Positions 1 through 64,000 of a stretch of DNA of 64,000 nucleotides are shown in pieces. This DNA comes from Gammaproteobacteria bacterium. Lineage in GTDB: Bacteria; Pseudomonadota; Gammaproteobacteria; Xanthomonadales; SZUA-36. The notes under the pieces were generated by a model, which saw only the letters and a list, made by a program, of their open reading frames with translations, was not told the DNA's origin and made no database searches. Where the stretch lies: NCBI GenBank assembly GCA_021772915.1, contig JAJFLB010000045.1:1-64000 (forward strand). Direction: 5' to 3'. Both the position numbers and the translations under genes were made by a program. Every line of letters starts with the position of its first letter. The first letter of the stretch is position 1.

Positions 1-10
1 CGCCCTACGG

Positions 11-107
11 GGCTTACAGGCGAATCCAGGCTCGGCGTTATCATTTTTTGGCGTGCAACCAGCAGGTCTTCAAAAAGATGCCTTGATCCTGGAATCGCCT
101 GTAAGCC
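11..107. repeat. Inverted-repeat hairpin element downstream of dapA
   Basis: A 20-base arm at 11-30 is repeated in inverted orientation at 88-107 with a single mismatch, leaving a 57-base loop. It lies just past the end of the dapA-like gene. It could fold as a long hairpin that ends the operon transcript, although there is no clean T tract after it. It could also be a small palindromic intergenic repeat. I see no second copy in this window. Confidence 0.5.
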
Positions 108-126
108 AGAGGCGCCGTATACTTGT

Positions 127-1026
127 TCAGAGGCTCCCTAGAGTTTCACTTAAGTACTTTTTGTTTTTGCTCGTCAAAGGTGCCAATGGTGACCTGACTG
201 TATCCAGCATGCGACCCCGCATAGCCAACGCGGTTTTTACGGGCACCGGATTACTCTCGATAAACATGGCACCGGCCAGTTCACATACACGATCATGGAT
301 ATCCAGTGCCAAAGATGTCTTACCCAGTTCCCATGCAGAAACAAGTTCAATCATTAAGTCTGGCATCAGATTTGAGACTACACTGGTAACACCGACGGCA
401 CCACTGGAGAGAAATGGCAGTGTCAAGGCATCATCACCAGAGTGAATAATAAAGTTCTTGCCACATGCCTTACGTAGAGCCGTAACTCGCTCTATCGAGC
501 CACCTGCTTCCTTGATTCCAACAATGTTGTCGTATTTGTCGAACAATTCTGCTGCGGTTTCAGGTGCAATTTCAACCGCACACCTTCCGGGCACACTGTA
601 CAAAATGATGGGGAGACCGGTGCTCGCTGCTATTGTTCCAAAATATAGGAGCAATCCATTTTGTGAGGGTTTGTTGTAGTAGGGTGTCACAATCAGGCAA
701 CCGTCAGCCCCAATAGCTTCCGCCTTGCGGGTCCATTCTACGGCTCTTGCCGTGTCATTCGATCCAGTTCCCGCGAGTACGAACGCCTTTCCCGCTGATA
801 ACGCTATGGTCAATTGAATAATTTGATCACGTTCTTCTTCGGTCAAAGTTGCGGCTTCACCGGTCGTACCCACCGGAACAAGTCCGCTGACACCTGCATC
901 AAGTTGGTGCCTCACCAATATCTCAAACGCATCTAAATCCAACGCCCCCTCTTCGTTAAACGGGGTTACAAGCGCAGTAAACACACCGGAAAATCGTTTG
1001 TGTAAATTTTTAATCATTTCTCTCAT
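127..1026 (-). CDS. dapA: Dihydrodipicolinate synthase (DapA) family aldolase/lyase
   Basis: This 299-residue TIM-barrel protein has the usual DapA length. It carries the GTTGE loop (Thr-Thr pair of the proton relay), the YYNKP segment, the catalytic Tyr in YSVPGR and the Schiff-base Lys in GIKEAGG. The Arg in PGR matches the residue that binds aspartate semialdehyde carboxylate in true DapA enzymes. By family it would condense pyruvate with aspartate semialdehyde, or act as a related pyruvate lyase or deaminase such as the Pyr4H2C deaminase of hydroxyproline catabolism. It is the last gene of a six-gene minus-strand operon; its ATG overlaps the dapB-like stop by four bases (ATGA). The oxidative genes upstream make a catabolic role as likely as lysine synthesis. 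Confidence 0.85.
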   Translation of the reverse strand: MREMIKNLHKRFSGVFTALVTPFNEEGALDLDAFEILVRHQLDAGVSGLVPVGTTGEAATLTEEERDQIIQLTIALSAGKAFVLAGTGSNDTARAVEWTRKAEAIGADGCLIVTPYYNKPSQNGLLLYFGTIAASTGLPIILYSVPGRCAVEIAPETAAELFDKYDNIVGIKEAGGSIERVTALRKACGKNFIIHSGDDALTLPFLSSGAVGVTSVVSNLMPDLMIELVSAWELGKTSLALDIHDRVCELAGAMFIESNPVPVKTALAMRGRMLDTVRSPLAPLTSKNKKYLSETLGSL

Positions 1027-1799
1027 CCAAGCTCAGGTAGGCCTGAACTGTTATGTTCAGTTTTGCGTTTCAGAATGTCGGCTGGGACGTATAACCCATT
1101 CGGTCGACCTTTCAACCAATGCCCAGCCGCCAAAGCACCTCCAGCGTATGCCTCAAGTCCATCAACTGTGAAACTCACAGAGAGTTCGTAATCCAGCCGA
1201 GCGATACAACACACATGGATGCCGGTAGCGTTTCCCTCCCGATTCACTTTGATGGGTATCTCACTATCGGTCATGTATCCGGCCTGATTGCGTGCCTCTG
1301 TCAGTTCACGTGCGAGCCGCAATGATGTGCCTGAGGGAACGGCCTTTTTCCGCTCGTGATAGGTTTCCGTCAATTGTGGTAAATCCCGTGGATGATCAAC
1401 TGCCAGTTTTCTGCACGCAGCGACGAAGACCTCGAAGCCCTTTGCGAAATTCGCACCGATCATAATGGCTGAGTGTCGAGATGCCTTTTTGATTTCCTGT
1501 TCTTCGTCCGGTGCAAATCCAGTCGTACCGATTACCAGCGCCCGCGTGCGATTGCTCAATTTATCAAGAATCGCCATGGTTGCCGCAGGTGTCGAGAAAT
1601 CAATAATCAAATCGACCGGATGATTGAGAGAGGCGTCGATCGTTTGATATTGCAGATCTGCTCCACTTACCTGTTTGTTAAGCGACTGCGAGTCTGCGGA
1701 TACAAAGGCACCCTCAATTCGATCATCGCTGCTGGCAAGAATATGTGTTGTTAGACATTTTCCCAGACGACCAGAGGCACCCAATATTGCAATTTTCAT
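1023..1799 (-). CDS. dapB: Divergent 4-hydroxy-tetrahydrodipicolinate reductase (DapB-like)
   Basis: The N terminus has a dinucleotide-binding GASGRLG motif, followed by the GTTGF motif and a PSGT motif typical of DapB. In the family this enzyme reduces the DapA product to tetrahydrodipicolinate with NAD(P)H. The catalytic stretch reads YHERKKAVPSGT where Escherichia coli has HHRHKVDAPSGT. The first His is therefore Tyr and the Asp before P-S-G-T is altered, while the second His and the Lys remain. At 258 residues it is slightly short. It sits between an aldehyde dehydrogenase and the dapA-like gene, overlapping the latter. It may have changed substrate or direction relative to the lysine-pathway enzyme. 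Confidence 0.75.
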   Translation of the reverse strand: MKIAILGASGRLGKCLTTHILASSDDRIEGAFVSADSQSLNKQVSGADLQYQTIDASLNHPVDLIIDFSTPAATMAILDKLSNRTRALVIGTTGFAPDEEQEIKKASRHSAIMIGANFAKGFEVFVAACRKLAVDHPRDLPQLTETYHERKKAVPSGTSLRLARELTEARNQAGYMTDSEIPIKVNREGNATGIHVCCIARLDYELSVSFTVDGLEAYAGGALAAGHWLKGRPNGLYVPADILKRKTEHNSSGLPELG

Positions 1800-1811
1800 T
1801 TTTTCTTTCCT

Positions 1812-3212
1812 TTAGTCGATGATGACTTTGGTTTCGCTCATTTCACGTATCGTGATGCGTACCCCTTCACGACCCAGTCCAGATTTTTTGATACCGCCAA
1901 AAGGTACGTGCTCAACTCTGAAATCGGGACCTTCATTTACCATGAGGCCACCGACCTGAATTTGTCTTTCGAGTTCACGGATCAGCGCGTGATCGTTAGA
2001 AAATACACCGGCCTGCAATCCGAAAGGACTGCTGTTTACTTCATCTACAGCGGTGCCCAAATCAGTAAATGTGCGAATGGAAATCACCGGCCCAAAAGTC
2101 TCTTTGGCTATCAGGTCGCTGGTTGTTGCAACCTGGTCAATCACAGTTGGGGCCACCAGTGATCCATCACGTGTTCCACCCGTGAGCAGTTTGCCACCTT
2201 CATCAATAGCCCGACTGATACGGGAACAAACTTCATCTGCAGCCGCCTCGTCAATGACCGGACCCATGTCGGTTGAAACTTCACGTGGGTCGCCAACTTT
2301 GAGTGCATCGACTTGGGGCAGAAGATGGTTCAGAAATGTCTCTTTGATTTCCTCGTGAAGATAAAGCTTTTTGATGGCTGCACAACTTTGACCGGCAATC
2401 TCGAAACGTTGTCCTACAGTGGTTGCTACAGCACTTTGTATATCTGCGTCAGGAAGCACAAAAAGGGGATCATTACCACCCAACTCCATCAGGATGGGAA
2501 TCAGACCACTCGCCTGTTTAAGCGCCAGCCCCGCTATTTCACCACCAGTAAAGCTCAACAGGTCAATCGGTGAACCAGCGAGTGTCTGTGCCTGCAGTGC
2601 GCCTCCTTGAATTATGAGGAACAAATCTTCGGGGAACCCGGCACGTCTAGCAAGCTCACACAATCGCGCCGCAGCCAAAGGTGCTTTGGGTGAGGGTTTT
2701 GCAATGATGGCGTTACCGGCCGCAATGGCAGGACCGAGCTTGTGACAAAGCAGGTTTAGGGGGTAGTTGAAAGGCGTTATGGCACCGACAACCCCAATTG
2801 GGACGTAGGTGATAGTAGCATGGCGATCCACACCGCCGGGTACGATCCCACAGTGTAGTACCTCGCCATCCAGGAATGTTGCGGCGTCTCCAGACAACAA
2901 CAATGTATTACCAGCTCGACGAACCTCGTTTCTGGCTTCATGGATTGTCTTTCCCATTTCCAGACAAATCAAGTTCGCCAGGTGTTCCTGATCTTTCTTG
3001 ATTTCGTCAGCCAGGGCATTCAACAGGACCCTCCGCTCCGCCGGCATGCTATGCCTGAACTTGTGGGCTGCCTTTTTGGCACGCCGAACCAAATGACCAA
3101 TTTCATCGGCAGACGTCAATTCAACTTCACCAACTTGCTGGTTATCAAACGGGTTGTGGACAGTGAAGGCGTCCGAAAACCCCAATCTCTTCTCAGGAGC
3201 TATAGTTGTCAT
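1812..3212 (-). CDS. NAD(P)-dependent aldehyde dehydrogenase
   Basis: This is a 466-residue aldehyde dehydrogenase superfamily member. Visible hallmarks are TPFNYPLN in the substrate tunnel, the LSFTGG cofactor loop, the general-base Glu in MELGGN, the nucleophilic Cys in GQSCAA and the ETFGPV C-terminal motif. It oxidises an aldehyde or semialdehyde to the acid. I prefer the ATG at 3212, preceded by a GAGAG ribosome-binding site, over an upstream GTG at 3233. In hydroxyproline pathways a neighbour of this type converts alpha-ketoglutarate semialdehyde. With true DapA chemistry the substrate could be aspartate semialdehyde released by retro-aldol cleavage. The substrate cannot be read from sequence alone. 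Confidence 0.85.
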   Translation of the reverse strand: MTTIAPEKRLGFSDAFTVHNPFDNQQVGEVELTSADEIGHLVRRAKKAAHKFRHSMPAERRVLLNALADEIKKDQEHLANLICLEMGKTIHEARNEVRRAGNTLLLSGDAATFLDGEVLHCGIVPGGVDRHATITYVPIGVVGAITPFNYPLNLLCHKLGPAIAAGNAIIAKPSPKAPLAAARLCELARRAGFPEDLFLIIQGGALQAQTLAGSPIDLLSFTGGEIAGLALKQASGLIPILMELGGNDPLFVLPDADIQSAVATTVGQRFEIAGQSCAAIKKLYLHEEIKETFLNHLLPQVDALKVGDPREVSTDMGPVIDEAAADEVCSRISRAIDEGGKLLTGGTRDGSLVAPTVIDQVATTSDLIAKETFGPVISIRTFTDLGTAVDEVNSSPFGLQAGVFSNDHALIRELERQIQVGGLMVNEGPDFRVEHVPFGGIKKSGLGREGVRITIREMSETKVIID

Positions 3213-3222
3213 TCTTAGTCTC

Positions 3223-4575
3223 TCAATCCCCACTTTGGGTTTGTGTCAATTTCCGTACATCTTGCTGCTGGCCCAGGCCGGTCAGGGAGCCAATACTTAT
3301 AGGCCGTACCGGCCAACGCCGCCCACTCAGCTCTTCCATCTTGCGTGGTTCTCCATTGATTTCGTCAAGCAAATCAAGCACCCACTTGCCGCAAAAACGA
3401 CCCTGGCAGCGGCCCATTCCAAAACGGCCATTTAGCTTGATTTCTCTGGCTGAAACTCCCCTGGTGACGAGCATTTCGCGCAGGTCACCAATGCTTTTTT
3501 GCTCGCACCTGCACAAAATTGTCTCATCTGGCAGATTCTCCAGTGACAATGGCCTGACCGGACTGAATATCGCCGCAAGCTTGGCTTGAGATTGTGTGTG
3601 TGATTCAAGAGCCGGGGAACAGGAAAGTTCCGCGTGCGGGTCACCCATGGCAGTCAATAGTCTACCGGCAGCAACACTACCACTCTGCGACGCCGCACGC
3701 GCACCGAGCACGGCATGGCAATCACCTGCATGGACAACCAATACGCCATCTGCCGGATCCAGGTTTTCAGCAGGCAACCCAATGTTGTTTTCTCGCAGAC
3801 CATTGTGAAGACCAACAATGTCAACGTCGTAATTAACTTCCCGTTTGCCATTGCTCACGGTGACAGCCAAACCCTTTTCGGTTCTTTCAATCAGTTCAAC
3901 GTCCGCACCACAAATCCAGGGCACACGACGAGCCCAGAGTGTAGTGACATAGCTAAACGCCTCACGAAAGAAAGGCAAAGGCAGTCCTAACCAATGTCGA
4001 CTCTTAAGCAACGGTCTGGCAGATTCAACCACCGCGACAGGCGCATTACCCAGTACCGTCAACTGTGCCGCAATTGCAAGCAGCAGCGGGCCTGAACCCG
4101 CCAGCAAGACCTTCCCTTTTGGTGGCGTGCCAGCAGACTTCATGTGTACTTGCAAAGCACCGGCGGTGGTCACTCCGGGGTAGTGCCACCCGGGCACTGG
4201 TTTAATATTTTCATAGGCACCGGTAGCAAACACCATTGCCTTGGGAGCAACATACTGAGCGCTATTGGTAATATGATCTTTGATCACTGCGACTCCGGTG
4301 GAATCCAAACCCACAAAAATCGTACTTACACGTATCTCCACATGGTCTGACTGTTGATCAAGCCGGGATTTCAAGTCTCGCCAGCCTGTAATGAGATCCT
4401 TGGAAACCAGCAATGCCCCACATTCCTCGGCAACCTTCCTGTGAATCGCGCCCCCCAGTGAGGGTGCCTGATCGCAGAGCATTACCGACCGACCAGACTC
4501 AGCAATGCAGCAGGCAGCAGCAACACCTGCGCAACCGCCACCCACGACAATCACATCCACGTCAACTGTCATCAT
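3223..4575 (-). CDS. FAD/NAD(P)-dependent oxidoreductase with BFD-like 2Fe-2S C terminus (opine oxidase A / hydroxyproline dehydrogenase type)
   Basis: The N terminus has the Rossmann FAD motif VVGGGCAGVAAA, and a second nucleotide site occurs near VLLAGSGPLLL. The C-terminal third carries a four-Cys BFD-type cluster: CRC near residue 365, then GRCQGRFC. This architecture matches the subunit that partners a DadA-like flavoprotein and a small 2Fe-2S protein in opine oxidases and in the heterotrimeric D-hydroxyproline dehydrogenase. The complex oxidises a secondary amine and passes electrons to the respiratory chain. The gene overlaps the small 2Fe-2S gene upstream by 14 bases, supporting a co-translated complex. 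The substrate is not determined. Confidence 0.8.
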   Translation of the reverse strand: MMTVDVDVIVVGGGCAGVAAACCIAESGRSVMLCDQAPSLGGAIHRKVAEECGALLVSKDLITGWRDLKSRLDQQSDHVEIRVSTIFVGLDSTGVAVIKDHITNSAQYVAPKAMVFATGAYENIKPVPGWHYPGVTTAGALQVHMKSAGTPPKGKVLLAGSGPLLLAIAAQLTVLGNAPVAVVESARPLLKSRHWLGLPLPFFREAFSYVTTLWARRVPWICGADVELIERTEKGLAVTVSNGKREVNYDVDIVGLHNGLRENNIGLPAENLDPADGVLVVHAGDCHAVLGARAASQSGSVAAGRLLTAMGDPHAELSCSPALESHTQSQAKLAAIFSPVRPLSLENLPDETILCRCEQKSIGDLREMLVTRGVSAREIKLNGRFGMGRCQGRFCGKWVLDLLDEINGEPRKMEELSGRRWPVRPISIGSLTGLGQQQDVRKLTQTQSGD

Positions 4576-4858
4576 TGCAACTTTCCGTTGTGGATGGTCC
4601 GTCAGTCAATTCTTGAATGGGTTGCACCCGCATTCCATCCCGTGCGGGTGTAAGGCAGGACTCGACTGATCCACGGCCCTCCAGTGTCACCAGGCAACCC
4701 TGACATGCTCCGATACCGCAGAACAGCCCCTGAGTCTGACCACCGAGGGACTTACCGAAACCCGCTCCGCCCCGGCACTCTCTGAATAAGGTATAGGCCA
4801 GCATTTCGCCCGGAACAAATGCTATTTTCCTGTCACGCCAGTAAAGAAAGTGTTTCAC
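4562..4858 (-). CDS. Small 2Fe-2S-binding subunit of amine dehydrogenase
   Basis: This 98-residue ferredoxin-fold protein has Cys residues spaced as CGIGACQGC plus a further Cys in ESCLTP, the pattern of the N-terminal 2Fe-2S domain of heterotetrameric sarcosine oxidase and of the gamma subunit of opine or hydroxyproline dehydrogenases. I chose the GTG at 4858, which overlaps the stop of the upstream FAD gene in a GTGA arrangement and gives the expected start KHFLYW; a longer reading frame begins at 4894. It lies between the two flavoprotein genes and most likely shuttles electrons between them. Confidence 0.8.
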   Translation of the reverse strand: MKHFLYWRDRKIAFVPGEMLAYTLFRECRGGAGFGKSLGGQTQGLFCGIGACQGCLVTLEGRGSVESCLTPARDGMRVQPIQELTDGPSTTESCNDDS

Positions 4859-6024
4859 GTTGCCACCTGCATGGAGGCAAGGCGCCCGGGACACAAACGG
4901 TTGAATTCAGGTAGGCAGGTCTCACCCACCATGAGCTTGCCAAGTTCTCGGCCCACCAGTGGGGCAAGGCAAATTCCGTCACCATCAAAACCGGTAGCAA
5001 CCCAAAGTCCGCTGGTACCTGGTACTTGACCTACAATTGGATACCCGTCTCCAGTCTTGGCACGTATACCGGTAAATACCCGAATCACATCCAGTTCAAG
5101 CAGACGAGGCACATATAGTATGGCTTGACTCAATATGTGTTGAACAGCACTAAAATCTGCATATGCAGGATCGCTTCCATCCGCACGCGTGCTGCCGATA
5201 AGGAACTGATCAGTGCCAAGCGGGTTTATTACTAAAGCTCTTCCACGCGTAGACTTGTCTTGTGGTTTGTCAATATTCGCCCGGTTTGATTTCGCAACCA
5301 GGTAATTTGCAAAATACAGGGTTCCCGGGAAACGCTTGGACAAGTCAGATTTATCAGTAATGATCAACTGCCCACGCTGTGCGCCAAGATTGAGATCGGG
5401 CAGCAAATTATTTGAACCCGGACCGGCAGCAATAATGACGTCATCGGCTGAGATGAAGTTGCCACGACTATGCACACCAACACAGCGGCCTGTGTCTGTC
5501 TCAATCTTGATCCCGGTTACAGGTGTGTTGCGTCGAATCTCCGGAATACCTGCTTTAAGAAAACTATCTACGACCTGATATCCACGTGCATGGCCTTCAT
5601 TCATCACTTCCAGGACAAGTGGTATGTCCTGCCTAAGTTCAGGCAGCGCTGACCTCAGAGCAGAACCTGCCAGCTCCTGGACGCGAATTCCCAATTTGCG
5701 CAAACACGCCGCCTGGGTCATCAGAATCTCGACCTCGGCATCGTTTTCCGCGACAAGAAATGCTGAACGCTCGTAGAAAGCACCTTGAAGCGGTCCTGAT
5801 GACTGTGACAGCTCTGCATAGTAGGCTTTGCTGCCCAAGGCCAGTTCCATCATCTTGCCAGACGATTTTGTTGCAATCGAGACCGCACTATCAGAAGCGC
5901 CGGATGCCCCGGCAGCGGGCCCGGTAGCATCCAGCACCGTCACGCGCATTCCAATGTTGGAGAGGTGAAACGCGATGGACGCTCCGATAACACCCGCACC
6001 AACTATGACAACATGGCGTTTCAT
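4855..6024 (-). CDS. FAD-dependent amino acid/amine dehydrogenase (DadA family)
   Basis: The 389-residue protein begins with the FAD Rossmann motif VIVGAGVIGASIAFHL. It continues through a DAO-type fold to a C-terminal GFDGDGICLAPLVG segment that closes over the flavin. It is the probable catalytic subunit of a three-part dehydrogenase encoded here with the 2Fe-2S protein and the second flavoprotein. Family substrates include D-amino acids, hydroxyproline, opines and sarcosine. I take the ATG at 6024 because the FAD motif follows at once; an upstream extension to 6156 has no resemblance to the family. It is the first gene of the operon, facing a LysR gene across about 200 bases. Confidence 0.82.
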   Translation of the reverse strand: MKRHVVIVGAGVIGASIAFHLSNIGMRVTVLDATGPAAGASGASDSAVSIATKSSGKMMELALGSKAYYAELSQSSGPLQGAFYERSAFLVAENDAEVEILMTQAACLRKLGIRVQELAGSALRSALPELRQDIPLVLEVMNEGHARGYQVVDSFLKAGIPEIRRNTPVTGIKIETDTGRCVGVHSRGNFISADDVIIAAGPGSNNLLPDLNLGAQRGQLIITDKSDLSKRFPGTLYFANYLVAKSNRANIDKPQDKSTRGRALVINPLGTDQFLIGSTRADGSDPAYADFSAVQHILSQAILYVPRLLELDVIRVFTGIRAKTGDGYPIVGQVPGTSGLWVATGFDGDGICLAPLVGRELGKLMVGETCLPEFNRLCPGRLASMQVAT

Positions 6025-6227
6025 TTCACGTGTTTGATGTAATTGACCATTCTCGCTTACCGTACGGACATAGGATGATTGCGTACACCGTGGTGTGAGT
6101 TTATGATTCCATTTGATGCAGTTTGAGTCGATACAAATCCCAAGATGAGGCCTCAAGCGTATTTTGTAGATACACGGTACGACATCGCTGCCAATTCTTT
6201 AACCCTTGAGCTGAATGAGCCCGCAAA
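6025..6227. promoter_or_regulatory. Divergent promoter region between dehydrogenase operon and lysR
   Basis: The 203 bases separate two oppositely transcribed units, the usual place for a LysR-type regulator to bind and control the target operon and itself. I could not pick out a convincing T-N11-A palindrome or sigma-70 boxes by eye, so the assignment rests on gene arrangement only. Confidence 0.45.
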
Positions 6228-7127
6228 ATGGTCCCAAACCTGACGCTTATCCAGGCCTTCTATGAAGTTGCTCATGAGGGCTCATACTCGGCTGCAGCCC
6301 GTAGCCTGGGGTTGTCTTATCAGTCCGTAACCAACCATGTGCGACGACTTGAACAGTTGGTCGGTGACAAACTTGTAGTCTCGGAAAAGGGGGGTAAACA
6401 TATTTTCCTGACACCGTGTGGAAACGCGATGTACAAAATGCTCGATCCGGAGCTTGACATCATGTTGAAGCGCCTGTCGCTGGTATTTGGCAGGGAAAGG
6501 CCTTTGTTACGCGTGGGCTTACCGCAGGCTGTCTTTTTCTATCTGTTCCCGCAAATTCTGCAACGATTCCAACGAGCACACGAAGGTATTGAATTGCAGG
6601 CACTGGAACGGGACACCATGTTGCCGGAATTAATCAAAGACGGCGCACTTGACGTGTGCATCAGTGAGTCCTTTTTCGGGGACCCCGTCGTTCCACAGAG
6701 GCTTCTGGGCGTTTATCAGCTAAGTCTTATCGTACCACAACAGTGGGATGTTTCACTCACAGCGGACACCATTGCTGATAGTCTGAAAAACCGACCGTTT
6801 GTAACTTATGAACCTGGACAAACACTGAGAAATGTTTCGATAGACTTCCTCTCCCAGGTTGGCGTTGATCCAGTTGTTTCTGTATCGACATCCGGCAGTT
6901 CCAGCGTCAAACGTTGTGTCGCGTCAGGACTGGGCTATTCGATTATTCCCAGTTGGTGCATCTACGCGGAAGAGTCACTTGTACAGTCACTTTTGCTCGA
7001 AGATATTCCGGAAATAAAGCTGTATTTCGGCCACGCACAATTCCTGTTGGAAAATATCTATGTCAAGAGCCTTTTTGACGCCTGCCAGGAAATTATGCCG
7101 GCGAGAACCCTTGATCTGCCTCCATGA
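6228..7127 (+). CDS. LysR-family transcriptional regulator
   Basis: This is a 299-residue LysR-type regulator. Residues 3-60 form the winged helix-turn-helix (YSAAARSLGLSYQSVTNHV, RRLEQLVGDKL), followed by the two-lobed periplasmic-binding-like effector domain (RVGLPQAVFFYLFPQILQRF onward). It is divergent from the dehydrogenase operon and codirectional with the TonB receptor and symporter. The simplest reading is that it senses the imported amino acid or a pathway intermediate and controls both arms. Confidence 0.88.
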   Translation: MVPNLTLIQAFYEVAHEGSYSAAARSLGLSYQSVTNHVRRLEQLVGDKLVVSEKGGKHIFLTPCGNAMYKMLDPELDIMLKRLSLVFGRERPLLRVGLPQAVFFYLFPQILQRFQRAHEGIELQALERDTMLPELIKDGALDVCISESFFGDPVVPQRLLGVYQLSLIVPQQWDVSLTADTIADSLKNRPFVTYEPGQTLRNVSIDFLSQVGVDPVVSVSTSGSSSVKRCVASGLGYSIIPSWCIYAEESLVQSLLLEDIPEIKLYFGHAQFLLENIYVKSLFDACQEIMPARTLDLPP

Positions 7128-7443
7128 CACTGCTACTTGTAGGTGATTGATATTAGGCTAATTCTATTGCCCTTAGCTGCCTTTCCAAAAAACGAATCAT
7201 GCTTACCCGGGCCATGTAAATGTCAGCCTACAAATAAACTGTTAGGTACACGTTCACATTTTGGATTGTGGATAAGCTGAGAAAAACCGCATGCTAAATA
7301 AGAGAGTTACCAACTCAGTGGCTTGCTTAACGATATAGATTTACACCAGCGCTAACACAAGAATGCCTTGCACCTGCGCTAATTTATGAGCCCTGAACAA
7401 TCTTTTGGCATAGCAGCTATTGGCACAGCGTGGAGAATTTTTT
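7128..7443. other. Intergenic region before TonB receptor
   Basis: These 316 bases hold no supportable gene; small reading frames here overlap the start of the receptor in another frame. The segment is AT-rich and presumably contains the receptor promoter. A GGAG ribosome-binding site lies just before the ATG at 7444. No strong palindrome was found. Confidence 0.4.
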
Positions 7444-10128
7444 ATGTTAAGCACGGTTTATTCGAGAGTTACCCCACCAAGCACATCAGGATCTCAGTTA
7501 AAAACGACCAATTTCAATGCCCTTTTACTGGCAGTGGTCATGCTCAGCCTGACCGCATCTCCCGTTTTTGGGCAAAGCGGTGCAAACCAGGTTGCAAACA
7601 GTGGCGAAGAACTGGTTTTGGAAGAAGTCATCACCACCGGTACTCGCCGTAAAGCAAGGTCGCCCTCCGACACGCCAGCACCGGTTGATATTGTATCGGC
7701 CGATGCGCTGATCGATCAGGGCGGTAGCAATATGCTTGATCTGTTAAGCAAAGTTGTACCGTCATTCACTGCACACGTGCAACCCAATAGCGGTACCGCA
7801 ACATCTATCCGTCCAGTTAACCTGCGTGGTTTGTCACCCGATGCCACGGTGGTTCTGGTGAATGGCAAACGTCGTCACCGTGGCGCTGTTGTTGTTACGG
7901 CCTCATCCTCCAACGGTCTCGCCAGGGGATCACAGCCAACTGATGTCTCGGCAATACCGGCAATCGCCTTAAGACAGGTGGAAGTTCTGCGCGATGGTGC
8001 AGCAGCCCAATACGGCGCAGATGCAATTGCAGGTGTGGTCAATTTCATCCTCCGTGACGACACCGATGGTGGTATGGCCGAGGTCAAGTATGGCTCATAT
8101 TATGAAGGTGACGGCGATACTATTCAGGTCGCCGGAACTTATGGTTTGCAATTGGGCGATAGCGGCCACTTGAATATTAGTGCGGAGTTCAGTGAAGCTG
8201 ACGGCACCAGTAGAACAGTCCAACGTGATGATGCGGCGTCTCTGATCGCAGCAGGAAATACCGCAGTAATCAATCCTGTCCAGATTTGGGGTTCCCCGGA
8301 AATCAGTAATGAGTTCAAGCTCTTCCTGAACATGGCCGTCGAGGCCGGTGACAGCGCAGAGTTCTATGCGTTTGGCGGATACTCCAGGAAAAGAACAGAC
8401 GGCACCTTCTTTTATCGTAACCCCAATAACCGGGGTGGCACGTTCAATACGGGGGCTGACTCCAGTGGACCAAACGCCGGTTCACAAATTCGACTGGTTG
8501 GTGATCTGACGCCGGGCGACGGACTCAACTGTCTGGGTGGATATGATTTCGCTACGGGAATCAGGGATGAGGTCGTTGTTGGCTCAGCAGCTGATGACGC
8601 AGCATTAGCAGCCGCTCTTGCCGACCCGAATTGCTGGACCTTTAACGAAATGTTCCCAGGTGGCTTCACACCATTCTTCGGCAGTAATATGAACGATGTT
8701 TCTGGCTCAACAGGCCTTCGGGGCGAGTTCGCCTCTGGCCTAACCTATGACATCAGTATTGGTGCGGGGCGCAATGAAATCAGCTTTGACCTTACCGATT
8801 CAATTAATGCCAGTCTTGGGCCGGATACACCGCTGTTCTTTGAGGCCGGGTTTTACATTCAGTTGGAAAAGACCTTGAATGTTGATATTTCTTATCCAAT
8901 AGAAATCAGCGGATTTGCCTCTCCGCTGAACCTTGCAGCAGGATTCGAATGGCGCGAAGAAGAATTTCAAATCGGTGTTGCCGGTGCAAAAACGTTCGAA
9001 GCTGGAATACTGGGCAACCCGGACCTCTCTTTGGGAATAAACCAGGGGTTTGAAGCAAGATTAAACGGTTTCGCACCTTTCCGCCCGGAAATTGCAGGTA
9101 CAAATGATCGTGACAACATTGCCGTGTACCTGGACCTTGAGGCTGATGTGACTGAGGATTTTGTGTTAGGTGCTGCTGTCCGATATGAGGACTTTAGTGA
9201 CTTTGGCAGTGAGGTGACCTGGAAACTCTCGGGTCTTTATCACGTCTCGGACAGCGTTACATTAAGATCAACCTATGCAACGGGATTTCGCGCACCATCA
9301 ATTGGTCAGCAAAATTTCTCAACCATCACCACAACTTTCGGCCCGGATGGAACCCTTGTGTCCTCGGGCACAGTGCCGCCTACAACACTCCCGGCTGTAC
9401 TGCGGGGTGGAGGTCAGTTGCAACCTGAAACCTCAGACAGCTATACACTCGGAATTGCCTACGAACCTGAGAACTTCAGCCTGACGGTTGATTACTACTA
9501 CATCAAAATGAAAGACAGAATTACCCAATCTGCTGCCCAATCATTGACGGACGCGGAGAGGGCGCAACTGGATCAGGCCGGATTTTCATCAGCAGGTCTA
9601 ACTTCATTCCGTTTCTTTACCAATGATTTCGCCACCAGGACTAAAGGCCTTGACGTCCGTTTCTCAATGCCCTTGTCTCTTACCGACAGTGGCTCCACAT
9701 CGCTCAACTTCGATGCCAACTGGACTGAAACAAGAGTGACAGCCAACCCGTCCGGCTTGCTGGGCCCAACGGAGATACAGCAAATAGAGGATGGTATACC
9801 AGCGTACCGTGCTAACCTGGCCTTGATCCACAATGCAGACCGCTGGCGTGGTATTGCCAGATTGAACTACTACGGTAGCTACGATGAGGCTCATCTCAAT
9901 AGTCTCGGCAGACTGATTGAGGCCGGGTCACAAATAACCGTTGATGCTGAGTTTGGTTACAACGTAACTGAAAACCTCGAACTGGTGGCTGGTGCACAAA
10001 ATCTCTTCGATAGTTTCCCGGAGAGCAATCCGTTTGCCGGCGCGACGGGTGCGCAGTATTCAATCACTTCCCCAGCGGGCTTTAATGGTGGCCATTATTA
10101 CCTCAAGGTTAGATGGTTTGGATTTTGA
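7444..10128 (+). CDS. TonB-dependent outer-membrane receptor
   Basis: The 894-residue protein has a signal peptide ending around ASPVFG, a TonB-box-like segment (EEVITTGTRR), the plug domain (DTPAPVDIVSADAL; LRGLSPDATVVLVNGKRRH) and a large beta-barrel ending in Phe (VRWFGF), as outer-membrane proteins do. It imports a scarce or bulky substrate using TonB energy. The ATG at 7444 with GGAG eight bases upstream is preferred over one at 7420. A hairpin and then a sodium:solute symporter gene follow, so the pair likely moves one substrate across both membranes for the dehydrogenase operon. The substrate type cannot be read from the barrel. Confidence 0.88.
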   Translation: MLSTVYSRVTPPSTSGSQLKTTNFNALLLAVVMLSLTASPVFGQSGANQVANSGEELVLEEVITTGTRRKARSPSDTPAPVDIVSADALIDQGGSNMLDLLSKVVPSFTAHVQPNSGTATSIRPVNLRGLSPDATVVLVNGKRRHRGAVVVTASSSNGLARGSQPTDVSAIPAIALRQVEVLRDGAAAQYGADAIAGVVNFILRDDTDGGMAEVKYGSYYEGDGDTIQVAGTYGLQLGDSGHLNISAEFSEADGTSRTVQRDDAASLIAAGNTAVINPVQIWGSPEISNEFKLFLNMAVEAGDSAEFYAFGGYSRKRTDGTFFYRNPNNRGGTFNTGADSSGPNAGSQIRLVGDLTPGDGLNCLGGYDFATGIRDEVVVGSAADDAALAAALADPNCWTFNEMFPGGFTPFFGSNMNDVSGSTGLRGEFASGLTYDISIGAGRNEISFDLTDSINASLGPDTPLFFEAGFYIQLEKTLNVDISYPIEISGFASPLNLAAGFEWREEEFQIGVAGAKTFEAGILGNPDLSLGINQGFEARLNGFAPFRPEIAGTNDRDNIAVYLDLEADVTEDFVLGAAVRYEDFSDFGSEVTWKLSGLYHVSDSVTLRSTYATGFRAPSIGQQNFSTITTTFGPDGTLVSSGTVPPTTLPAVLRGGGQLQPETSDSYTLGIAYEPENFSLTVDYYYIKMKDRITQSAAQSLTDAERAQLDQAGFSSAGLTSFRFFTNDFATRTKGLDVRFSMPLSLTDSGSTSLNFDANWTETRVTANPSGLLGPTEIQQIEDGIPAYRANLALIHNADRWRGIARLNYYGSYDEAHLNSLGRLIEAGSQITVDAEFGYNVTENLELVAGAQNLFDSFPESNPFAGATGAQYSITSPAGFNGGHYYLKVRWFGF

Positions 10129-10151
10129 GAAGATACCTGTAAAGACTATTA

Positions 10152-10173
10152 TGAGGGCGCCCTGGCGCCCTCA
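10152..10173 (+). terminator. Hairpin between TonB receptor and symporter
   Basis: A perfect 8-base stem TGAGGGCG / CGCCCTCA encloses a 6-base loop and is followed by CTTCTTT, 24 bases after the receptor stop. It may be a weak intrinsic terminator or an mRNA-stabilising hairpin that lowers symporter expression relative to the receptor. Confidence 0.55.
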
Positions 10174-10229
10174 CTTCTTTGCGATTTGGCTGGATCGCGT
10201 CAAAGACTCGGACAAAAAGTGAAACTACC

Positions 10230-11651
10230 ATGCTAACAACGATCGTGCTCACGGTTACCTTTACGTTTTGTATCATTTTTTTCCTCGTTTCCTGGCGGGT
10301 CAAGGACTCAGCCAGCAGTAGTTTCGCCATGTATGCCATCGGGGGTGGCGCCTTACCGCTTTATCTGATTTTGTTCAGCGATCTTGCAACGATAATGGGT
10401 GCGGGTAATTTTATCGGGCATGCTACTTTCGGCTTCACCAAGGGCATCAGCCATATTCCGTTCATCGTAGGAGAACAAGGCTCCAAGATTGTGTTTGCAT
10501 TACTTTTTGCTGGATTTGCCGGTCGGTTCACTTATATTACTGTTTCCGACCTGATGTTTGACCTATTACACCGGGACAAGGTGACAAAGGCAATTACAGG
10601 CATACTGACGGCCTCGATAATGATGGCCTGGTTGGGTGGCCAGTCAAAGGGACTTGGATATATTTTTCAGCAATTCACCGATATGGATCCCATCTGGGTC
10701 ATTATATTTTTCAACGCCGTTTTCATTCTGTATACATACCTCGGGGGCGTGCTTTCTGTCGTCTGGACCGATTTCATTCAGGGCATCATTGTGGTCGTGT
10801 TCGGTCTTGTTTTCTACTATTACGCATTGGCACCGGTAGCGTGGAGTTTAGGCCAGCTGGGAACACAACTGACGACAGTTGCCGGGCCCGAGTTCTGGGA
10901 TCTGAGCAGTGTACCAACAACGACTATTGTGTTGAATTTCATTACCGGTTGCTTTGGCGTACTCGCTGCCCAGGTGTACTGGCAACGCTGTTTTGCGGCA
11001 AAAAATGCCCGCACGGCTCGAAATGCCATGCTGATCAGCGGGGTTCTGGTGATCACACTGGTGACACTGACCGCTTTTGTAGGTATGACGGCGAAGGCAC
11101 TTAACCCTGGTCTTGACCCCGCGCTTGCGATGCCCTGGTTGATGATGAATTATGTGCCGCTTTGGGTCGTAGGTGTCGTATTTGCTCTCGTACTGGCTGC
11201 GGCGATGTCGTCAGCCGATTCACTGCTCAACGCCACAGCGATTATTGTTGTCAACGATATAGTTCGACCACTCAAACCGGAAGCGCCAGACCAGTTGCTG
11301 GTTACTTGGACCAAAAGAGCCACCATCATCATTGGTGTGTTTGCTACCCTGCTCGCTTTATATGCGGAATCGATCATAGGCATGTTTGCGAAGGCCTACA
11401 CAATGGCGGGCGGCGGTGTTGTGCCGGTGCTGATTGTTGGCTTGTTGTGGAAAGCCTCACGCGACCCGTTCCGAGCCGGCGTAAAGAACTCAAAACTGAC
11501 CCCCTGGGGTGTCCGGGCGGCCGTATTGTCCGGTGCAGTCGTGTCGTTATTATTCAGTATTCTTTGGGGAATACTAATCTCCGCAATGCTGGCCGTCATC
11601 GTGTCATTGCTAACAAAAGACGCCGGTGATGAAAAACAACATATTGGGTAA
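10230..11651 (+). CDS. Sodium:solute symporter (SSS family)
   Basis: This 473-residue, strongly hydrophobic protein has about 12-13 predicted membrane helices. It carries SSS hallmarks such as the GG-rich first helices (AIGGGALPLYLILFSDLAT), WLGGQSKGLGYIFQQF, and the helix VFALVLAAAMSSADSLLNA that contains the sodium-site Ser residues. The family imports proline, pantothenate, sugars or other solutes with sodium. The ATG at 10230 fits the first membrane segment; an in-frame upstream extension does not. It follows the TonB receptor by 100 bases and is convergent with lysAC, only 11 bases apart. It is probably the inner-membrane importer of the catabolic locus. Confidence 0.85.
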   Translation: MLTTIVLTVTFTFCIIFFLVSWRVKDSASSSFAMYAIGGGALPLYLILFSDLATIMGAGNFIGHATFGFTKGISHIPFIVGEQGSKIVFALLFAGFAGRFTYITVSDLMFDLLHRDKVTKAITGILTASIMMAWLGGQSKGLGYIFQQFTDMDPIWVIIFFNAVFILYTYLGGVLSVVWTDFIQGIIVVVFGLVFYYYALAPVAWSLGQLGTQLTTVAGPEFWDLSSVPTTTIVLNFITGCFGVLAAQVYWQRCFAAKNARTARNAMLISGVLVITLVTLTAFVGMTAKALNPGLDPALAMPWLMMNYVPLWVVGVVFALVLAAAMSSADSLLNATAIIVVNDIVRPLKPEAPDQLLVTWTKRATIIIGVFATLLALYAESIIGMFAKAYTMAGGGVVPVLIVGLLWKASRDPFRAGVKNSKLTPWGVRAAVLSGAVVSLLFSILWGILISAMLAVIVSLLTKDAGDEKQHIG

Positions 11652-11662
11652 AATAATACGGG

Positions 11663-14281
11663 CTATATCACTTGCTCAACGGCAGGGTCTCGCAAGTTAT
11701 AGCGTGAACTCATCACGTATCCATAAGCCCCCGCGTTGGTGATCGCCAGCACGTCACCTTCCTCACATGGTGGTAGCAAACGATCGGTACCCAGTTTGTC
11801 GCCGGTTTCGCAAATCGGTCCGACAACATTGACAACTTGCCCTGACGCCTCGGATAAGCGAGTCAGGTTTACAATCTCATGGTGTGCACCATACAAGGCT
11901 GGTCGAATGAGTGAGTTCATACCAGTGCTGACACCTACATACCGCACCCCACCCTTACGCTTTGTTTGCGTCACGCTGACCAGCAACACACCAGCTTCTG
12001 CAACGACGTAACGACCCGGCTCAAGCCAGAATTCATACTGTGGATAGCTTTTTTTCAACGCAACGAGACTGGCGTCCAACCCGGCCATGTCCAGCACCTG
12101 CTGTCCGGGCCTTTCGGCCACACCCAGCCCGCCTCCAAGGTCCAGTAGACGAATATCAGGGAAAGATTGCGCGACCTCGATCAGCGCGGTCGCAACCAGC
12201 TGCCAATTGTCTGCCTGCGTAATTCCGCTACCGGTATGCGCATGCAGTCCGACAATGCGCACATCAAATTCTCCAGCGAGACGACGGACTTCATCCAGCT
12301 CCGTTTCCGGGATACCAAATTTTGAAAGCGCTCCGGCTGTGCGTACGTGCTCATGGTGACCGCGGCCCCGTCCGGTATCGAGCCGCAAAAGAATTTCATG
12401 CCCCGCAAAGATTTCACCCCACTCACGCAGTGGATAGATGTTGTCCAGCGTAACCCAAACACCTTTCTCCAGGGCACTTGCATATTCGCCCCGAGGCGCG
12501 AAACTTGGTGTAAACAGAATACGTCGCCTATTGATATCCGGAAACAGATCCAATACAAGATCTACTTCACCTGGGGATACGCACTCAAAATTTAAGCCGA
12601 CTGCAGCCACGGTTCGCAAAACATCAGGATGACTGTTTGCCTTGAGTGCGTAAAAAACGTTTTTTACGTTCTCCAACGAGCTCAACCTAGCGCAGGCCTT
12701 GCGGATCGTTTCCAGGTCATAAACATAAGCAGATATCTGTGCGCTGCCGATATCCAGCAATCGCTGACGCTTTTCCACCCACCACGGTCTCTGGCTGGCC
12801 AAATCCAGAAGGGGGCGTGCTTGCAGTTCATCCCAGGTTGGACCGAAAACAACATCATTTGGCATCGGGTATACCAGACTGGCATGTAACTTCTTCAGTA
12901 ATCTCAAAGCTTGCCCCTGTTCAACGACAAAACTCAAGTTCAGGTCGTTGGCCGCCTGGCTAACAAGGTGCACTCGATAATTGGCAAATACTTCAAGCGC
13001 CGGACCAATCTGGTGCAGCAGTCCCCGAATTTCTCGTCCCACCAGGCTTACAACCTCAGCGCCCTCAATGATTTCAACCCGACACAATTCCTCCAAAGAC
13101 ATACGCAGGTGGTTCAGGGTTGTCGAGTCTATGACCTGCTGCCTGGTATCCAAAGTCACCGTTACATTGGACTCGGCTGTTGAGACCAGGTCTATGGACA
13201 GACCCAAATCGGCGAAGCGCTTGAAGGCTTCGGCCAGAAAACCCACCTCCTGCCACATCCCGAGTGTTTCCATGGATACCACCGTGATGCCTTCACGGCT
13301 CGAAATGGCTTTCAATCCCGGGGCGTCTTTGCCCGGATCCCTGCTGATAAGCGTCCCTCCTAATTCAGGCTGAGTGGTACACAGAACCCGCAGGGGAATC
13401 CCCTGTTTACGTATGGGTCGCAAGCAACGCGGATGAAGTACCGTGCCACCGTTGGAAGCAATTTCCTGTGCTTCGCCATAGCTCAAAGCATTCAACAAAC
13501 GTGCACCGGAAACAATCCTTGGGTCGGCGCTGAACAGTCCCGGCACATCGGTCCATATTTCCAGACCCCGCGCCTCGAGCTTGGCCGCAAAATACGCGGC
13601 CGAAGTATCTGAACCCTCAAGACCGAGCAGTACGGTCTCGCCTTCCGGGTCGCGGGCGATAAAGCCTTGCGTCAAAATGACACCCGGTACTTCCTCAAAC
13701 CAGTTTTGTAACGACTTGTCCGAGTCGGACGAGCAATTGGCCGACAAAAAATGTGACCGTTCGTTTTCAAGCGGCAAATCAATGCTCTGAAGGGCATCTC
13801 GGGCGTCGATCCAGGTCACATCAATGCCTTCCGAGCGGAGATAAGCCGCACCGATACGAGTCGCCATCAATTCACCGAGAGACAGGACCCTGGCCTCAGA
13901 CCGGGGACCGGTATTCCCCTTTCGTTTGATACCTGCAAGTAACTGCTCTAATTCGGCGGAGAACTCATCGATGCCATCCGAACCTTCAACCCCGAGACTG
14001 GCGCGCAGATCAGTGTGAATGGCAACAATCTCGTCAAGCTGTAACTCGTACCTACCCTGTACCGCTCCATCCAGTGCTTCTGCCAGTCGATTTGACACCG
14101 TCGCAAGTGCCGAATGCACAACCACCAACCGGAACCCGGCCAATTGACGCTCACGAACCAGATCACGTATATTCGCCCATTGCCCGGCGGAAGTGACGCT
14201 GGTACCACCAAACTTCATCACCAACCAGTTCTGCCTTTCGTAGCAATTTGAAGGGAAAGTAAACTCGTCTTTGGTATGCAT
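11663..14281 (-). CDS. lysAC: Bifunctional aspartate kinase / diaminopimelate decarboxylase
   Basis: This 872-residue fusion joins the first and last steps of lysine synthesis. Residues about 18-300 are aspartokinase (VMKFGGTSV near the N terminus, then GLEGSDTSAAYFAA and the TDVPG segment). About 330-480 are ACT regulatory domains. About 500-872 are a PLP-dependent DAP decarboxylase (Lys in FYALKANSH, DLGGGLGV, EPGRYVV, CETGD and YNLR at the end). Such fusions are known from Xanthomonadales. I use the ATG at 14281, preceded by GAGAGTGA, rather than a TTG codon just upstream. It is transcribed alone, convergent with the symporter. Its location near dapA- and dapB-like genes may reflect lysine-pathway clustering. 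Confidence 0.9.
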   Translation of the reverse strand: MHTKDEFTFPSNCYERQNWLVMKFGGTSVTSAGQWANIRDLVRERQLAGFRLVVVHSALATVSNRLAEALDGAVQGRYELQLDEIVAIHTDLRASLGVEGSDGIDEFSAELEQLLAGIKRKGNTGPRSEARVLSLGELMATRIGAAYLRSEGIDVTWIDARDALQSIDLPLENERSHFLSANCSSDSDKSLQNWFEEVPGVILTQGFIARDPEGETVLLGLEGSDTSAAYFAAKLEARGLEIWTDVPGLFSADPRIVSGARLLNALSYGEAQEIASNGGTVLHPRCLRPIRKQGIPLRVLCTTQPELGGTLISRDPGKDAPGLKAISSREGITVVSMETLGMWQEVGFLAEAFKRFADLGLSIDLVSTAESNVTVTLDTRQQVIDSTTLNHLRMSLEELCRVEIIEGAEVVSLVGREIRGLLHQIGPALEVFANYRVHLVSQAANDLNLSFVVEQGQALRLLKKLHASLVYPMPNDVVFGPTWDELQARPLLDLASQRPWWVEKRQRLLDIGSAQISAYVYDLETIRKACARLSSLENVKNVFYALKANSHPDVLRTVAAVGLNFECVSPGEVDLVLDLFPDINRRRILFTPSFAPRGEYASALEKGVWVTLDNIYPLREWGEIFAGHEILLRLDTGRGRGHHEHVRTAGALSKFGIPETELDEVRRLAGEFDVRIVGLHAHTGSGITQADNWQLVATALIEVAQSFPDIRLLDLGGGLGVAERPGQQVLDMAGLDASLVALKKSYPQYEFWLEPGRYVVAEAGVLLVSVTQTKRKGGVRYVGVSTGMNSLIRPALYGAHHEIVNLTRLSEASGQVVNVVGPICETGDKLGTDRLLPPCEEGDVLAITNAGAYGYVMSSRYNLRDPAVEQVI

Positions 14282-14284
14282 CAA

Positions 14285-14630
14285 TCACTCTCAGAGCAGG
14301 ACCGGAATCAAGACTCCAAATTACCCCATATCAGCCCGCTTGGAAAATACTTTCCAAATCTGGGATGGGCAATGCAAGCTCATTGGAGTATTCACGCTAT
14401 CTACTTAACGACCAGAACTAATAAATAGACATTAGCAACGCTTACCGATATCGGTCCAAACTGTCCCGATGACTGAGACTGTTACCCGTTGGACTGGAGC
14501 TTCAACAGTCAGTTTTAGTCAGTGATTAGTCAGTCAGGCTCAACATCGGCCAAGTGGAAGGCCGGGGAAATCGGTTACCCGCTAACTGCAGGTTTATAGC
14601 TCCGGCACTACCACCGGTAAATACGGGTGT
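14285..14630. other. Intergenic region with first copy of a direct repeat
   Basis: No gene is supportable in these 346 bases. They hold the lysAC promoter side, short repeats of TCAGT/AGTCAGT near 14510-14540, and the first copy of a roughly 52-base direct repeat (14548-14599) described separately. Confidence 0.45.
14548..14599. repeat. Direct repeat copy 1
   Basis: This stretch is about 80 percent identical to 15148-15199, exactly 600 bases away. The core GTTACCCGCTAACT is identical, as is GCAGGTTTATAG apart from one base. In copy 2 the repeat includes the last Leu codon and the stop of a small secreted-protein gene. Here it lies 32 bases downstream of a putative lipoprotein gene. It may mark an old duplication of a small-gene unit. 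Confidence 0.6.
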
Positions 14631-14900
14631 TTATCTTCTTGATCTGAGTCTACCCAAAAAGGTATTCGCTGCCTCTTTTTCCCTCAGGATATCCTGCTCC
14701 GAACGGCAGACCTGTGTCTTGATGCTAGTCCCAATGGGAGCCTCGACACTGCAATGTACCTTGGATGTATCATCCTCTAATGCAGCCAATTCGTATTTTT
14801 GTGGTGGATTAATTGTGCAACCAGCTAAAGCAAGTATTGAAAGGACAAAGACCGGGCGAACAAATCCGAGAATACTGTCGGTATTGTGCGTGAGTTGCAT
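14631..14900 (-). CDS. Putative small lipoprotein
   Basis: The 89-residue product has a short N terminus, a hydrophobic segment (PVFVLSILALAGC) and a lipobox LAGC with the Cys expected to be lipidated. A short mature domain of about 60 residues follows, containing two further Cys (VHCSV and QVCRSE). The ATG at 14900 is preceded by GAGAGGAAAACC, a good ribosome-binding site, so I prefer it to the longer frame from 14960. I recognise no family. The direct-repeat relation with the downstream region of the next small gene suggests the two loci are related. Confidence 0.6.
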   Translation of the reverse strand: MQLTHNTDSILGFVRPVFVLSILALAGCTINPPQKYELAALEDDTSKVHCSVEAPIGTSIKTQVCRSEQDILREKEAANTFLGRLRSRR

Positions 14901-15147
14901 GGTTTTCCTCTCCCTTTCACTGGTTGCTTTACATTTTAGTAACTGCAATTGGTGTGTCACCTACACAGAAACCAAATAAGATCTTTATTATACAACTAGT
15001 TAAAATTATTCAGGGTGTTTTATTTTGAGAGTGGTATTTGCAAATTGAAATAACGCAGACAGGGTTGCTTCGCGACACACGCGTGAGTGGACAAGAAGTA
15101 TTCAGAGAATGGCAATCAGGATGAGTTTTCCGTGCGAACTTGAAACA

Positions 15148-15199
15148 GGCCAAATGACCGGCCGGAAAAATCAGTTACCCGCTAACTACAGGTTTATAG
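15148..15199. repeat. Direct repeat copy 2
   Basis: This is the partner of 14548-14599. It overlaps the 3-prime end of the small secreted-protein gene, contributing its last codon and TAA stop. Confidence 0.6.
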
Positions 15200-15550
15200 T
15201 TTCGCCTTTAGTGCTTCGTCACAATTCCGTTTGCAGGAATCACAGTAGCTCCCTATGCGCCCACAGGTATCGTCCTGCTTCAACCCGTCCTGGATCATTG
15301 TTATTGCCTTGAGTTTCGGGGCCCTGAAGTCCTGAAGTTGGTAAATGCAAAGGATTTCGGTCCCTGATTGCGTGCTAAAACTTACTACTTCGACGTTTTG
15401 CTCACCGGCGGTACAACGAAAGTAATCTGCGAATTCTCCCTTGACGTACTCGCAGTTTTTGGCGCCCACGCTGGAGGTGGCCAGTAAACCCACAAGTATG
15501 CACACGAGTTTCCCAGTTAATCCTTTCCTTTCACTGTCAAGAAATTTCAT
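15194..15550 (-). CDS. Small secreted Cys-rich protein of unknown function
   Basis: The 118-residue protein starts at an ATG preceded by GGAGACAAAGT. It has a signal peptide (LVCILVGLLATSSVGA) and a mature part with eight Cys (KNCEY, RCTAG, LCIYQ, DTCGR, YCDSCKRNCD), likely disulfide-bonded in the periplasm. I do not recognise the family. Neighbours are a putative lipoprotein downstream and a membrane AraC regulator upstream, all on the minus strand. Confidence 0.6.
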   Translation of the reverse strand: MKFLDSERKGLTGKLVCILVGLLATSSVGAKNCEYVKGEFADYFRCTAGEQNVEVVSFSTQSGTEILCIYQLQDFRAPKLKAITMIQDGLKQDDTCGRIGSYCDSCKRNCDEALKAKL

Positions 15551-15834
15551 ACTTTGTCTCCATGAAATTTGCAAACTGCCTCACGGGCGAACCCTTCCCG
15601 TGATACATGATAATTGTGCGCTTTTTTGGGTGGAACCTATTGACATACATCAATCATTGGCTGTCTTTCTATGTGACACATCTAACCCGCATATGGGACA
15701 CCATACATTGTGAAATTAATCATCGACAACTACGACCCGGCGCGCTTGTTTTCGGATTACACCCAGCCTACCCGGATTCCTAACCGCGATTGGTGTGGTG
15801 GATAGTGCACCTGCCCTGCTTGTGAGGAATTACA

Positions 15835-16947
15835 CTACGCCTGATCGGCAGCTGCTGATCCCGGTTCGCGGTGGGTCCGATACTCGGTGGGGGTCATGCC
15901 TTTAATTTCTCTAAAAGCCTTGTTGAAAGGTGACAACGACCGGTAACCCATGTCCAGGGCAATGCTTAACACGGGCAAGTGCCGGGTTCTCGGTGCGACC
16001 AATTGGCGTGCCACTTCCTCGATTCGATAATAATTAAGAAAACTGTTGAAGTTCCTGAAGCCCAGGTGGCCGTTGATCAGCCGACGCAGCTGATATTCCC
16101 TGGTATGCAGTTTATCGGCCAACCGCCGGATGGTAATACCTTCCTCACGGTAGACCTTCTCCTCCACCATGAGACGCTTCAGTTCGTCAATGACCACAAC
16201 CCCGTGTGCACCTTCCTCCATATTCACTTCCTCGGGCGTTTGCGAGGGAAACAGGACACGGGTTGACTGCGCAAGCTGTTGCCGACCAAAACCGAGATAT
16301 CGAACACAGATGCCAAGGATGAGCACAAAAAAGAAACCGGATTGGATAGTTTCGGCACGGCTAGATCTTGGCGTTCCCAGACCGAGGAATTCGATAGCCG
16401 TGATCCCGAGAATCATGATTCCCGCAAGCAAAATGCTTACCATGCGTACCCGCCGACGGCTTTCGACAAGGTCGACCCGCCAGTCTTTGAGTGCAACATA
16501 CACGGCAAGCACCACGAATGCCGAACTGAGCAGGATGAGGGGAATCAATCCCATGGCGTCATAGGCAACCTCCGAGCGCAGAAACCAATGAATCATGCCG
16601 CGAGAATCCCCAAAAGTGATGTAGTGACCAACCGATCCTGCCGCCACACACGCAACATAGAGCAGTGCGTGGATCCATTTCCAACGAAAGTTCTCTTGAA
16701 AAAGTGATTTCGATAGCAACCAGAAAGCGATCGGTATCGCTGCAGCCAGCAGATTCATTGGAAACTCGAGCACCCGCCATCCCCACTCAAGCGCGATGGC
16801 GAACATTCCCATTGCAGCCGCGCTCAATGAAAGAACGGCGCCCAGAACAGCGCTCGGCTTATCATAGTGATCTTTGACCAGGATTATCGCCATTAGAATT
16901 AACAATGCAGTATTGCCAATGATAAAAAACGATTGGAGCGGGTACAT
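15835..16947 (-). CDS. Membrane-anchored AraC-family regulator (copy 1)
   Basis: Residues 1-220 form about seven hydrophobic helices (TALLILMAIILV, LLAAAIPIAFWLLS, LILLSSAFVVLAVYVAL, FFFVLILGICVRYLGF). Residues about 255-360 are an AraC helix-turn-helix domain (RRLADKLHTREYQLRRLING; LPVLSIALDMGYRSLSPFNKAF; KGMTPTEYR). A membrane sensor directly joined to a DNA-binding domain would act as a one-component system. It is closely similar along its whole length to the gene at 19423-20541, so the two are recent paralogues flanking the VCBS-repeat gene. The signal and targets are unknown. Confidence 0.85.
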   Translation of the reverse strand: MYPLQSFFIIGNTALLILMAIILVKDHYDKPSAVLGAVLSLSAAAMGMFAIALEWGWRVLEFPMNLLAAAIPIAFWLLSKSLFQENFRWKWIHALLYVACVAAGSVGHYITFGDSRGMIHWFLRSEVAYDAMGLIPLILLSSAFVVLAVYVALKDWRVDLVESRRRVRMVSILLAGIMILGITAIEFLGLGTPRSSRAETIQSGFFFVLILGICVRYLGFGRQQLAQSTRVLFPSQTPEEVNMEEGAHGVVVIDELKRLMVEEKVYREEGITIRRLADKLHTREYQLRRLINGHLGFRNFNSFLNYYRIEEVARQLVAPRTRHLPVLSIALDMGYRSLSPFNKAFREIKGMTPTEYRTHREPGSAAADQA

Positions 16948-17160
16948 CTTTGCCCCTCGTGGCGAAGGATAAACAAGCCGCTGCGTTGTACATGACGGCA
17001 GCTTGCATTATCCCACCCCGGGACTACCCGGACAACAGAGCTGGGAAAAGAATGGGAGAGGGTTGGCAGAGCATCCGAAATGGGAAGTATTTACAGTTAA
17101 AGTTTGTCCGCTCGTGGATGCCCTGCCATTTGTCTCCCTTAGTAATGTACGTCAGTAAAT

Positions 17161-17186
17161 CCAGCCGGACTCCCCTGTCCGGCTGG
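17161..17186 (-). terminator. Perfect hairpin after VCBS-repeat gene
   Basis: Ten-base arms CCAGCCGGAC / GTCCGGCTGG enclose a 6-base loop, placed 10 bases past the stop of the minus-strand VCBS gene. ATTTACT follows in that direction, so the T run is weak but the stem is very stable. Confidence 0.65.
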
Positions 17187-17195
17187 CCTTAGAGC

Positions 17196-19163
17196 CTAGG
17201 GTCGGATCGTCCATTGCAAGTCGGGAACCTGAGTAAGCGAAACAGCATCTGTCACCTGTGCGTCACTGACACACCAGGTGGCATTCTCACCCGTCGCACT
17301 ATGGCGCCAGACTAGATCATCGGTGCCATCGCCGTCGAGATCACCGACCGCCGCCAGTTGCCACGCACGGTTTACGCCTTCACCGAGCAGGACATTTTGA
17401 GCGTAATCCTCACCCGGTCTCAATGTAATCTCGAGCTTGCCATTAGAGTAGTCGCGCCAAAGAATATCCATCGACCCGTCCGCGTCGAAATCACCGATAC
17501 CAGCCAGGGTTTTGTGGCTGGATAGTCCTGCGGTCAGATACCGTTCTTGAACCAGCGTATTGCCATTCATCAACCAGATAAGCAAGTCGGAGGTATCCTG
17601 GTTTACCCAAAGGACATCCGAACGGCCGTCTCCATCGAAGTCCGCAACCGTACCGAATGACCAGGTTTGGTTCTCCATGCCGGGGAGCAGTGCCAAGGTC
17701 GTCTGAGTTTGTAGATTCCCAATTACCGCGAGCTCACCGGTGTGCCGGTCCCAAAGCATGATATCGGAGCGGGAGTCCGCCTCAAAATCTCCACTGCCTA
17801 CGATCTCCCAGTCAGGGTCAAGCGCAAAATATACCGGAGCATCATCACCGCTAAACAGAACAAAAATCTCGGCAGTGATCGCGTGCCGCCACACCATGTC
17901 CGACTGTCCGTCGCCGTTCAGCTCGGTCACCAATGCCAGCGACCATTCCTTGTCCAACTGTATTTCAAGCGGCAACTGAACCGGCAATTCTGCATTGATA
18001 GCGGCACCATCCATGATCCAGAAGGCGTTTTCGCCGGTTACCGTGTGGTACCACAGGATGTCAGCCCTTGCATCGCCATCCAGGTCTGGGAGTTGTTTGT
18101 AGTGCTGGCTTGCATAATAGCTGGTGGTGGCGTTGTGACGCTCAATTTCCCAGTATCCGGTCGGAGGGTTGGAACCCTCGTACCCGGACAAGCTACCCTC
18201 AGCACGCCCGGTGACCCGATCCAGTTGGCCCTGTAGTATCAGACCGTCAAGAAGTTCACCCTCGATGGCGCCGTCTGTCTCTATCTGAATAATGCCACCC
18301 GAACTTACCAGCTGAGACATGAAACCATTCCATCCTCCCCCAAAGATATTCCATCCACCTGGCGTGTGGTTCCACGCTCCCAGGGAACTGCAGGTTGGCA
18401 GGCTGTAATCGAAATCGAGATCAATAATCCCCAGAATCGAGATGCTGAACGAGTAACCCGAACCGAATCCGAAGAGACCACAGCCACCCTGATTTCCGCT
18501 GAGTGGAAAGCCAAATCCTTGATCAAAGTCAAAGTCAAAACCAAAATCAAAATCAAAGTCAAAGTCCAGGTCGAGGCCAAACCCAAGATCGAGGTCCAAG
18601 TCGAAGTTAAAATCACCCGGTAAAAACCCCACGGGATCCGCAAAGGCCGGGGTATGAAGGAAAAAAGCGCGACCATCCGCACCAATGATCGCCACGAGGC
18701 GGTTCTCGAAGATACCGGAGTCAAAGTCTGAATAGGAAACCGGTCCCGAGTAATAACCTGCCGCCTCCTGGAATGGGCCATCCTTCGCCGACCGCTGGCC
18801 AGTAAAGGTCCCGCGAGTGGCAGCTGCGTAATAACCGGCCGCGTAGTAGCTGCCGGAAACACCGCTGGCGCTGACCTGACCATCGACTTGGGCCCCAGAT
18901 TGGGTAGTGAACTGGAATGTACCATCGAACCGAACATGAATGTTCCTCTCGATGTAGCCAACATCGTCCACAGCATCATAGGAGGCAAGCGTTCCGTAGC
19001 CCTGGTCATCGACGATCAGGGCGAACTCTCCATCATCCCGCGTACCTTCATATGTACCCATGTAAATGCCCGTGTGCGGGCTTTGTGCAAATGCGAGCAC
19101 AGGGACCAGCAGCCAGGCTGCCAAAACGACCCTCGCTCGCCAAAGTAAGTAGTAAGTATTCAT
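17196..19163 (-). CDS. Secreted FG-GAP/VCBS-repeat protein with Asp/Phe-rich tract
   Basis: This is a 655-residue exported protein. The signal peptide (VVLAAWLLVPVLAFA) is followed by a domain of small beta strands (TGIYMGTYEGTRDDGEFAL). At residues about 183-216 there is a tract of alternating Asp with Leu or Phe. From about 358 there are six repeats of some 48 residues with calcium-binding loops such as DLDGDARADILW, DFDGDGRSDVLW and DLDGDGTDDLVW. Such repeats build beta-propeller blades in extracellular proteins. I prefer the ATG at 19163 with GGAGACGCG upstream. The gene sits between two paralogous membrane AraC regulators and shares an upstream element with the OmpW-like gene. Its ligand is unknown. 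Confidence 0.8.
   Translation of the reverse strand: MNTYYLLWRARVVLAAWLLVPVLAFAQSPHTGIYMGTYEGTRDDGEFALIVDDQGYGTLASYDAVDDVGYIERNIHVRFDGTFQFTTQSGAQVDGQVSASGVSGSYYAAGYYAAATRGTFTGQRSAKDGPFQEAAGYYSGPVSYSDFDSGIFENRLVAIIGADGRAFFLHTPAFADPVGFLPGDFNFDLDLDLGFGLDLDFDFDFDFGFDFDFDQGFGFPLSGNQGGCGLFGFGSGYSFSISILGIIDLDFDYSLPTCSSLGAWNHTPGGWNIFGGGWNGFMSQLVSSGGIIQIETDGAIEGELLDGLILQGQLDRVTGRAEGSLSGYEGSNPPTGYWEIERHNATTSYYASQHYKQLPDLDGDARADILWYHTVTGENAFWIMDGAAINAELPVQLPLEIQLDKEWSLALVTELNGDGQSDMVWRHAITAEIFVLFSGDDAPVYFALDPDWEIVGSGDFEADSRSDIMLWDRHTGELAVIGNLQTQTTLALLPGMENQTWSFGTVADFDGDGRSDVLWVNQDTSDLLIWLMNGNTLVQERYLTAGLSSHKTLAGIGDFDADGSMDILWRDYSNGKLEITLRPGEDYAQNVLLGEGVNRAWQLAAVGDLDGDGTDDLVWRHSATGENATWCVSDAQVTDAVSLTQVPDLQWTIRP
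18515..18615. repeat. Hexanucleotide-like coding repeat (Asp-Leu/Asp-Phe tract)
   Basis: On the plus strand this reads as repeated TCAAAG, TCAAAA and TCGAGG hexamers. On the coding strand it encodes alternating Asp-Phe and Asp-Leu in the VCBS-repeat protein. The repetition at DNA level makes it prone to in-frame length change. Confidence 0.65.
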
Positions 19164-19240
19164 TTGTCGCGTCTCCATTTTGAATGAGTTTCCGGTGCGT
19201 TTTGCACCTGGGAAGCATTCGAACATGGGACGAACCAGGG

Positions 19241-19303
19241 TTCTTGTGCAATCTGAACAATTGCTTACCGATTTCGAAATCCGACAGCTTTTTTCAAAAT
19301 CCG
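19241..19303 (-). promoter_or_regulatory. Conserved upstream element, copy at VCBS gene
   Basis: About 84 percent of 63 positions match 22972-23034, the region upstream of the OmpW-like gene, with identical cores GACAGCTTTTTTCA and CTGAACAA. Both copies stand about 80 bases before the start codon, and both genes also share a GGAGAC-CGA leader. It is a likely shared promoter or operator, plausibly read by the membrane AraC regulators. Confidence 0.55.
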
Positions 19304-19422
19304 CACGCATTCTTCAGTGACAGTAGACCACTCAGGCCTGTGTCTCGAGTCATGTCTGGCGTGAAAGACTCGTTTCACTCTTGATAATGAGGACAGAACC
19401 GGAACTCAAAGGCTGAACGGGT

Positions 19423-20541
19423 CTACTCTGCGGCAGGCGTGGAAGACGCCAGCCCCCGTTTGTAATGGCTACGGTACTCGGTGGGGGTCATACCCTTGAT
19501 CTCCTTGAAGGCCTTGTTAAACGGCGACAGAGACCGGTAGCCCATATCCAGAGCAATGCTGAGCACAGGCAGGTGTCGTGTTTCCTTATCAATCAGCTGG
19601 CGCGCCACCTCCTCGATTCGATATTGGTTCACAAAACTGTTGAAGTTTCTGTAGCCGAGGTGGCCGTTTATCAAACGGCGCAACTGGTATTCCCTGACAC
19701 CCAGCTCTTCGGCTAGTCGCCGAATGGTAAAGCCCTCTTCACGATAGATTTTCTCTATCTCCATTAGCCGCCTGAGTTCGCCAATGACCACAGCTCCATG
19801 AGCGCCCTCCTCAGCATCCACTTCCTCAGCGGTGCGTGATGGAAACACATGCAAAGCCGGTTGATTTGGAGAACTCCCAAGCACCCCCAGATAACGGGCA
19901 CAGATGCCCAGAAAAAGCAGAAAAGTAAAGCCGGAAATCCATGTGTCCATGACACCCGATCGGGCCGTGCCGAGGTTGATAAATTCAATGGCATTGACGC
20001 TCAGAATAACCATCCCCCCAATAGACACACTGATCATACGCGCCAGCCGTCGGCTTTCAACCAGGTCCACACGCCAATCCTTGAGCGCAACATACAGTGC
20101 CAGAACCACCAGTGCGGAGTTGATCACAATAAAGGGTATCAACCACAAACCGTCATGCGCGAGGTCCGAACGCATGAACCAGTGCGCTATTCCGCGAAAG
20201 TCCCCGAAAGTGAAGTAATTGCCGACCACACCGGACATCGAATACAGGACATATACCAAAACATAAACCCGTTTCCATCGAAATGTATCCTCAAAAAGCG
20301 ACTTCGAAAGCAACCAGAAAATGAAAGGGGAGGCCGCAGCCAACAGATTCAATGGTGTCTCAAGCAACTGCCATCCCCATTCCAATGTGATTGTCAGCAT
20401 GTATATTCCGGCGATACACATTGCAAAGACACCGCCTAAGATGGCACTTGACCTGTGACGATGATTTTTGATCAGAATCACTGCCAGTAGAATCAAAAGC
20501 GCAGTACAACCGGTTCGAAAGAATAAATCTAGGGGATACAT
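19423..20541 (-). CDS. Membrane-anchored AraC-family regulator (copy 2)
   Basis: This 372-residue protein is a paralogue of the gene at 15835, with the same MYPL start, hydrophobic seven-helix N-terminal half and AraC domain (RRLAEELGVREYQLRRLING, LPVLSIALDMGYRSLSPFNK, KGMTPTEYR). The ATG at 20541 matches the start of the paralogue; a GTG one codon earlier is unlikely. It lies between the VCBS gene and the glycosyltransferase gene, all on the minus strand but with its own upstream spacer of about 320 bases. It probably responds to a membrane or periplasmic signal and acts on the shared element upstream of the VCBS and OmpW-like genes. This is inference. Confidence 0.85.
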   Translation of the reverse strand: MYPLDLFFRTGCTALLILLAVILIKNHRHRSSAILGGVFAMCIAGIYMLTITLEWGWQLLETPLNLLAAASPFIFWLLSKSLFEDTFRWKRVYVLVYVLYSMSGVVGNYFTFGDFRGIAHWFMRSDLAHDGLWLIPFIVINSALVVLALYVALKDWRVDLVESRRLARMISVSIGGMVILSVNAIEFINLGTARSGVMDTWISGFTFLLFLGICARYLGVLGSSPNQPALHVFPSRTAEEVDAEEGAHGAVVIGELRRLMEIEKIYREEGFTIRRLAEELGVREYQLRRLINGHLGYRNFNSFVNQYRIEEVARQLIDKETRHLPVLSIALDMGYRSLSPFNKAFKEIKGMTPTEYRSHYKRGLASSTPAAE

Positions 20542-20544
20542 CAC

Positions 20545-20865
20545 GTGCAGTCTGCTGGCAATGGATCAGGAAGTGAATGACTGCTATTCAATTGACTTAT
20601 CCTGGGAATGGTCCAAGTATCTTCGGCTGAACTTCTGCGCTTTTTGACAGCAAAGCCTGGCAATTTGAATTTACTTCACTTGAAACCCGCATGGACAATG
20701 GTACTACGTCTTCCTGGCTCGGGTGCACTGAATTAACAGAATCAGAAGGGCATTTAGCAACTCAGCCGAATTTCCGAAAAACACAAAGTCGCTGGAAATG
20801 ACAAGCACTATGAACAGCCGTGGTTGCTCAGACAATTACTGGCAATCGCAAAAAAGGACAAACCA
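20545..20865. other. Intergenic spacer before AraC copy 2
   Basis: These 321 bases show no gene, no strong hairpin and no repeat of note. They must hold the promoter of the AraC gene and the end of the glycosyltransferase transcript. Confidence 0.4.
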
Positions 20866-22125
20866 CTAAGTACTGAGTGACACTGATTCTTCGATGATTC
20901 GCACAGCCCTGCTTACCCCGTTCTCGGCTTTTATCTTGTTGCCGAGTATTGTTGCGTTATTGATGCACTGTTGCGAAATTGTTGCAAATCGAATGGCTTC
21001 TGCCAGGTTGTCCACGGTTAGTTGTTTTCGTGGGATGAATCCGGGACCTACAGCCAATTCTTCTACTTTTGCACCCCAAAACGGCTGATCGAAGGAAAAT
21101 GGGATGATGACACTCGGGACACCCGCCCTGAATCCGGCGGCAGTGGTACCGGCACCGCCGTGGTGCACGACTGTCGCCATCTGCGGAAACAGCCAGTCAT
21201 GGGGTGCTTCCTTTATCGGGAAAATATTCTCCGGAAGATCTGTTGGCATCTCCCCATTCCAGCCCATGGCTAGAATTCCACGCTGTTCAGACTCGCCTAT
21301 CGCTTTGACAATGATACTGGTCAGCATTGCGGTCTTTTTATCGACCATGCTGCCAAACCCTACATAGACGGGTGGAGGACCGGCCTTGATAAAACTCACC
21401 AAACCATCGGGCGGTTGCCAGTCTTCCGAATCAAGAAACCAGTAGCCGGTGACGTGGACGTTTTGGCCCCAGTCAGAAGGCTTTCGAACCACATGATTGC
21501 TGAACCCATATATTATCGGGTTATCTGCAATATCTGCATTGGCATACCTTTTCCAGGCCAGTGGCGGAAGATTCAGGACCTCCTGCCGACACTCATTGAG
21601 GGTGTCTTTCAACATATAGAAATAAATCTTGCTGTTCCATCTGAATCGTGACCAGTTGATCCTCTCTTTGCACGGGATCCAATTTGGCAAAGGCGGTAAG
21701 TTGGTGGGTCCAAAGCAGCCAGTGGGTGTCAGAGGCTGCAGGAAGGCACCTATTCCGGGTACCCTTTTAAATTCCGCGAGGTGAAATGCTGCCGGCGCTA
21801 ATGGTGAATAGATTATGGCGTCAACGGTACCAACGGCGTCTAACAATTCATAAAAATTCTGACGTGCAAACAGTTCATTCTGCTCCTTAAACCATTTTGT
21901 GAAGCGGAAGATGTTTTTTCCCAGCCTGGTAATATCTTCTGTAAATATTTTTCTGGGATCGGCGGATATTGGCGCAAAGTTAAGTTGGTTTTCAAGGATA
22001 ATATTCTCAAATTCTGGGTCGCCAATTAATTGAACCCAATGTCCCGCCTTTTTTAAGCCAAGTCCAAGGGCGACGTAAGGTTGCAGGTCACCCCTGGAAC
22101 CCACAGCTACAATCGAAATTTTCAT
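20866..22125 (-). CDS. UDP-glycosyltransferase-like protein (MGT/sterol glucosyltransferase family)
   Basis: This 419-residue GT-B protein has the N-terminal VGSRGDLQPYVALGLGLKKAGH motif and the C-terminal nucleotide-sugar motif VHHGGAGTTAAGFRAGVPS followed by PFSFDQPFWG. These are typical of bacterial and fungal glycosyltransferases acting on lipids, sterols, rhamnolipids or macrolides. It follows the OmpW-like gene by nine bases, so the two form an operon. It may glycosylate a hydrophobic envelope molecule or a small molecule; the acceptor cannot be predicted. Confidence 0.82.
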   Translation of the reverse strand: MKISIVAVGSRGDLQPYVALGLGLKKAGHWVQLIGDPEFENIILENQLNFAPISADPRKIFTEDITRLGKNIFRFTKWFKEQNELFARQNFYELLDAVGTVDAIIYSPLAPAAFHLAEFKRVPGIGAFLQPLTPTGCFGPTNLPPLPNWIPCKERINWSRFRWNSKIYFYMLKDTLNECRQEVLNLPPLAWKRYANADIADNPIIYGFSNHVVRKPSDWGQNVHVTGYWFLDSEDWQPPDGLVSFIKAGPPPVYVGFGSMVDKKTAMLTSIIVKAIGESEQRGILAMGWNGEMPTDLPENIFPIKEAPHDWLFPQMATVVHHGGAGTTAAGFRAGVPSVIIPFSFDQPFWGAKVEELAVGPGFIPRKQLTVDNLAEAIRFATISQQCINNATILGNKIKAENGVSRAVRIIEESVSLST

Positions 22126-22133
22126 GCTTCGGC

Positions 22134-22892
22134 TTAAAACCGATAACCGACACCGAGTGAGAAAATCACGGGGTCGAACTTACTGTTGAAAGATCTTGTT
22201 TCACCGGAATCTCTCATGTCGGTATTTATGTAGCGTACATTGGCCTGAACCATCCAACCGCGGTCCCCAAACGGGACATCAAATCCAAGAATAGCCCCCC
22301 AGCCCACATCGTCGTCTATCGACACGGAGGCGCCTGCAGCACCAGAATCGGCCCAGAGACTGATATTGCTATAGCCCACCAACGCCAACAGTGGACCAAC
22401 GTATAGGTCAACTGGACGATTCGGTGTCAAATGGATGTTGAGCCCCATCGTAGTTGGCGTAAAGCTACTCACACCAAGACCGCTCCTAGTCCTGCCGGTA
22501 AGGAGCCCAGATGCAAAGTCGACCTCGCCGGTGCTGAGAACGCCAAACTCTACACCAAACCGCTCAGTGAACTGGTATTCTCCGCGCAGACCTGCCCCAA
22601 ATCCCACGTCAAATCCGATTCCGGAATCGCGCTCAGTGTTGGCCGAGACAATGGTTCCTGAGGGATTGACCTGTGAGAGATCGAACCGTAACCGCCAACC
22701 TCTCTTCGCATTCGATTTGGCGGTCTTGGTGGCCGAAGGTTTATTGGTGGTGAAAGTGGCGCTGGTATTACTTGACTGATTTTCCAGGATCTCGCTGTCA
22801 TCAGATAGACTCTGTGCTTGTGTGAGTGCCGAGACCAGTAGCAATGCAGTACACAACATTTTTGCCCGTGTGGGCGATAGGTGTCGAATCAT
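22134..22892 (-). CDS. OmpW-like outer-membrane beta-barrel protein
   Basis: The 252-residue product has a signal peptide (MLCTALLLVSALTQAQS). A Ser/Thr/Asn-rich linker follows, then an eight-strand-like barrel (FDVGFGAGLRGEYQFTERFGVEFGV, TMGLNIHLTP, VDLYVGPLLALVGYS) ending in VGYRF with a terminal Phe. OmpW-type porins pass small hydrophobic compounds. The ATG at 22892 follows GGAGACACGAAAA; an ATG five codons upstream is less well placed. Its promoter region shares an element with that of the VCBS-repeat gene. Confidence 0.75.
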   Translation of the reverse strand: MIRHLSPTRAKMLCTALLLVSALTQAQSLSDDSEILENQSSNTSATFTTNKPSATKTAKSNAKRGWRLRFDLSQVNPSGTIVSANTERDSGIGFDVGFGAGLRGEYQFTERFGVEFGVLSTGEVDFASGLLTGRTRSGLGVSSFTPTTMGLNIHLTPNRPVDLYVGPLLALVGYSNISLWADSGAAGASVSIDDDVGWGAILGFDVPFGDRGWMVQANVRYINTDMRDSGETRSFNSKFDPVIFSLGVGYRF

Positions 22893-22971
22893 TTTTCGTG
22901 TCTCCAATTTGAGTGATCTGCCGGGTGCAATTGCTCACCCGCTTCTCATTCAAACCCGTCTGCGTGGTGTA

Positions 22972-23034
22972 TTCTTGCGCAAACTGAACAAATGCTGACG
23001 GATTTCAAAAACCGACAGCTTTTTTCAGATTCAG
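22972..23034 (-). promoter_or_regulatory. Conserved upstream element, copy at OmpW-like gene
   Basis: Partner of 19241-19303; see that entry. It lies about 80 bases upstream of the OmpW-like start and reads toward it on the minus strand. Confidence 0.55.
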
Positions 23035-23191
23035 TAAGATTTTTGAGCCTATGACCCTGAAGCAAAGCCGACCCAGATGAAAAGCTGGAAAATCAGCGTC
23101 CTGATATCGGTGGATTTTTGGGAAATGGGGGCACAACCACATATACTCGTTGATCTTTGCAATAAAGGGTCCTTTTGGGAGATTGCGAACC

Positions 23192-24196
23192 ATGCAGGTA
23201 GTCGAATTGAGTGCTTTCGGATTGGATATGCTGAAGCTGTTTGACAGGGAAAAGCCCGCAGCGGGACCGGGTGAGGTACTGGTACGCTTTGAGGCGGCCT
23301 CGGTAAACCCCAGGGATTACCAGATCATTACCGGGCACTTCACACCCAACGTACAATTTCCCCTGGTACCACTGTCCGACGGAGCGGGCATCGTGGAAGC
23401 CGTGGGAGATGGGGTCAGCAGGGTCAGTATCGGTGATCGGGTGACACCAACTTTTTTCCCCGAGTGGATCAGTGGTGAGGCATTGAATGCAGAACGCGCA
23501 GTATCCTCAGGCCTGGAAACACCGGGCACACTGCGCGAATACGGCGTTTACCAGGAGTCGGCCGTTGTGCGAGTAGCGCCGCATCTTAGCGCTGTCGAAG
23601 CGGCCTGCCTTCCCTGCGCGGGCCTCACGGCCTGGACAGCCCTGGTCACGATGTCACAGATCACTCAAGGTAACACGGTGCTGCTGCAGGGCACGGGAGG
23701 CGTCGCGCTGGCCGGCCTGTCATTGTCCAAAGCCCTGGGTGCGCAAGTGATAGTCCTGTCATCCAGTAACGACAAACTGGAGCGCGCCCGGGAACTGGGT
23801 GCTGATCACTGTATCAACTACACCACCACCACGGACTGGGGTCCACGTGCCTACGAGATCGCGGGCCACGGTGTTGATGCAGTACTTGAGATCGGTGGTA
23901 CCGGTACGCTGGAAAATTCGCTTACCGCGATCCGTCATGGCGGACACGTCAATATCATTGGTTACATGACCGGCGTTGACATGGACATCACCGTGTTCCC
24001 GCTGATCATCAAGAATGCGCAATTACATGGGATTGGCACGGGCAACCGGGACGCCTACGAGGCCATGATGAAATTTGTTGGCGAACACGAAATTCGTCCG
24101 GTAATCTCTGAGACATTTTCGATGAACGAGACCGCGACAGCGCTGGAAACGTTGGCCAGAGGCGGTCATATGGGTAAAATCACCATCACGATTTGA
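23192..24196 (+). CDS. Zinc-independent NAD(P)-dependent alcohol dehydrogenase / quinone oxidoreductase-like (MDR family)
   Basis: This is a 334-residue medium-chain dehydrogenase/reductase. It has a GroES-like N-terminal domain (PGEVLVRFEAASVNPRDYQ, SDGAGIVEAVGDGV, GDRVTP) and a Rossmann domain (LLQGTGGVALAGLSLSKALGAQVIVLSSS, GADHCINY). The catalytic zinc Cys and His of classical alcohol dehydrogenases are not evident, and the structural zinc Cys cluster is missing, which suits the quinone-oxidoreductase branch. The ATG at 23192 follows GGGAGATTGCGAACC. It is a single gene, divergent from the OmpW-like operon and convergent with the his operon. Confidence 0.82.
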   Translation: MQVVELSAFGLDMLKLFDREKPAAGPGEVLVRFEAASVNPRDYQIITGHFTPNVQFPLVPLSDGAGIVEAVGDGVSRVSIGDRVTPTFFPEWISGEALNAERAVSSGLETPGTLREYGVYQESAVVRVAPHLSAVEAACLPCAGLTAWTALVTMSQITQGNTVLLQGTGGVALAGLSLSKALGAQVIVLSSSNDKLERARELGADHCINYTTTTDWGPRAYEIAGHGVDAVLEIGGTGTLENSLTAIRHGGHVNIIGYMTGVDMDITVFPLIIKNAQLHGIGTGNRDAYEAMMKFVGEHEIRPVISETFSMNETATALETLARGGHMGKITITI

Positions 24197-24210
24197 CCAG
24201 CAGGAACAAA

Positions 24211-24252
24211 TGTCATCCTAAAATGATCTCCGGGATGACATTCCCATCCCGG
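24211..24252. terminator. Overlapping hairpins between convergent ADH and hisIE
   Basis: CCGGGATG (24230-24237) pairs with CATCCCGG (24245-24252). TGTCATCC (24211-24218) can instead pair with GGATGACA (24233-24240). The two stems compete. They lie between convergent genes and probably act as a two-way transcription end, though without a clear T tract. Confidence 0.45.
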
Positions 24253-24270
24253 TGCACTGACCAATGCGGG

Positions 24271-24882
24271 CTAGGCGTGTCTTGACTTGAGTACGCCGGT
24301 GAGGGTCCGGAGCTCAAGTTTCCGGCTGCGCAACAATACCAGCAAGTGGTAGAGAAGATCGGCAGCTTCATCCAGCAATTCTTCATCCTCACCAGCAACG
24401 GCTGCGAGCGATGTCTCTACACCCTCTTCTCCAACCTTCTGGGCGATACGCTTGACACCTGATTCCAGCAACTTCGTGGTGTAACTGTCCGGAGGTCGTT
24501 GTGTGTCCCGCTCTGCGATCAACTGCTCCAGTGAGCCGAGGAAGGCCAATTCCGGTGCCACACTGTGGTCACCGTCGAAACAGGTTAAAGTACCAAGATG
24601 GCACACCGGGCCCTGCGGTCGTGCCCGTACCAACAGGCAGTCACCGTCACAATCTGCATCGATCGCCACCAGTTCAAGGTAATTACCCGAGGTCTCCCCC
24701 TTGGTCCACAATTGCTGGCGGCTGCGACTCCAAAAAGTAACCCTGCCTGTGGCCTGGGTTACCTCAAGCGATTCCTCATTCATGTAGCCCTGCATCAGCA
24801 CCCGTCCATCAAATGCATCCTGTACGATCGCAGGTAGCAGGGAATCCATTTTCTTCCAGGCCAATGCGTCAGTTTTCAACAT
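24271..24882 (-). CDS. hisIE: Phosphoribosyl-AMP cyclohydrolase / phosphoribosyl-ATP pyrophosphatase
   Basis: This 203-residue bifunctional enzyme catalyses histidine steps 2 and 3. The HisI half shows [34 protein letters not shown] and the metal-binding [10 protein letters not shown] and CHLG motifs. From about residue 110 the HisE half follows ([45 protein letters not shown]). It is the last gene of the his operon and overlaps hisF by seven bases. Confidence 0.95.
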
Positions 24883-25655
24883 GGTCTCACTCCGATACCT
24901 GCCTCTGTGAGCAGGCTTTTCAATTCAGGTATGGGTACGGTTTGGTTGTGAAAAATGGTGGCTGCCAGCGCGCCATCCACATCAGCTTGATTAAATACGT
25001 CAACAAAATGGCTGGCTTTACCCGCGCCCCCAGAGGCGATCAGTGGTACCGATGTCAGCTCTCTTGCCGCCTTTAGCTGCTCAGTATCAAAACCCTGCCG
25101 TGTGCCGTCGCTGGCCATGCAATTGAGCACAATTTCACCAGCCCCCCGGTGGGTCACTTCCTCGATCCAGCCCAGTGTTGCGTGGCCCGTGTGTTGCATT
25201 TGTTGCGGGATACCGGTCATCTGTCGTGTCACCCATTCTCCTTGGTGCAACTCCGAGTCAATCCCGACTACGACGCACTGGCTGCCGAAAGCCGCTACCA
25301 GTTCATTAACCAACTCCGGTCGCCGTACCGCCGGTGTATTAATAGATATCTTGTCTGCACCCTGTTGTAGCACCTCGCGGGCATCTTCAACCGAGCGAAT
25401 TCCACCTGCCACGCAAAACGGGATATCAATAACCTCGGCCACGCGCGCCACCCATTCGCAATCCACGGAGCGTCCCTCAGGACTCGCTGTGATGTCGTAA
25501 AACACCAGTTCATCGGCAGATTCGGCACTGTAGCGTGTGGCCAACTCCAGGATGTCACCCATGACCCGGTGGTCCCTGAAACGCACCCCCTTGACCACCT
25601 GCCCGTTACGTACGTCGAGACAGGGAATGATGCGTCGTGCCAGCGAAGTGGTCAT
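24876..25655 (-). CDS. hisF: Imidazole glycerol phosphate synthase cyclase subunit
   Basis: A 259-residue TIM barrel with the catalytic Asp in [16 protein letters not shown] and in VVGIDSE, and the phosphate loops CVAGGIRS and IASGGAG. HisF joins with the HisH glutaminase to form imidazole glycerol phosphate and AICAR. Unlike its neighbours it does not overlap the gene before it. A 166-base gap filled with REP-like palindromes separates it from hisA. Confidence 0.95.
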
Positions 25656-25660
25656 TTTTG

Positions 25661-25689
25661 GGGGCCGACGAAATCATTCATCAGGAACC
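25661..25689. repeat. Degenerate REP-like palindrome
   Basis: GGGGCCGACGAAAT...TCAGGAACC resembles the two intact REP-like units that follow, with several mismatches. It is the first of three in the hisA-hisF gap. Confidence 0.5.
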
Positions 25690-25701
25690 AATAAGCGAGC
25701 T

Positions 25702-25732
25702 GTAGGACCGACGAATTTATTCGTCGGGAACC
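25702..25732. repeat. REP-like palindrome unit 1
   Basis: GTAGGACCGACGAA pairs with TTCGTCGGGAACC around a short AT loop. It has the same sequence plan as 25742-25779 and 56356-56390, that is, a conserved GTAGGACCGACGA head with a variable centre. Confidence 0.75.
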
Positions 25733-25741
25733 ACTGCATGG

Positions 25742-25779
25742 CCCGTAGGACCGACGAGCTAGCTCGTCGGTCCCACGGG
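25742..25779. repeat. REP-like palindrome unit 2
   Basis: A 38-base near-perfect palindrome with arms of 19 bases and one mismatch, centred on AGCT/AGCT. It forms part of the REP-like cluster between hisA and hisF. It could stall exonucleases or attenuate transcription inside the operon. Confidence 0.8.
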
Positions 25780-25821
25780 TCGCGGAGGATTTTGACAACT
25801 CTTGATTGTGTGGGCTTGTCT

Positions 25822-26556
25822 TCATAACAACACGGCCAGGGCCTCTTTGATACTGAAGCGCTTATCTAACAACGCTTTGCCCGCGATGACAGCACTTGCA
25901 CCCGTGTCTTTGAGTTGTTGCAGGTCCTCCAGGCAACTGACACCCCCGGATGCCTGTAAACATAGCTGTGGATAATGTCTGGAAATTTCGGTGTACAAAT
26001 CCAGGTTGGGTCCGCTGAGCGCACCATCGCGGCTGATGTCCGTACACAACAGGTGCCGCAAGCCTCCCTCGGTCAGTTCATCCAGCAACTGCCACAAATT
26101 TCTCTCAGCCGGTTCGGTCCAGCCGTGAATCTGTGGCCAGGGAACACCCTTCTCGTCATATCGAACGTCCAGCGCAGCAACCAGTTGCTCTGTGCCAAAG
26201 TGATCCAGCCAGTCGATCATTTTGGCAGTATTGGTGACACACAGGCTGCCGGTTACGACCCGTGATGCACCGGCACGCAAACGCGCATCCACGTCTTTGT
26301 CAGAACGCACGCCACCACCGGTTTGCACCGCTTGCGGGGCACGCTCCAACAAGTCAAATAGAGCAGAGGTATCGGCAGCAACACCGTCTCGGGATGCGGC
26401 CAGATCCACCACATGCAGCCAGTGGGCGCCGTCATCCGCGTACGTCTGCGCTAACTCGGCAGGTGCTGCCTGGTACGAGGTAACCTGATCGAAATCACCG
26501 TGCAGCAACCTTACGCAACGGGCATCAAGCAGATCGATAGCGGGTATCAACTGCAC
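25822..26556 (-). CDS. hisA: Phosphoribosylformimino-5-aminoimidazole carboxamide ribotide isomerase
   Basis: This 244-residue TIM barrel has the HisA start LIPAIDLLDARCVRLLHGDF with the catalytic Asp, the second Asp in TDISRDGALSGPN, and the phosphate loops GGGVRS and ASGGVS. I use the GTG at 26556, which overlaps the hisH stop by 10 bases and puts the barrel start in its usual place. A longer frame begins at 26625, deep inside hisH. It converts ProFAR to PRFAR, the HisHF substrate. Confidence 0.93.
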   Translation of the reverse strand: MQLIPAIDLLDARCVRLLHGDFDQVTSYQAAPAELAQTYADDGAHWLHVVDLAASRDGVAADTSALFDLLERAPQAVQTGGGVRSDKDVDARLRAGASRVVTGSLCVTNTAKMIDWLDHFGTEQLVAALDVRYDEKGVPWPQIHGWTEPAERNLWQLLDELTEGGLRHLLCTDISRDGALSGPNLDLYTEISRHYPQLCLQASGGVSCLEDLQQLKDTGASAVIAGKALLDKRFSIKEALAVLL

Positions 26557-27149
26557 GTCAGGAAGTTCTCCAACAGTTTGACGCCACTTTTCGCAGACCG
26601 CTCGGGGTGAAACTGTACACCACAAAAATTGTCCTTGCGCACAATGGCGCTGAAGGTTTCGCCGTGGGTACAGGTAGCCACGGTGGCATCACCCGTCGGG
26701 GCGTAATAGCTGTGAACAAAATAGAACCAGGGATCTTGTGGGAGCCCACTCAGCAAACTGTCATCGGCCATGAGCTTAGTACTTTGGCTGGTATTCCAGC
26801 CCATGTGTGGAACGCGCAAACCCGGTCCCGACTGGAGTTTTTTTAGGGTTCCGGGGATGATCCCCAGGCACTCAACCTCACCCTCGGTGGAGTGTTCAAA
26901 CAACAACTGCATACCCAGGCAAATACCCAGCACGGGTTGGCGCAGATCCCGGATACACTGGTGCAGACCCAGCTCCCGCAAACGTGACATGGCTGCACCG
27001 GCCGCGCCTACGCCCGGCAGCACAACTCGGTCTGCCGTTCGAATGACCTCGGCATCGGCCGTGAACACGGCATCGGTCTTGAGTCTTCTGAATGCGTGGA
27101 CGACGGAGCTGATATTGGCACCACCACTATCGATAATCGCAAGGGTCAC
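26547..27149 (-). CDS. hisH: Imidazole glycerol phosphate synthase glutaminase subunit
   Basis: A class I glutamine amidotransferase of 200 residues with the nucleophile elbow PVLGICLGMQLLF (Cys), the His in CGVQFHPERS and the catalytic Glu next to it. It supplies ammonia to HisF. It starts at a GTG that overlaps the hisB stop (GTGA). Confidence 0.95.
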   Translation of the reverse strand: MTLAIIDSGGANISSVVHAFRRLKTDAVFTADAEVIRTADRVVLPGVGAAGAAMSRLRELGLHQCIRDLRQPVLGICLGMQLLFEHSTEGEVECLGIIPGTLKKLQSGPGLRVPHMGWNTSQSTKLMADDSLLSGLPQDPWFYFVHSYYAPTGDATVATCTHGETFSAIVRKDNFCGVQFHPERSAKSGVKLLENFLTCS

Positions 27150-28222
27150 GCCAGCACGCCCTTGGTACTGGGCAGATCCGTCCCCTGCCTCGCTAGGGCC
27201 GGACGCAGGGCTCGGCCAACTCCCTTGAACAGGGCTTCAATCATGTGGTGTGTATTATCGCCACTCACCTTGAGGTGGAGGCTGCAACGCAGCGACTGGC
27301 TCAGTGATGCAAAAAAGTGGCGCACCATCTCGGTGGACATCTCGCCGACCGTGTCACGGGGAAAATCTGCCTCAAACTTGAATGCAGGCCGGCCGGAAAG
27401 ATCCACCGCCACCTCGGCGAGTGACTCATCCATGGGCAGCACAAAACCATAACGGCCGATACCACGACGCTCGCCGAGGGCTTCGTCCAGCGCCTGGCCA
27501 AGCGCGAGGGCACAGTCTTCCACCGTATGGTGCTCATCAATATGCAGATCACCCTTGGATGCCAGCAGCAATTTAAAACCCCCATGGGCTGCGATCTGGT
27601 CAAGCATGTGGTCAAAAAAGCCGATACCGGTGCTGATATCACTATCGCCACCCGCGTCAAGATCCACCTCTACACGGATTTGTGTCTCGCCTGTGTCGCG
27701 TTGCACAACAGCCCGTCTTGGCAAGCTACACAGACGCTCTGCAATTGCGTGCCATTCTGCTCCTTCGGCTCCACACTGAATACCACCGATACCCATGTTC
27801 TGTGCCAGTTGCAGGTCGGTTTTACGGTCGCCGATTACCCAGCTGTCCGTCAGGTCCAGATCACCTGACTTAAGATAATCAAGCACCATACCAATTCCCG
27901 GTTTGCGGTTGGGTGACGCGTCGGATTCAAAGTGAGTGTCGATATGCTCGGCAGCGAAATCTATACCCTGGGAAGCAAATAGCGACAACATCTTTTCATG
28001 CGGAATACGATAATCCTCAAAAGGATGCGCGTCGGTACCAAGGCCATCCTGGTTACTGACAATGACCAACTCATAACCTGCCCCTTTCAACTGTAGCAGG
28101 GCGGGTATCACACCATCGAGTAACTCCAGCTTTTCCAGACTATCGATCTGCCAGTCGGTGGGCTCGACGATCAACGTGCCGTCCCGGTCCAGAAAAAGTA
28201 TTCGGCGTTTTCTATTATTCAT
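27146..28222 (-). CDS. hisB: Bifunctional histidinol-phosphatase / imidazoleglycerol-phosphate dehydratase
   Basis: The 358-residue fusion has an N-terminal HAD phosphatase (LFLDRDGTLIVEP, IVSNQDGLG, zinc-type Cys and His region, VIGDRKTDLQLA). From about residue 170 the IGP dehydratase domain follows, with metal-binding HHTVEDCA (and the matching later HHMIEALFK) and FFDHMLDQIAAHGGF. The fusion is typical of gammaproteobacteria. It overlaps hisC and hisH by four bases at each end. Confidence 0.95.
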   Translation of the reverse strand: MNNRKRRILFLDRDGTLIVEPTDWQIDSLEKLELLDGVIPALLQLKGAGYELVIVSNQDGLGTDAHPFEDYRIPHEKMLSLFASQGIDFAAEHIDTHFESDASPNRKPGIGMVLDYLKSGDLDLTDSWVIGDRKTDLQLAQNMGIGGIQCGAEGAEWHAIAERLCSLPRRAVVQRDTGETQIRVEVDLDAGGDSDISTGIGFFDHMLDQIAAHGGFKLLLASKGDLHIDEHHTVEDCALALGQALDEALGERRGIGRYGFVLPMDESLAEVAVDLSGRPAFKFEADFPRDTVGEMSTEMVRHFFASLSQSLRCSLHLKVSGDNTHHMIEALFKGVGRALRPALARQGTDLPSTKGVLA

Positions 28223-29307
28223 GACGAATCCCCGTAAGACCTCAAGGCCCTTTTGAGCTGATTCATTTCTTTAGTGCTGCCAATGGTCAGGCGGACACAG
28301 TTGTCGAGTAAAGGCTGCGAGCTGAAGTCACGGATACGAATACCCGCCTCTGCGCACCGGTTCACCAAGCCGGATGCATCACGCACCCGCAACAGGACAA
28401 AATTGGCTTCACCTTTCCAAATCTCCGTCACCCAGTCACATTCAGCCAGGAACCTGAGCAAACTCGTCTTGCCTTCAGTAACCGTCTCCAGCAGTCGTTG
28501 CCGGTTACTGGCGACAGCACCCGCGGTAACTTGCAAGGCGGCGTCCACCGCAACGGTGGAAAGCGGATAAGGTGCCATCACCCGTTGCAGGAGGGAAATG
28601 ACCACCGGATTGGCGATAACAGACCCACAACGCAAACCGGCGGCCGCCCAGGCCTTGGAGAGCGTCCGCAGCACAACCAGCTGGGGCCACTGGGCCACCA
28701 CTTCACAAGCCGACCTGGCAGAGCAGAATTCGATATAGGCTTCGTCAATGACCAGTAGTGCACGATCCTTGCAAACTTCGAGCAAACGACCCAACTCCGC
28801 ACGGGGAATCAGGTCACCGGTAGGATTATTCGGTGAAGTCAAAAATACCAATCGCACACCCGGTTGCTCACCAATCGCCTGTGCCAGCGCTACGAAATCA
28901 CACTCAAAACCCTGCCTGACCAAACGGGGAACACTGATCACCCTGGCACCCTGGATGGACGCCGCAATGCGATACATGCCAAAACACGGCGGGCACTCCA
29001 CAATGGCATCCCTGCCCGGCTGGCAAAACACACGTGTGAGCAGGTCAATACCTTCGTCACTACCCCGGGTGATCAGCACATTTTCCTGGTCCACGTTATA
29101 GAGTCCAGCCAGACGTTGCTTGAGTTCTGCAGGCTGTGGTGATGGGTAACGGTTCAGAGCCAGACGGCGCCAGTCGGGATCATCGATCAGGGTGAACGGC
29201 GCCTCGTTGGCGTTCAATAAAACCCCATCAGCAGCAGCACTGCCGCGTGCGGATTCATAGGGCTCCAGCGCGACGATATCCGGTCGTGCAATGCTGTTGA
29301 TATCCAT
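28219..29307 (-). CDS. hisC: Histidinol-phosphate aminotransferase
   Basis: A fold-type I PLP enzyme of 362 residues: LLNANEAPF, RYPSPQP, TRGSDEGIDLL, SPNNPTGDL, VIDEAYIEF and the PLP Lys in LRTLSKAWAAAGLRCG. It transaminates imidazole acetol phosphate with glutamate. A 292-base hairpin-rich element, not an overlap, separates it from hisD upstream. Confidence 0.95.
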   Translation of the reverse strand: MDINSIARPDIVALEPYESARGSAAADGVLLNANEAPFTLIDDPDWRRLALNRYPSPQPAELKQRLAGLYNVDQENVLITRGSDEGIDLLTRVFCQPGRDAIVECPPCFGMYRIAASIQGARVISVPRLVRQGFECDFVALAQAIGEQPGVRLVFLTSPNNPTGDLIPRAELGRLLEVCKDRALLVIDEAYIEFCSARSACEVVAQWPQLVVLRTLSKAWAAAGLRCGSVIANPVVISLLQRVMAPYPLSTVAVDAALQVTAGAVASNRQRLLETVTEGKTSLLRFLAECDWVTEIWKGEANFVLLRVRDASGLVNRCAEAGIRIRDFSSQPLLDNCVRLTIGSTKEMNQLKRALRSYGDSS

Positions 29308-29346
29308 TGTTATGAGTGCTCATTCAATGCGATAACTGCGAGTTCA

Positions 29347-29568
29347 GCGAGCTGGGAAGTGGTTGACCGTAAGGCGCGTCTCGCAGGTAATGGCCGAGCC
29401 CTTGCCAAGAGGCGCAAAGCCACGGACAACGGCTTCCCAGCTCGCCCGCAGGGAGGTACCCAGATGCCCCAACTGCGTCGCCTAAGGGCGCCTACTCTTG
29501 GTGCAGCCCTTGAAAAGGACCCGCCATTCTGTGCGGTCTGCGCCTTGTCCCGGATCATCTGGGTACCT
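29347..29568. repeat. Tandem long-hairpin element between hisD and hisC
   Basis: Two large stem-loops stand side by side. The first has perfect 13-base arms at 29347-29359 and 29433-29445, and inside it further pairing (TTGACCGT/ACGGACAA, GCGTCTC/GAGGCGC, GGTAA/TTGCC, GGC/GCC) that would close almost the whole 99 bases. The second has perfect 13-base arms at 29454-29466 and 29556-29568, with inner pairs AAGGGC/GCCCTT and CCGC/GCGG. A reading frame runs through it on the minus strand, but its Arg/Ala/Leu-rich product looks like a by-product of the GC-rich structure. It may be a non-autonomous mobile or repeat element, or a structured RNA. Confidence 0.7.
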
Positions 29569-29599
29569 CTGAATACGTAATTATCACATTGAAGGAGCA

Positions 29600-30910
29600 C
29601 TAGCCTGCTTCAAGCAGGCGGTACTCCACCGCCATGCGGTGGGCGTCCAGCCCTTCGGCCCGTGCCAGCGTGGCCGCAACAGGACCGGCGGCACGCAATC
29701 CCTCAATGTCAGCTCGTTGCAGTGTCATGCGGCGCAGGTATTCACTGACCGAAAGCCCACCATAAGCACGTGCATAACCATTGGTCGGCAGGACATGATT
29801 GGTACCCGAGCTATAATCCCCCAGGGATTCAGGCGTCCACGGACCGATGAATACCGACCCGGCTGTCTTGACATCGTCAGCCAGCTCATCTGCATCCCGA
29901 CAGTTCAATATCAGGTGTTCGGGTGCGTATTGATTGCTGATATCCAGTGCTTCACCCAATGAGCCCACCAATATCTGCCGGAGATATTGCAAAGACTTTG
30001 AGAGAATGGATGCGCGTGGCAACCCTGACGCCATAATCGGTATCAGGCGATGCACCTTACCCAACAGGTCTACACTATCACTGAGCAGGATCACTTGAGA
30101 ATCTGGCCCGTGTTCGGCCTGGGATAACAGGTCCCAACACACTGCAGTCGCATCTGCACCCTCATCCGCAATCACCAGGACCTCCGAAGGACCTGCCGGC
30201 AGGTCACGCGCCGCACCGCCGGGCAAGGCTGCTACCTGCTGTTTTGCCTCCGTGACCCACGCGTTACCCGGCCCAAACAGCTTGGCACAGGCCGGGATGC
30301 TTGTCGTTCCAAATCCCATCGCGGCTATGGCCTGGGCACCGCCGGTTTTGAACACACGTCTGATACCACAACGGTCTGCTGCAACCAGGATGGGTGCCGG
30401 TACACGACCCTCCTTGTCCGGTGGTGTACACAGGACAACTTGCTCGCAGCCGGCAATGCGTGCTGGAATCGCCAGCATGATGACCGTGGAGATTAATGGC
30501 GCCGAACCTCCGGGGACATACAGACCCACGGGTGACAAGGCCATGTAGCGCGCCTCACAACGCACACCAGGTGTGGTCTCCACGCTGACGCCGGTAGGCA
30601 CTCCCTCACGATGAAAGTCATCGACACACGCTATGGCCGCGTCCATGGCCTGCAGAACAGTGAGTTCCACACCCGCTTCTGCCTGCTTCCACTCTGCAGC
30701 ACTGACTTCCAGTTGCTCCAGGTCAACGTGATCATATTTCTTTCCCAGTTGACGCAAGGCAACATCACCCTGCTCTTTGACCTGAGTAATAATTTTACTG
30801 ACCGCCTCGGCAATATCGCCCTGTGGTGACGGCGGACGCTGCAACACCGACGCGCGTTCCACCGCGCTCGCCTTAGACCAGTCGATCAAATCAGGTGTTC
30901 GTATTTCCAT
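29600..30910 (-). CDS. hisD: Histidinol dehydrogenase
   Basis: The 436-residue zinc enzyme oxidises histidinol to histidine in two NAD-linked steps. Motifs seen are YVPGGSAPLISTVIMLAIPA, GAQAIAAMGFGT, the GPGNAWVTEAKQ nucleotide loop, DLPAGPSEVLVIAD, QAEHGPDSQVIL and NHVLPT near the C terminus. It follows hisG by three bases. Confidence 0.95.
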   Translation of the reverse strand: MEIRTPDLIDWSKASAVERASVLQRPPSPQGDIAEAVSKIITQVKEQGDVALRQLGKKYDHVDLEQLEVSAAEWKQAEAGVELTVLQAMDAAIACVDDFHREGVPTGVSVETTPGVRCEARYMALSPVGLYVPGGSAPLISTVIMLAIPARIAGCEQVVLCTPPDKEGRVPAPILVAADRCGIRRVFKTGGAQAIAAMGFGTTSIPACAKLFGPGNAWVTEAKQQVAALPGGAARDLPAGPSEVLVIADEGADATAVCWDLLSQAEHGPDSQVILLSDSVDLLGKVHRLIPIMASGLPRASILSKSLQYLRQILVGSLGEALDISNQYAPEHLILNCRDADELADDVKTAGSVFIGPWTPESLGDYSSGTNHVLPTNGYARAYGGLSVSEYLRRMTLQRADIEGLRAAGPVAATLARAEGLDAHRMAVEYRLLEAG

Positions 30911-30913
30911 CGA

Positions 30914-31795
30914 CTAGCCCAGCATTTTCTCTACTGACAACACGAGAATAGCCGACGCACCCGCGCCCTTGAGAGCCTCGAGATGTTCCCAAAACAAAGC
31001 TTCACGACAAACAGCGTGCAGCGCCACCCGGGTCGGGTCGCTTTCAAGATTCATCAGGCTTGGGTTTTCGGCACCGGGCAACAAACGCGTAATTTCTTCC
31101 ACCGACTCACGCGGTGCGTGCAACATCACATATTTACTCTCGGCAGCTTGCAAGACACCATCAAGACGCGCCAACAGCAGTTCAAGCAACTCTTGCTTTT
31201 CCTTCGATAAACCGGTTTGTTGTCCATACAGGGCCGCAGTGCTCTCAAACAACACTTCGAGTTCGACGAGGTGATTGGCCCGCAAGGTGGTACCGGTCGA
31301 AACGAGGTCTGAAATGGCCTCTGCAGTACCCAGTCCCGGCGCAATTTCTACCGAGCCCGACAGTTTAACGATTTCAGCATTGACACCACGCTCAGCGAGC
31401 AAGGCCTGAGTCAGAGCGGGGTAACTGCTGGCAATCCGGCTACCATCCAGATCTGCGACACTGCTCACGCCTGACTTTTCAGGAACCGCGATGGACAGAC
31501 GACAGCGCCCGAATTCCAGACTTCTAAGTTCTTCCAGGCTCTCTGTGTTGTCGTTTTCCAGTGTGACTTCCCTGGCAATGTTCTGTCCGACAATACCCAG
31601 ATCACACACACCGTCCATCAAAAGACGTGGTATATCGTCATCACGTACCAGCAGCAGGTCAACGGGGAAATCCTGTCCATACCAGTAAAGTTTGTCCTTG
31701 CTGCGTGCAAACCGTAGACCGCAGCTTTGTAACAATGCCAGTGAGCGCTCGGAGAGCCTGCCGGACTTCTGGATGGCTATCCTGATTCTGTTCAT
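30914..31795 (-). CDS. hisG: ATP phosphoribosyltransferase, long form
   Basis: The first enzyme of histidine synthesis. The length of 293 residues and the C-terminal ACT-like domain (about residues 220-293, YVMLHAPRESVEEITRLLPG) mark the long, HisZ-independent form that histidine inhibits. Catalytic-domain motifs include IAIQKSGRL, DLGIVGQNIA and GTAEAISDLVSTGTTLRAN. It overlaps the regulator gene by four bases. Confidence 0.95.
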   Translation of the reverse strand: MNRIRIAIQKSGRLSERSLALLQSCGLRFARSKDKLYWYGQDFPVDLLLVRDDDIPRLLMDGVCDLGIVGQNIAREVTLENDNTESLEELRSLEFGRCRLSIAVPEKSGVSSVADLDGSRIASSYPALTQALLAERGVNAEIVKLSGSVEIAPGLGTAEAISDLVSTGTTLRANHLVELEVLFESTAALYGQQTGLSKEKQELLELLLARLDGVLQAAESKYVMLHAPRESVEEITRLLPGAENPSLMNLESDPTRVALHAVCREALFWEHLEALKGAGASAILVLSVEKMLG

Positions 31796-32106
31796 GACTG
31801 ACCTGCCTCTTCACGTCTCAACGCCAGCCGATAGCCACCCTCGCCCATGGTCAGAAACCTGGCCACACGGCCTATCGTGGTCACACTCACACCGGTTATT
31901 TCACTGATCTCTCGGTAACTGCGTCCTTCTCTGAGCAGCGACGCTGTCCACCAGCGGTCTACAATTGCCTCAAGCTCAGACGGTGTACACAGATCGAGCA
32001 AGAACTGGCGCACTTCGCTGGGCTTGTTAAGCGTCAAAAAAGCCCGGTTTAAAGAATCTGCAGCCACTCTCAACGCTCTGGTTTGCTGTTCGCTATGTTG
32101 TTTCAT
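31792..32106 (-). CDS. TrpR/YerC-type repressor heading the his operon
   Basis: This 104-residue all-helical protein resembles the TrpR-like YerC/YecD family: LCTPSELEAIVDRWWTASLL followed by the helix-turn-helix YREISEITGVSVTTIGRVARFL. It is the first gene of the his operon and overlaps hisG by four bases. In other gammaproteobacteria such genes precede hisG, and in xanthomonads the product has been called HisR. It most likely represses the operon when histidine is plentiful, by binding the palindromic site just upstream. Confidence 0.82.
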   Translation of the reverse strand: MKQHSEQQTRALRVAADSLNRAFLTLNKPSEVRQFLLDLCTPSELEAIVDRWWTASLLREGRSYREISEITGVSVTTIGRVARFLTMGEGGYRLALRREEAGQS

Positions 32107-32121
32107 AATGTATCAATGTAA

Positions 32122-32174
32122 TAACGTAATAGTACAGTAGTACAGATACTATACCGATTGTCGAACCGGTGCAA
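32122..32174 (-). promoter_or_regulatory. his operon promoter with overlapping palindromic operator
   Basis: On the minus strand TTGCAC (32169-32174) and TAGTAT (32146-32151) are 17 bases apart, a plausible -35 and -10. The same place holds ATAGTA (32129-32134) and TACTAT (32147-32152), an inverted repeat with an inner GTAC-AGTA-GTAC. An operator overlapping the -10 and start site suits repression by the TrpR-like protein. Transcription would start near 32139, giving a leader of about 30 bases. Confidence 0.45.
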
Positions 32175-32649
32175 CTACCCAGTATGCTGGTCAAATGGGG
32201 ACTTGCGGGCCCATGCCGAGGATCGGCAGCTTGGTTGAAGCATATAGGCGAACAAATATTCGTGATTTCAACCACTTTATTAATTACAGTGTAACATTAC
32301 ATAATCCACATAAGTACTTGTACTTTAAATTAATATGGTTTATTGTCTGTTCAGCCTTGGCGCAGTTGTACAGCTGGTTTCCGTCTTGCTGATAAACAAG
32401 GATGTTAGTTATCAACAGGGGCGCCAAGGCTTATTTTTTACCTGAAATAATCCCAAATCCCCTGCAAAAAGCCGACAGCGGCAAGTCACACATTGAACCA
32501 GTCTCAAACAAAAACAACCGGCCAATTACCCAAACTGATTGCAATGACCTCATGAGTTCCTATACTTGAGTACCTGCCTGTAAATGGCCGTTTCACGTAT
32601 TGTGTTTGCCGGAGCTTAAACTTATTTCCAGACGGACCCAGAAACTGAA
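32175..32649. other. AT-rich intergenic region with long-range hairpin
   Basis: No protein gene is supportable. The first part is AT-rich and shares the divergent promoter zone with the his operon. The notable structure is an inverted repeat AGCCTTGGCGC (32353-32363) with GCGCCAAGGCT (32421-32431), then TATTTTTT. The 57-base loop has an inner TGATAA/TTATCA pair. It looks like the 3-prime end of a short plus-strand transcript or an attenuator ahead of lemA. Confidence 0.4.
32353..32439 (+). terminator. Long-loop terminator-like structure
   Basis: Perfect 11-base arms at 32353-32363 and 32421-32431 are directly followed by a T-rich run to 32439. The loop is large and itself structured. The stem plus T run suits intrinsic termination on the plus strand of a short leader or small RNA. 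Confidence 0.4.
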
Positions 32650-33192
32650 ATGACAGCAGCCGTAACCACACTCGGTTCGGTATTACTGATCGCAGCCATT
32701 TGGATATACAACCGCCTGGTGCGTAACCGTAACCTCGTCAGCGAAGCCTGGGCAGGCATTGATGTGCAATTGCAAAAGCGCTTTGAACTGGTTCCCAACC
32801 TGGTGCAAACGGTCAAGGGATATACCGCCCACGAGGCAGGGGTGTTTGAGGAAGTTGCAGGTATCCGTAGCAGCTCGGAAACCCGGGTCAAGGTTCGCGC
32901 CGAACATGAATCCACATTATCCAGATCACTTGGACGGTTATTCCTGTTGGCTGAAGACTACCCGGACCTGAAAGCCTCGGAGGGATTCCAGCAGTTGCAC
33001 AGCAGCCTGGTGGAAATTGAGGATCATATCCAGTTTGCACGTCGTTACTATAATGGTGCGGTAAGGAATAACAATAATATGGTAGAGAGCTTCCCCGCCA
33101 ATATCCTTGCTGGTATTTTTGGGTTTGTGCTCGCGGAGTTTTTTGAAATCGAGTTGGCCAGTCATCGAAGTGTCCCCGATGTCGACCTGTAG
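32650..33192 (+). CDS. lemA: LemA family membrane protein
   Basis: The 180-residue protein has one N-terminal membrane helix (VLLIAAIWIYNRLVRNRN), then the LemA coiled domain (LVSEAWAGIDVQLQKRFELVPNLVQTVKGY; LIEIEDHIQFARRYYNGAVRNNN; NILAGIFGF). LemA proteins are anchored in the inner membrane with the helical part outside; their exact role is uncertain. It overlaps the DUF2207 gene downstream by 14 bases, a common pairing. Confidence 0.9.
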   Translation: MTAAVTTLGSVLLIAAIWIYNRLVRNRNLVSEAWAGIDVQLQKRFELVPNLVQTVKGYTAHEAGVFEEVAGIRSSSETRVKVRAEHESTLSRSLGRLFLLAEDYPDLKASEGFQQLHSSLVEIEDHIQFARRYYNGAVRNNNNMVESFPANILAGIFGFVLAEFFEIELASHRSVPDVDL

Positions 33193-34915
33193 TGCTCTAA
33201 CAAGGTTATTTAGCGGCCTGATGTGGGTGTGTGCAGCTGCTTGCCTCTTTTTCAGTAGCGCTGGCTTTGCAGATGAGCGGATTCTCGACTACCACAGCGA
33301 TCTCCAGATCCACACGAATGGCGGCCTGTTGGTAACCGAAACCATTCGCGTCAGGGTAGAAGGCAACAAAATCCGTCGTGGCATTTACCGCGATTTCCCA
33401 ACCCGCTACACCGACAGGCTAGGTAACCGATACCGCGTGGATTTTAAATTGCTGGATGTCTACAGAAACGGCAGCCCGGAAGTATTTCGCAGTGAAAATC
33501 ACGCCAACGGTATACGAATTTACATCGGCAACGCAGAGCGCTTGCTTGCCCATGGCGAGCACGAATATCGTTTGCGCTTTAACACCGACCGCCAATTGGG
33601 TTTCCGTGAGGGTTTTGATGAGCTGTACTGGAACGTGACGGGCAATGGGTGGATCTTTCCAATAGATAAGGCCAGTGCCCGTATCAATCTGCCTGCAGCG
33701 GTTCAGGAAAATGAACTGCACTCAGATTTCTATACCGGCGGCCTGGGATCAACCAAAAAGCAAGCCGAGTCACGCATTGTCAGTGGAACCGCAATTGAAT
33801 TCCAAACCACAGGGGGTCTGCTACCCAACGAGGGTCTGACGGTTGCTGTCAGTTGGCCGAAAGGGTTAGTGCAGGAACCCACTGCCGGCAAACGTTTATC
33901 ATATTTCATGCAAGACAACGGTGCCGGTCTGGTGTTGCTGATCGGAATACTGGTACCACTGGGCTGGTATCTGTGGGCCTGGAATCGCTATGGCCGCGAT
34001 CCCCGTAAAGGAATTATTATTCCCCGCTTCAAACCGCCAAAAGGACTCACACCAGCGGGTTGCTCCTATATACATAAAATGTCATTTAGCCGGCGGACTT
34101 TTTCAGCCGCAGTAATCAGCCTGGGGGTCAAGGGCTGTCTTGAAATCCACGAGGACTCAGATGGTTTTATAGTGCGCTCCAAAAAACAGCTTGCTGGTGA
34201 TGTGCCGAGCAAGGGGGAGAACGCGGTACTTGCCGACTTGTTTGAATCCGACACAACCGAGGTGGAACTGAACAATGAGAATCATGAAGTTTTTACAAAA
34301 GCACGTAGTGGACTGAACAAAACCCTCAAGAATGAACACCTCGGTCGGGTGTTCAATCTCAACTTGGTATATGCCCTGCCCGCCCTTGCCATAAACCTGG
34401 TTACGGTTGTCGTCGCCGTCAATTTGACAGCTGGCTTCGCGATCTGGATTATGTTTGCAATCCTTACCGTTATCATGCACCTGGTATTTTTGCTGTTGTT
34501 GCGAGCACCGACACCGGCGGGACGGCTCGTCATGGATGAGATTGAAGGCTTCAAAATGTATCTCGACACCGCTGAGCAAGATCGTCTCGACCGTATGCAA
34601 TCACCGGAAATGACACCAGAGGTGTTTGAGATGTTTCTACCCTTTGCCTTTGCCCTGGGTGTAGAAAATCACTGGTGCGATAATTTTGCCAGCAAATTTC
34701 CACCGGAAGTCGAACCCGGCGGTAACTATCACCCTCGTTGGTATGTAGGCCAGTATGCTGGCTTGGACGCAGTCAACCACATCGGCAACAAATTCACCCA
34801 GAGTTTTGCCACGGCCATCGCGGCAGCCTCCTCGCCACCCGGGTCTTCATCGGGTTCAGGGGGTGGAGGATTTTCAGGCGGTGGCGGCGGTGGCGGCGGC
34901 GGCGGTGGCTGGTAG
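33179..34915 (+). CDS. DUF2207 family membrane protein with Gly-rich C terminus
   Basis: The 578-residue protein has a signal peptide (LMWVCAAACLFFSSAGFA) and a beta-rich DUF2207 domain (ILDYHSDLQIHTNGGLLVTETI; RRGIYRDFPTRY). Membrane helices follow near residues 245 and 405-450, then a C-terminal tail of Gly and Ser ending in a run of Gly and a final Trp. The ATG at 33179 lies inside the lemA 3-prime end. DUF2207 proteins commonly follow lemA; their function is not established. The poly-Gly tail is encoded by GGC/GGT repeats. Confidence 0.85.
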   Translation: MSTCSALTRLFSGLMWVCAAACLFFSSAGFADERILDYHSDLQIHTNGGLLVTETIRVRVEGNKIRRGIYRDFPTRYTDRLGNRYRVDFKLLDVYRNGSPEVFRSENHANGIRIYIGNAERLLAHGEHEYRLRFNTDRQLGFREGFDELYWNVTGNGWIFPIDKASARINLPAAVQENELHSDFYTGGLGSTKKQAESRIVSGTAIEFQTTGGLLPNEGLTVAVSWPKGLVQEPTAGKRLSYFMQDNGAGLVLLIGILVPLGWYLWAWNRYGRDPRKGIIIPRFKPPKGLTPAGCSYIHKMSFSRRTFSAAVISLGVKGCLEIHEDSDGFIVRSKKQLAGDVPSKGENAVLADLFESDTTEVELNNENHEVFTKARSGLNKTLKNEHLGRVFNLNLVYALPALAINLVTVVVAVNLTAGFAIWIMFAILTVIMHLVFLLLLRAPTPAGRLVMDEIEGFKMYLDTAEQDRLDRMQSPEMTPEVFEMFLPFAFALGVENHWCDNFASKFPPEVEPGGNYHPRWYVGQYAGLDAVNHIGNKFTQSFATAIAAASSPPGSSSGSGGGGFSGGGGGGGGGGGW

Positions 34916-34921
34916 GGAGCT

Positions 34922-35389
34922 ATGACAGAATTGAATAAACAGCCTAACTCGGACATGTGTTTTGTCTGCGGCAGAAAAAATCCTGTCGGCCTCTATTTGC
35001 GGTTTCACGATGACGGCGAAAACGAAGTTGTCAGTGAATACACCGTGCCGGATCGCTACCAGGGCTATCCTGGTATTGTGCACGGCGGCGTACTGGCCTC
35101 AATGCTGGATGAAGTCGTCGGTCGCGTTGCAATGATTGGCGACGCACATCACTTCATGATGTCAGTTAAATTGCAGGTTCTCTATCGCCATCCGGTGCCG
35201 GTAGAGACCCCTTTGCAAATCAAGGGTCGCATTGTGCGAATGCGGGGCAGACTTGGAAAAGCACAAGGTGAGATTACACTGCCTGACGGAACGATTGCCT
35301 GTGAAGCAGCCATCACGCTTGCTGATATCCCGGCCAAATTACTCTCAAAAACCAATCCTAAACTGCTGAATTGGAAAGTGGACCGATAG
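34922..35389 (+). CDS. PaaI-type hotdog thioesterase
   Basis: A 155-residue single-domain hotdog protein with CFVCGRKNPVGL near the start and the active-site helix GIVHGGVLASMLDEVVGRVA. Family members hydrolyse acyl-CoA thioesters. It lies six bases after the DUF2207 gene and may be co-transcribed with it. The substrate is unknown. Confidence 0.82.
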   Translation: MTELNKQPNSDMCFVCGRKNPVGLYLRFHDDGENEVVSEYTVPDRYQGYPGIVHGGVLASMLDEVVGRVAMIGDAHHFMMSVKLQVLYRHPVPVETPLQIKGRIVRMRGRLGKAQGEITLPDGTIACEAAITLADIPAKLLSKTNPKLLNWKVDR

Positions 35390-35516
35390 GGTGAAATGAG
35401 CCAGAGACCAGACATACCGAGCCCCCACTAATTACCGCGAAGCAAACATTGCGTTACCATATGCACCGGGGCGCTCTGACCATTCCAGCGTGTGGCAGAC
35501 AAACAGGTTCACAAAA

Positions 35517-35981
35517 ATGATCTCTTTCCGTATAAACGACAAGACCATCCAATTCAAGGATGACCCGGCTACGCCCTTGTTGTGGGTGCTGAGGGATCAT
35601 TTCCAACTAACGGGAACCAAGTTCGGATGTGGAATCGGTGAGTGTGGTGCCTGCACAGTGCATATCAATGGAAAAGCCCAAAGTAGCTGCATTACGCCGG
35701 TTTCCAGTGTAAGTGGCAAGTCCATTGTTACGATCGAAGGTCTGGCACCCGGTGAAAATCAACTCCACCCGGTGCAACAGGCGTGGCTAGACGAGGATGT
35801 GCCTCAATGCGGTTATTGTCAGTCTGGACAAATCATGGCAACTGTAGATTTTCTGCGGCGGCATCCCCAACCCAGTGACAAAGATATTGACGACAACATG
35901 ACCAATCTTTGCCGTTGTGGTACCTACGTTCGCATCCGCAAAGCCATACACCGTGCAGCCAGATTGTCCAGGGATGCATAG
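35517..35981 (+). CDS. 2Fe-2S subunit of molybdenum hydroxylase (isoquinoline 1-oxidoreductase alpha type)
   Basis: The 154-residue electron-transfer subunit has a plant-type 2Fe-2S cluster ([12 protein letters not shown], then SSC). A second helical 2Fe-2S domain follows ([10 protein letters not shown], then NLCRCGTY). This two-cluster protein feeds electrons from the molybdenum subunit encoded next. The ATG at 35517 matches the family start MISFRINDK; a start at 35490 is less likely. It overlaps the large-subunit gene by eight bases. Confidence 0.9.
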
Positions 35982-38283
35982 CAATATGTCCGAAACCCAC
36001 CAAGCCAGCTTACAACCGAACCCGGCACAGGGTGACAGTCAGACTGTGGATTACTCGCGACGCCGCTTTCTGGTGGTTGGTGCCACAGTCTCCGGTGGTC
36101 TCCTCCTGGGTTTGCCTGCCATCGCCCTGCCCAATCGCGGCAACGCGTCCCCGGATGATCGCCAAATCGGTTTTTTCATCAATATCCTTGCCAATGGTGA
36201 AGTCATCATTGGCAATAACCAACCCGAACTTGGCCAGGGGTTGCGTACTACTCTGGCGATGTTGGTAGCAGAAGAACTGGATGTTGATTGGGGGAAGGTA
36301 CGCATTGAGTCCATGCCGTTAGGACTGCTCAAAACGGCGGAAGGGTATACCTGGAAGTACGGTGGTCAGGGTGTCGGGGGAAGCACCGGGTTGACCAGCA
36401 ACTGGACCTTCATGCGTGAGGTCGGGGCAAGCGGTCGCCTGCTACTCATACAGGCTGCTGCCCAACTCTGGAATGTACCGTTGGAACAATGCACGACCAC
36501 TCCCGGTAGCGTCATCTGCGAAAAAGCCGGCAAAAAGGCCCACTATGGTGAACTTGTACTGCTCGCCTCCCGGCTTTCCGTACCGCAAAGCACAGCCCCA
36601 CTCAAATCCATGGATGATTTTCGCATCATTGGCAAACCACACAACAACAAGGAAGTCATCGACATCATCACCGGAAAGGCGCGCTACGGTATTGATACTT
36701 CCATGCCGAATATGCGCTTTGCGGTGATTGCTCGCTCACCCGTGCTCAATGGTCGGGTTGCCAGCATAGACGACTCTGCAGCACGTAAGCTGAAGGGTGT
36801 GCTGGATGTTTTTCACATTGAGGGCCCGGAACCTGACGCCCCATACCATATACTCGCCCACGGCGTTGCAGTCGTGGCAACATCCACTTGGGCCGCCATT
36901 CAGGGACGTAATGCCCTGAAGGTAAAGTGGCAGGAAAGCCCCAGCCGTAATGACAGCAGTGAAAAATTTTGGCAACAGAACCAGGAAATGTTGGCCGGAA
37001 CCGGTCAGATTGTTCACGACCAGGGCGATTTTAAGGCAGCGCTTGGTGTGGCCACCAAAGTAATTCAACACCGTTACGAGTTACCTTTTGTTTCGCATGC
37101 CCCCCTGGAGCCACAAAACTGCTATGCCTGGGTTCAGAAAGACCGGGCACATATTATCGCTCCCACACAAATGCCAAGCGGTGCGTCACGTGCAGCAGCT
37201 GCGGCCACGGGCCTTGAACGTGAGCACATCAGGGTTGAAATGTCCCGTGTCGGTGGTGGCTTCGGACGTCGGTTGAACAACGACTACGTCGCCGAAGCTT
37301 GTATTATTTCGAAAAGGACCGGCTGGCCAATCAAGCTGCAGTGGACCCGCGAAGATGACATGACAAATGATTTTTACCGTCCAGGCGGCACCCACGAAGT
37401 GATCGCCGGCCTGGATGAAAAGGGTTTACCCACCGCCTGGAGCCAACGGCTTGCCAGTGGCAGCAAATACTACCGTCGCCCGAACATGCAAAACGAAAAC
37501 CTGTGGGAGGCAGAGTTGTACCCGGACGACTTTCCGAAAGCCATGATCAAGAACTTCCGACTTGAATATTTTCACAATACCATCGGCTTACCCAGGGGCT
37601 CATGGCGTGCACCGGCACACACTGCAAATGCTTTTGTAGTCCAGAGTTTTCTGGATGAGATCGCTCACGCAACAGGACAAGACCCACTGGCGCTAAGGCT
37701 GGAACTGCTAGGCCGGGTTGAACAACAACCGTACGGCAATCATGGTGGCCCCACCATGACACCAGGACGTCTTTCAAGGCTGTTGAAGTTTGTCGCGGAC
37801 CGTATTGATTATGGTGCCGACCAGGCACCGGGCCGGGGCGTGGGCATCGCCGGACATTTCACCTTTGGTGGATATGCCGCGCACGCGATTGAAGTTTCAG
37901 TCAACCGGGCGGGAAGTTTGAAAATTGAACGCATTGTGGCAGCGATTGATTGTGGCTTTGCTGCAAACCCAAACGCAGTAGCGGCCCAGTTACAGGGCGC
38001 GACCATTGACGGCCTTAGCACAGCACTCAACCTGGAAATTACGGTTCGTGAAGGCCGGGTTGTGCAACAGAATTTTGATGACTATCCACTCATGCAAATC
38101 GCCCGGGTTCCCTCCCGTTTTGAAGCACACGTATTGAACTATGACGACACACCGACGGGGGTCGGAGAAATTGGCCTCCCATCATCGGCTCCTGCATTGA
38201 CCAATGCTATTTACAATGCCAGCGGTGTCCGGATACGCAGATTGCCTATTACTGATCAGTTGAAGAAAGCGATGGCCACCTGA
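35974..38283 (+). CDS. Molybdopterin-binding large subunit of aldehyde/isoquinoline oxidoreductase type
   Basis: This 769-residue protein begins with a twin-arginine signal ([19 protein letters not shown]), so the folded enzyme is exported to the periplasm with its small subunit. The molybdenum cofactor-binding regions are visible ([82 protein letters not shown]). Family members hydroxylate aldehydes or N-heterocycles such as isoquinoline. The ATG at 35974 overlaps the small-subunit stop; the ATG at 35986 is an alternative. XdhC and MocA maturation genes follow. Confidence 0.88.
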
Positions 38284-38325
38284 GCGGCTGTCGAATTCAT
38301 CTACACATGTTGTTAGACTGCGGGC

Positions 38326-39414
38326 ATGCACCTGGGTCTGAGCGCATTACTTGAGTTTTACCAAGCACACCGCGAAGATGATGCGTTGATCCTTGGCACG
38401 GTTATCGCCACCGAGGGATCCACCTACCGCAAACCCGGCGCAATGATGCTGATCGCCAGCGATGGCAGCTACCGTGGTCTGATTTCAGGAGGATGCCTCG
38501 AGGCGGATCTCGCATTACGCGCTGAACAAGTATTTGCAAGTGGAGAAACCCTGGATGTCTGCTACGACATGAGCGAGGGTGATGACTTCGCCTGGGGTCT
38601 TGGTCTTGGGTGCGATGGCAGCATTCACCTGATGTTGCAGCGACTGGACGGCAACAACGGATTTGGTTTTCTTGAAACCTTGCACAAGGCATGGCAGACG
38701 CGCCGCGGTGGCATGCTAACCCTGGTCACAGCCAGCACCACTGCCACTTACCCATCAGGGTGTTTCTACCTTGATTGTGGCCCCGGGTTCAGAGCCTGCG
38801 AGCCAGAGTCATTACAAGAACTTGAGTTTCCAACCAGCCCGCTATCTTCCGGACCACAGGACAGATCCCGACGTTTCAGGCAGGAAACAGCTGACACTAC
38901 CGACGGTAAATTAAACCTGTTACTGGTACCCATCTTGCCACCACCGGTGATCCTGATATGTGGTGCAGGTCATGACGCGGTGCCTGTTGCCCGCCTTGCC
39001 GTGGAGATGGGTTGGGATTGTACTGTAGTTGATCACCGGCCCGGTTATGCTCGTACGGAGCGATTCCCGGATGCTTGTACTGTCCACCAATTGCAACCCG
39101 ACGAGCTCAACACACTCATCCGGCTCGATGATGTTGATGCCGCTGTTTTGATGACCCACCACCTGGGTCATGACCGAAATTACTTGTCCCAGGTGGTCAA
39201 AGCCGATATTTCATATGTAGGGCTTCTGGGGCCTCGTGCACGTCGTGACCGTTTACTGGATGAGATTGATGCAAGGAATATTCATGTTCACGGACCGGCT
39301 GGTCTTGACATTGGGGCTGAAATGCCGGAATCCATCGCCTTGGCCATTGTTGCCGAGATCCATGCTTTTCTGAACCAGCGTGACGGCAGTATGTTGACCC
39401 GTAGTGGTGTATGA
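38326..39414 (+). CDS. xdhC: XdhC/CoxI family molybdenum hydroxylase maturation factor
   Basis: The 362-residue protein has the N-terminal XdhC/CoxI domain (LGTVIATEGSTYRKPGAMML, GLISGGCLEADL). The C-terminal Rossmann domain reads ICGAGHDAVPVARLAVEMGW and is followed by LLGPRARRDRLL. XdhC proteins bind and sulfurate the molybdenum cofactor and insert it into xanthine dehydrogenase-like enzymes. It overlaps mocA by four bases, so the two act on the hydroxylase encoded just upstream. Confidence 0.88.
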   Translation: MHLGLSALLEFYQAHREDDALILGTVIATEGSTYRKPGAMMLIASDGSYRGLISGGCLEADLALRAEQVFASGETLDVCYDMSEGDDFAWGLGLGCDGSIHLMLQRLDGNNGFGFLETLHKAWQTRRGGMLTLVTASTTATYPSGCFYLDCGPGFRACEPESLQELEFPTSPLSSGPQDRSRRFRQETADTTDGKLNLLLVPILPPPVILICGAGHDAVPVARLAVEMGWDCTVVDHRPGYARTERFPDACTVHQLQPDELNTLIRLDDVDAAVLMTHHLGHDRNYLSQVVKADISYVGLLGPRARRDRLLDEIDARNIHVHGPAGLDIGAEMPESIALAIVAEIHAFLNQRDGSMLTRSGV

Positions 39415-40025
39415 AAACCCCTGAACTCAGCATCATCATTCCCGCAGCCGGTGCCAGCCAACGCCTGCGTCAGCCAAAGCAACTGATACAGTACAAAGGG
39501 AATACACTCATCCAGAATACGGTGAATTGTGCCCTGTCCCTCAAGCCCTGCGAAGTTATCGTAGTCACTGGCGCCAATTCACGAGCCGTCAGACAAGCCG
39601 TACCGCAATCCCCGGTAAATTGGGTACACAACACAGATTGGTCGATTGGAATGGGCGGGTCCATTGCGCTTGGCGCGAGTTCAGTCAATATGAGTTCTGC
39701 TGGTCTGCTGATTCTCCTGTGTGACCAGTGGCAAATCCAGGCACAGGATCTGAGCAACCTCGTAACCGCCTGGCGACTTGACCCCAAACGCATCTTCTGT
39801 GCGAGAGCCAATGATTACCGTGGACCGCCAGTAATTTTCCCGGCAGCAGTTATTGGGGAGCTTCAAAGTCTAGAAGGAAAAAACGGTGCGCGTAGCATTC
39901 TTGATACCCATGAGGATTCGTTGACTACCGTCCTCATTGAAAATGCCCAGTGGGATCTCGACACTCCCAAGCAGTTAAATGAAATGACGCTTACCCACAC
40001 CGACGCGAAAGGCGAAACTACATAG
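39411..40025 (+). CDS. mocA: Molybdenum cofactor cytidylyltransferase (MocA type)
   Basis: A 204-residue nucleotidyltransferase with the signature IIPAAGASQRLRQPKQLIQY, and DQWQIQAQDLSNLV and PVIFPAAV later in the fold. MocA attaches CMP to molybdopterin to make the MCD cofactor used by xanthine dehydrogenase-type enzymes. The start overlaps the xdhC stop (ATGA), closing a four-gene maturation and enzyme operon. Confidence 0.85.
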   Translation: MKTPELSIIIPAAGASQRLRQPKQLIQYKGNTLIQNTVNCALSLKPCEVIVVTGANSRAVRQAVPQSPVNWVHNTDWSIGMGGSIALGASSVNMSSAGLLILLCDQWQIQAQDLSNLVTAWRLDPKRIFCARANDYRGPPVIFPAAVIGELQSLEGKNGARSILDTHEDSLTTVLIENAQWDLDTPKQLNEMTLTHTDAKGETT

Positions 40026-40095
40026 AACCATTTGAGGGATGTGCAGACTTGGTATGGCCACCGGGATAGCTGCTGGCTTTTGCGTGGACAAAAAA

Positions 40096-40136
40096 AAAGC
40101 GGCGGGGACATCTTCCATGTTATCCCTGGCCGCTTT
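40096..40136 (-). terminator. Intrinsic terminator on the minus strand
   Basis: On the minus strand AAAGCGGC pairs with GCCGCTTT, followed at once by a run of T (40091-40098 read in reverse). Inner bases GGGACAT/ATGTTATCCC extend the stem. It ends a short transcript that would start near 40258. It also lies just past mocA and could end that mRNA. Confidence 0.75.
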
Positions 40137-40258
40137 GCGGACGTGTCGCCACCCGCTAAATACTTCCTTGTGTCTCAAGAACCAGTGAATCCTTTCACTT
40201 TTTGCAGAGTCTTCTGCTAACGAAACGTGGTCTTCCATGGCCAATTTCGTTTCTCGAT
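40100..40258 (-). ncRNA. Candidate short minus-strand transcript (sRNA or small ORF mRNA)
   Basis: A strong promoter (TATAAT at 40265-40270, TTGTGT at 40288-40293, 17 bases apart) and a strong terminator bracket about 165 bases. A reading frame from the ATG at 40238 gives about 45 charged codons (MEDHVSLAED...) before running into the terminator, with no good ribosome-binding site. The frame continues antisense to the mocA end, which makes coding less likely. I favour a small regulatory RNA but cannot exclude a small peptide. Confidence 0.45.
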
Positions 40259-40264
40259 GATTCC

Positions 40265-40345
40265 ATTATAGCCAATGTTGGCTAAATACACAAGTGTCTA
40301 TTTACTTTTTTGTCTAAACGCATAATTGTCTATAGACAGCGGCGG
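40265..40345. promoter_or_regulatory. Divergent promoter region with palindromic operators
   Basis: The minus-strand -10 overlaps a TAGCCAA-TG-TTGGCTA palindrome (40269-40284). Beyond it, TGTCTA occurs three times (about 40295, 40311 and 40327), the last inside the palindrome TGTCTATAGACA. On the plus strand TAGACA (40333-40338), 17 bases and TAGATT form a plausible promoter for the GGA-loop RNA. Two oppositely directed small RNAs would thus share this control region. Confidence 0.5.
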
Positions 40346-40369
40346 CTAAATTTGCTAGATTGTATCTCG

Positions 40370-40706
40370 AAAACAGGGTGAACACGGTTCAGGCCAATGT
40401 CCTCAAACAAGAATTTGACGCCACAACCTGGAAGTAGTTGAAGCAAGAAAACTGTTCACCGACTTGAATTCTCTTCTTGACAGATGATCAGGAGGAATCC
40501 GGAAGCAGGACGCACCGGTAAGTCGACAAGGATGTCGAAACAAGGGGGTTGGGGTTAACCCACCCCCTCGCACACTGCGAGATCTGTGTGTGAGCCAATA
40601 GATTTTATTTGGTGGAACAAGGATCGTTCCAAAATTGCGTTAGGGTTCGCCCTACTGCACTCTGCGGCTAGTGCCCACATGGATTGTGGGCACTTGTTTT
40701 AATTTT
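40370..40706 (+). ncRNA. Candidate CsrB/RsmZ-type regulatory RNA
   Basis: About 335 bases with many hairpins and no protein gene. Three stem-loops display GGA in the loop in CsrA-binding context: TCGACA-AGGA-TGTCGA (40523-40538), TGGAAC-AAGGATC-GTTCCA (40613-40631) and the terminator stem with loop TGGAT (40670-40694). GGA repeats also occur at 40491-40510 (AGGAGGA, CCGGA, CAGGA). Other structures are the GGGGGT...CCCCC hairpin (40544-40567), a TAGGG-TTCG-CCCTA tetraloop (40641-40654) and a 5-prime closing pair GGTGAACA/TGTTCACC (40377-40384 with 40453-40460). RNAs of this type sequester the translational repressor CsrA/RsmA. No GacA-type TGTAAG box was seen. Confidence 0.6.
40670..40706 (+). 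terminator. Intrinsic terminator of the GGA-loop RNA
   Basis: A perfect 10-base stem AGTGCCCACA / TGTGGGCACT with a 5-base loop TGGAT is followed by TGTTTTAATTTT. The loop carries a GGA motif, as terminators of Csr/Rsm RNAs often do. Confidence 0.85.
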
Positions 40707-40710
40707 CACT

Positions 40711-40737
40711 GCACGGTTGGCATAGACGCAACCGTGC
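40711..40737. other. Perfect hairpin upstream of DUF6502 gene
   Basis: GCACGGTTG and CAACCGTGC form a 9-base perfect stem with a 9-base loop, just after the sRNA terminator and about 190 bases before the DUF6502 start. It is not followed by a T tract; it may be an operator or part of the mRNA leader. Confidence 0.4.
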
Positions 40738-40922
40738 TAACAAAGGTACGTGCTTACAGGAAGTAGTTTAATTTAACAGTGCAAGTTATTGAAAAAGATA
40801 CTATCCTATTGGATGGGTAGCTGCGTCATCTGTGACCGCTTTGTACGGAAGCGGATGGGATGCTTGGCTTGCCGAGAAATGGAAATCGTTAAGTAGCACC
40901 AGGGAAAGTTGAAGTTATTGAT

Positions 40923-41777
40923 ATGGCGAGTAATTTACAAATGAATAAGGCTCCGCCCTCAACTGACGCTGCATCACTAACTGATGCTGTTGGACTCGTG
41001 CTGCGCAGAATTGTTCGGTTAATGGTGGGGACAATATCGTTTCCAGCACTAATGGAAATTCTGAAGGTTTTGTACGTTGAAGAAGCTGAAAAGAAACTAA
41101 AAAGAACCAATTCCAAGCCCACTAAGAGTGCACTCGCACTAATAACTGGTTTGGATACAAGGGTCGTGTCCTCAGTAGTGAATAGGCGCTACGACATTTC
41201 TCTAGAGCCAAAAAATATTTGTGCTGAAAACGCACTTCTTGATATGTGGACGAATGATCCCTTTTTCTCGGACGAAGATTCAAAGGTACCTTTGGTATTG
41301 CCAATTGAAGGGCGGGGGCGCACATTTCAAGGCCTCGTTCTTCGGTCAATTGGTAGGAATATAACAGTAAAAACTGTTTTGGATAGGCTTTTATCGTCAG
41401 GAAATATAAGAATTATTTCTGACGCTACAGAGAGAGTGGAAATGCTATCTTTGTTCTATTCACCAATTACTGACGACCGCGCCAACATGACCGATATCGC
41501 GTTTATCGAGTCCTCAAGAGTTCTTAGCGCGGCTATACATAACATTAATTCGGACATTGACTCCCGAGTTCCTCAACAGGGTAGATGGACTTACAGATTG
41601 TCGCCCACCAAATATGGTGAATTCAGGCAAGAAGTTAGATTATTACTTCAAAAACAGATTAAAGAAGGGGAAGCATTACTCGAAAAATTCGAGGAAGCTC
41701 AAAAGCAACCTGGTCAACTCACGGTTGGTATCGGCTGGTACCAGTGGGGAGACCATGACTCAGAAGGTATTGAATAG
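40923..41777 (+). CDS. DUF6502 family protein, copy 1
   Basis: The 284-residue protein resembles the product of 46143-47012 over its full length. Shared features are an opening helical segment (AVGLVLRRIVRLMVG, YVEEAEKKL), a TGLDTRVVS helix resembling a DNA-binding helix-turn-helix, a central LDMWTNDPFF motif and a C-terminal LTVGIGWYQW segment. I recognise it as DUF6502, whose function is unknown; the TDLDTRTIT-type region suggests a regulator. The ribosome-binding site is weak. It is followed after 10 bases by the GTG-repeat protein, so the two are coupled. Local base composition is AT-rich relative to flanking genes. Confidence 0.75.
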   Translation: MASNLQMNKAPPSTDAASLTDAVGLVLRRIVRLMVGTISFPALMEILKVLYVEEAEKKLKRTNSKPTKSALALITGLDTRVVSSVVNRRYDISLEPKNICAENALLDMWTNDPFFSDEDSKVPLVLPIEGRGRTFQGLVLRSIGRNITVKTVLDRLLSSGNIRIISDATERVEMLSLFYSPITDDRANMTDIAFIESSRVLSAAIHNINSDIDSRVPQQGRWTYRLSPTKYGEFRQEVRLLLQKQIKEGEALLEKFEEAQKQPGQLTVGIGWYQWGDHDSEGIE

Positions 41778-41787
41778 GAGAATAGAT

Positions 41788-42546
41788 ATGTCTCGTTGGA
41801 TGATTGAAAAAAGTGGAACTGGGATTGAGAAATCTGGTACTGGGATTGAAAAATCTGGAACTGGGATTGAAAAATCTGGTACTGGGATTGAGAAATCTGG
41901 TACTGGTATTCAAAAATACTTATTCGCGTTGTCACTAGCCTGTGTAACATTTGCGGCTCAGATCAGTGCTGCAGAAATTGCCCCTGGCGGTTTGATGCAA
42001 GTAGTAGCCGATCAAGGCCGAATTTCAGTTATGTGGGTCATAGATGGAAATACATTCGTGGGAAAGGCGTCGCAAACTGGAACACATACTCAACTCTCAC
42101 TGTTTGAGGTATCAGTTGGTTATAGCCCCTCCGTCGTTGACATCGCTGGTGGTGGTACCGGTACAGAAATCGCTGGTGGTGGAACAGGGTCACAGACCAA
42201 AATCGCCGGTGGTGGTACCGGTATTGAAATCGCTGGTGGTGGCACCGGTATAGAAATCGCTGGTGGCGGAACTGGTACAGAAATCGCTGGTGGCGGAACT
42301 GGTGCGAAAATTCAAATTGCTGGTGGTGGCACCGGAAGCGAAGCCGTATTTATCACCTTACCGAAGGGCATAGGTTTAGGAGTGGAAGTTTCCTTAGGTT
42401 GCCAGAAAGCATCTGTTTCGGTCTTGGACACAAACAGTGTGGAAGTTGTTACTTTCAACAATGTCCAGATTATGGGTGATACAGGCTTGTGTGACTCAGG
42501 CGATAACGGATTTGGTCCGCAGTTTGGAACTAATAAAGACAGGTAA
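41788..42546 (+). CDS. GTG-repeat protein with repeats on both sides of a membrane segment
   Basis: The 252-residue protein starts at an ATG ten bases after the DUF6502 stop, with GGAGAA upstream. Residues 6-40 are five 7-residue repeats of IEKSGTG. Residues about 41-61 form a hydrophobic signal or anchor segment (YLFALSLACVTFAAQISA). Residues about 119-183 contain seven IAGGGTG repeats, separated by short TE, IE or KIQ spacers. The remainder has two Cys (GCQK, GLCDS). An N-terminal repeat block ahead of a signal-like segment is odd. I know no function; the Gly/Thr-rich repeats could form a beta-solenoid or amyloid-like assembly. This is inference. Confidence 0.8.
   Translation: MSRWMIEKSGTGIEKSGTGIEKSGTGIEKSGTGIEKSGTGIQKYLFALSLACVTFAAQISAAEIAPGGLMQVVADQGRISVMWVIDGNTFVGKASQTGTHTQLSLFEVSVGYSPSVVDIAGGGTGTEIAGGGTGSQTKIAGGGTGIEIAGGGTGIEIAGGGTGTEIAGGGTGAKIQIAGGGTGSEAVFITLPKGIGLGVEVSLGCQKASVSVLDTNSVEVVTFNNVQIMGDTGLCDSGDNGFGPQFGTNKDR
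41803..41907 (+). repeat. Five 21-base coding tandem repeats (IEKSGTG)
   Basis: Five consecutive units of 21 bases, of the form ATTGARAAATCTGGTACTGGG with few changes, encode IEKSGTG. There are no spacers, so this is not a CRISPR array. Near identity at the DNA level suggests recent expansion. Confidence 0.9.
42142..42336 (+). repeat. Seven degenerate coding repeats (IAGGGTG)
   Basis: Seven copies of a unit reading ATCGCTGGTGGTGGTACCGGT with changes encode IAGGGTG, separated by two to four residues. They lie in the exported part of the same protein as the IEKSGTG repeats. Confidence 0.88.
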
Positions 42547-42623
42547 GAATCCGCTAAAAGGATAGTGTGTAGATTCGTTTTACACCAAGTATCCTCGGAT
42601 TAAGCGTGTTACCAACGAGAATG

Positions 42624-42650
42624 AATGCCCCTGCATTACGCAGGGGCATT
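42624..42650 (+). terminator. Intrinsic terminator after GTG-repeat gene
   Basis: AATGCCCCTGC and GCAGGGGCATT form a perfect 11-base stem with a 5-base loop, ending in TTTTCT. It ends the DUF6502/GTG-repeat operon. Confidence 0.88.
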
Positions 42651-42727
42651 TTCTACTCAAGAATGGATGCGTCGACGACGAAAACTCGATTGACCGTTAA
42701 CAAACTCGTGCTTGTCCGCAATCGTAG

Positions 42728-43081
42728 CTAACCAGGTGGCCAATCAAGCCGGCGCCCACCTAATAGGTGCAAGTGGATATGGAACACAGTTTGTCCCGCC
42801 ATTGCATTGCAATTCATCACGACCCTGTAGCCATCTTCGGCAATACCCTGCCCCGCTGCTATTTCACGTGCAGCAAGAAACAGTTTTCCAACTAACTCGG
42901 CATCTTGTGCCTGAATATCATTGATAGTCCGGATGTGAAGTTTTGGAATAATCAGAACATGTAGTGGCGCCTGAGGATTAACATCCCTGAACGCCAAAAC
43001 GTCGTCAGTCTCGTAAACTATATCTGCCGGGATTTCCCGGGAAATGATTTTGAGAAAAAGGTCTTCTGACACGATCGTCAC
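42728..43081 (-). CDS. HIT family (HinT-like) nucleotide hydrolase
   Basis: The 117-residue protein has the histidine triad in TVFHIHLHLLGGR, and LAFRDVNPQAPLHVLIIPK upstream. It resembles HinT purine nucleoside phosphoramidases of about 115 residues. It is a single gene, convergent with the GTG-repeat operon and divergent from the Ada-like gene. Confidence 0.92.
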   Translation of the reverse strand: MTIVSEDLFLKIISREIPADIVYETDDVLAFRDVNPQAPLHVLIIPKLHIRTINDIQAQDAELVGKLFLAAREIAAGQGIAEDGYRVVMNCNAMAGQTVFHIHLHLLGGRRLDWPPG

Positions 43082-43178
43082 CTGATTTTGATGTGTGGTA
43101 AAGCACTGATTACATCTGCTTGAGCAACTATAACAAGAATCGGGTGGTTATAACCCACTAAGCTTTTACAATACCCAT

Positions 43179-44012
43179 ATGACTTCTAATCGACATTACG
43201 AGCTAATCGCCAGGGCTTTGCATTGGCTTTGTGAGAATCAACAAACCCAACCGAGCCTGGATGAGTTGGCAAGCCACATTGGGCTCAGCCCTCATTACAC
43301 GCAACGTCTATTTCAAGAATGGGCAGGCGTGACCCCAAAGCAGTTTTTAAAATACCTGACGAAGGCGCAGGCACTGGAGCGTTTAAGGCGAGGTGGAACT
43401 GTTCTCGATACTGCCTTGTCCAGCGGGCTTTCTGGTCCTGGCAGACTGCATGATTTGATGATAACAACGCAGGCCATAACCCCGGGTGAGGCGAAACGCA
43501 AAGGGCTGGGCGTCGAAATGAGTTTTGGCCACGGAATGACACCTTTCGGTGAGGCGATGCTTGCCTGGACTGAAAAAGGCGTTTGTTTCCTTGGCTTTTG
43601 CCTCGAACATGGGAAAGAGCATAGTCAGTCCCAGCTGGTACACCAGTGGCCGGATGCAGACTTGCTCGAAGACACTAAACAAGCATGTAGCAAGTTGGCG
43701 GAAATTTTTGAGGTGGACCAACGGAAAGAACTAAAAATCTGGCTCAGGGGCAGCCCTTTCCAGCTCCAGGTCTGGGAGGCCCTTTTAAATATACCGGCAG
43801 GTACACATTGTACTTACGGACAACTGGCGACCATTTCCGGACACGTCGGTGCAAGTCGTGCAACCGGCTCAGCGGTTGGACGAAACCCAGTTTCGTGGCT
43901 CATTCCCTGTCATCGTGTAATTAACAGTCTTGGTACCCTGGGGGGATATCGCTGGGGCAGCAATACCAAGCAGGCCATGATTGGGTTTGAAGCTTCCACA
44001 GCTAGCGCCTGA
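43179..44012 (+). CDS. AraC-type domain fused to methylated-DNA-protein cysteine methyltransferase (Ada-like)
   Basis: The 277-residue protein has an N-terminal AraC helix-turn-helix (LDELASHIGLSPHYTQRLFQEW, GVTPKQFLKY). From about residue 180 it has an O6-alkylguanine-DNA alkyltransferase domain (SPFQLQVWEALLNIPAGTHCTYGQLA) with the acceptor Cys in IPCHRV at about residue 244. It lacks the zinc-binding Cys domain at the N terminus of full-length Ada, so it would not sense phosphotriester methylation in the same way. It repairs O6-methylguanine and may regulate transcription. Confidence 0.9.
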   Translation: MTSNRHYELIARALHWLCENQQTQPSLDELASHIGLSPHYTQRLFQEWAGVTPKQFLKYLTKAQALERLRRGGTVLDTALSSGLSGPGRLHDLMITTQAITPGEAKRKGLGVEMSFGHGMTPFGEAMLAWTEKGVCFLGFCLEHGKEHSQSQLVHQWPDADLLEDTKQACSKLAEIFEVDQRKELKIWLRGSPFQLQVWEALLNIPAGTHCTYGQLATISGHVGASRATGSAVGRNPVSWLIPCHRVINSLGTLGGYRWGSNTKQAMIGFEASTASA

Positions 44013-44033
44013 ACAGGCTAACCGCAAAAACTG

Positions 44034-44750
44034 TTACTCGAAAAGCTGCACGATCACATCATTGACGGAAAGATCCCCGGTGAGCATGGCTGTGATCTTA
44101 CGGGCGGCAATTGAGGGCTCGGGCTGTTCTATTGGATCTTCTGCATGAAAGACCTTGGCCCTGAAACCGGTACGCATGCTACCAGGGTTTATCCCTTTAA
44201 CAGTCACAGGCGTATTGCCCAGTTCCTCATCAAATTGTTTCACCAGCCCTGCGAGGGCAGACTTGCTGGTGCCATACGGACCCCAATATGCCCCTGAAAT
44301 TTTTTCCAGGTCCTCAAGGATGAAAAATAGACGGCCGTTTTGCGATGTCTTTAGCATGGGCAGACAGGCACAACTCAATAACCAGGGTGCATTCACATTT
44401 ACCTGCATGGATTTGAGCCATTGCCGCGGTTCAATTTGTTGTAGAGGTTGTAAGCCTTCAAATTCCACGGCGCAGTGAACCAGTGCTTGCAAACCCCCGA
44501 ATCCCGACTGAATTACTTCAGCGAGCTCATCGAACTCATCAATCCCTGCACCGGCCAGATCCAGTGGATAAAGTCCTGGCGGTGGGCCGCCCTGGGCAAC
44601 TATCCTGTCGCTTAAATCACCCAGTGCCCGACGGTTCTTATCAAGCAAGACCAAACCAGCGTTCTCGGCCGCACACGCCATTGCCAGCGCTGCACCAAGC
44701 CCACCAGCAGCGCCAGTGATCAGAATTGTCTTACCTGAAAGTCCCACCAT
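44034..44750 (-). CDS. Short-chain dehydrogenase/reductase (YciK-like) with altered catalytic Ser
   Basis: This is a 238-residue Rossmann protein with ILITGAAGGLGAALA at the N terminus and the YGTSK catalytic Tyr-Lys pair. It resembles YciK, an oxidoreductase of unknown substrate. The Ser normally found about 13 residues before the Tyr is not there: the segment reads FFILEDLEKISGAYWGPY, with Glu at that place. The enzyme may be weak or have changed chemistry. Confidence 0.8.
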   Translation of the reverse strand: MVGLSGKTILITGAAGGLGAALAMACAAENAGLVLLDKNRRALGDLSDRIVAQGGPPPGLYPLDLAGAGIDEFDELAEVIQSGFGGLQALVHCAVEFEGLQPLQQIEPRQWLKSMQVNVNAPWLLSCACLPMLKTSQNGRLFFILEDLEKISGAYWGPYGTSKSALAGLVKQFDEELGNTPVTVKGINPGSMRTGFRAKVFHAEDPIEQPEPSIAARKITAMLTGDLSVNDVIVQLFE

Positions 44751-44890
44751 CTACCCCAGAATATATCCCTAAGCTTTGCGAAAGTCGGGAGTATATTCTG
44801 AAGTGAGGGTTTGGTCGATCATTTGGAATACAAAGAGCATGAATTTCAATGCCCCTGTAACGCAGTTAAGGTTAGAATGTCTTCCTCCGA

Positions 44891-44967
44891 GCGCCCGTAG
44901 CTCAGTCGGATAGAGCACCAGATTCCTAATCTGGGGGCCACAGGTTCGAATCCTGTCGGGCGCGCCA
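44891..44967 (+). tRNA. tRNA-Arg (anticodon CCU)
   Basis: A complete cloverleaf of 77 bases including an encoded CCA. The acceptor arms are GCGCCCG / CGGGCGC, the anticodon stem is CCAGA/TCTGG with loop TTCCTAA (anticodon CCT at 44925-44927), and the T arm is CAGGTTCGAATCCTG. Genes for this tRNA are frequent integration targets for genomic islands; an AT-rich accessory stretch follows here. Confidence 0.95.
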
Positions 44968-45039
44968 AAACATAAAAGTCCGCTTCTGCGGCCTCTACTT
45001 ATTTCGTGTTCCGCATCAGGCACACATAATGAACTAATA

Positions 45040-45789
45040 TTAGTCCGTTACAGACTCGTGGATACAGTGTAACTCCCAATCAACCTCTGGGTCAGAGAAC
45101 GGGTTGTCTACCACCCTGAATCCCTTGCTCTCAACGACACTCTGAAGCGCCATATCGCTACGCTCAATCGTCATTGTCAGCACCTTGTATCTGTCAAATG
45201 GGAACGACGCGATGATGTCCTGCTCTCCCCCTTCGATATCCAGAGACAGGTAATCAATCACCGACGGTGCCCCTGCTTCATCGAGGATATCCACAAGCCG
45301 TCTCGTCTTCATCGTTACAAGCTTGCCGTGTTGCCAGTCTTTTTCATGCCACGTGGCAAGATTATCCTGGATGCCCCCATAGTAGCCCGCCAACCTGAAC
45401 TGAACCTCCCTCTCTTCAGGTGAGACTGGACACTGAAAGCACTGCGCCTTGCGGTTTCTGGTCAGTCTCGCGAAGAACTCGGGGTTGGGCTCAACACAAA
45501 TTCCCTTCCAGCCCAGCTTTTTCTCTAACATGAAGCAATTGCTGCTGCCAACTCCATCAGCCGCACCTACTTCAACAAAGAAGCCGCCACGCTTCCCTTT
45601 AAACACAGACTCAACCCATTTGTCCTGCAGAATTCCGGGGTCGGAGTGATAGGTAATTAGGTCTTTGTATCTGGCAATCCAATTCCTGTGTTGGGTTCTA
45701 TCAAGCTTGGTACCAGCGCCATTTCTGTAGGCCCAAACAAGGTTCTTCAGTGCATTTACACCGATTGCCAGTACCTTATGGATAGTCAT
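45040..45789 (-). CDS. FkbM family methyltransferase
   Basis: A 249-residue SAM-dependent methyltransferase-like protein with FFVEVGAADGVGSSNCFMLEKKLGWKG (cofactor loop) and a YLSLDIEGGEQDII motif. FkbM-type enzymes methylate sugars, polyketides or surface glycans. A TTAGGAAACAAAG ribosome-binding site precedes the ATG. It stands alone in an AT-rich stretch next to tRNA-Arg, consistent with acquisition by transfer. Confidence 0.85.
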   Translation of the reverse strand: MTIHKVLAIGVNALKNLVWAYRNGAGTKLDRTQHRNWIARYKDLITYHSDPGILQDKWVESVFKGKRGGFFVEVGAADGVGSSNCFMLEKKLGWKGICVEPNPEFFARLTRNRKAQCFQCPVSPEEREVQFRLAGYYGGIQDNLATWHEKDWQHGKLVTMKTRRLVDILDEAGAPSVIDYLSLDIEGGEQDIIASFPFDRYKVLTMTIERSDMALQSVVESKGFRVVDNPFSDPEVDWELHCIHESVTD

Positions 45790-46142
45790 CTTTGTTTCCT
45801 AAATTAGAAATAATTATCTCTTAATCATTTAGAAGGCCGATTTCTGGGTTATCACTCAATTTGTACTGAAATCTCATTATGTTCAGTCGCTTAACACTAA
45901 CTTCCATCTGGTTCCACTTGAACTAAAACTAGTCTCTGCTTATGGTGCAGTAGATGCCGTGCTACTTGGTTCTTATTTGCGATGACTAAGTTAGTCAGTC
46001 ATATGGTGTCGGACATTGCTAACCAATTTAATTCAAACGTTCTAGCCCACAATGTCGATTCTAAATAAACCGACACCAGGTAAAGGTGGTGTTGCCAAAT
46101 GTCATATCAAATACTCAGATTAAACTGTCGCGTTCGTCCTTT
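45790..46142. other. AT-rich intergenic region
   Basis: No gene, strong hairpin or tandem repeat was found in these 353 bases. Composition is clearly AT-rich. It contains the promoter of the FkbM gene and the end of the DUF6502 transcript. Confidence 0.4.
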
Positions 46143-47012
46143 TTACGTTGAACTTTGGAATTCATCTTCAAAATAGAACATGCTAATGCCAGCCGTTAAT
46201 TGGTTTGAAGTCTCATTCTTGTCTTCGTGCGAAGCAATAACATCCTTAGCCTTCATGTCAACACCATGTAGAAAGTTTGACATTACCGTTTGAAATTCAG
46301 GCATTCTTTTTTTGCTAATACTATATGTCCAACACCCACGTTGATAAAAAAGTGCTTCTTTGTCCGAAGCATTGCTAACATTGTGTGCGACCGTTGTTGC
46401 CAAGTTAGCAATTGCAGAAAACCCAATATCAATCATGTCCGTTTCTTCATCACTTAGGAAAATATAGTCTTCTCGAACCACTTCTAGTTTTCCCGTATTT
46501 ACATTTGTTTGAATGAACTTATTTTCAATGAGCCTCTGTAACATTGATCTTGCCGTCACCCCTCGAGCTGTAATAGCCTCCTCCACTAGCTTTTCAAAAC
46601 AAATTCCATCACCTGAAAAATCGAGGGGTACGGGTTTTTTAGTTCTTCTATCTGTGTATCTAGCATCGTTTATCCACAAATCCAGAACTTTGAAACCTGG
46701 CGTAAATCCTTTTAGAAAATTAGAATTTGAAAATAATGACTGACTTGAGTCGTGTAGGTTTCTAATCTTAGTGATCGTCCTTGTGTCAAGGTCCGTGATT
46801 GAAGCTAGCTTGGACAATGCAACATTCTTCCCCGGGGCCTCCAGTCGCAACTTTGCCTCAGCTTCTTCGACAAAGATGATCTGAATCATCTCCTGAAGCT
46901 TTTTGAGAGACATTTTTCCAATCAACAAACGGATCAACTTCCTGAAAACATTTTCGACAGCCCTTGGGAGAATCTCGATGTCTCGCAAGGTTGGGTTCTG
47001 GAGTAAGACCAT
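46143..47012 (-). CDS. DUF6502 family protein, copy 2
   Basis: The 289-residue protein is related to the one at 40923-41777. Parallel features are AVENVFRKLIRLLIG, FVEEAEAKL, ITDLDTRTITKIRN (a possible recognition helix), KVLDLWINDARY, RGCWTYSISKKRM and LTAGISMFYFED at the C terminus. The start follows AAGGAGGTTCCA, a strong ribosome-binding site. Unlike copy 1 it has no GTG-repeat partner. A dense palindromic operator array lies about 270 bases upstream, consistent with autoregulation by a DNA-binding protein. Function unknown. Confidence 0.75.
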   Translation of the reverse strand: MVLLQNPTLRDIEILPRAVENVFRKLIRLLIGKMSLKKLQEMIQIIFVEEAEAKLRLEAPGKNVALSKLASITDLDTRTITKIRNLHDSSQSLFSNSNFLKGFTPGFKVLDLWINDARYTDRRTKKPVPLDFSGDGICFEKLVEEAITARGVTARSMLQRLIENKFIQTNVNTGKLEVVREDYIFLSDEETDMIDIGFSAIANLATTVAHNVSNASDKEALFYQRGCWTYSISKKRMPEFQTVMSNFLHGVDMKAKDVIASHEDKNETSNQLTAGISMFYFEDEFQSST

Positions 47013-47451
47013 TGGAACCTCCTTTTTCTCTTAAAGCACAATTTCCAGATATAAAAACCACCATCTCTGACCAGGTTGGGAAGGCCTTGGTCACAATTCT
47101 GTGACTACCACACATAAGACAAAGCCCGGTCTGTTGTGCAGACCAGAACTTTGCCTCCCCCTCCCGCAAGAGATGTCGGACTCCCTTTTGGCTCGATAGT
47201 CGGTAACCCCCCGTTTTACCCTACCTGCCGTCCTTCATCGTTTGCTATTCGGGGTACCCTCCCCCTTTTGGATTTATTGCCATCTATGTCACTTAATGAC
47301 ATTAATGTCATAAATTGACATAAATGTCAATAGATTCTTGAAAAGAAAGTAGACTGGAATCTTTTTATATGGACCTGGTTCTTGTTATCTATCTGAATTT
47401 ATTAGATATTTATGGATTTATGAAAACTACCTTATTGACTGGTCCTGACTC
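47013..47451. other. Intergenic region with operator array
   Basis: There is no supportable gene. One minus-strand frame (to 47169) with several Cys overlaps the DUF6502 start in another frame and is not convincing. The right half holds the ATGTCA/TGACAT array described separately. Pyrimidine-rich stretches (CCCCC, TTTT) occur at 47150-47275. Confidence 0.45.
47286..47330. promoter_or_regulatory. Array of ATGTCA/TGACAT palindromic sites
   Basis: Half-sites alternate in orientation, starting at 47286, 47297, 47305, 47316 and 47324, with regular spacings of 11 and 8 bases. They form two perfect palindromes: TGACATTAATGTCA (47297-47310) and TTGACATAAATGTCAA (47315-47330). The repeat period of 19 bases suits cooperative dimer binding on one face. 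TTGACA inside could be a -35 box, so binding would block transcription toward DUF6502. Confidence 0.65.
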
Positions 47452-48333
47452 TCAAAAGCCCAGCATGACCATAACCCCGCCCAGTGTCAGGGATATTCCA
47501 ATCAGTTTGCGACGATTGATCTGCTCATTAAGTATCCACCAGGCCAAAATAACAATAAATGCGGTGTTTGTTGAATTGAGTACCGAGGCAACCGATGCAT
47601 CTATCAGCCGGTATCCTGCCATCCACAGGATTACTGCCAAATATGCACCCAAAAAGGACGCAAATACCACGGTACCCCAGGGCTGAGGCTGTCTGAAATT
47701 TTGAATCACACGCTGCCACTGCCCACGGACCAGCATATATATGATCATGCCGACAATTCCGCCGGTAAGGCGCAATCCAACAGTCCACAAAAAGGGTCTG
47801 TTTGCCAGTATCTCTTTTACCATGACGATCCCCACGGCCATCATGAACACAGAGATCACGGCGATTATTACGCCTTTTCTGACATTTTCCGCATTGATGG
47901 TCGACCGATGGCCGTACCAGGTTACGAGCACCACACCACCCATCACCATCAGGAAGCCGAGCCATTGCCAGGAACCGAATCGCTCCCCAAGGAACACTGT
48001 TGACAATAAAATCACGAAGGGACTGAACAAGCTCGCAACAATCCCCATACGGCTTGCTCCCATCAGATTAAGCGCTCTGAAATACAGGGTATCTGCCAGG
48101 GCAATGCCAATCAGGCCAGATGTAATTACTACGCCCAGTTCAGTGTAGGTGTAGGAGGGTGGGTTCAGACCGTCAAACAGGAATACGGTTGGGATCATGA
48201 GGGCAAATCCCAAGCAATTTTTGAACAGATTTAACTCGAAAGCAGGAAGCGTCTCGCCAGAACGGCGAAATAAAACAACAGCAAGCGCCCAGGCCAGTGC
48301 ACTGGACAGCGCAAAGACTTCACCCCAAGCCAT
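47452..48333 (-). CDS. EamA/DMT family transporter
   Basis: This 293-residue protein has ten predicted membrane helices in two EamA repeats: ALSSALAWALAVVLFRRSGE with GIALADTLYFRALNLMGASR in the first, VFASFLGAYLAVILWMAGYR with ASVASVLNSTNTAFIVILAWWIL in the second. These drug/metabolite transporters export amino acids or other small metabolites. It is a single gene; the substrate is unknown. Confidence 0.88.
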   Translation of the reverse strand: MAWGEVFALSSALAWALAVVLFRRSGETLPAFELNLFKNCLGFALMIPTVFLFDGLNPPSYTYTELGVVITSGLIGIALADTLYFRALNLMGASRMGIVASLFSPFVILLSTVFLGERFGSWQWLGFLMVMGGVVLVTWYGHRSTINAENVRKGVIIAVISVFMMAVGIVMVKEILANRPFLWTVGLRLTGGIVGMIIYMLVRGQWQRVIQNFRQPQPWGTVVFASFLGAYLAVILWMAGYRLIDASVASVLNSTNTAFIVILAWWILNEQINRRKLIGISLTLGGVMVMLGF

Positions 48334-48389
48334 AGGTCAACATGAGACAGATTGAATTCACGGCAATGTCTGTGTTCGGGGGCTGCACG

Positions 48390-48983
48390 TCACTCCTGCA
48401 CACTGGCTCGAATCAACAGGACTGGTTCCACCGGTACGTTTTCTGCATCAAGGTTTTCGTTGTATTCCGTTTCCACTTTTGCAATCGCTTCCAGCACTTC
48501 CAGTCCTGAAATGACATCACCAAATACGGTATAGCCCCAATTTTTTGAGCTCGGGTCCAGACTGGAATTATCGTTTACGTTGAAGTAAAACTGCCGCGTG
48601 GCCGAATGTGGGTCCTCGAATCGGGCCATGGCAATGGTGCCGGTGGTGTTTTGCAGACCATTGCCCGACTCATTGCAAACAGCTGCGTGCAGTGTTTTTT
48701 CCTCAATATCTTTGCTGTACCCACCACCCTGTACGACAAAACCCGGCATCACACGATGAAAAATCGTTCCGTCATATTCACCCTCCAGCACATAGCGTAA
48801 AAAATTATTGGTACTGGCGGGTGCACGCATGCGGTTCAGTTCCACCACAATCTCACCCATGCTGGTCTCCAGCTTTATGGATGGATACAAATTGTCCGGA
48901 AGTCTTTCCGGGGGGAAGCAATCCGGCCCGGCACCCCAGGAAATGGCCGGGACCAGTAATAACAAGACGTACTTCTTAATCAT
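48390..48983 (-). CDS. Periplasmic cyclophilin-type peptidyl-prolyl isomerase
   Basis: The 197-residue protein has a signal peptide (MIKKYVLLLLVPAISWGA) and a cyclophilin domain with FHRVMPGFVVQGGG, GTIAMAR and NWGYTVFGDVISGLEVLEAI. It isomerises prolyl bonds, assisting folding in the periplasm. The ATG at 48983 follows GGAGTATATCC; the frame extends to 49010 but without a better site. Confidence 0.9.
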   Translation of the reverse strand: MIKKYVLLLLVPAISWGAGPDCFPPERLPDNLYPSIKLETSMGEIVVELNRMRAPASTNNFLRYVLEGEYDGTIFHRVMPGFVVQGGGYSKDIEEKTLHAAVCNESGNGLQNTTGTIAMARFEDPHSATRQFYFNVNDNSSLDPSSKNWGYTVFGDVISGLEVLEAIAKVETEYNENLDAENVPVEPVLLIRASVQE

Positions 48984-49072
48984 GGATATACTCCGCGGAT
49001 ATACTTTCAATTGAAGGGATAATCTGGTTAGTATCTCTTGTATTTTCCCACAGCTTCAAGGAGCCCGTCATT

Positions 49073-49945
49073 TTGAATTTTCTGAAATCAGTATTCATCA
49101 GTGGGTTTATTACCTGGTTGGTCGTTGTGTCCAATTATTCCGGCATGCATTTGATCCAGGGCACAGAGCCAGTATTGTCCTGGCTTGGCCTGGCATTGGC
49201 CGCGCTGCCTCCGCTGATCTTCTTCATCAAGGCGTTCCTGTTTAAAACACCCAGAACTCCACGCCACCCGGTTGGGTACAGTGTGGTCAGCTCACTGGGT
49301 CTGGCCATGACCCTGGCAATGTCTTATCGCTACGGACCGGCAGGCGGCATTATACATATCTGGGCAGGTTCAACACTGATAGCCTGGTTTGCCTATTTGC
49401 GCTGGTATTCCGTGTTGGACAGGAGTGGTGCAAACCACCTCGGTGTGGGGGCACCACTACCCACTTTCCAATTAGAGGACACAGACACAAGTACTGTGTC
49501 TTCTGAAAGCTTCCGGGGGAAACCACACCTGTTGCTCTTTCATCGAGGTAACTGGTGCCCGTTTTGCACGGCGCAAATCACCGAACTCGCCGCCGCCTAC
49601 CGCCGACTTGAGGCTCTTGACATAGCCGTGGTGCTGATCAGCCCACAGTCGGTTGCAAAAAACAGCAATCTCGCGGCCCGTTTTGATGTGCCAATGAAGG
49701 TTTTGCGTGACCCACACAATGCAGCTGCAAAAAAACTGGGCATACTGCAAGCTTGGGGGACACCCATGGGCATGCAAATGCTCGGATATGAGTCTGATAC
49801 CGTGCTCCCCACCATCGTCGTCACAGACGCGGAGGGCAACATTGTCTTCACCGACCAGACCGACAATTATCGGATACGCCCCGAGCCGGAAGTTTTTGAG
49901 ACCATACTGGCAGACAAACTGACTCAGAATACTAATACAGACTGA
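49073..49945 (+). CDS. Membrane-anchored peroxiredoxin-like (AhpC/TSA) protein
   Basis: The 290-residue protein has three or four N-terminal membrane helices (SGFITWLVVVSNYSG, WLGLALAALPPLIFFIKAFL, HIWAGSTLIAWFAYLRW) and a C-terminal thioredoxin-fold domain with the active-site motif GNWCPFC. By family it reduces peroxides or acts as a thiol-disulfide enzyme, here probably tethered to the inner membrane. The start codon is TTG, preceded by AAGGAG at a good distance. It is divergent from the cyclophilin gene. Confidence 0.82.
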   Translation: MNFLKSVFISGFITWLVVVSNYSGMHLIQGTEPVLSWLGLALAALPPLIFFIKAFLFKTPRTPRHPVGYSVVSSLGLAMTLAMSYRYGPAGGIIHIWAGSTLIAWFAYLRWYSVLDRSGANHLGVGAPLPTFQLEDTDTSTVSSESFRGKPHLLLFHRGNWCPFCTAQITELAAAYRRLEALDIAVVLISPQSVAKNSNLAARFDVPMKVLRDPHNAAAKKLGILQAWGTPMGMQMLGYESDTVLPTIVVTDAEGNIVFTDQTDNYRIRPEPEVFETILADKLTQNTNTD

Positions 49946-49980
49946 AGCCGGGAATCTCTGCCAAGGCTATATGGTGAGTA

Positions 49981-50178
49981 CTACTTTTGATCTTTTCCGT
50001 CGGACCCGGATTGTTTGTCGTCCACCTTTGATAAACGCCCCGCACCACGCAGGGCGTCTCGCAGCAGGAACTCAATCTGGGCGTTGACACTGCGCAACTC
50101 GTCGTCTGACCAACGTCTGACTGCTTGCCAGATCTCTTCATTGATTCTCAGTGGAAACGCTTTCTTCCTAGCCCGCAT
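49981..50178 (-). CDS. Small Arc-like ribbon-helix-helix protein
   Basis: The 65-residue protein contains KAFPLRINEEIWQAVRRWSDDELRSVNAQIEFLLRDALR (in two halves KAFPLRINEEIWQAV and RSVNAQIEFLLRDAL), the strand-helix-helix pattern of Arc/MetJ DNA-binding proteins. It follows the SPFH gene on the same strand after 124 bases, an association I recall from other genomes. It may repress that locus or act elsewhere; no toxin partner is seen. Confidence 0.72.
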   Translation of the reverse strand: MRARKKAFPLRINEEIWQAVRRWSDDELRSVNAQIEFLLRDALRGAGRLSKVDDKQSGSDGKDQK

Positions 50179-50302
50179 ATTGCACCAGAATTCCGGGGAA
50201 GGTGAGAGAGGAAACCGATCGAGAGGCTGGCCTGGGCCATGATGGCGCCGGACGATTGCAATTGAGCACTGGTCTGAACTTGCCGGACATCAATACCCGT
50301 CT

Positions 50303-51172
50303 TTAGCTGTACAAAGAGCCGGTATTCAATACCGGCCGTGCGTTTTCCTCGCCGCACAGGACAACCAGCAAATTACTGATCATGGCCGCCTTGCGTTCAT
50401 CATCAAGTTCAATCACATTCTGCTCTTTAAGTTCATCCAGAGCCAGTTTCACCATACCGACTGCACCGTCAACAATTTGCCTGCGTGCAGCAACGATGGC
50501 CTGGGCCTGTTGCCGTCTGAGCATGGCGCTGGCAATTTCCTGAGCGTAGGCCAGATGGCTGATACGGGCCTCGATAACTTCGACACCGGCCTTTTCAAGC
50601 CGGTTTTGTACTTCCATTTTGAGTTGCTCGGCAATTTGCTGTGGGTTACTTCGTAATGCGACCTCACCCTCACCGTGTGATTCATACGGATAACTGGTAG
50701 CCAGATTTCTCACCGCGGCTTCTGATTGAATTTCCACAAAACTGATGTAGTCGTCAACTTCAAATACGGCCTCGGCCGAATCCACGACTTTCCACACCAC
50801 CACCGCCGCGATTTCAATCGGATTGCCCGAGCTGTCATTAACCTTGAGCGTATCGCAGTCAAAATTCCGTACCCTGAGCGACACTGCCTTTTTGGCGTAA
50901 AACGGATTGGCCCAGCGTAGACCTGTTTCATGTGCAGTGCCGACATAACTTCCAAACAGGGTCAACACCCTGGACTGGTTGGGATGAACCATAAAAAATC
51001 CGCCCAGACACACAATGAGAATTATCCCCACAACCACTACAAAAATTGCCCACATGACGTTTTCTGCAACGATGGCCTGGAAAAGCAACCAGCCATCGAC
51101 CACTAACAAAACGGGCAGGATAACCAGTGCCAGATAACCCGAAACACATTTGCGCCTAATGTCCTTAATCAT
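50303..51172 (-). CDS. SPFH/Band 7 domain membrane protein
   Basis: The 289-residue protein has two N-terminal membrane helices (GYLALVILPVLLVVDGWLLF, MWAIFVVVVGIILIVCLGGFF) and a Band 7 domain (VHPNQSRVLTLFGSYVGT, AAVVVWKVVDSAEAVFEVDDY, GVEVIEARISHLAYAQEIASAML). SPFH proteins form large oligomeric cages in membrane microdomains and interact with proteases. The C terminus is helical. The Arc-like gene is downstream. Confidence 0.9.
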   Translation of the reverse strand: MIKDIRRKCVSGYLALVILPVLLVVDGWLLFQAIVAENVMWAIFVVVVGIILIVCLGGFFMVHPNQSRVLTLFGSYVGTAHETGLRWANPFYAKKAVSLRVRNFDCDTLKVNDSSGNPIEIAAVVVWKVVDSAEAVFEVDDYISFVEIQSEAAVRNLATSYPYESHGEGEVALRSNPQQIAEQLKMEVQNRLEKAGVEVIEARISHLAYAQEIASAMLRRQQAQAIVAARRQIVDGAVGMVKLALDELKEQNVIELDDERKAAMISNLLVVLCGEENARPVLNTGSLYS

Positions 51173-51274
51173 TTCCTTGCTCCGTTGATATCATTTATAT
51201 ATCATTTTAATATATTTCAACGAAAATGCAATATGTCCAAGGTCATGCTTGGGCAAGATTTTTCTGCTTTGGTC

Positions 51275-51826
51275 TTAATCTAAACTGCTGCGTTTCAAGC
51301 TGTAGCGAATCACGCCTGTTTCCGAGCCCGCCCCTGTCAACGTGAATCCATTTTTTTCAAGCACCCGAATGGACTTGTCAAGGTGTGGCAGGGTCTCTGC
51401 GCAGACTTCCTGGACGTTGTAATGCGAGAATGCCCAGGCAACGAGTCTGGCAACCGCTTCAGTGGCAAATCCCTGCTCCTGGTAACTGGTCAATATCGAG
51501 TAGCCGATCTCCACGGACCCCACTTCATCCGGCCGGCCTTTGAAACCGCAAATCCCGATCAGACCACAGGGCTCTTCCTCAGTGACCAGGTACCAGAAAG
51601 ACCAACCCTGCTCTGCGGGGTCACCCAATTGCTGCAAGGCATATTGCATGGCACGAGGCCCGTACAAATCCGGTGGCCACTCATCTGGAATGTGCACGGC
51701 TAATGCATCGGTCAGACGACCACCGCCTTTAACATCCCTGTTGATCAAGTCTACGGTACTGGCGATTAGTTTTAGACGTTTTGACCGAACCACGCTGAAA
51801 GAGAATTCACGTGGTGACTCAGCCAT
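51275..51826 (-). CDS. GNAT family N-acetyltransferase (RimJ/RimL-like)
   Basis: The 183-residue protein has the acetyl-CoA-binding region QEQGFATEAVARLVAWAF and the motif NGFTLTGAG near the C terminus, as in RimJ/RimL-type acetyltransferases. It overlaps the Kdo kinase gene by eight bases and so is likely co-expressed with it. The acceptor is unknown; an LPS or protein N-terminal amine is possible. Confidence 0.85.
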   Translation of the reverse strand: MAESPREFSFSVVRSKRLKLIASTVDLINRDVKGGGRLTDALAVHIPDEWPPDLYGPRAMQYALQQLGDPAEQGWSFWYLVTEEEPCGLIGICGFKGRPDEVGSVEIGYSILTSYQEQGFATEAVARLVAWAFSHYNVQEVCAETLPHLDKSIRVLEKNGFTLTGAGSETGVIRYSLKRSSLD

Positions 51827-52535
51827 GATACCCGTCCATCAGATTCATCCACGCGACCTGCATAGCCGGGATTTGGTCTGCCGGCCAGAGTTTCAGAAGT
51901 GACCTTTTCAAACGGGCCAGATTACTCTTGCCATTCACTTTTTGTCCGGGTTTGAAACGCGCACGGTCAAAATCCAGCATAAACACCTGCTGGGCTGGAT
52001 TGAGCAATATATTGCGTGCGTTCAGATCCGCATGCCAGACCCCGGCGTCGTGAAATCTTCGAATACTCTGACCAACCTTCGCCCAACACCGGTGGTAAGA
52101 ATCAAACTCCACAACCGCCACCCAGCTTGCAAGCGTTTCTGCCAGAGGGATACGTATCGTCATGATCGCACCAGATGAAAGCAGACCGTGATATTCACAC
52201 ATGGCAGCCACGGGTCGGGGCACCGGTAAACCCTGTTCATGGAGCGTGGCGAGGAGACGGAATTCACGAAATGGCCTGCTTCTTGAAACCCTTGAGAAGA
52301 AGTATTTGTTCCGGCTGAATTTGGCGGCCCATCCGCCCCGCAGGTACTGGCGAAGTACCCCTGCCCCAAATGGTGCATCGATAAACCATGCGCTACCACG
52401 GCCCGTCGCCTGCCCGTTGAGTGCATTTTCGGACTCCCAGTACCCGGGCCTGAAAAAATCCAAATCAGGCAAAGCCAACAGACTGTCATCGTAGACAATA
52501 GCCAGTGATCCATCTTTGTAGATTGTAAGACTCAT
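51819..52535 (-). CDS. kdkA: 3-deoxy-D-manno-octulosonic acid kinase
   Basis: The 238-residue kinase-fold protein shows the catalytic loop HADLNARNIL and the metal-binding DFDRAR, with GLPVPRPVAA upstream. KdkA phosphorylates the 4-OH of Kdo in the LPS core, adding negative charge at the inner core in organisms such as Haemophilus and Vibrio. It fits with the heptosyltransferase-like gene divergently placed 220 bases away. Confidence 0.88.
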   Translation of the reverse strand: MSLTIYKDGSLAIVYDDSLLALPDLDFFRPGYWESENALNGQATGRGSAWFIDAPFGAGVLRQYLRGGWAAKFSRNKYFFSRVSRSRPFREFRLLATLHEQGLPVPRPVAAMCEYHGLLSSGAIMTIRIPLAETLASWVAVVEFDSYHRCWAKVGQSIRRFHDAGVWHADLNARNILLNPAQQVFMLDFDRARFKPGQKVNGKSNLARLKRSLLKLWPADQIPAMQVAWMNLMDGYHG

Positions 52536-52758
52536 GCATGGCGTATTCTAAAGAACACTACGCAGCTATCAACCCCAGCACTTGTATTGAGGGTTATTCC
52601 TGCCGTGTTGCGACTGTCTTTTTCCTTGCCCGAATCAACTTTTAGCGAGAAATCGATAGCAAAGAAGAGGTATTTTTCATACGCTGTCTACCAGTCCACA
52701 TATTTTCTGCATCGGCGTGGACGTTCGTTGAGTCATCTCCATGGTCAATTTTGGGGGA

Positions 52759-53811
52759 ATGTGGGTGTCAGGGCTTTCAATATGCATTTTGCGGCTATCA
52801 TCCCTCGGGGATGTGACCCACGTTTTACCGCTGATCAATGCCATCAAGAATGACAAGCCTCAAGCGAAAATTACCTGGATAATCGGGAAAACCGAGGCCG
52901 AATTGCTAAAGGACCTTCCCGGGCTTGAGTTTGTCATGTTTGACAAGCAAGGCGGCGTCCGGGCAATTCGTCAACTCAGGCAGACACTGAAAGGACGTCG
53001 TTTCGACACCTTGCTTCACCTGCAAGCGACTACACGGGCCAATTTACTCAGCACGCTTATCAAAGCACCTGCGCGTGTCGGTTGGGACAAACCGCGCCAG
53101 CGTGAAGGGCATCAGTGGTTCATCAATCGCTCCATTCGTAGTGTTCCGGAACAACACCAGGTGGACGCCTTTCTTGAGTTTGCACCTGCGCTTGATGTGC
53201 CCACCGGGTCACCAGAGTGGAATCTGCCGGTTTCGGCGGCGGATATGGCCTGGGCGAATCAGATTCTGGGTGACGGCCCACCCATTCTGATGATAAACCC
53301 CTGCTCCCGGAGGCCTTTACGGAATTGGCATCCATCGCGCTATGCGGAGTTAGCCGATTACGCGATCTCAAAGCTCAAATTACGGGTTGTACTGACGGGC
53401 GGAATATCCGATCTGGAGTCCAGAACGGGCTATGAAATTGAATCCGCCATGCAAAACAAGGCACAAAACCTCATTGGAAAGGACACAATCGGTCAATCTG
53501 TTGCACTCATGAAGCACGCGTCGATTGTGCTTTCACCGGATTCCGCTCCTGTACACCTGGCCTCGGCTATCGGCACCCCGGTCATTGGACTTTACGCCGC
53601 AACACCAAGCCAGCGATCCGGGCCTTATTCAAGTCTCGACTATTGTGTCGATAAATATGCCGAAGCAGCACGCAAATTCAAGAATAAAGAGCCACAGGAC
53701 TTACGCTGGGGTCAGCGCATTGAGTATCCTGGCGTGATGAATCTGATCGAAACCAGGGACGTTGTAGAAAAACTGGAGGCGTTAGCCCGCAAATTGAACC
53801 TTCACTGGTAA
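52759..53811 (+). CDS. Glycosyltransferase family 9 (LPS heptosyltransferase-like)
   Basis: This roughly 350-residue GT-B protein has an N-terminal ILRLSSLGDVTHVLPLI motif and a C-terminal LSPDSAPVHLASAIGTPVIGLYA motif, both typical of WaaC/WaaF heptosyltransferases. It adds heptose or a related sugar to the LPS inner core on the cytoplasmic side. The start is uncertain: ATG at 52741, ATG at 52759, or a GTG at 52765 that has the best-spaced GGGGGA. The 3-prime end overlaps the convergent DUF6165 gene by 10 bases. Confidence 0.85.
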   Translation: MWVSGLSICILRLSSLGDVTHVLPLINAIKNDKPQAKITWIIGKTEAELLKDLPGLEFVMFDKQGGVRAIRQLRQTLKGRRFDTLLHLQATTRANLLSTLIKAPARVGWDKPRQREGHQWFINRSIRSVPEQHQVDAFLEFAPALDVPTGSPEWNLPVSAADMAWANQILGDGPPILMINPCSRRPLRNWHPSRYAELADYAISKLKLRVVLTGGISDLESRTGYEIESAMQNKAQNLIGKDTIGQSVALMKHASIVLSPDSAPVHLASAIGTPVIGLYAATPSQRSGPYSSLDYCVDKYAEAARKFKNKEPQDLRWGQRIEYPGVMNLIETRDVVEKLEALARKLNLHW

Positions 53812-54200
53812 CTCCGGTAAGACTTCTCCTCAACCAACTGTGCACCGAGATAAATATTCAGCTTTCGCTTGACACCCGCGCGTTGGTCATTGGTCCTGTA
53901 GACACTCCTGGCAAGCTCAACGAAACGCTGGTCAAACTCCTGAGCTCGCTCCTTGTCACGGATATCATTTTCAATTTGCCACAAGACCTCGTTGATGCCT
54001 TTCAGCTCCACGTGAATGCCTCGAACGGTTTCGTCATCTGTCACTATTTGTCCCCAGACCGCCTGGAGCAACCCCAACTCCTGTTCAACATTGGCGAGTT
54101 TGTCTGGATCAGTGATCCGCTCGGACTTTATTTCCAGAATGGTGATCTTATCCAGCACTTCGCCCGGAGACACTGGCACCTGAATATTATCCATGGTCAT
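53802..54200 (-). CDS. DUF6165 family protein
   Basis: This is a 132-residue, mostly helical and charged protein (VSPGEVLDKITILEIKSERI, IENDIRDKERAQEFDQRFVE, NIYLGAQLVEEKSY). I recognise it as DUF6165, found in glycan and LPS clusters with unknown function. It is the last gene of the phosphonate-glycan operon, with its ATG overlapping the dioxygenase stop. Confidence 0.8.
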   Translation of the reverse strand: MTMDNIQVPVSPGEVLDKITILEIKSERITDPDKLANVEQELGLLQAVWGQIVTDDETVRGIHVELKGINEVLWQIENDIRDKERAQEFDQRFVELARSVYRTNDQRAGVKRKLNIYLGAQLVEEKSYRSYQ

Positions 54201-54946
54201 ACCTTGAATGCGTATTGCCCGCGCGGATCCCTGTCGATATCCGGTGGGTAGTTTTCCCGTTTCTCTGCATAGTACCGTTCTCTGTGATCACCCTCAGACA
54301 ACTTGTTAAACGTGATGTATAACACCCGGCGGGCCTGATTGGTATGGTTTGGCATGGAGCGGTGTGGCGTATAAGAATCAAAAAACACCGCATCACCAGG
54401 CTGGCAGTGAACCGCTTGGTAGGGTGCGCCGGCTGTATCGGCATCTGTCAGCGGCGCCCACATTTCCCCCAACACTCCCCGTTTGTGCATACCCGCAATC
54501 ATTTCCAGGCTGCCGTTGGCCTCGTTGCTTTCATCAATCGAAATCATCGCCGTGATATGCAAACTGGCATACTTATCCCAACCAGCCTGCACGTCCTGAT
54601 GTTCTTTAAAACCATCCGCACCAGGTAGTTTGAAATTGATTTTATCCTTGAATAACACCGACGCCTCACCAAATAGAGCATTGACCGCCTGTTGCATCCT
54701 TAGGCGACTGATTAGTTCAGCAAACCGCGCATGAAAGGGGGCAAAATTCTCAACTCTTGAAAGTATACGTGAGTCATCGTGGCGGGAAGCTTCGAAATAC
54801 ATCATGTAGTGACCGGATATCTCCGGTGACGCGGCAATCTCATCTGTCCACCGACTGATGTCGTCCACCTCATCAACTGTGTACATGGCCCTGACCACGA
54901 GGTACCCATCCTGACGAAATTGTTCGACTTGTCCGTTGCTTAACAC
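54197..54946 (-). CDS. Phytanoyl-CoA dioxygenase (PhyH) family 2-oxoglutarate/Fe(II) oxygenase
   Basis: The 249-residue protein has the iron-binding HxD in FKEHQDVQAGWDKY, the distal His in TPHRSMPNHTNQARR, and an Arg for 2-oxoglutarate. PhyH-family enzymes hydroxylate small molecules; one known member type (PhnY) hydroxylates 2-aminoethylphosphonate at C1. In this phosphonate operon the same or a related tailoring step is attractive, but it could act on a lipid or sugar. It starts at a GTG directly after the YidC-like stop. Confidence 0.82.
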   Translation of the reverse strand: MLSNGQVEQFRQDGYLVVRAMYTVDEVDDISRWTDEIAASPEISGHYMMYFEASRHDDSRILSRVENFAPFHARFAELISRLRMQQAVNALFGEASVLFKDKINFKLPGADGFKEHQDVQAGWDKYASLHITAMISIDESNEANGSLEMIAGMHKRGVLGEMWAPLTDADTAGAPYQAVHCQPGDAVFFDSYTPHRSMPNHTNQARRVLYITFNKLSEGDHRERYYAEKRENYPPDIDRDPRGQYAFKV

Positions 54947-56413
54947 TCAGGAAGTCCCTGGAATTTTGCGTTGTTTCCACCACGTCCTGAAAATCGAAAT
55001 CAGGTTGTTGGTGGCCCAATACAATACCATTCCGGCCGGGAAGGTATAGAACAAAATCAGGAACCCAATTGACATAAAAACAAGATTTCGCGCCTGTTTA
55101 CGCTGCAGGGCCTCGTCCATGGATGGATGCCGATGGAGTTTTGAGGCCACAAATGAAAACCCGGTCATGATAAACGGCAGCAAGTTCATGTAGGCGCCAA
55201 AAAACGGCAGGTCAAATGGTAACCGCAAAAATTGATCCGGGCTGGACAAGTCCGTGATCCAGAGAAACGACTCACCAACCAGATGAATATTTTCTGCCAA
55301 CATGTCAAACGCGCCAATGAATATCGGTATAACCACCATCACGCCCGCCAGACTTTTCAGACTGTAAAGGGGATGCACACCTTCTTCTTTATACATCGTG
55401 AGAATCTTTTCCGACTGCTCCGCACCTTTGTAGTCTTTCTTGATTTCCGCCAACAATGGTGCCAGTCTTGTATCGACCTGTTGGACCTGGGCCTGTAGTC
55501 GATCAGCAATATTACTCAGGGGTCGCATCAGCAAACCAACCAATACCGATAACACCATCACGGCCAGTCCCCATTGCGGCAAGTACATGGCAATACCATT
55601 GAGCATGAAATAGAGTGCCTGGCAAATCCAACGCAACCAAAACCACAAGCCGGAGTACATCAATTTTTCGAGCTCTGGTGCAGCCTGTGAGAGCGCACCC
55701 GGCTCGACCGGCCCAAGATATAGTTTCAAGTGATGCTCGACCAATGGGTCCAATTGCATCTCGATACGGGCGTCTTGTACCTTTTCGCCAACAACAAGCT
55801 GCAGATCTAATTGTGCATCGGGCAACAACATGGCCGTCCAGAACCGGCTACGGAATCCAAACCAACCGGTACTGGGACGGGTCGTTTGCTCCGTATCGTC
55901 GAACCCAATATTTTCAACACTGGAGCCGTCGAATATCAGATAACGCGATTGCTCTAAGAGGTAACCGAAACCACTGGCTGGTGGTGGCCTGAAGTCTTCG
56001 CCACTTTGCATGACCGCCGAGTCGGCACCGAGACTGTCCACTTCAATCACCCAGCCCTTGTCCGGGATCCGCCAACGGTGCTGAATCCGGTTTTCATTAT
56101 CCAGAAAAGTGAGTACGGTACCGGATTCATCGTCCCGACGTGTGGCCGCAATCTGTGCCGACCCACCCCGCTCGAAGGCCAACATTCCCTGTTCAGATGA
56201 CAACCGGCGAATTTTTACATTCGTCGCATCACACAACGGGAAACAGACATGTGCGTGCAACAAATCACCCTGTGCACTAAATTGCAGCCGCAACGATTGC
56301 GTGTCGACAGAAATGTCAGCCAGGCAAGAAAAGGACAGCAACAATCCAAAAAATACCCGTAGGACCGACGAGCCAACTCGTCGGGAACCCGCCAAACCCT
56401 CAGCAGCAATCAT
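54947..56413 (-). CDS. YidC/Oxa1-type membrane insertase paralogue
   Basis: The 488-residue protein has a signal-like N terminus (VFFGLLLSFSCLA), a periplasmic beta domain (about residues 35-230) and the Oxa1 core from about 265. The core has MRPLSNIADRLQ with the groove Arg, KDYKGAEQSEKILTMYKEEGVHPLYSLK, and closing helices GFLILFYTFPAGMVLYWATNNLIS. It is shorter than housekeeping YidC (about 540-560) and sits in a surface-glycan operon away from rpmH/rnpA. It is likely an extra copy dedicated to a membrane protein of this system. A REP-like palindrome lies in its N-terminal codons. The start overlaps the sulfatase stop (ATGA). Confidence 0.82.
   Translation of the reverse strand: MIAAEGLAGSRRVGSSVLRVFFGLLLSFSCLADISVDTQSLRLQFSAQGDLLHAHVCFPLCDATNVKIRRLSSEQGMLAFERGGSAQIAATRRDDESGTVLTFLDNENRIQHRWRIPDKGWVIEVDSLGADSAVMQSGEDFRPPPASGFGYLLEQSRYLIFDGSSVENIGFDDTEQTTRPSTGWFGFRSRFWTAMLLPDAQLDLQLVVGEKVQDARIEMQLDPLVEHHLKLYLGPVEPGALSQAAPELEKLMYSGLWFWLRWICQALYFMLNGIAMYLPQWGLAVMVLSVLVGLLMRPLSNIADRLQAQVQQVDTRLAPLLAEIKKDYKGAEQSEKILTMYKEEGVHPLYSLKSLAGVMVVIPIFIGAFDMLAENIHLVGESFLWITDLSSPDQFLRLPFDLPFFGAYMNLLPFIMTGFSFVASKLHRHPSMDEALQRKQARNLVFMSIGFLILFYTFPAGMVLYWATNNLISIFRTWWKQRKIPGTS
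56356..56390. repeat. REP-like palindrome inside YidC-like gene
   Basis: CCCGTAGGACCGACGAG pairs with CTCGTCGGGAACCC around a short centre. It shares its head GTAGGACCGACGA with the units at 25702 and 25742. Here it is translated, adding about 12 residues (around SRRVGSSVL) between the start codon and the hydrophobic signal segment. Confidence 0.8.
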
Positions 56414-58239
56414 TGCTTATGAAACCGGACGTTTTCGCGCATTGCTGCCTCCAGTACGTCGCCGTTAAACCGGGGATGCGCCAGCAACCGGTACTCATTA
56501 TCCCGCACCTCATATTGTCCACTTGGAAATGTCACCGTAGTTTGCCCGGGTTCCAGCAAGGCGTAATTGTAGTAACTACCGGCCACCAGCCACTCCCATT
56601 GTGGTCCTTCATACAAATCATGACCACTTGCGTAATCAGCGAACGGGTTAGTGCAACCAAACATTCGTCCTAACAAAGTTGGTACAACGTCGTAATGCGA
56701 GGTTCGGTGCGTGTAGCGCTGTGCCTCAATACCTGGCCAGGCCAGCAACAACGGTACCTTAAGTTGGTAGCGACTGTAACCGGACCCATGCCCCTTGACG
56801 CCATCACTGTTTTCATTGAATTCTTCACCATGATCAGCTGAAATCAGCACGACGGTATTATCCATCAATCCACGCTGGCCCAGATCTGCGAGAACTTGTC
56901 CGATCAACTCATCATCAAACTTCACTGCAGTCTTGTAATCCGCAAGTTTAGCCGACATTGAGTCAGACGGCGTGGCCAGCGAGCCATCATCATATTCAGG
57001 TGGATATGACTTGTCATTCACCGCGTCATAAAACAGGAAGCCAAAGAACGGCTTTGCCGAATCCCGATGATCCAGCCACTGTATCCACTGTTTGGTAATT
57101 GTCCGGTCACGTTCCCAGGCCGGTGCAGTCACCGGTGTGGTTTCAATCCGGAGGTTTGATACACGCGAGAATGCAGTACGGTCCAGTGCCACCGGCCGAT
57201 ACATGTTAGAGCTACTGAATAAGCCGAGCTGATAGCTTCCCAGCATCAGATGATCCATCAGAACCGGTGGTTTCTGCAGCGCCTCAAAACTCCCAAAATA
57301 GCCGGGCGGCAAACCGTAAAACAAGCTGAACACACCCATGCGCGAGGAGTTCCCACCACTGAAATGCTGGGCGAATTGTGAAGCACGTCCCTGGCTGAAT
57401 TCATCCATAGCCGGTGTCAGGCCTTGTCCCAGCATATCGCTGCGGAGGGCATCCACGAGAATGATGAGCAGGTTTGGAGGGCCGGAGCCCCCAAGATCTT
57501 GAGTTGTACACTCCAATGGCGCCAAGGGATAGTTAAGACTGACACCCCCCGGCCGGTCCAGCTCTCCCGACATACGCCTGGCAAGCTGCCGTTCCCTGCT
57601 TTGGCTGATATCCACCAATCCGTATCGCACCAACAACTTCTTGGCCGTAAATCCCCGCTGTACGGGAAGTTGCTGGGCAATGGATGTGACCGGCACATAA
57701 TAATGCGCATCTGCCCAGACATAGATTCCTTGCGCGATAACAAAAAAAACCGACAACAGGACTGCCAGCGGTCTGCCCCGGCGGGTGGCTGCGGCGTTCA
57801 CCCAGGACCAAACCCTGTCCGCCAGCATGGATTCAAACCACAAAGCGATAAAGAACATGATTGCCGTGAAAATCCAGCTTTGCATTCCGAGAATTCTGAG
57901 GGTGAGAAAATTGATATGAAATCGGCTCTGCGACCACAGCAGACTGTCGAGCAAGATGATGGCAATCATCATCGCCATCAGTAACACGGCCACTATTTTC
58001 ACCACCCGGTGAACGGGGTTAATCAGGATGAGGGGTGCAAGCACTATCACCAGCGGTAACAAAGCCAGCCAGACGTGGTGACTAACATAGATGGTTATCA
58101 GGTAGAGCCACGCCAGAACGGTCTGCCCGCCAGGATCACTGCCAAGGTAACGCAAGCCAATCAGCCCCAGCACAACGGCATTTGCCATTGCAAACCACCC
58201 AAGCCAACGAAACAACTGATTGCGTGATTGCACTTCCAT
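56410..58239 (-). CDS. Sulfatase-fold membrane protein (YejM/PbgA-like)
   Basis: The 609-residue protein has five N-terminal membrane helices (residues about 10-175), a linker, and a periplasmic alkaline-phosphatase/sulfatase domain. Motifs seen are LLIILVDALRSDML, SGGNSSRMGVFSLFYGL, SADHGEEF and HGSGYSRYQLKVPLLL. This resembles YejM/PbgA, which controls LPS levels, and relatives that transfer phosphoethanolamine groups. Metal-binding DALRSD and ADHGEE are intact, so transferase or hydrolase activity is possible. In this operon a phosphonoethanolamine transfer role deserves thought. The ATG at 58239 follows the previous stop by one base. Confidence 0.82.
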   Translation of the reverse strand: MEVQSRNQLFRWLGWFAMANAVVLGLIGLRYLGSDPGGQTVLAWLYLITIYVSHHVWLALLPLVIVLAPLILINPVHRVVKIVAVLLMAMMIAIILLDSLLWSQSRFHINFLTLRILGMQSWIFTAIMFFIALWFESMLADRVWSWVNAAATRRGRPLAVLLSVFFVIAQGIYVWADAHYYVPVTSIAQQLPVQRGFTAKKLLVRYGLVDISQSRERQLARRMSGELDRPGGVSLNYPLAPLECTTQDLGGSGPPNLLIILVDALRSDMLGQGLTPAMDEFSQGRASQFAQHFSGGNSSRMGVFSLFYGLPPGYFGSFEALQKPPVLMDHLMLGSYQLGLFSSSNMYRPVALDRTAFSRVSNLRIETTPVTAPAWERDRTITKQWIQWLDHRDSAKPFFGFLFYDAVNDKSYPPEYDDGSLATPSDSMSAKLADYKTAVKFDDELIGQVLADLGQRGLMDNTVVLISADHGEEFNENSDGVKGHGSGYSRYQLKVPLLLAWPGIEAQRYTHRTSHYDVVPTLLGRMFGCTNPFADYASGHDLYEGPQWEWLVAGSYYNYALLEPGQTTVTFPSGQYEVRDNEYRLLAHPRFNGDVLEAAMRENVRFHKQ

Positions 58240-58240
58240 G

Positions 58241-59404
58241 CTAGTGTACTGCCTGTTGGTCCGCCAGCCGTGCAATTTCTCGTGCACCTAACTCAACGCT
58301 GCACCCTATGTTGAATACCATTTGTACACGCAGTTCCTGAATTTTTTTCCGGTAACCATGTTTGGCTTCCAACAAGTTGGTAATTTCTTGCGGGATATCC
58401 TGCAGATTCTGGAGTGGGACCACACATCCCGCCCATTCGCGAAAGGACACTTCCAGCGGTTCAATCTCAAGGTCTTGCCAGTCAGGGTTGCGCACCCGTC
58501 GAGGTAAATCAATAAACAACACGGGCTTTTCCAGGCCAAGTGCATATTCTATGGCCATCGCCGACCAGTCACAGATCAGGACATCGGAGCGTAACAGTGT
58601 CCTACTCTCACCCATATGCCCCTCGTATTCAAAACCGGCATGACTCGCAAATTTCACCTGTGACCTGTTTATCACCTCAGGCACCAAAAGCAACGTGTGG
58701 TAATGCGGCCTGACAATTACGCGAAAACCCGCGTCGAGCAACAATTCGGTTAACTCCTCACCGCAGGTATTGAATATCGAATCCTCACCCCAGGTTGGAG
58801 CAATCAATACCGTGGGCAGCGTGGCGGATGAATGCTCCTCTCCATCTGCCTGATCACGATACGACGCCGATTTTTCCAATAGCTGCTCAAGCCGTGGGTG
58901 GCCATATTCAAACAGATTACGACCCGGCAGATCTGCAATCAATTCCCTTTTGCGCAGCTCCGCGACATGGTGGGGGCCCGCACAAAACAGGCTGTCGTAG
59001 GCATCATAGGAGTTTGCATGGTCCACCATGTGCGTACTGCCAAGTGAGTGAAACAGGTAAACGTAGTGCACTGAATTTATAGATTTTTTCAACTGCAGAT
59101 TACCCAGATCCATCATGGTCAGTACGACCACATCTGCTTTTTGCATATTGAAATGCAGCGTCAGGAAGAAACCCTCCGGTATGTAGATTGCCTTGAAAAG
59201 AGGATGCTCACGACGCAAACCGGGATCTGCATCATCGGACGTGACATAGGTGGTTTTCTTTTTCAAATCATCATTGAGTGCTTCTATCAGGGGCTCGAAG
59301 TGGTGCCAGTCCTGACCGCTCTCCGAGTACATGACGATATTGCGCCAATCCGGGGACAATTTGCGGTACCTGCGCCATCCTGACCAGGCCTGAAACATAC
59401 CCAT
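58241..59404 (-). CDS. CDP-glycerol glycerophosphotransferase family protein
   Basis: The 387-residue GT-B-like protein has VYLFHSLGSTHM in the N-terminal half. The C-terminal APTWGED, RPHYHTLL and DWSAMAIEYALGLEKPVLFID are the TagB/TagF signatures. Teichoic acid enzymes of this family transfer glycerol- or ribitol-phosphate from CDP donors. Next to phosphonate genes the donor may be CDP-2-aminoethylphosphonate. It overlaps the small YLDPSTGS gene by four bases. The acceptor is unknown. Confidence 0.85.
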   Translation of the reverse strand: MGMFQAWSGWRRYRKLSPDWRNIVMYSESGQDWHHFEPLIEALNDDLKKKTTYVTSDDADPGLRREHPLFKAIYIPEGFFLTLHFNMQKADVVVLTMMDLGNLQLKKSINSVHYVYLFHSLGSTHMVDHANSYDAYDSLFCAGPHHVAELRKRELIADLPGRNLFEYGHPRLEQLLEKSASYRDQADGEEHSSATLPTVLIAPTWGEDSIFNTCGEELTELLLDAGFRVIVRPHYHTLLLVPEVINRSQVKFASHAGFEYEGHMGESRTLLRSDVLICDWSAMAIEYALGLEKPVLFIDLPRRVRNPDWQDLEIEPLEVSFREWAGCVVPLQNLQDIPQEITNLLEAKHGYRKKIQELRVQMVFNIGCSVELGAREIARLADQQAVH

Positions 59405-59640
59405 CAGTCGTCAACGTGCGTATCGGCTCGTCCGCGCCGAAAAAATGACTTGATGCGGTACCAATACGTCCTCAGTGCCAGAACCAGGGAGGCAAACAAG
59501 CCCACAATGGCCGAAATCAGCATGCTTCCGGTACTCGGATCCAGGTAGGCCGATGCTGATGCGGGGATTAACAGCAGGGAGACCACAATCACCAGTGTCA
59601 CGGGTGATCGATGCATTTGTGACTGCTTGTACCTGTTCAT
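59404..59640 (-). CDS. Small membrane protein with YLDPSTGS motif
   Basis: The 78-residue protein has a hydrophobic signal segment (LVIVVSLLLIPASASA), then YLDPSTGSMLISAIVGLFASLVLALR, a second membrane helix, and a basic, Arg-rich tail. Proteins with a YLDPGTGS motif commonly accompany surface-polysaccharide and phosphonate clusters; their function is unknown. It overlaps the glycerophosphotransferase gene by four bases and follows the transaminase by ten. Confidence 0.78.
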   Translation of the reverse strand: MNRYKQSQMHRSPVTLVIVVSLLLIPASASAYLDPSTGSMLISAIVGLFASLVLALRTYWYRIKSFFRRGRADTHVDD

Positions 59641-59650
59641 ATGCGCTGTC

Positions 59651-60727
59651 TCAACCAGCTAGCACAGACTGAATCGCCTGTTCTAAGCGGGTCATATCCT
59701 CATCACTGATTTCACCCATGGTCGAAATCCTGAACAGTCTTTCAGCCAGGTCTCCCTGGCCAGCATATATTACAAACCCATGTCGCTTAAGACCATCATG
59801 CAAGGCCTCGTAGGTCATACCGTCGGGAAGGTGGTAACTACGCAACACAGATGAACTTTCAGCAGCGGGTAACCACGGTTTGACCCCCGCGCCCTCCAAC
59901 ACCCCCGCCACCCGGTAAGCCAGCTCACGGTAACGTTTCCCGCGTGCCTTCCATCCGCCTTGCTGTTGCAACTCCTGAAGCGCCTCCGCCAGACCCAACA
60001 TGGCGTTGACCGCCGGTGTAAACGGGGTGGAACGCTCCTGCTGGTGTTTTGCCCAGGTCGGCAAGTGCAGACTCAGACTGCGTTGCTGAATTCCCTGTTG
60101 CAGAGCGGTGTGGCGGCACATCACCATGGCGAGCCCGGGAATACCATGCAGACACTTATTGGCAGTGGCAGCGACCGCCTGCAAGGCCTGATGTGAAAAC
60201 GCAATGGACTCCGCACCAAAGCTGGATACCGCATCCAGCAACAAATGCGTCGAATGTTCTGCACACAGTGTGGCTATGTCCTCAACCGGGTTAAGTCTTC
60301 CGGTTGTTGTTTCGTGGTGAACTGCAATCACGTGGGTAAACTTGCACGCAGCCAAGCTTCCAGCCAGTGCCGTCAGATCAATTTCAGCCCCCCAGGCAAA
60401 TTTGAGTGACTCATGCTCAAGACGATAAATTTCTGCGAGTTTTCTCAGCCGTTCCCCATACACGCCATTTTCCAGTACCAGTACGCAGGCATCGTCCGGC
60501 AACAACGAGGCCATCATGGCTTCCATGGCAGAGGTGCCTGAACCCGCTATCAAAACAGCCGACCATTCGTCAGCGGCGCATTGATAAATATCCAACAACG
60601 CCTTGATGACCCGATCCTGCAGGTCAAAAAACTCCGGTTCGCGATGACACAGGTCGACACCTGCAGTCGCCCGGCGAACAGCATCGCTAAGCGTAACGGG
60701 GCCGGGATTTAGCAGAATGGATTTCAC
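59651..60727 (-). CDS. phnW: 2-aminoethylphosphonate-pyruvate transaminase
   Basis: The 358-residue fold-type I aminotransferase begins SILLNPGPVTLSDAVRRA, with IAGSGTSAMEAMMASLL, HHETTTGRLNP, LLLDAVSSFGAE and a PLP Lys in ATANKCLHGIPG. It resembles PhnW. In a biosynthetic setting it makes 2-aminoethylphosphonate from phosphonoacetaldehyde, which the decarboxylase here would supply. I use the GTG at 60727, 14 bases after the methyltransferase stop; the longer frame from 60835 overlaps that gene. Confidence 0.87.
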   Translation of the reverse strand: MKSILLNPGPVTLSDAVRRATAGVDLCHREPEFFDLQDRVIKALLDIYQCAADEWSAVLIAGSGTSAMEAMMASLLPDDACVLVLENGVYGERLRKLAEIYRLEHESLKFAWGAEIDLTALAGSLAACKFTHVIAVHHETTTGRLNPVEDIATLCAEHSTHLLLDAVSSFGAESIAFSHQALQAVAATANKCLHGIPGLAMVMCRHTALQQGIQQRSLSLHLPTWAKHQQERSTPFTPAVNAMLGLAEALQELQQQGGWKARGKRYRELAYRVAGVLEGAGVKPWLPAAESSSVLRSYHLPDGMTYEALHDGLKRHGFVIYAGQGDLAERLFRISTMGEISDEDMTRLEQAIQSVLAG

Positions 60728-60740
60728 CCGTGTCCCGCCT

Positions 60741-61361
60741 TCAATGACCAGCCAGTGACGCTGGTGGTGCGTGACTGACAACCCACAACCACATGCCACA
60801 GCTTCCCAGGTACAGGGTAATGGGTAATTCGCCATTGCGGATCAACGACTGGTAGATATCCCAGTCACCGACCCGCAGATCATTCCAATGAAAACGCCAG
60901 GGAATAACGGCGCGGATATGTTGACTCCATGTGCGCCACTCGTCTGCAAAAATACCTTCGAGCTTCTTGTCCTCATAGGTAACAGCGGCCGGATACCAGA
61001 TGAGGAAAAAGAGGATCACTGCCAACCCGACATACAGGTTAGCCGCCGCCAGTGTGAAGCCGGTCAGAATCAGGAGGTTTCCCAGATACAAGGGGTGACG
61101 AACCAGGGCATAGGGACCACCGGTCGCCAACTTCCGGTTCTTGACAATATATCCGGCGGCATAAATACGAAACAACTGGCCCAAAGCGGCACAAAGCAAG
61201 CCCCAAACAACGAGAGCAGACCCCGGGCGCGCAAAGTAGGCACACACGGCTACCAGTAGTAGGCCAATGGCCTGACGCAAAATTTCACTGAATCGTATAC
61301 GGTCGAACCAACCCATGAGACCCGAGCGATTTCCCATCCTTGAGACTCTGTCTTCAGCCAT
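60741..61361 (-). CDS. Isoprenylcysteine/phospholipid methyltransferase-like membrane protein
   Basis: The 206-residue membrane protein has several hydrophobic helices and the ICMT/PEMT signature GGPYALVRHPLYLGNLLILTGF, followed by Glu residues in VTYEDKKLEGIFADEW. These enzymes use SAM to methylate membrane-embedded substrates on N, O or S. Among phosphonate genes it might N-methylate the aminoethylphosphonate headgroup once it is on a lipid; this is inference. The ATG at 61361 follows GGAGTAAAT. The frame from 61613 overlaps the decarboxylase. Confidence 0.8.
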   Translation of the reverse strand: MAEDRVSRMGNRSGLMGWFDRIRFSEILRQAIGLLLVAVCAYFARPGSALVVWGLLCAALGQLFRIYAAGYIVKNRKLATGGPYALVRHPLYLGNLLILTGFTLAAANLYVGLAVILFFLIWYPAAVTYEDKKLEGIFADEWRTWSQHIRAVIPWRFHWNDLRVGDWDIYQSLIRNGELPITLYLGSCGMWLWVVSHAPPASLAGH

Positions 61362-61422
61362 ATTTACTCCACTGAGTGAAGGGTGTTGTTTGCCGGCCCA
61401 AGGACCCGTCACTACCATTTTA

Positions 61423-62565
61423 TCAAGAACGCACACCCATGTGCTTTTGCAGTCGATGAGTTGTTTCAACGGGACCGAATGCGGGACGTGGTAGTGCTTC
61501 TGGAAAGCCCCGGTCCGTTTGGATATGCATAAACGACGGTCCTTTCCCGGCAAAAAATTTCCCCAGGTCACTGGAACCGTAAGCGCGATACACATTCTGA
61601 TATCCACAAGCAAAAGCTATTGCCGGAAAATCAATGGCCGAGCTCACGGTTGCCTGCCCACCGGTTGATTCATGGACGCGGTTGTCCAGCAACAGGTGAT
61701 AAAAATTCCCAGCACCGTAAACACCCGCGGTTGCCATATTGCCCAAACGCATCAAGGCGGCGCCATCTCCATCAATAACAACAATTTTCCAGTCTGGCCT
61801 CACCATCGAAAGCCCCAGACCCAGGGCGCTTGCACAACCCATGGAACCAACCATGTACAACTGATTCGGCCGGTCTTCAATGGCGTACAATTCACGCCCG
61901 TTGAAACCGGTGCTGGCGATGAGCAAGGTATTGGACACGTCGGTAGAGGCTACAAGTTTTCGCAGCACGTCATGTCGGGTCGGCCATTTTTCCGGCACCG
62001 GAAGCGTCGCCTCATGATAATTCCCCGTCGGTCTTTCAATTCCCGGATTCTGCTTCAGAGGACAGGGTGCAACCATGCCTTTTTTCATGATTAACGCATA
62101 AGGCCTGCCAGTTGTGTCCATTGTTTCAACGGCTGTTTCAAGAGCATTACCGACCTCAGCTTCGCAGTCCGGGAACAAACTCCATGAGATACCCAATGTC
62201 TCCAGTAACTGTGTTGTGATTTGTCCCATCAATTGATGCTGTGGCTCATCGGGTAGGTCGGGATCACCCCTGAGGGTGACAATTAATAGAACCGGGATGC
62301 GAAACACGTCGTTTAGTGAACTCAACGGACTGACAGCGTTACCCAGTCCGGAATTCTGCATCATTGCCACCGCACGGTAGCCACCCAGAACGGCACCGGA
62401 GGCGGCAGCGACAGCATCACCTTCATTGGCAGAAGAAATGTAGGTGAGGCTTGGGTCGTCGATTGTGAAATTGATAAATGGAGTCAGGTATGAACAGGGT
62501 ACGCCGGCCCAGAACTCAAAACCCAGCTGCCTGGCAGGCTCCACAAATTGACTGGCTTGAATCAT
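61423..62565 (-). CDS. aepY: Phosphonopyruvate decarboxylase
   Basis: This is a 380-residue thiamine diphosphate enzyme. The N-terminal domain has FWAGVPCSYLTPFIN and SSANEGDAVAAASGAVLGGY with the catalytic Glu. The C-terminal ThDP domain has GSMGCASALGLGLSMVRPDWKIVVIDGDGAALMRLGNMA. It converts phosphonopyruvate to phosphonoacetaldehyde and CO2, pulling the unfavourable PEP mutase reaction forward. It lies in the same operon as the PEP mutase fusion and the transaminase. Confidence 0.9.
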   Translation of the reverse strand: MIQASQFVEPARQLGFEFWAGVPCSYLTPFINFTIDDPSLTYISSANEGDAVAAASGAVLGGYRAVAMMQNSGLGNAVSPLSSLNDVFRIPVLLIVTLRGDPDLPDEPQHQLMGQITTQLLETLGISWSLFPDCEAEVGNALETAVETMDTTGRPYALIMKKGMVAPCPLKQNPGIERPTGNYHEATLPVPEKWPTRHDVLRKLVASTDVSNTLLIASTGFNGRELYAIEDRPNQLYMVGSMGCASALGLGLSMVRPDWKIVVIDGDGAALMRLGNMATAGVYGAGNFYHLLLDNRVHESTGGQATVSSAIDFPAIAFACGYQNVYRAYGSSDLGKFFAGKGPSFMHIQTDRGFPEALPRPAFGPVETTHRLQKHMGVRS

Positions 62566-62578
62566 GACACCAGGCCGC

Positions 62579-62992
62579 CTATATATCGGTGTCAGTCTTT
62601 TCGCCGCCCATCTCTGCGCGCGTCAACACATCAATGATAAGGCGACGATCATGAAAACCGAGAAAAAAGAAACCAATGAAACCACCAAGGGGAAGTAATG
62701 CCGCAAGATAACATACCGGCCGAAGCAAACTTGCGTCCTCCGCCAATTCGGGCAGAAAAATCAGGAAACCTCCAAAGCCCAGAAAAATGGCTGCCAGTCC
62801 AACTTTCAAAGGGAGCCAGTCATTCCGGTACATGATCCAGCGATGTGCAAGGCTCAATGAGACACCCTCCTCCATGTAGCCGGTGAGTATCCTGTCCCTC
62901 GTACCATTCACCGCGTTATAACCAGCGATAAGAGTATTCATCCCGGCCCAAACCGAGGCCACTAAAACGAGACTGAGTTGCAGTGTATTCAT
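62579..62992 (-). CDS. Four-helix membrane protein of unknown function
   Basis: The 137-residue protein has about four hydrophobic helices (LSLVLVASVWAGMNTLIAGY, LKVGLAAIFLGFGGFLIFL, PVCYLAALLPLGGFIGFFF) and ends with a hydrophilic tail. I recognise no family. It sits between the PEP mutase fusion and the decarboxylase, 13 bases from the latter, so it probably belongs to the phosphonate operon. Confidence 0.7.
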   Translation of the reverse strand: MNTLQLSLVLVASVWAGMNTLIAGYNAVNGTRDRILTGYMEEGVSLSLAHRWIMYRNDWLPLKVGLAAIFLGFGGFLIFLPELAEDASLLRPVCYLAALLPLGGFIGFFFLGFHDRRLIIDVLTRAEMGGEKTDTDI

Positions 62993-63078
62993 GGTGATCC
63001 CATCGTACTGTATTTTGCGTTATGTCAGACCCCAGGACTGGAAACTACTTCTCAACTGGTTTCCGGATAACTGTGTCC

Positions 63079-64000
63079 TCATACACCCTGGGTATACTCA
63101 AACGTACCGGCACGTTCCAGATCATCCAGATTATTGATATCCATCCAGTGACCATTGACATACTGCACTTGCGGCGGATGCTCTTCCACTACCAACTGGT
63201 TAAGCAAGTGAGGCAAACCGAGCGTATTGAAGTCTTCCCGTACCTGCAGTGTCTCCAGCGCGCTTCGCAGGTGCTGTTCACCCGCACCGGTGACCCTTAG
63301 CATGCCAATCCAACGGCCGTCGGGTTGCCCTGCTTCGGGTGCCAATTTAGCTGTGACCTGTTTAAGGGTCACTTTTTGCTGGTACATGGCCCGGTTATCC
63401 GGCGTGGAGCAGTAGGCCAGGTCATTGATATTTCCCAACGCCGTGGACAGCTCAGAGGAATCCACAACAACGAGCAGTTCTGCTTCCCAGTCAAGAAGGT
63501 TGTGGAGTAAATATGAACGGAATAAAAGGTCACCATAGATAATCACCATGTCGTCACTGAAATTTATCAGTGCACAACTCAGCGACGCCAATTCACCACT
63601 GGACTCCCAGTTTTCATTGACCAGGATGTCGGCCCCCTGCACATCAATCGCATCGTGACGATAACCGGCGACCACAGTAATGTCGTTGATGCCCTGTTTT
63701 TTGAACTTGTCGATCTGCCGCCGCAGCATCGGTACACCCGCCACCGGTAACATCACCTTTGGTCTTTCACGGGTCAGTTCATCCATTCCCTGACCCCTGG
63801 ATGCGGCAAGTACGATCGCCGTTGCTGTGTGACTATGACCTCGTGCATAGCGTCTTTCAGCTGCCAACAATTCTTCCGCACCTTGCAGGCGAAATACTTC
63901 CTCAACTGTTGCGACCTGACCCTCACTTTCAACCAGTGAGTGGGTCTCGTGGATATTCGCAGCCGTCGACTGCATGGCCTCTATACAGGTGCGTAGCATG
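63079..64000 (-). CDS. PEP mutase-nucleotidyltransferase fusion, truncated by window end
   Basis: The visible part is the C-terminal about 306 residues; the gene continues past the right edge. Its first 50 residues (IHETHSLVESEGQVATVEEVFRLQGAEEL) match the C-terminal end of phosphoenolpyruvate mutase. The rest is a nucleotidyltransferase (TAIVLAASRGQG, ERPKVMLPVAGVPMLRRQI, IIYGDLLF). Fusions of this kind are known to make C-P bonds and activate 2-aminoethylphosphonate as the CDP derivative (PntC type). An ATG at 63999 is not the real start. It is the upstream gene of the phosphonate operon in this window. Confidence 0.85.
   Translation of the reverse strand, partial: MLRTCIEAMQSTAANIHETHSLVESEGQVATVEEVFRLQGAEELLAAERRYARGHSHTATAIVLAASRGQGMDELTRERPKVMLPVAGVPMLRRQIDKFKKQGINDITVVAGYRHDAIDVQGADILVNENWESSGELASLSCALINFSDDMVIIYGDLLFRSYLLHNLLDWEAELLVVVDSSELSTALGNINDLAYCSTPDNRAMYQQKVTLKQVTAKLAPEAGQPDGRWIGMLRVTGAGEQHLRSALETLQVREDFNTLGLPHLLNQLVVEEHPPQVQYVNGHWMDINNLDDLERAGTFEYTQGV

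Follow-up and report, generated by a model that had tools for sequence, protein, structure and literature searches.

A candidate peptide-sensing gene pair in Proteobacteria: DUF6502 and its GTG-tagged neighbor compared with HetR-PatX

HetR, a regulator of heterocyst control in cyanobacteria, is inactivated through the RG(S/T)GR motif of PatS, HetN, and PatX; in the part of the source available, this motif is given as the only feature common to the three proteins and as needed for suppression (PMC7761841). According to excerpts of PMC4649674, the PatS hexapeptide joins the HetR hood as a β strand, leading to release of DNA; Glu253, Asp270, and Asp278 of HetR contact arginine residues of the peptide, and the flap and the hood are called novel folds. 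PatX, according to PMC12756182, undergoes export and cleavage, and HetR is bound by its HRGTGR peptide; for PatS and HetN, processing is believed to take place in the cytoplasm, and the PatX-HetR module is tied to filamentous cyanobacteria. Receptors of the RRNPPA type in Bacillota are likewise accompanied by propeptides, some with tandem pheromones (PMC11343458, in excerpt). In the literature searched, with most subscription journals outside the search, DUF6502 is not mentioned and no account was found of HetR homologs in Proteobacteria, outside cyanobacteria, nor any description of the gene pair treated here. The author of an earlier note on this DNA knew of no described function for the pair.

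The window analyzed is a stretch of 64,000 nucleotides from a gammaproteobacterial contig (JAJFLB010000045.1 of assembly GCA_021772915.1). Our analysis favors, with a probability of roughly 0.56, the reading that DUF6502 and its neighbor form a receptor and ligand pair, in which DUF6502 would be a transcription regulator of the HetR fold that takes as its ligand the G-[ST]-G tag carried by the exported partner.

The gene pair and its repeats

The pair and its surroundings comprise the following features.

40776-40817, plus strand: promoter-like block (CAAGT..TTGA ... TATCCTA) upstream of DUF6502, found in 10 of 13 upstream regions examined
40923-41777, plus strand: DUF6502 gene, 284 amino acids (PF20112, E 8.5e-11); predicted HetR-fold transcription regulator
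41788 (ATG) to 42546 (stop), plus strand: gene for the GTG-tag repeat protein, 252 amino acids; presumably the exported partner of DUF6502
41803-41907, plus strand: five contiguous IEKSGTG units (residues 6-40), before the hydrophobic segment
41917-41973, plus strand: hydrophobic segment (about residues 44-60) with an AXA-type site; helix predicted at residues 42-56
41992-42111, plus strand: first predicted β-meander lobe of the mature part, four strands within residues 69-108
42142-42336, plus strand: seven IAGGGTG units between the two predicted β lobes; pLDDT below 40 for most of the block
42346-42477, plus strand: second predicted β-meander lobe, strands within residues 187-230
42624-42650: stem-loop of 12 pairs 3' of the operon, between convergent genes; terminator-like on the minus strand only

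The layout described earlier is confirmed: the stop of DUF6502 is separated by 10 bases from the ATG of the repeat gene, whose product consists of M-S-R-W-M, five IEKSGTG units, the hydrophobic segment, a lobe, seven IAGGGTG units, and a further strand-rich lobe. Judged by eye, the hydrophobic segment closes with an AXA-type site (ISAA|E); should the segment be a signal peptide, the five IEKSGTG units lie on the cytoplasmic side. The DUF6502 protein passes the gathering score of PF20112 (41.6 bits against 27), with no other family found in a Pfam scan at E up to 1; the repeat protein matched no Pfam or NCBIfam family. The earlier note also had the operon closed by a strong terminator; the stem-loop exists, but the scan accepts a terminator there on the minus strand only, so that "strong" was generous.

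Upstream of DUF6502, the promoter-like block is the only common element, and a simple scan found no shared palindrome at one place that might serve as an operator. Further upstream lies a strongly structured noncoding stretch (40440-40712, fold z -4.91) whose hairpin loops hold A-N-GGA (GGAAC-AAGGATC-GTTCC; GTGCCCACA-TGGAT-TGTGGGCAC plus a T-rich tail). Similar hairpins are found upstream of DUF6502 in relatives, and of 17 predicted pairs, 9 are maintained through changes at both positions in at least one of 8 sequences. We presume that the stretch resembles RNAs of the RsmY/RsmZ/CsrB type; Rfam offered no more than a weak RsmY match (18.4 bits against 57), and no match at gathering level in 12 relatives.

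The repeats had been thought homogeneous at the DNA level and recently expanded, neither of which is borne out. All five N-terminal units of the window are distinct in DNA; pairwise codon differences amount to 20 synonymous and 0 nonsynonymous among them and to 51 and 0 among the seven mature IAGGGTG cores, the nonsynonymous counts being limited by the choice of units through an amino-acid pattern, which in the window covers every unit of both arrays. Differences of the synonymous kind alone point to constraint on the protein sequence of the repeats rather than to fresh duplication. They are also incompatible with the idea that the repeats are a functionless by-product of DNA slippage. Variable unit number would suit slippage (across 12 proteins, three of which end at contig ends, 3-7 units stand before the hydrophobic segment and 1-17 G.G[TS]G cores after it), but the motif is moreover retained in other families and classes, and we rejected this reading as hardly credible.

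The earlier note had instead proposed that the repeat protein might assemble with itself into a solenoid or amyloid-like element at the surface, under the control of DUF6502. The repeat protein does resemble curli CsgA/CsgB and RTX-type proteins in being presumably exported and in its short Gly-rich repeats, which are regular Gly/Thr units of 7 residues and of 9-11 residues, and a relative (L005) gave a CsgB match far below threshold (E 0.076, with 12.8 bits where the cut-off is 165). Unlike those proteins, it has no family match above cut-off, amyloid families included; its AlphaFold2 model falls below pLDDT 50 over nearly all of both repeat blocks, which are thus not modeled as ordered, and a fold search with this model returned no match at E 0.001 (best 0.25). 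Repetition is, furthermore, not a common feature of the tagged partners, as only 22 of 67 in the class and phylum samples described below carry more than one tag. Self-assembly is consequently not supported and we regard it as very improbable, low model confidence being by itself compatible with assembly.

Likeness of DUF6502 to HetR

An AlphaFold2 model of DUF6502 built with 29 sequences reached pLDDT 79.4 and pTM 0.62. In a Foldseek search of the PDB its first seven matches were all HetR chains (E 7.1e-5 to 1.4e-2), the best of them, for this one model, with a TM score of only 0.45 over 316 columns; the matches that follow are mostly of MarR type and reach E 0.09 at best. With HetR and then other DNA-binding regulators as its leading matches, the predicted structure supports the earlier suggestion of a possible DNA-binding controller. 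RRNPPA receptors are TPR proteins, and no TPR structure is found among the best 50 of the 482 matches of the model.

On this reading DUF6502 would begin with a DNA-binding part, continue with a middle part that carries a winged element, and end in a C-terminal part like the HetR hood. This last part contains a helix (184-209), a short strand near 222, a second helix (228-256), and an invariant GxG stretch, an order that appears by eye to follow the α-β-α-β of the hood as described in the available text of PMC4649674; the last hood-type strand has no assignment in the monomer model.

Support from sequence is weak. An hhalign alignment of 177 DUF6502 sequences with two HetR PDB sequences is collinear (9-273 against 11-296, E 0.0016), and its score of 28.7, at a probability of only 16%, exceeds the best of 40 shuffles (18.8) and of 156 decoy proteins (25.1). 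A subset of 93 sequences (class and phylum only, without the Lysobacterales set) scored 18.4, which is not above the decoys, and a subset of 32 scored 27.3 over only 87 columns. As no HetR relatives were found in plasmids, only two near-identical PDB sequences underlie the HetR profile. With a HetR HMM, DUF6502 proteins made up 14 of the top 25 ORFs, against 210 of 2212 among all ORFs, none of them individually significant. The HetR Pfam models gave no match in 29 DUF6502 members at E up to 10; a PF18460 search of the source genome was also silent, as it was in all 14 controls, so that it says little. We read these results as likely, though unproven, remote homology of DUF6502 to HetR.

The pair shares several features with HetR and its peptides: the predicted regulator fold, the G-[ST]-G peptide core, the occurrence of the motif in otherwise different precursor proteins (PMC7761841, in part), and a precursor that is presumably exported, as is PatX (PMC12756182, in part); the counterpart of the PatX signal peptide would be the hydrophobic segment with its AXA site, recognized by eye. 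In contrast to PatS, PatX, and HetN, the tags of the window (EKSGTGI and AGGGTG) share only G-[ST]-G, without RG(S/T)GR or its flanking arginine. The pair also differs from HetR-PatX in that the candidate ligand gene is directly adjacent, the tags are present in multiple copies, here also before the signal segment, and the host belongs to the Proteobacteria. Lacking both a HetR Pfam match and RG(S/T)GR, the pair is, on sequence criteria, not classed as HetR or PatX. The RRNPPA systems, known from Bacillota, offer a likeness of arrangement in that a regulator stands beside an exported peptide precursor, at times with several copies of the peptide (PMC11343458, in excerpt); the DUF6502 model, with no TPR structure among its best 50 matches, appears to differ from them in fold.

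Distribution of the tag

The named relatives of the source genome are mostly Lysobacterales MAGs and Wenzhouxiangella. Relatives of the repeat protein were matched in 42 of 151 genomes, its own included. The full-length matches examined in families f1 and f9 repeat this layout: in every locus that extends far enough, DUF6502 lies directly upstream. This recurrence argues that the layout is not due to chance. Loci L042, L043, L044, and L045, with other, unrelated repeats and no DUF6502 in the fetched stretch, were dropped, and a phage origin was rejected, the relatives being absent from the viral contigs searched. In the named set of 31 loci, the end of DUF6502 is readable in 28, and 27 of these are followed by a partner that has at least two G[TS]G; copies stand before the hydrophobic segment in 26, the exceptions being L072, which lacks a partner, and L078, which lacks copies before the signal. 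The units vary among relatives both before the segment (IEKSGTG, IERDGTG, IGKSGTG, and IERNGTG; IEQAGTGS with a period of 8 in L216) and in the mature array (IAGGGTG, VTGNGTG, VAGSGSG, VLGSGSG, and LVGSGTG), while G-[ST]-G is constant throughout.

Some genomes hold several DUF6502-partner pairs. The source genome contains a second DUF6502 gene (G000:C68, L004:1876-4460), which overlaps the gene of a 574-residue protein that contains ISGTGG motifs and matches no Pfam family; a Wenzhouxiangella genome of family f9 (G135, L207-L214) has eight DUF6502 matches, four with their own small tagged neighbor of 55-150 residues. Further DUF6502 genes lie close behind the DUF6502-GTG pair in L016, L027, and L033, and two are arranged in tandem in L226.

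DUF6502 was found in 76 of 274 gammaproteobacterial genomes, in 21 of 398 genomes of the phylum sample, and in 57 of the 151 relatives. The ORF behind it mostly begins only a few bases from the DUF6502 stop, and its product has a hydrophobic start followed closely by the tag, typically GGIGGTGI. A strict form of the motif, [ILVMFQE].G[TS]G within the first 160 residues, was chosen after the sequences had been seen; it occurs behind DUF6502 in 57/68 cases in the class, 16/24 in the phylum, 23/29 among relatives, and 6/19 at extra loci of the order. Control ORFs downstream in the same loci carry it, in the same sequence of samples, in 6/188, 4/78, 4/41, and 1/32, and composition shuffles of the same partners do so on average in 11.2, 3.9, 2.3, and 0.9. 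DUF6502 genes without a tagged neighbor number 11/68, 8/24, 6/29, and 13/19, the extra order loci including 8 more without any ORF behind. The looser form, G[TS]G, is matched by 62 of 68 class partners and is the only form to which the window units (EKSGTG and AGGGTG) conform; it is less specific, present in 39 of 44 partners but also in 29 of 197 control ORFs, as counted with simple gene calling that missed some partners. The named set scores 12/30 with the strict motif and 27/30 with G[TS]G, the low strict score being due to K, R, or G two places before the tag.

When 90 of 92 partner ORFs were aligned, misses included (a second start in L112 and a wrong ORF in L157 were dropped), the columns of G-x-x-G-[TS]-G held their residue in 81, 84, 83, and 85 of the 90, and the tag glycines accounted for three of the five nearly invariant columns. 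In most of the Proteobacteria sampled, the tag has the consensus G-I-G-G-T-G and is present in one or a few copies just behind a signal peptide or lipobox. DUF5666 (PF18914), for which the repeat protein of the window gave no match, is the commonest domain behind DUF6502 (70 of 90 ORFs). Ten partners were picked for single scans, and the seven without DUF5666 all have G-T-G behind the signal; one of these seven is a Calx-beta/fn3 lipoprotein, and three are only 77-93 residues long. Plasmid records of Azospirillum lipoferum 4B, Rhizobium sp. K102, and Pseudoroseomonas cervicalis show DUF6502 followed by DUF5666 with GIGG[TS]G tags; that of Rhizobium ruizarguesonis lists no gene directly behind DUF6502, which an incomplete gene table may explain.

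Other partners are of different build. Those of L119, L120, L147, L151, and L211, of 55-93 residues, are barely more than a signal-like segment plus one or two GTG tags, and two ORFs behind DUF6502 have other repeats in place of the tag, many copies of GISVGD in one (L116:3764-4354) and LMKGGGVQS in the other (L131:2257-2982).

DUF5666 provides a control for the partner domain. Among DUF5666 proteins adjoining DUF6502, 62 of 67 are tagged, against 1 of 24 DUF5666 ORFs treated by the same procedure in loci without DUF6502 (Fisher 1e-15); these unlinked places were selected by hand from lists for their position apart from DUF6502 (26 loci with 24 ORFs counted), and for 4 of the 24 the test covered just an internal stretch (L272, L275, L276, and the 751-aa ORF of L278). 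Most unlinked proteins retain the signal, lipobox, and poly-Gly, and only the tag is missing; the one tagged exception is L280. Genome G170 contains both kinds, tagged in L095 and untagged in L239. The tag thus follows DUF6502 and not the domain of the partner, and its presence depends on adjacency to DUF6502. A DUF5666 protein with GGIGGTA (L284), from a genome outside the DUF6502-positive gammaproteobacterial list (G334), is perhaps a case of tag decay after loss of the regulator. At the genome level, 3 of 41 genomes chosen because they have no DUF6502 match contain DUF5666, and 54 of 62 DUF5666-positive genomes are also in the DUF6502-positive list, as compared by eye. The earlier note would have taken rarity of such repeat proteins beside DUF6502 genes as evidence against the pair; the opposite is found in the named set (27/28), in the class (57/68), and in the DUF5666 comparison (62/67 against 1/24).

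The position of the tag bears on two other readings of the pair. Within the class and phylum samples, 67 tagged partners have a hydrophobic start; a script placed the tag behind that segment in 65 of them, inspection by eye did so in the remaining two, and a lipobox-like motif lies nearby in 46 of the 67. This is where envelope-sorting signals act, so that DUF6502 could be a HetR-fold regulator of its operon while the tag serves sorting, anchoring, processing, or modification in the envelope and is not its ligand. DUF5666 proteins away from DUF6502, most of them with the same signal, lipobox, and poly-Gly, are nevertheless almost all untagged, and in Lysobacterales copies stand before the hydrophobic segment (26 of 28); we consider an envelope tag unlikely. 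Alternatively, DUF6502 might be a dedicated cytoplasmic escort, not a transcription regulator, that binds the tag and keeps the precursor ready for export, as its close pairing with the partner and the tags adjoining the signal segment, some of them before it, might suggest. The best structural matches, HetR and then mostly MarR-type proteins, are DNA-binding regulators, and an escort function appears improbable.

A possible receptor and its ligand

A HetR-fold regulator beside an exported G-[ST]-G-tagged protein fits the scheme of HetR-PatX, and by analogy the DUF6502 pair may well work in the same way. Tag peptides would be freed by proteolysis or presented on precursor not yet exported; a peptide would add a β strand to the DUF6502 hood, as the PatS hexapeptide does to that of HetR (PMC4649674, in excerpt), and so change DNA binding. 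Through such feedback, expression of the operon would respond to how the tagged protein is produced or exported, and perhaps also to neighboring cells. In Lysobacterales the tag has been multiplied into arrays, one of them before the signal segment; the precursor would then be polyprotein-like, with the ligand multiplied as in the tandem pheromone propeptides of Bacillota (PMC11343458, in part). With the array before the signal, the regulator could meet its ligand inside the cytoplasm, either on the precursor or on the signal-peptide stub that cleavage leaves behind, and the mature array could feed a signal outside.

The analysis shows the gene linkage, the dependence of the tag on a neighboring DUF6502, the constraint on the repeats, and a predicted HetR-like fold; DNA binding, tag binding, peptide release, and feedback are inferred. 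Several observations stand against a receptor and ligand pair: the tag has no flanking arginine, the units of the window conform to the looser motif only, some DUF6502 genes are without tagged neighbors, L280 is tagged though unlinked, and the arrays could not be modeled. The route by which an exported tag would reach a cytoplasmic receptor also counts against it. A direct prediction of the pair is that a synthetic tag peptide should bind the neighboring DUF6502 protein.

Our analysis suggests an unrecognized peptide-sensing gene pair in many proteobacteria. The fuller proposal, that DUF6502 and its GTG-tagged partner are a widespread proteobacterial system homologous to HetR-PatX, and that the Lysobacterales arrays let the receptor read both the state of export in its own cell and peptides released outside, is tentative, and we would put it somewhat short of even odds. 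If DUF6502 is a relative of HetR, such a regulator is present in more than a quarter of the gammaproteobacterial genomes sampled (76/274), usually beside a candidate ligand gene. A function would then be suggested jointly for DUF6502 and for the tagged DUF5666 proteins, two uncharacterized families; the finding would bear on the origin of HetR and would offer simple laboratory hosts for signaling of the HetR type.
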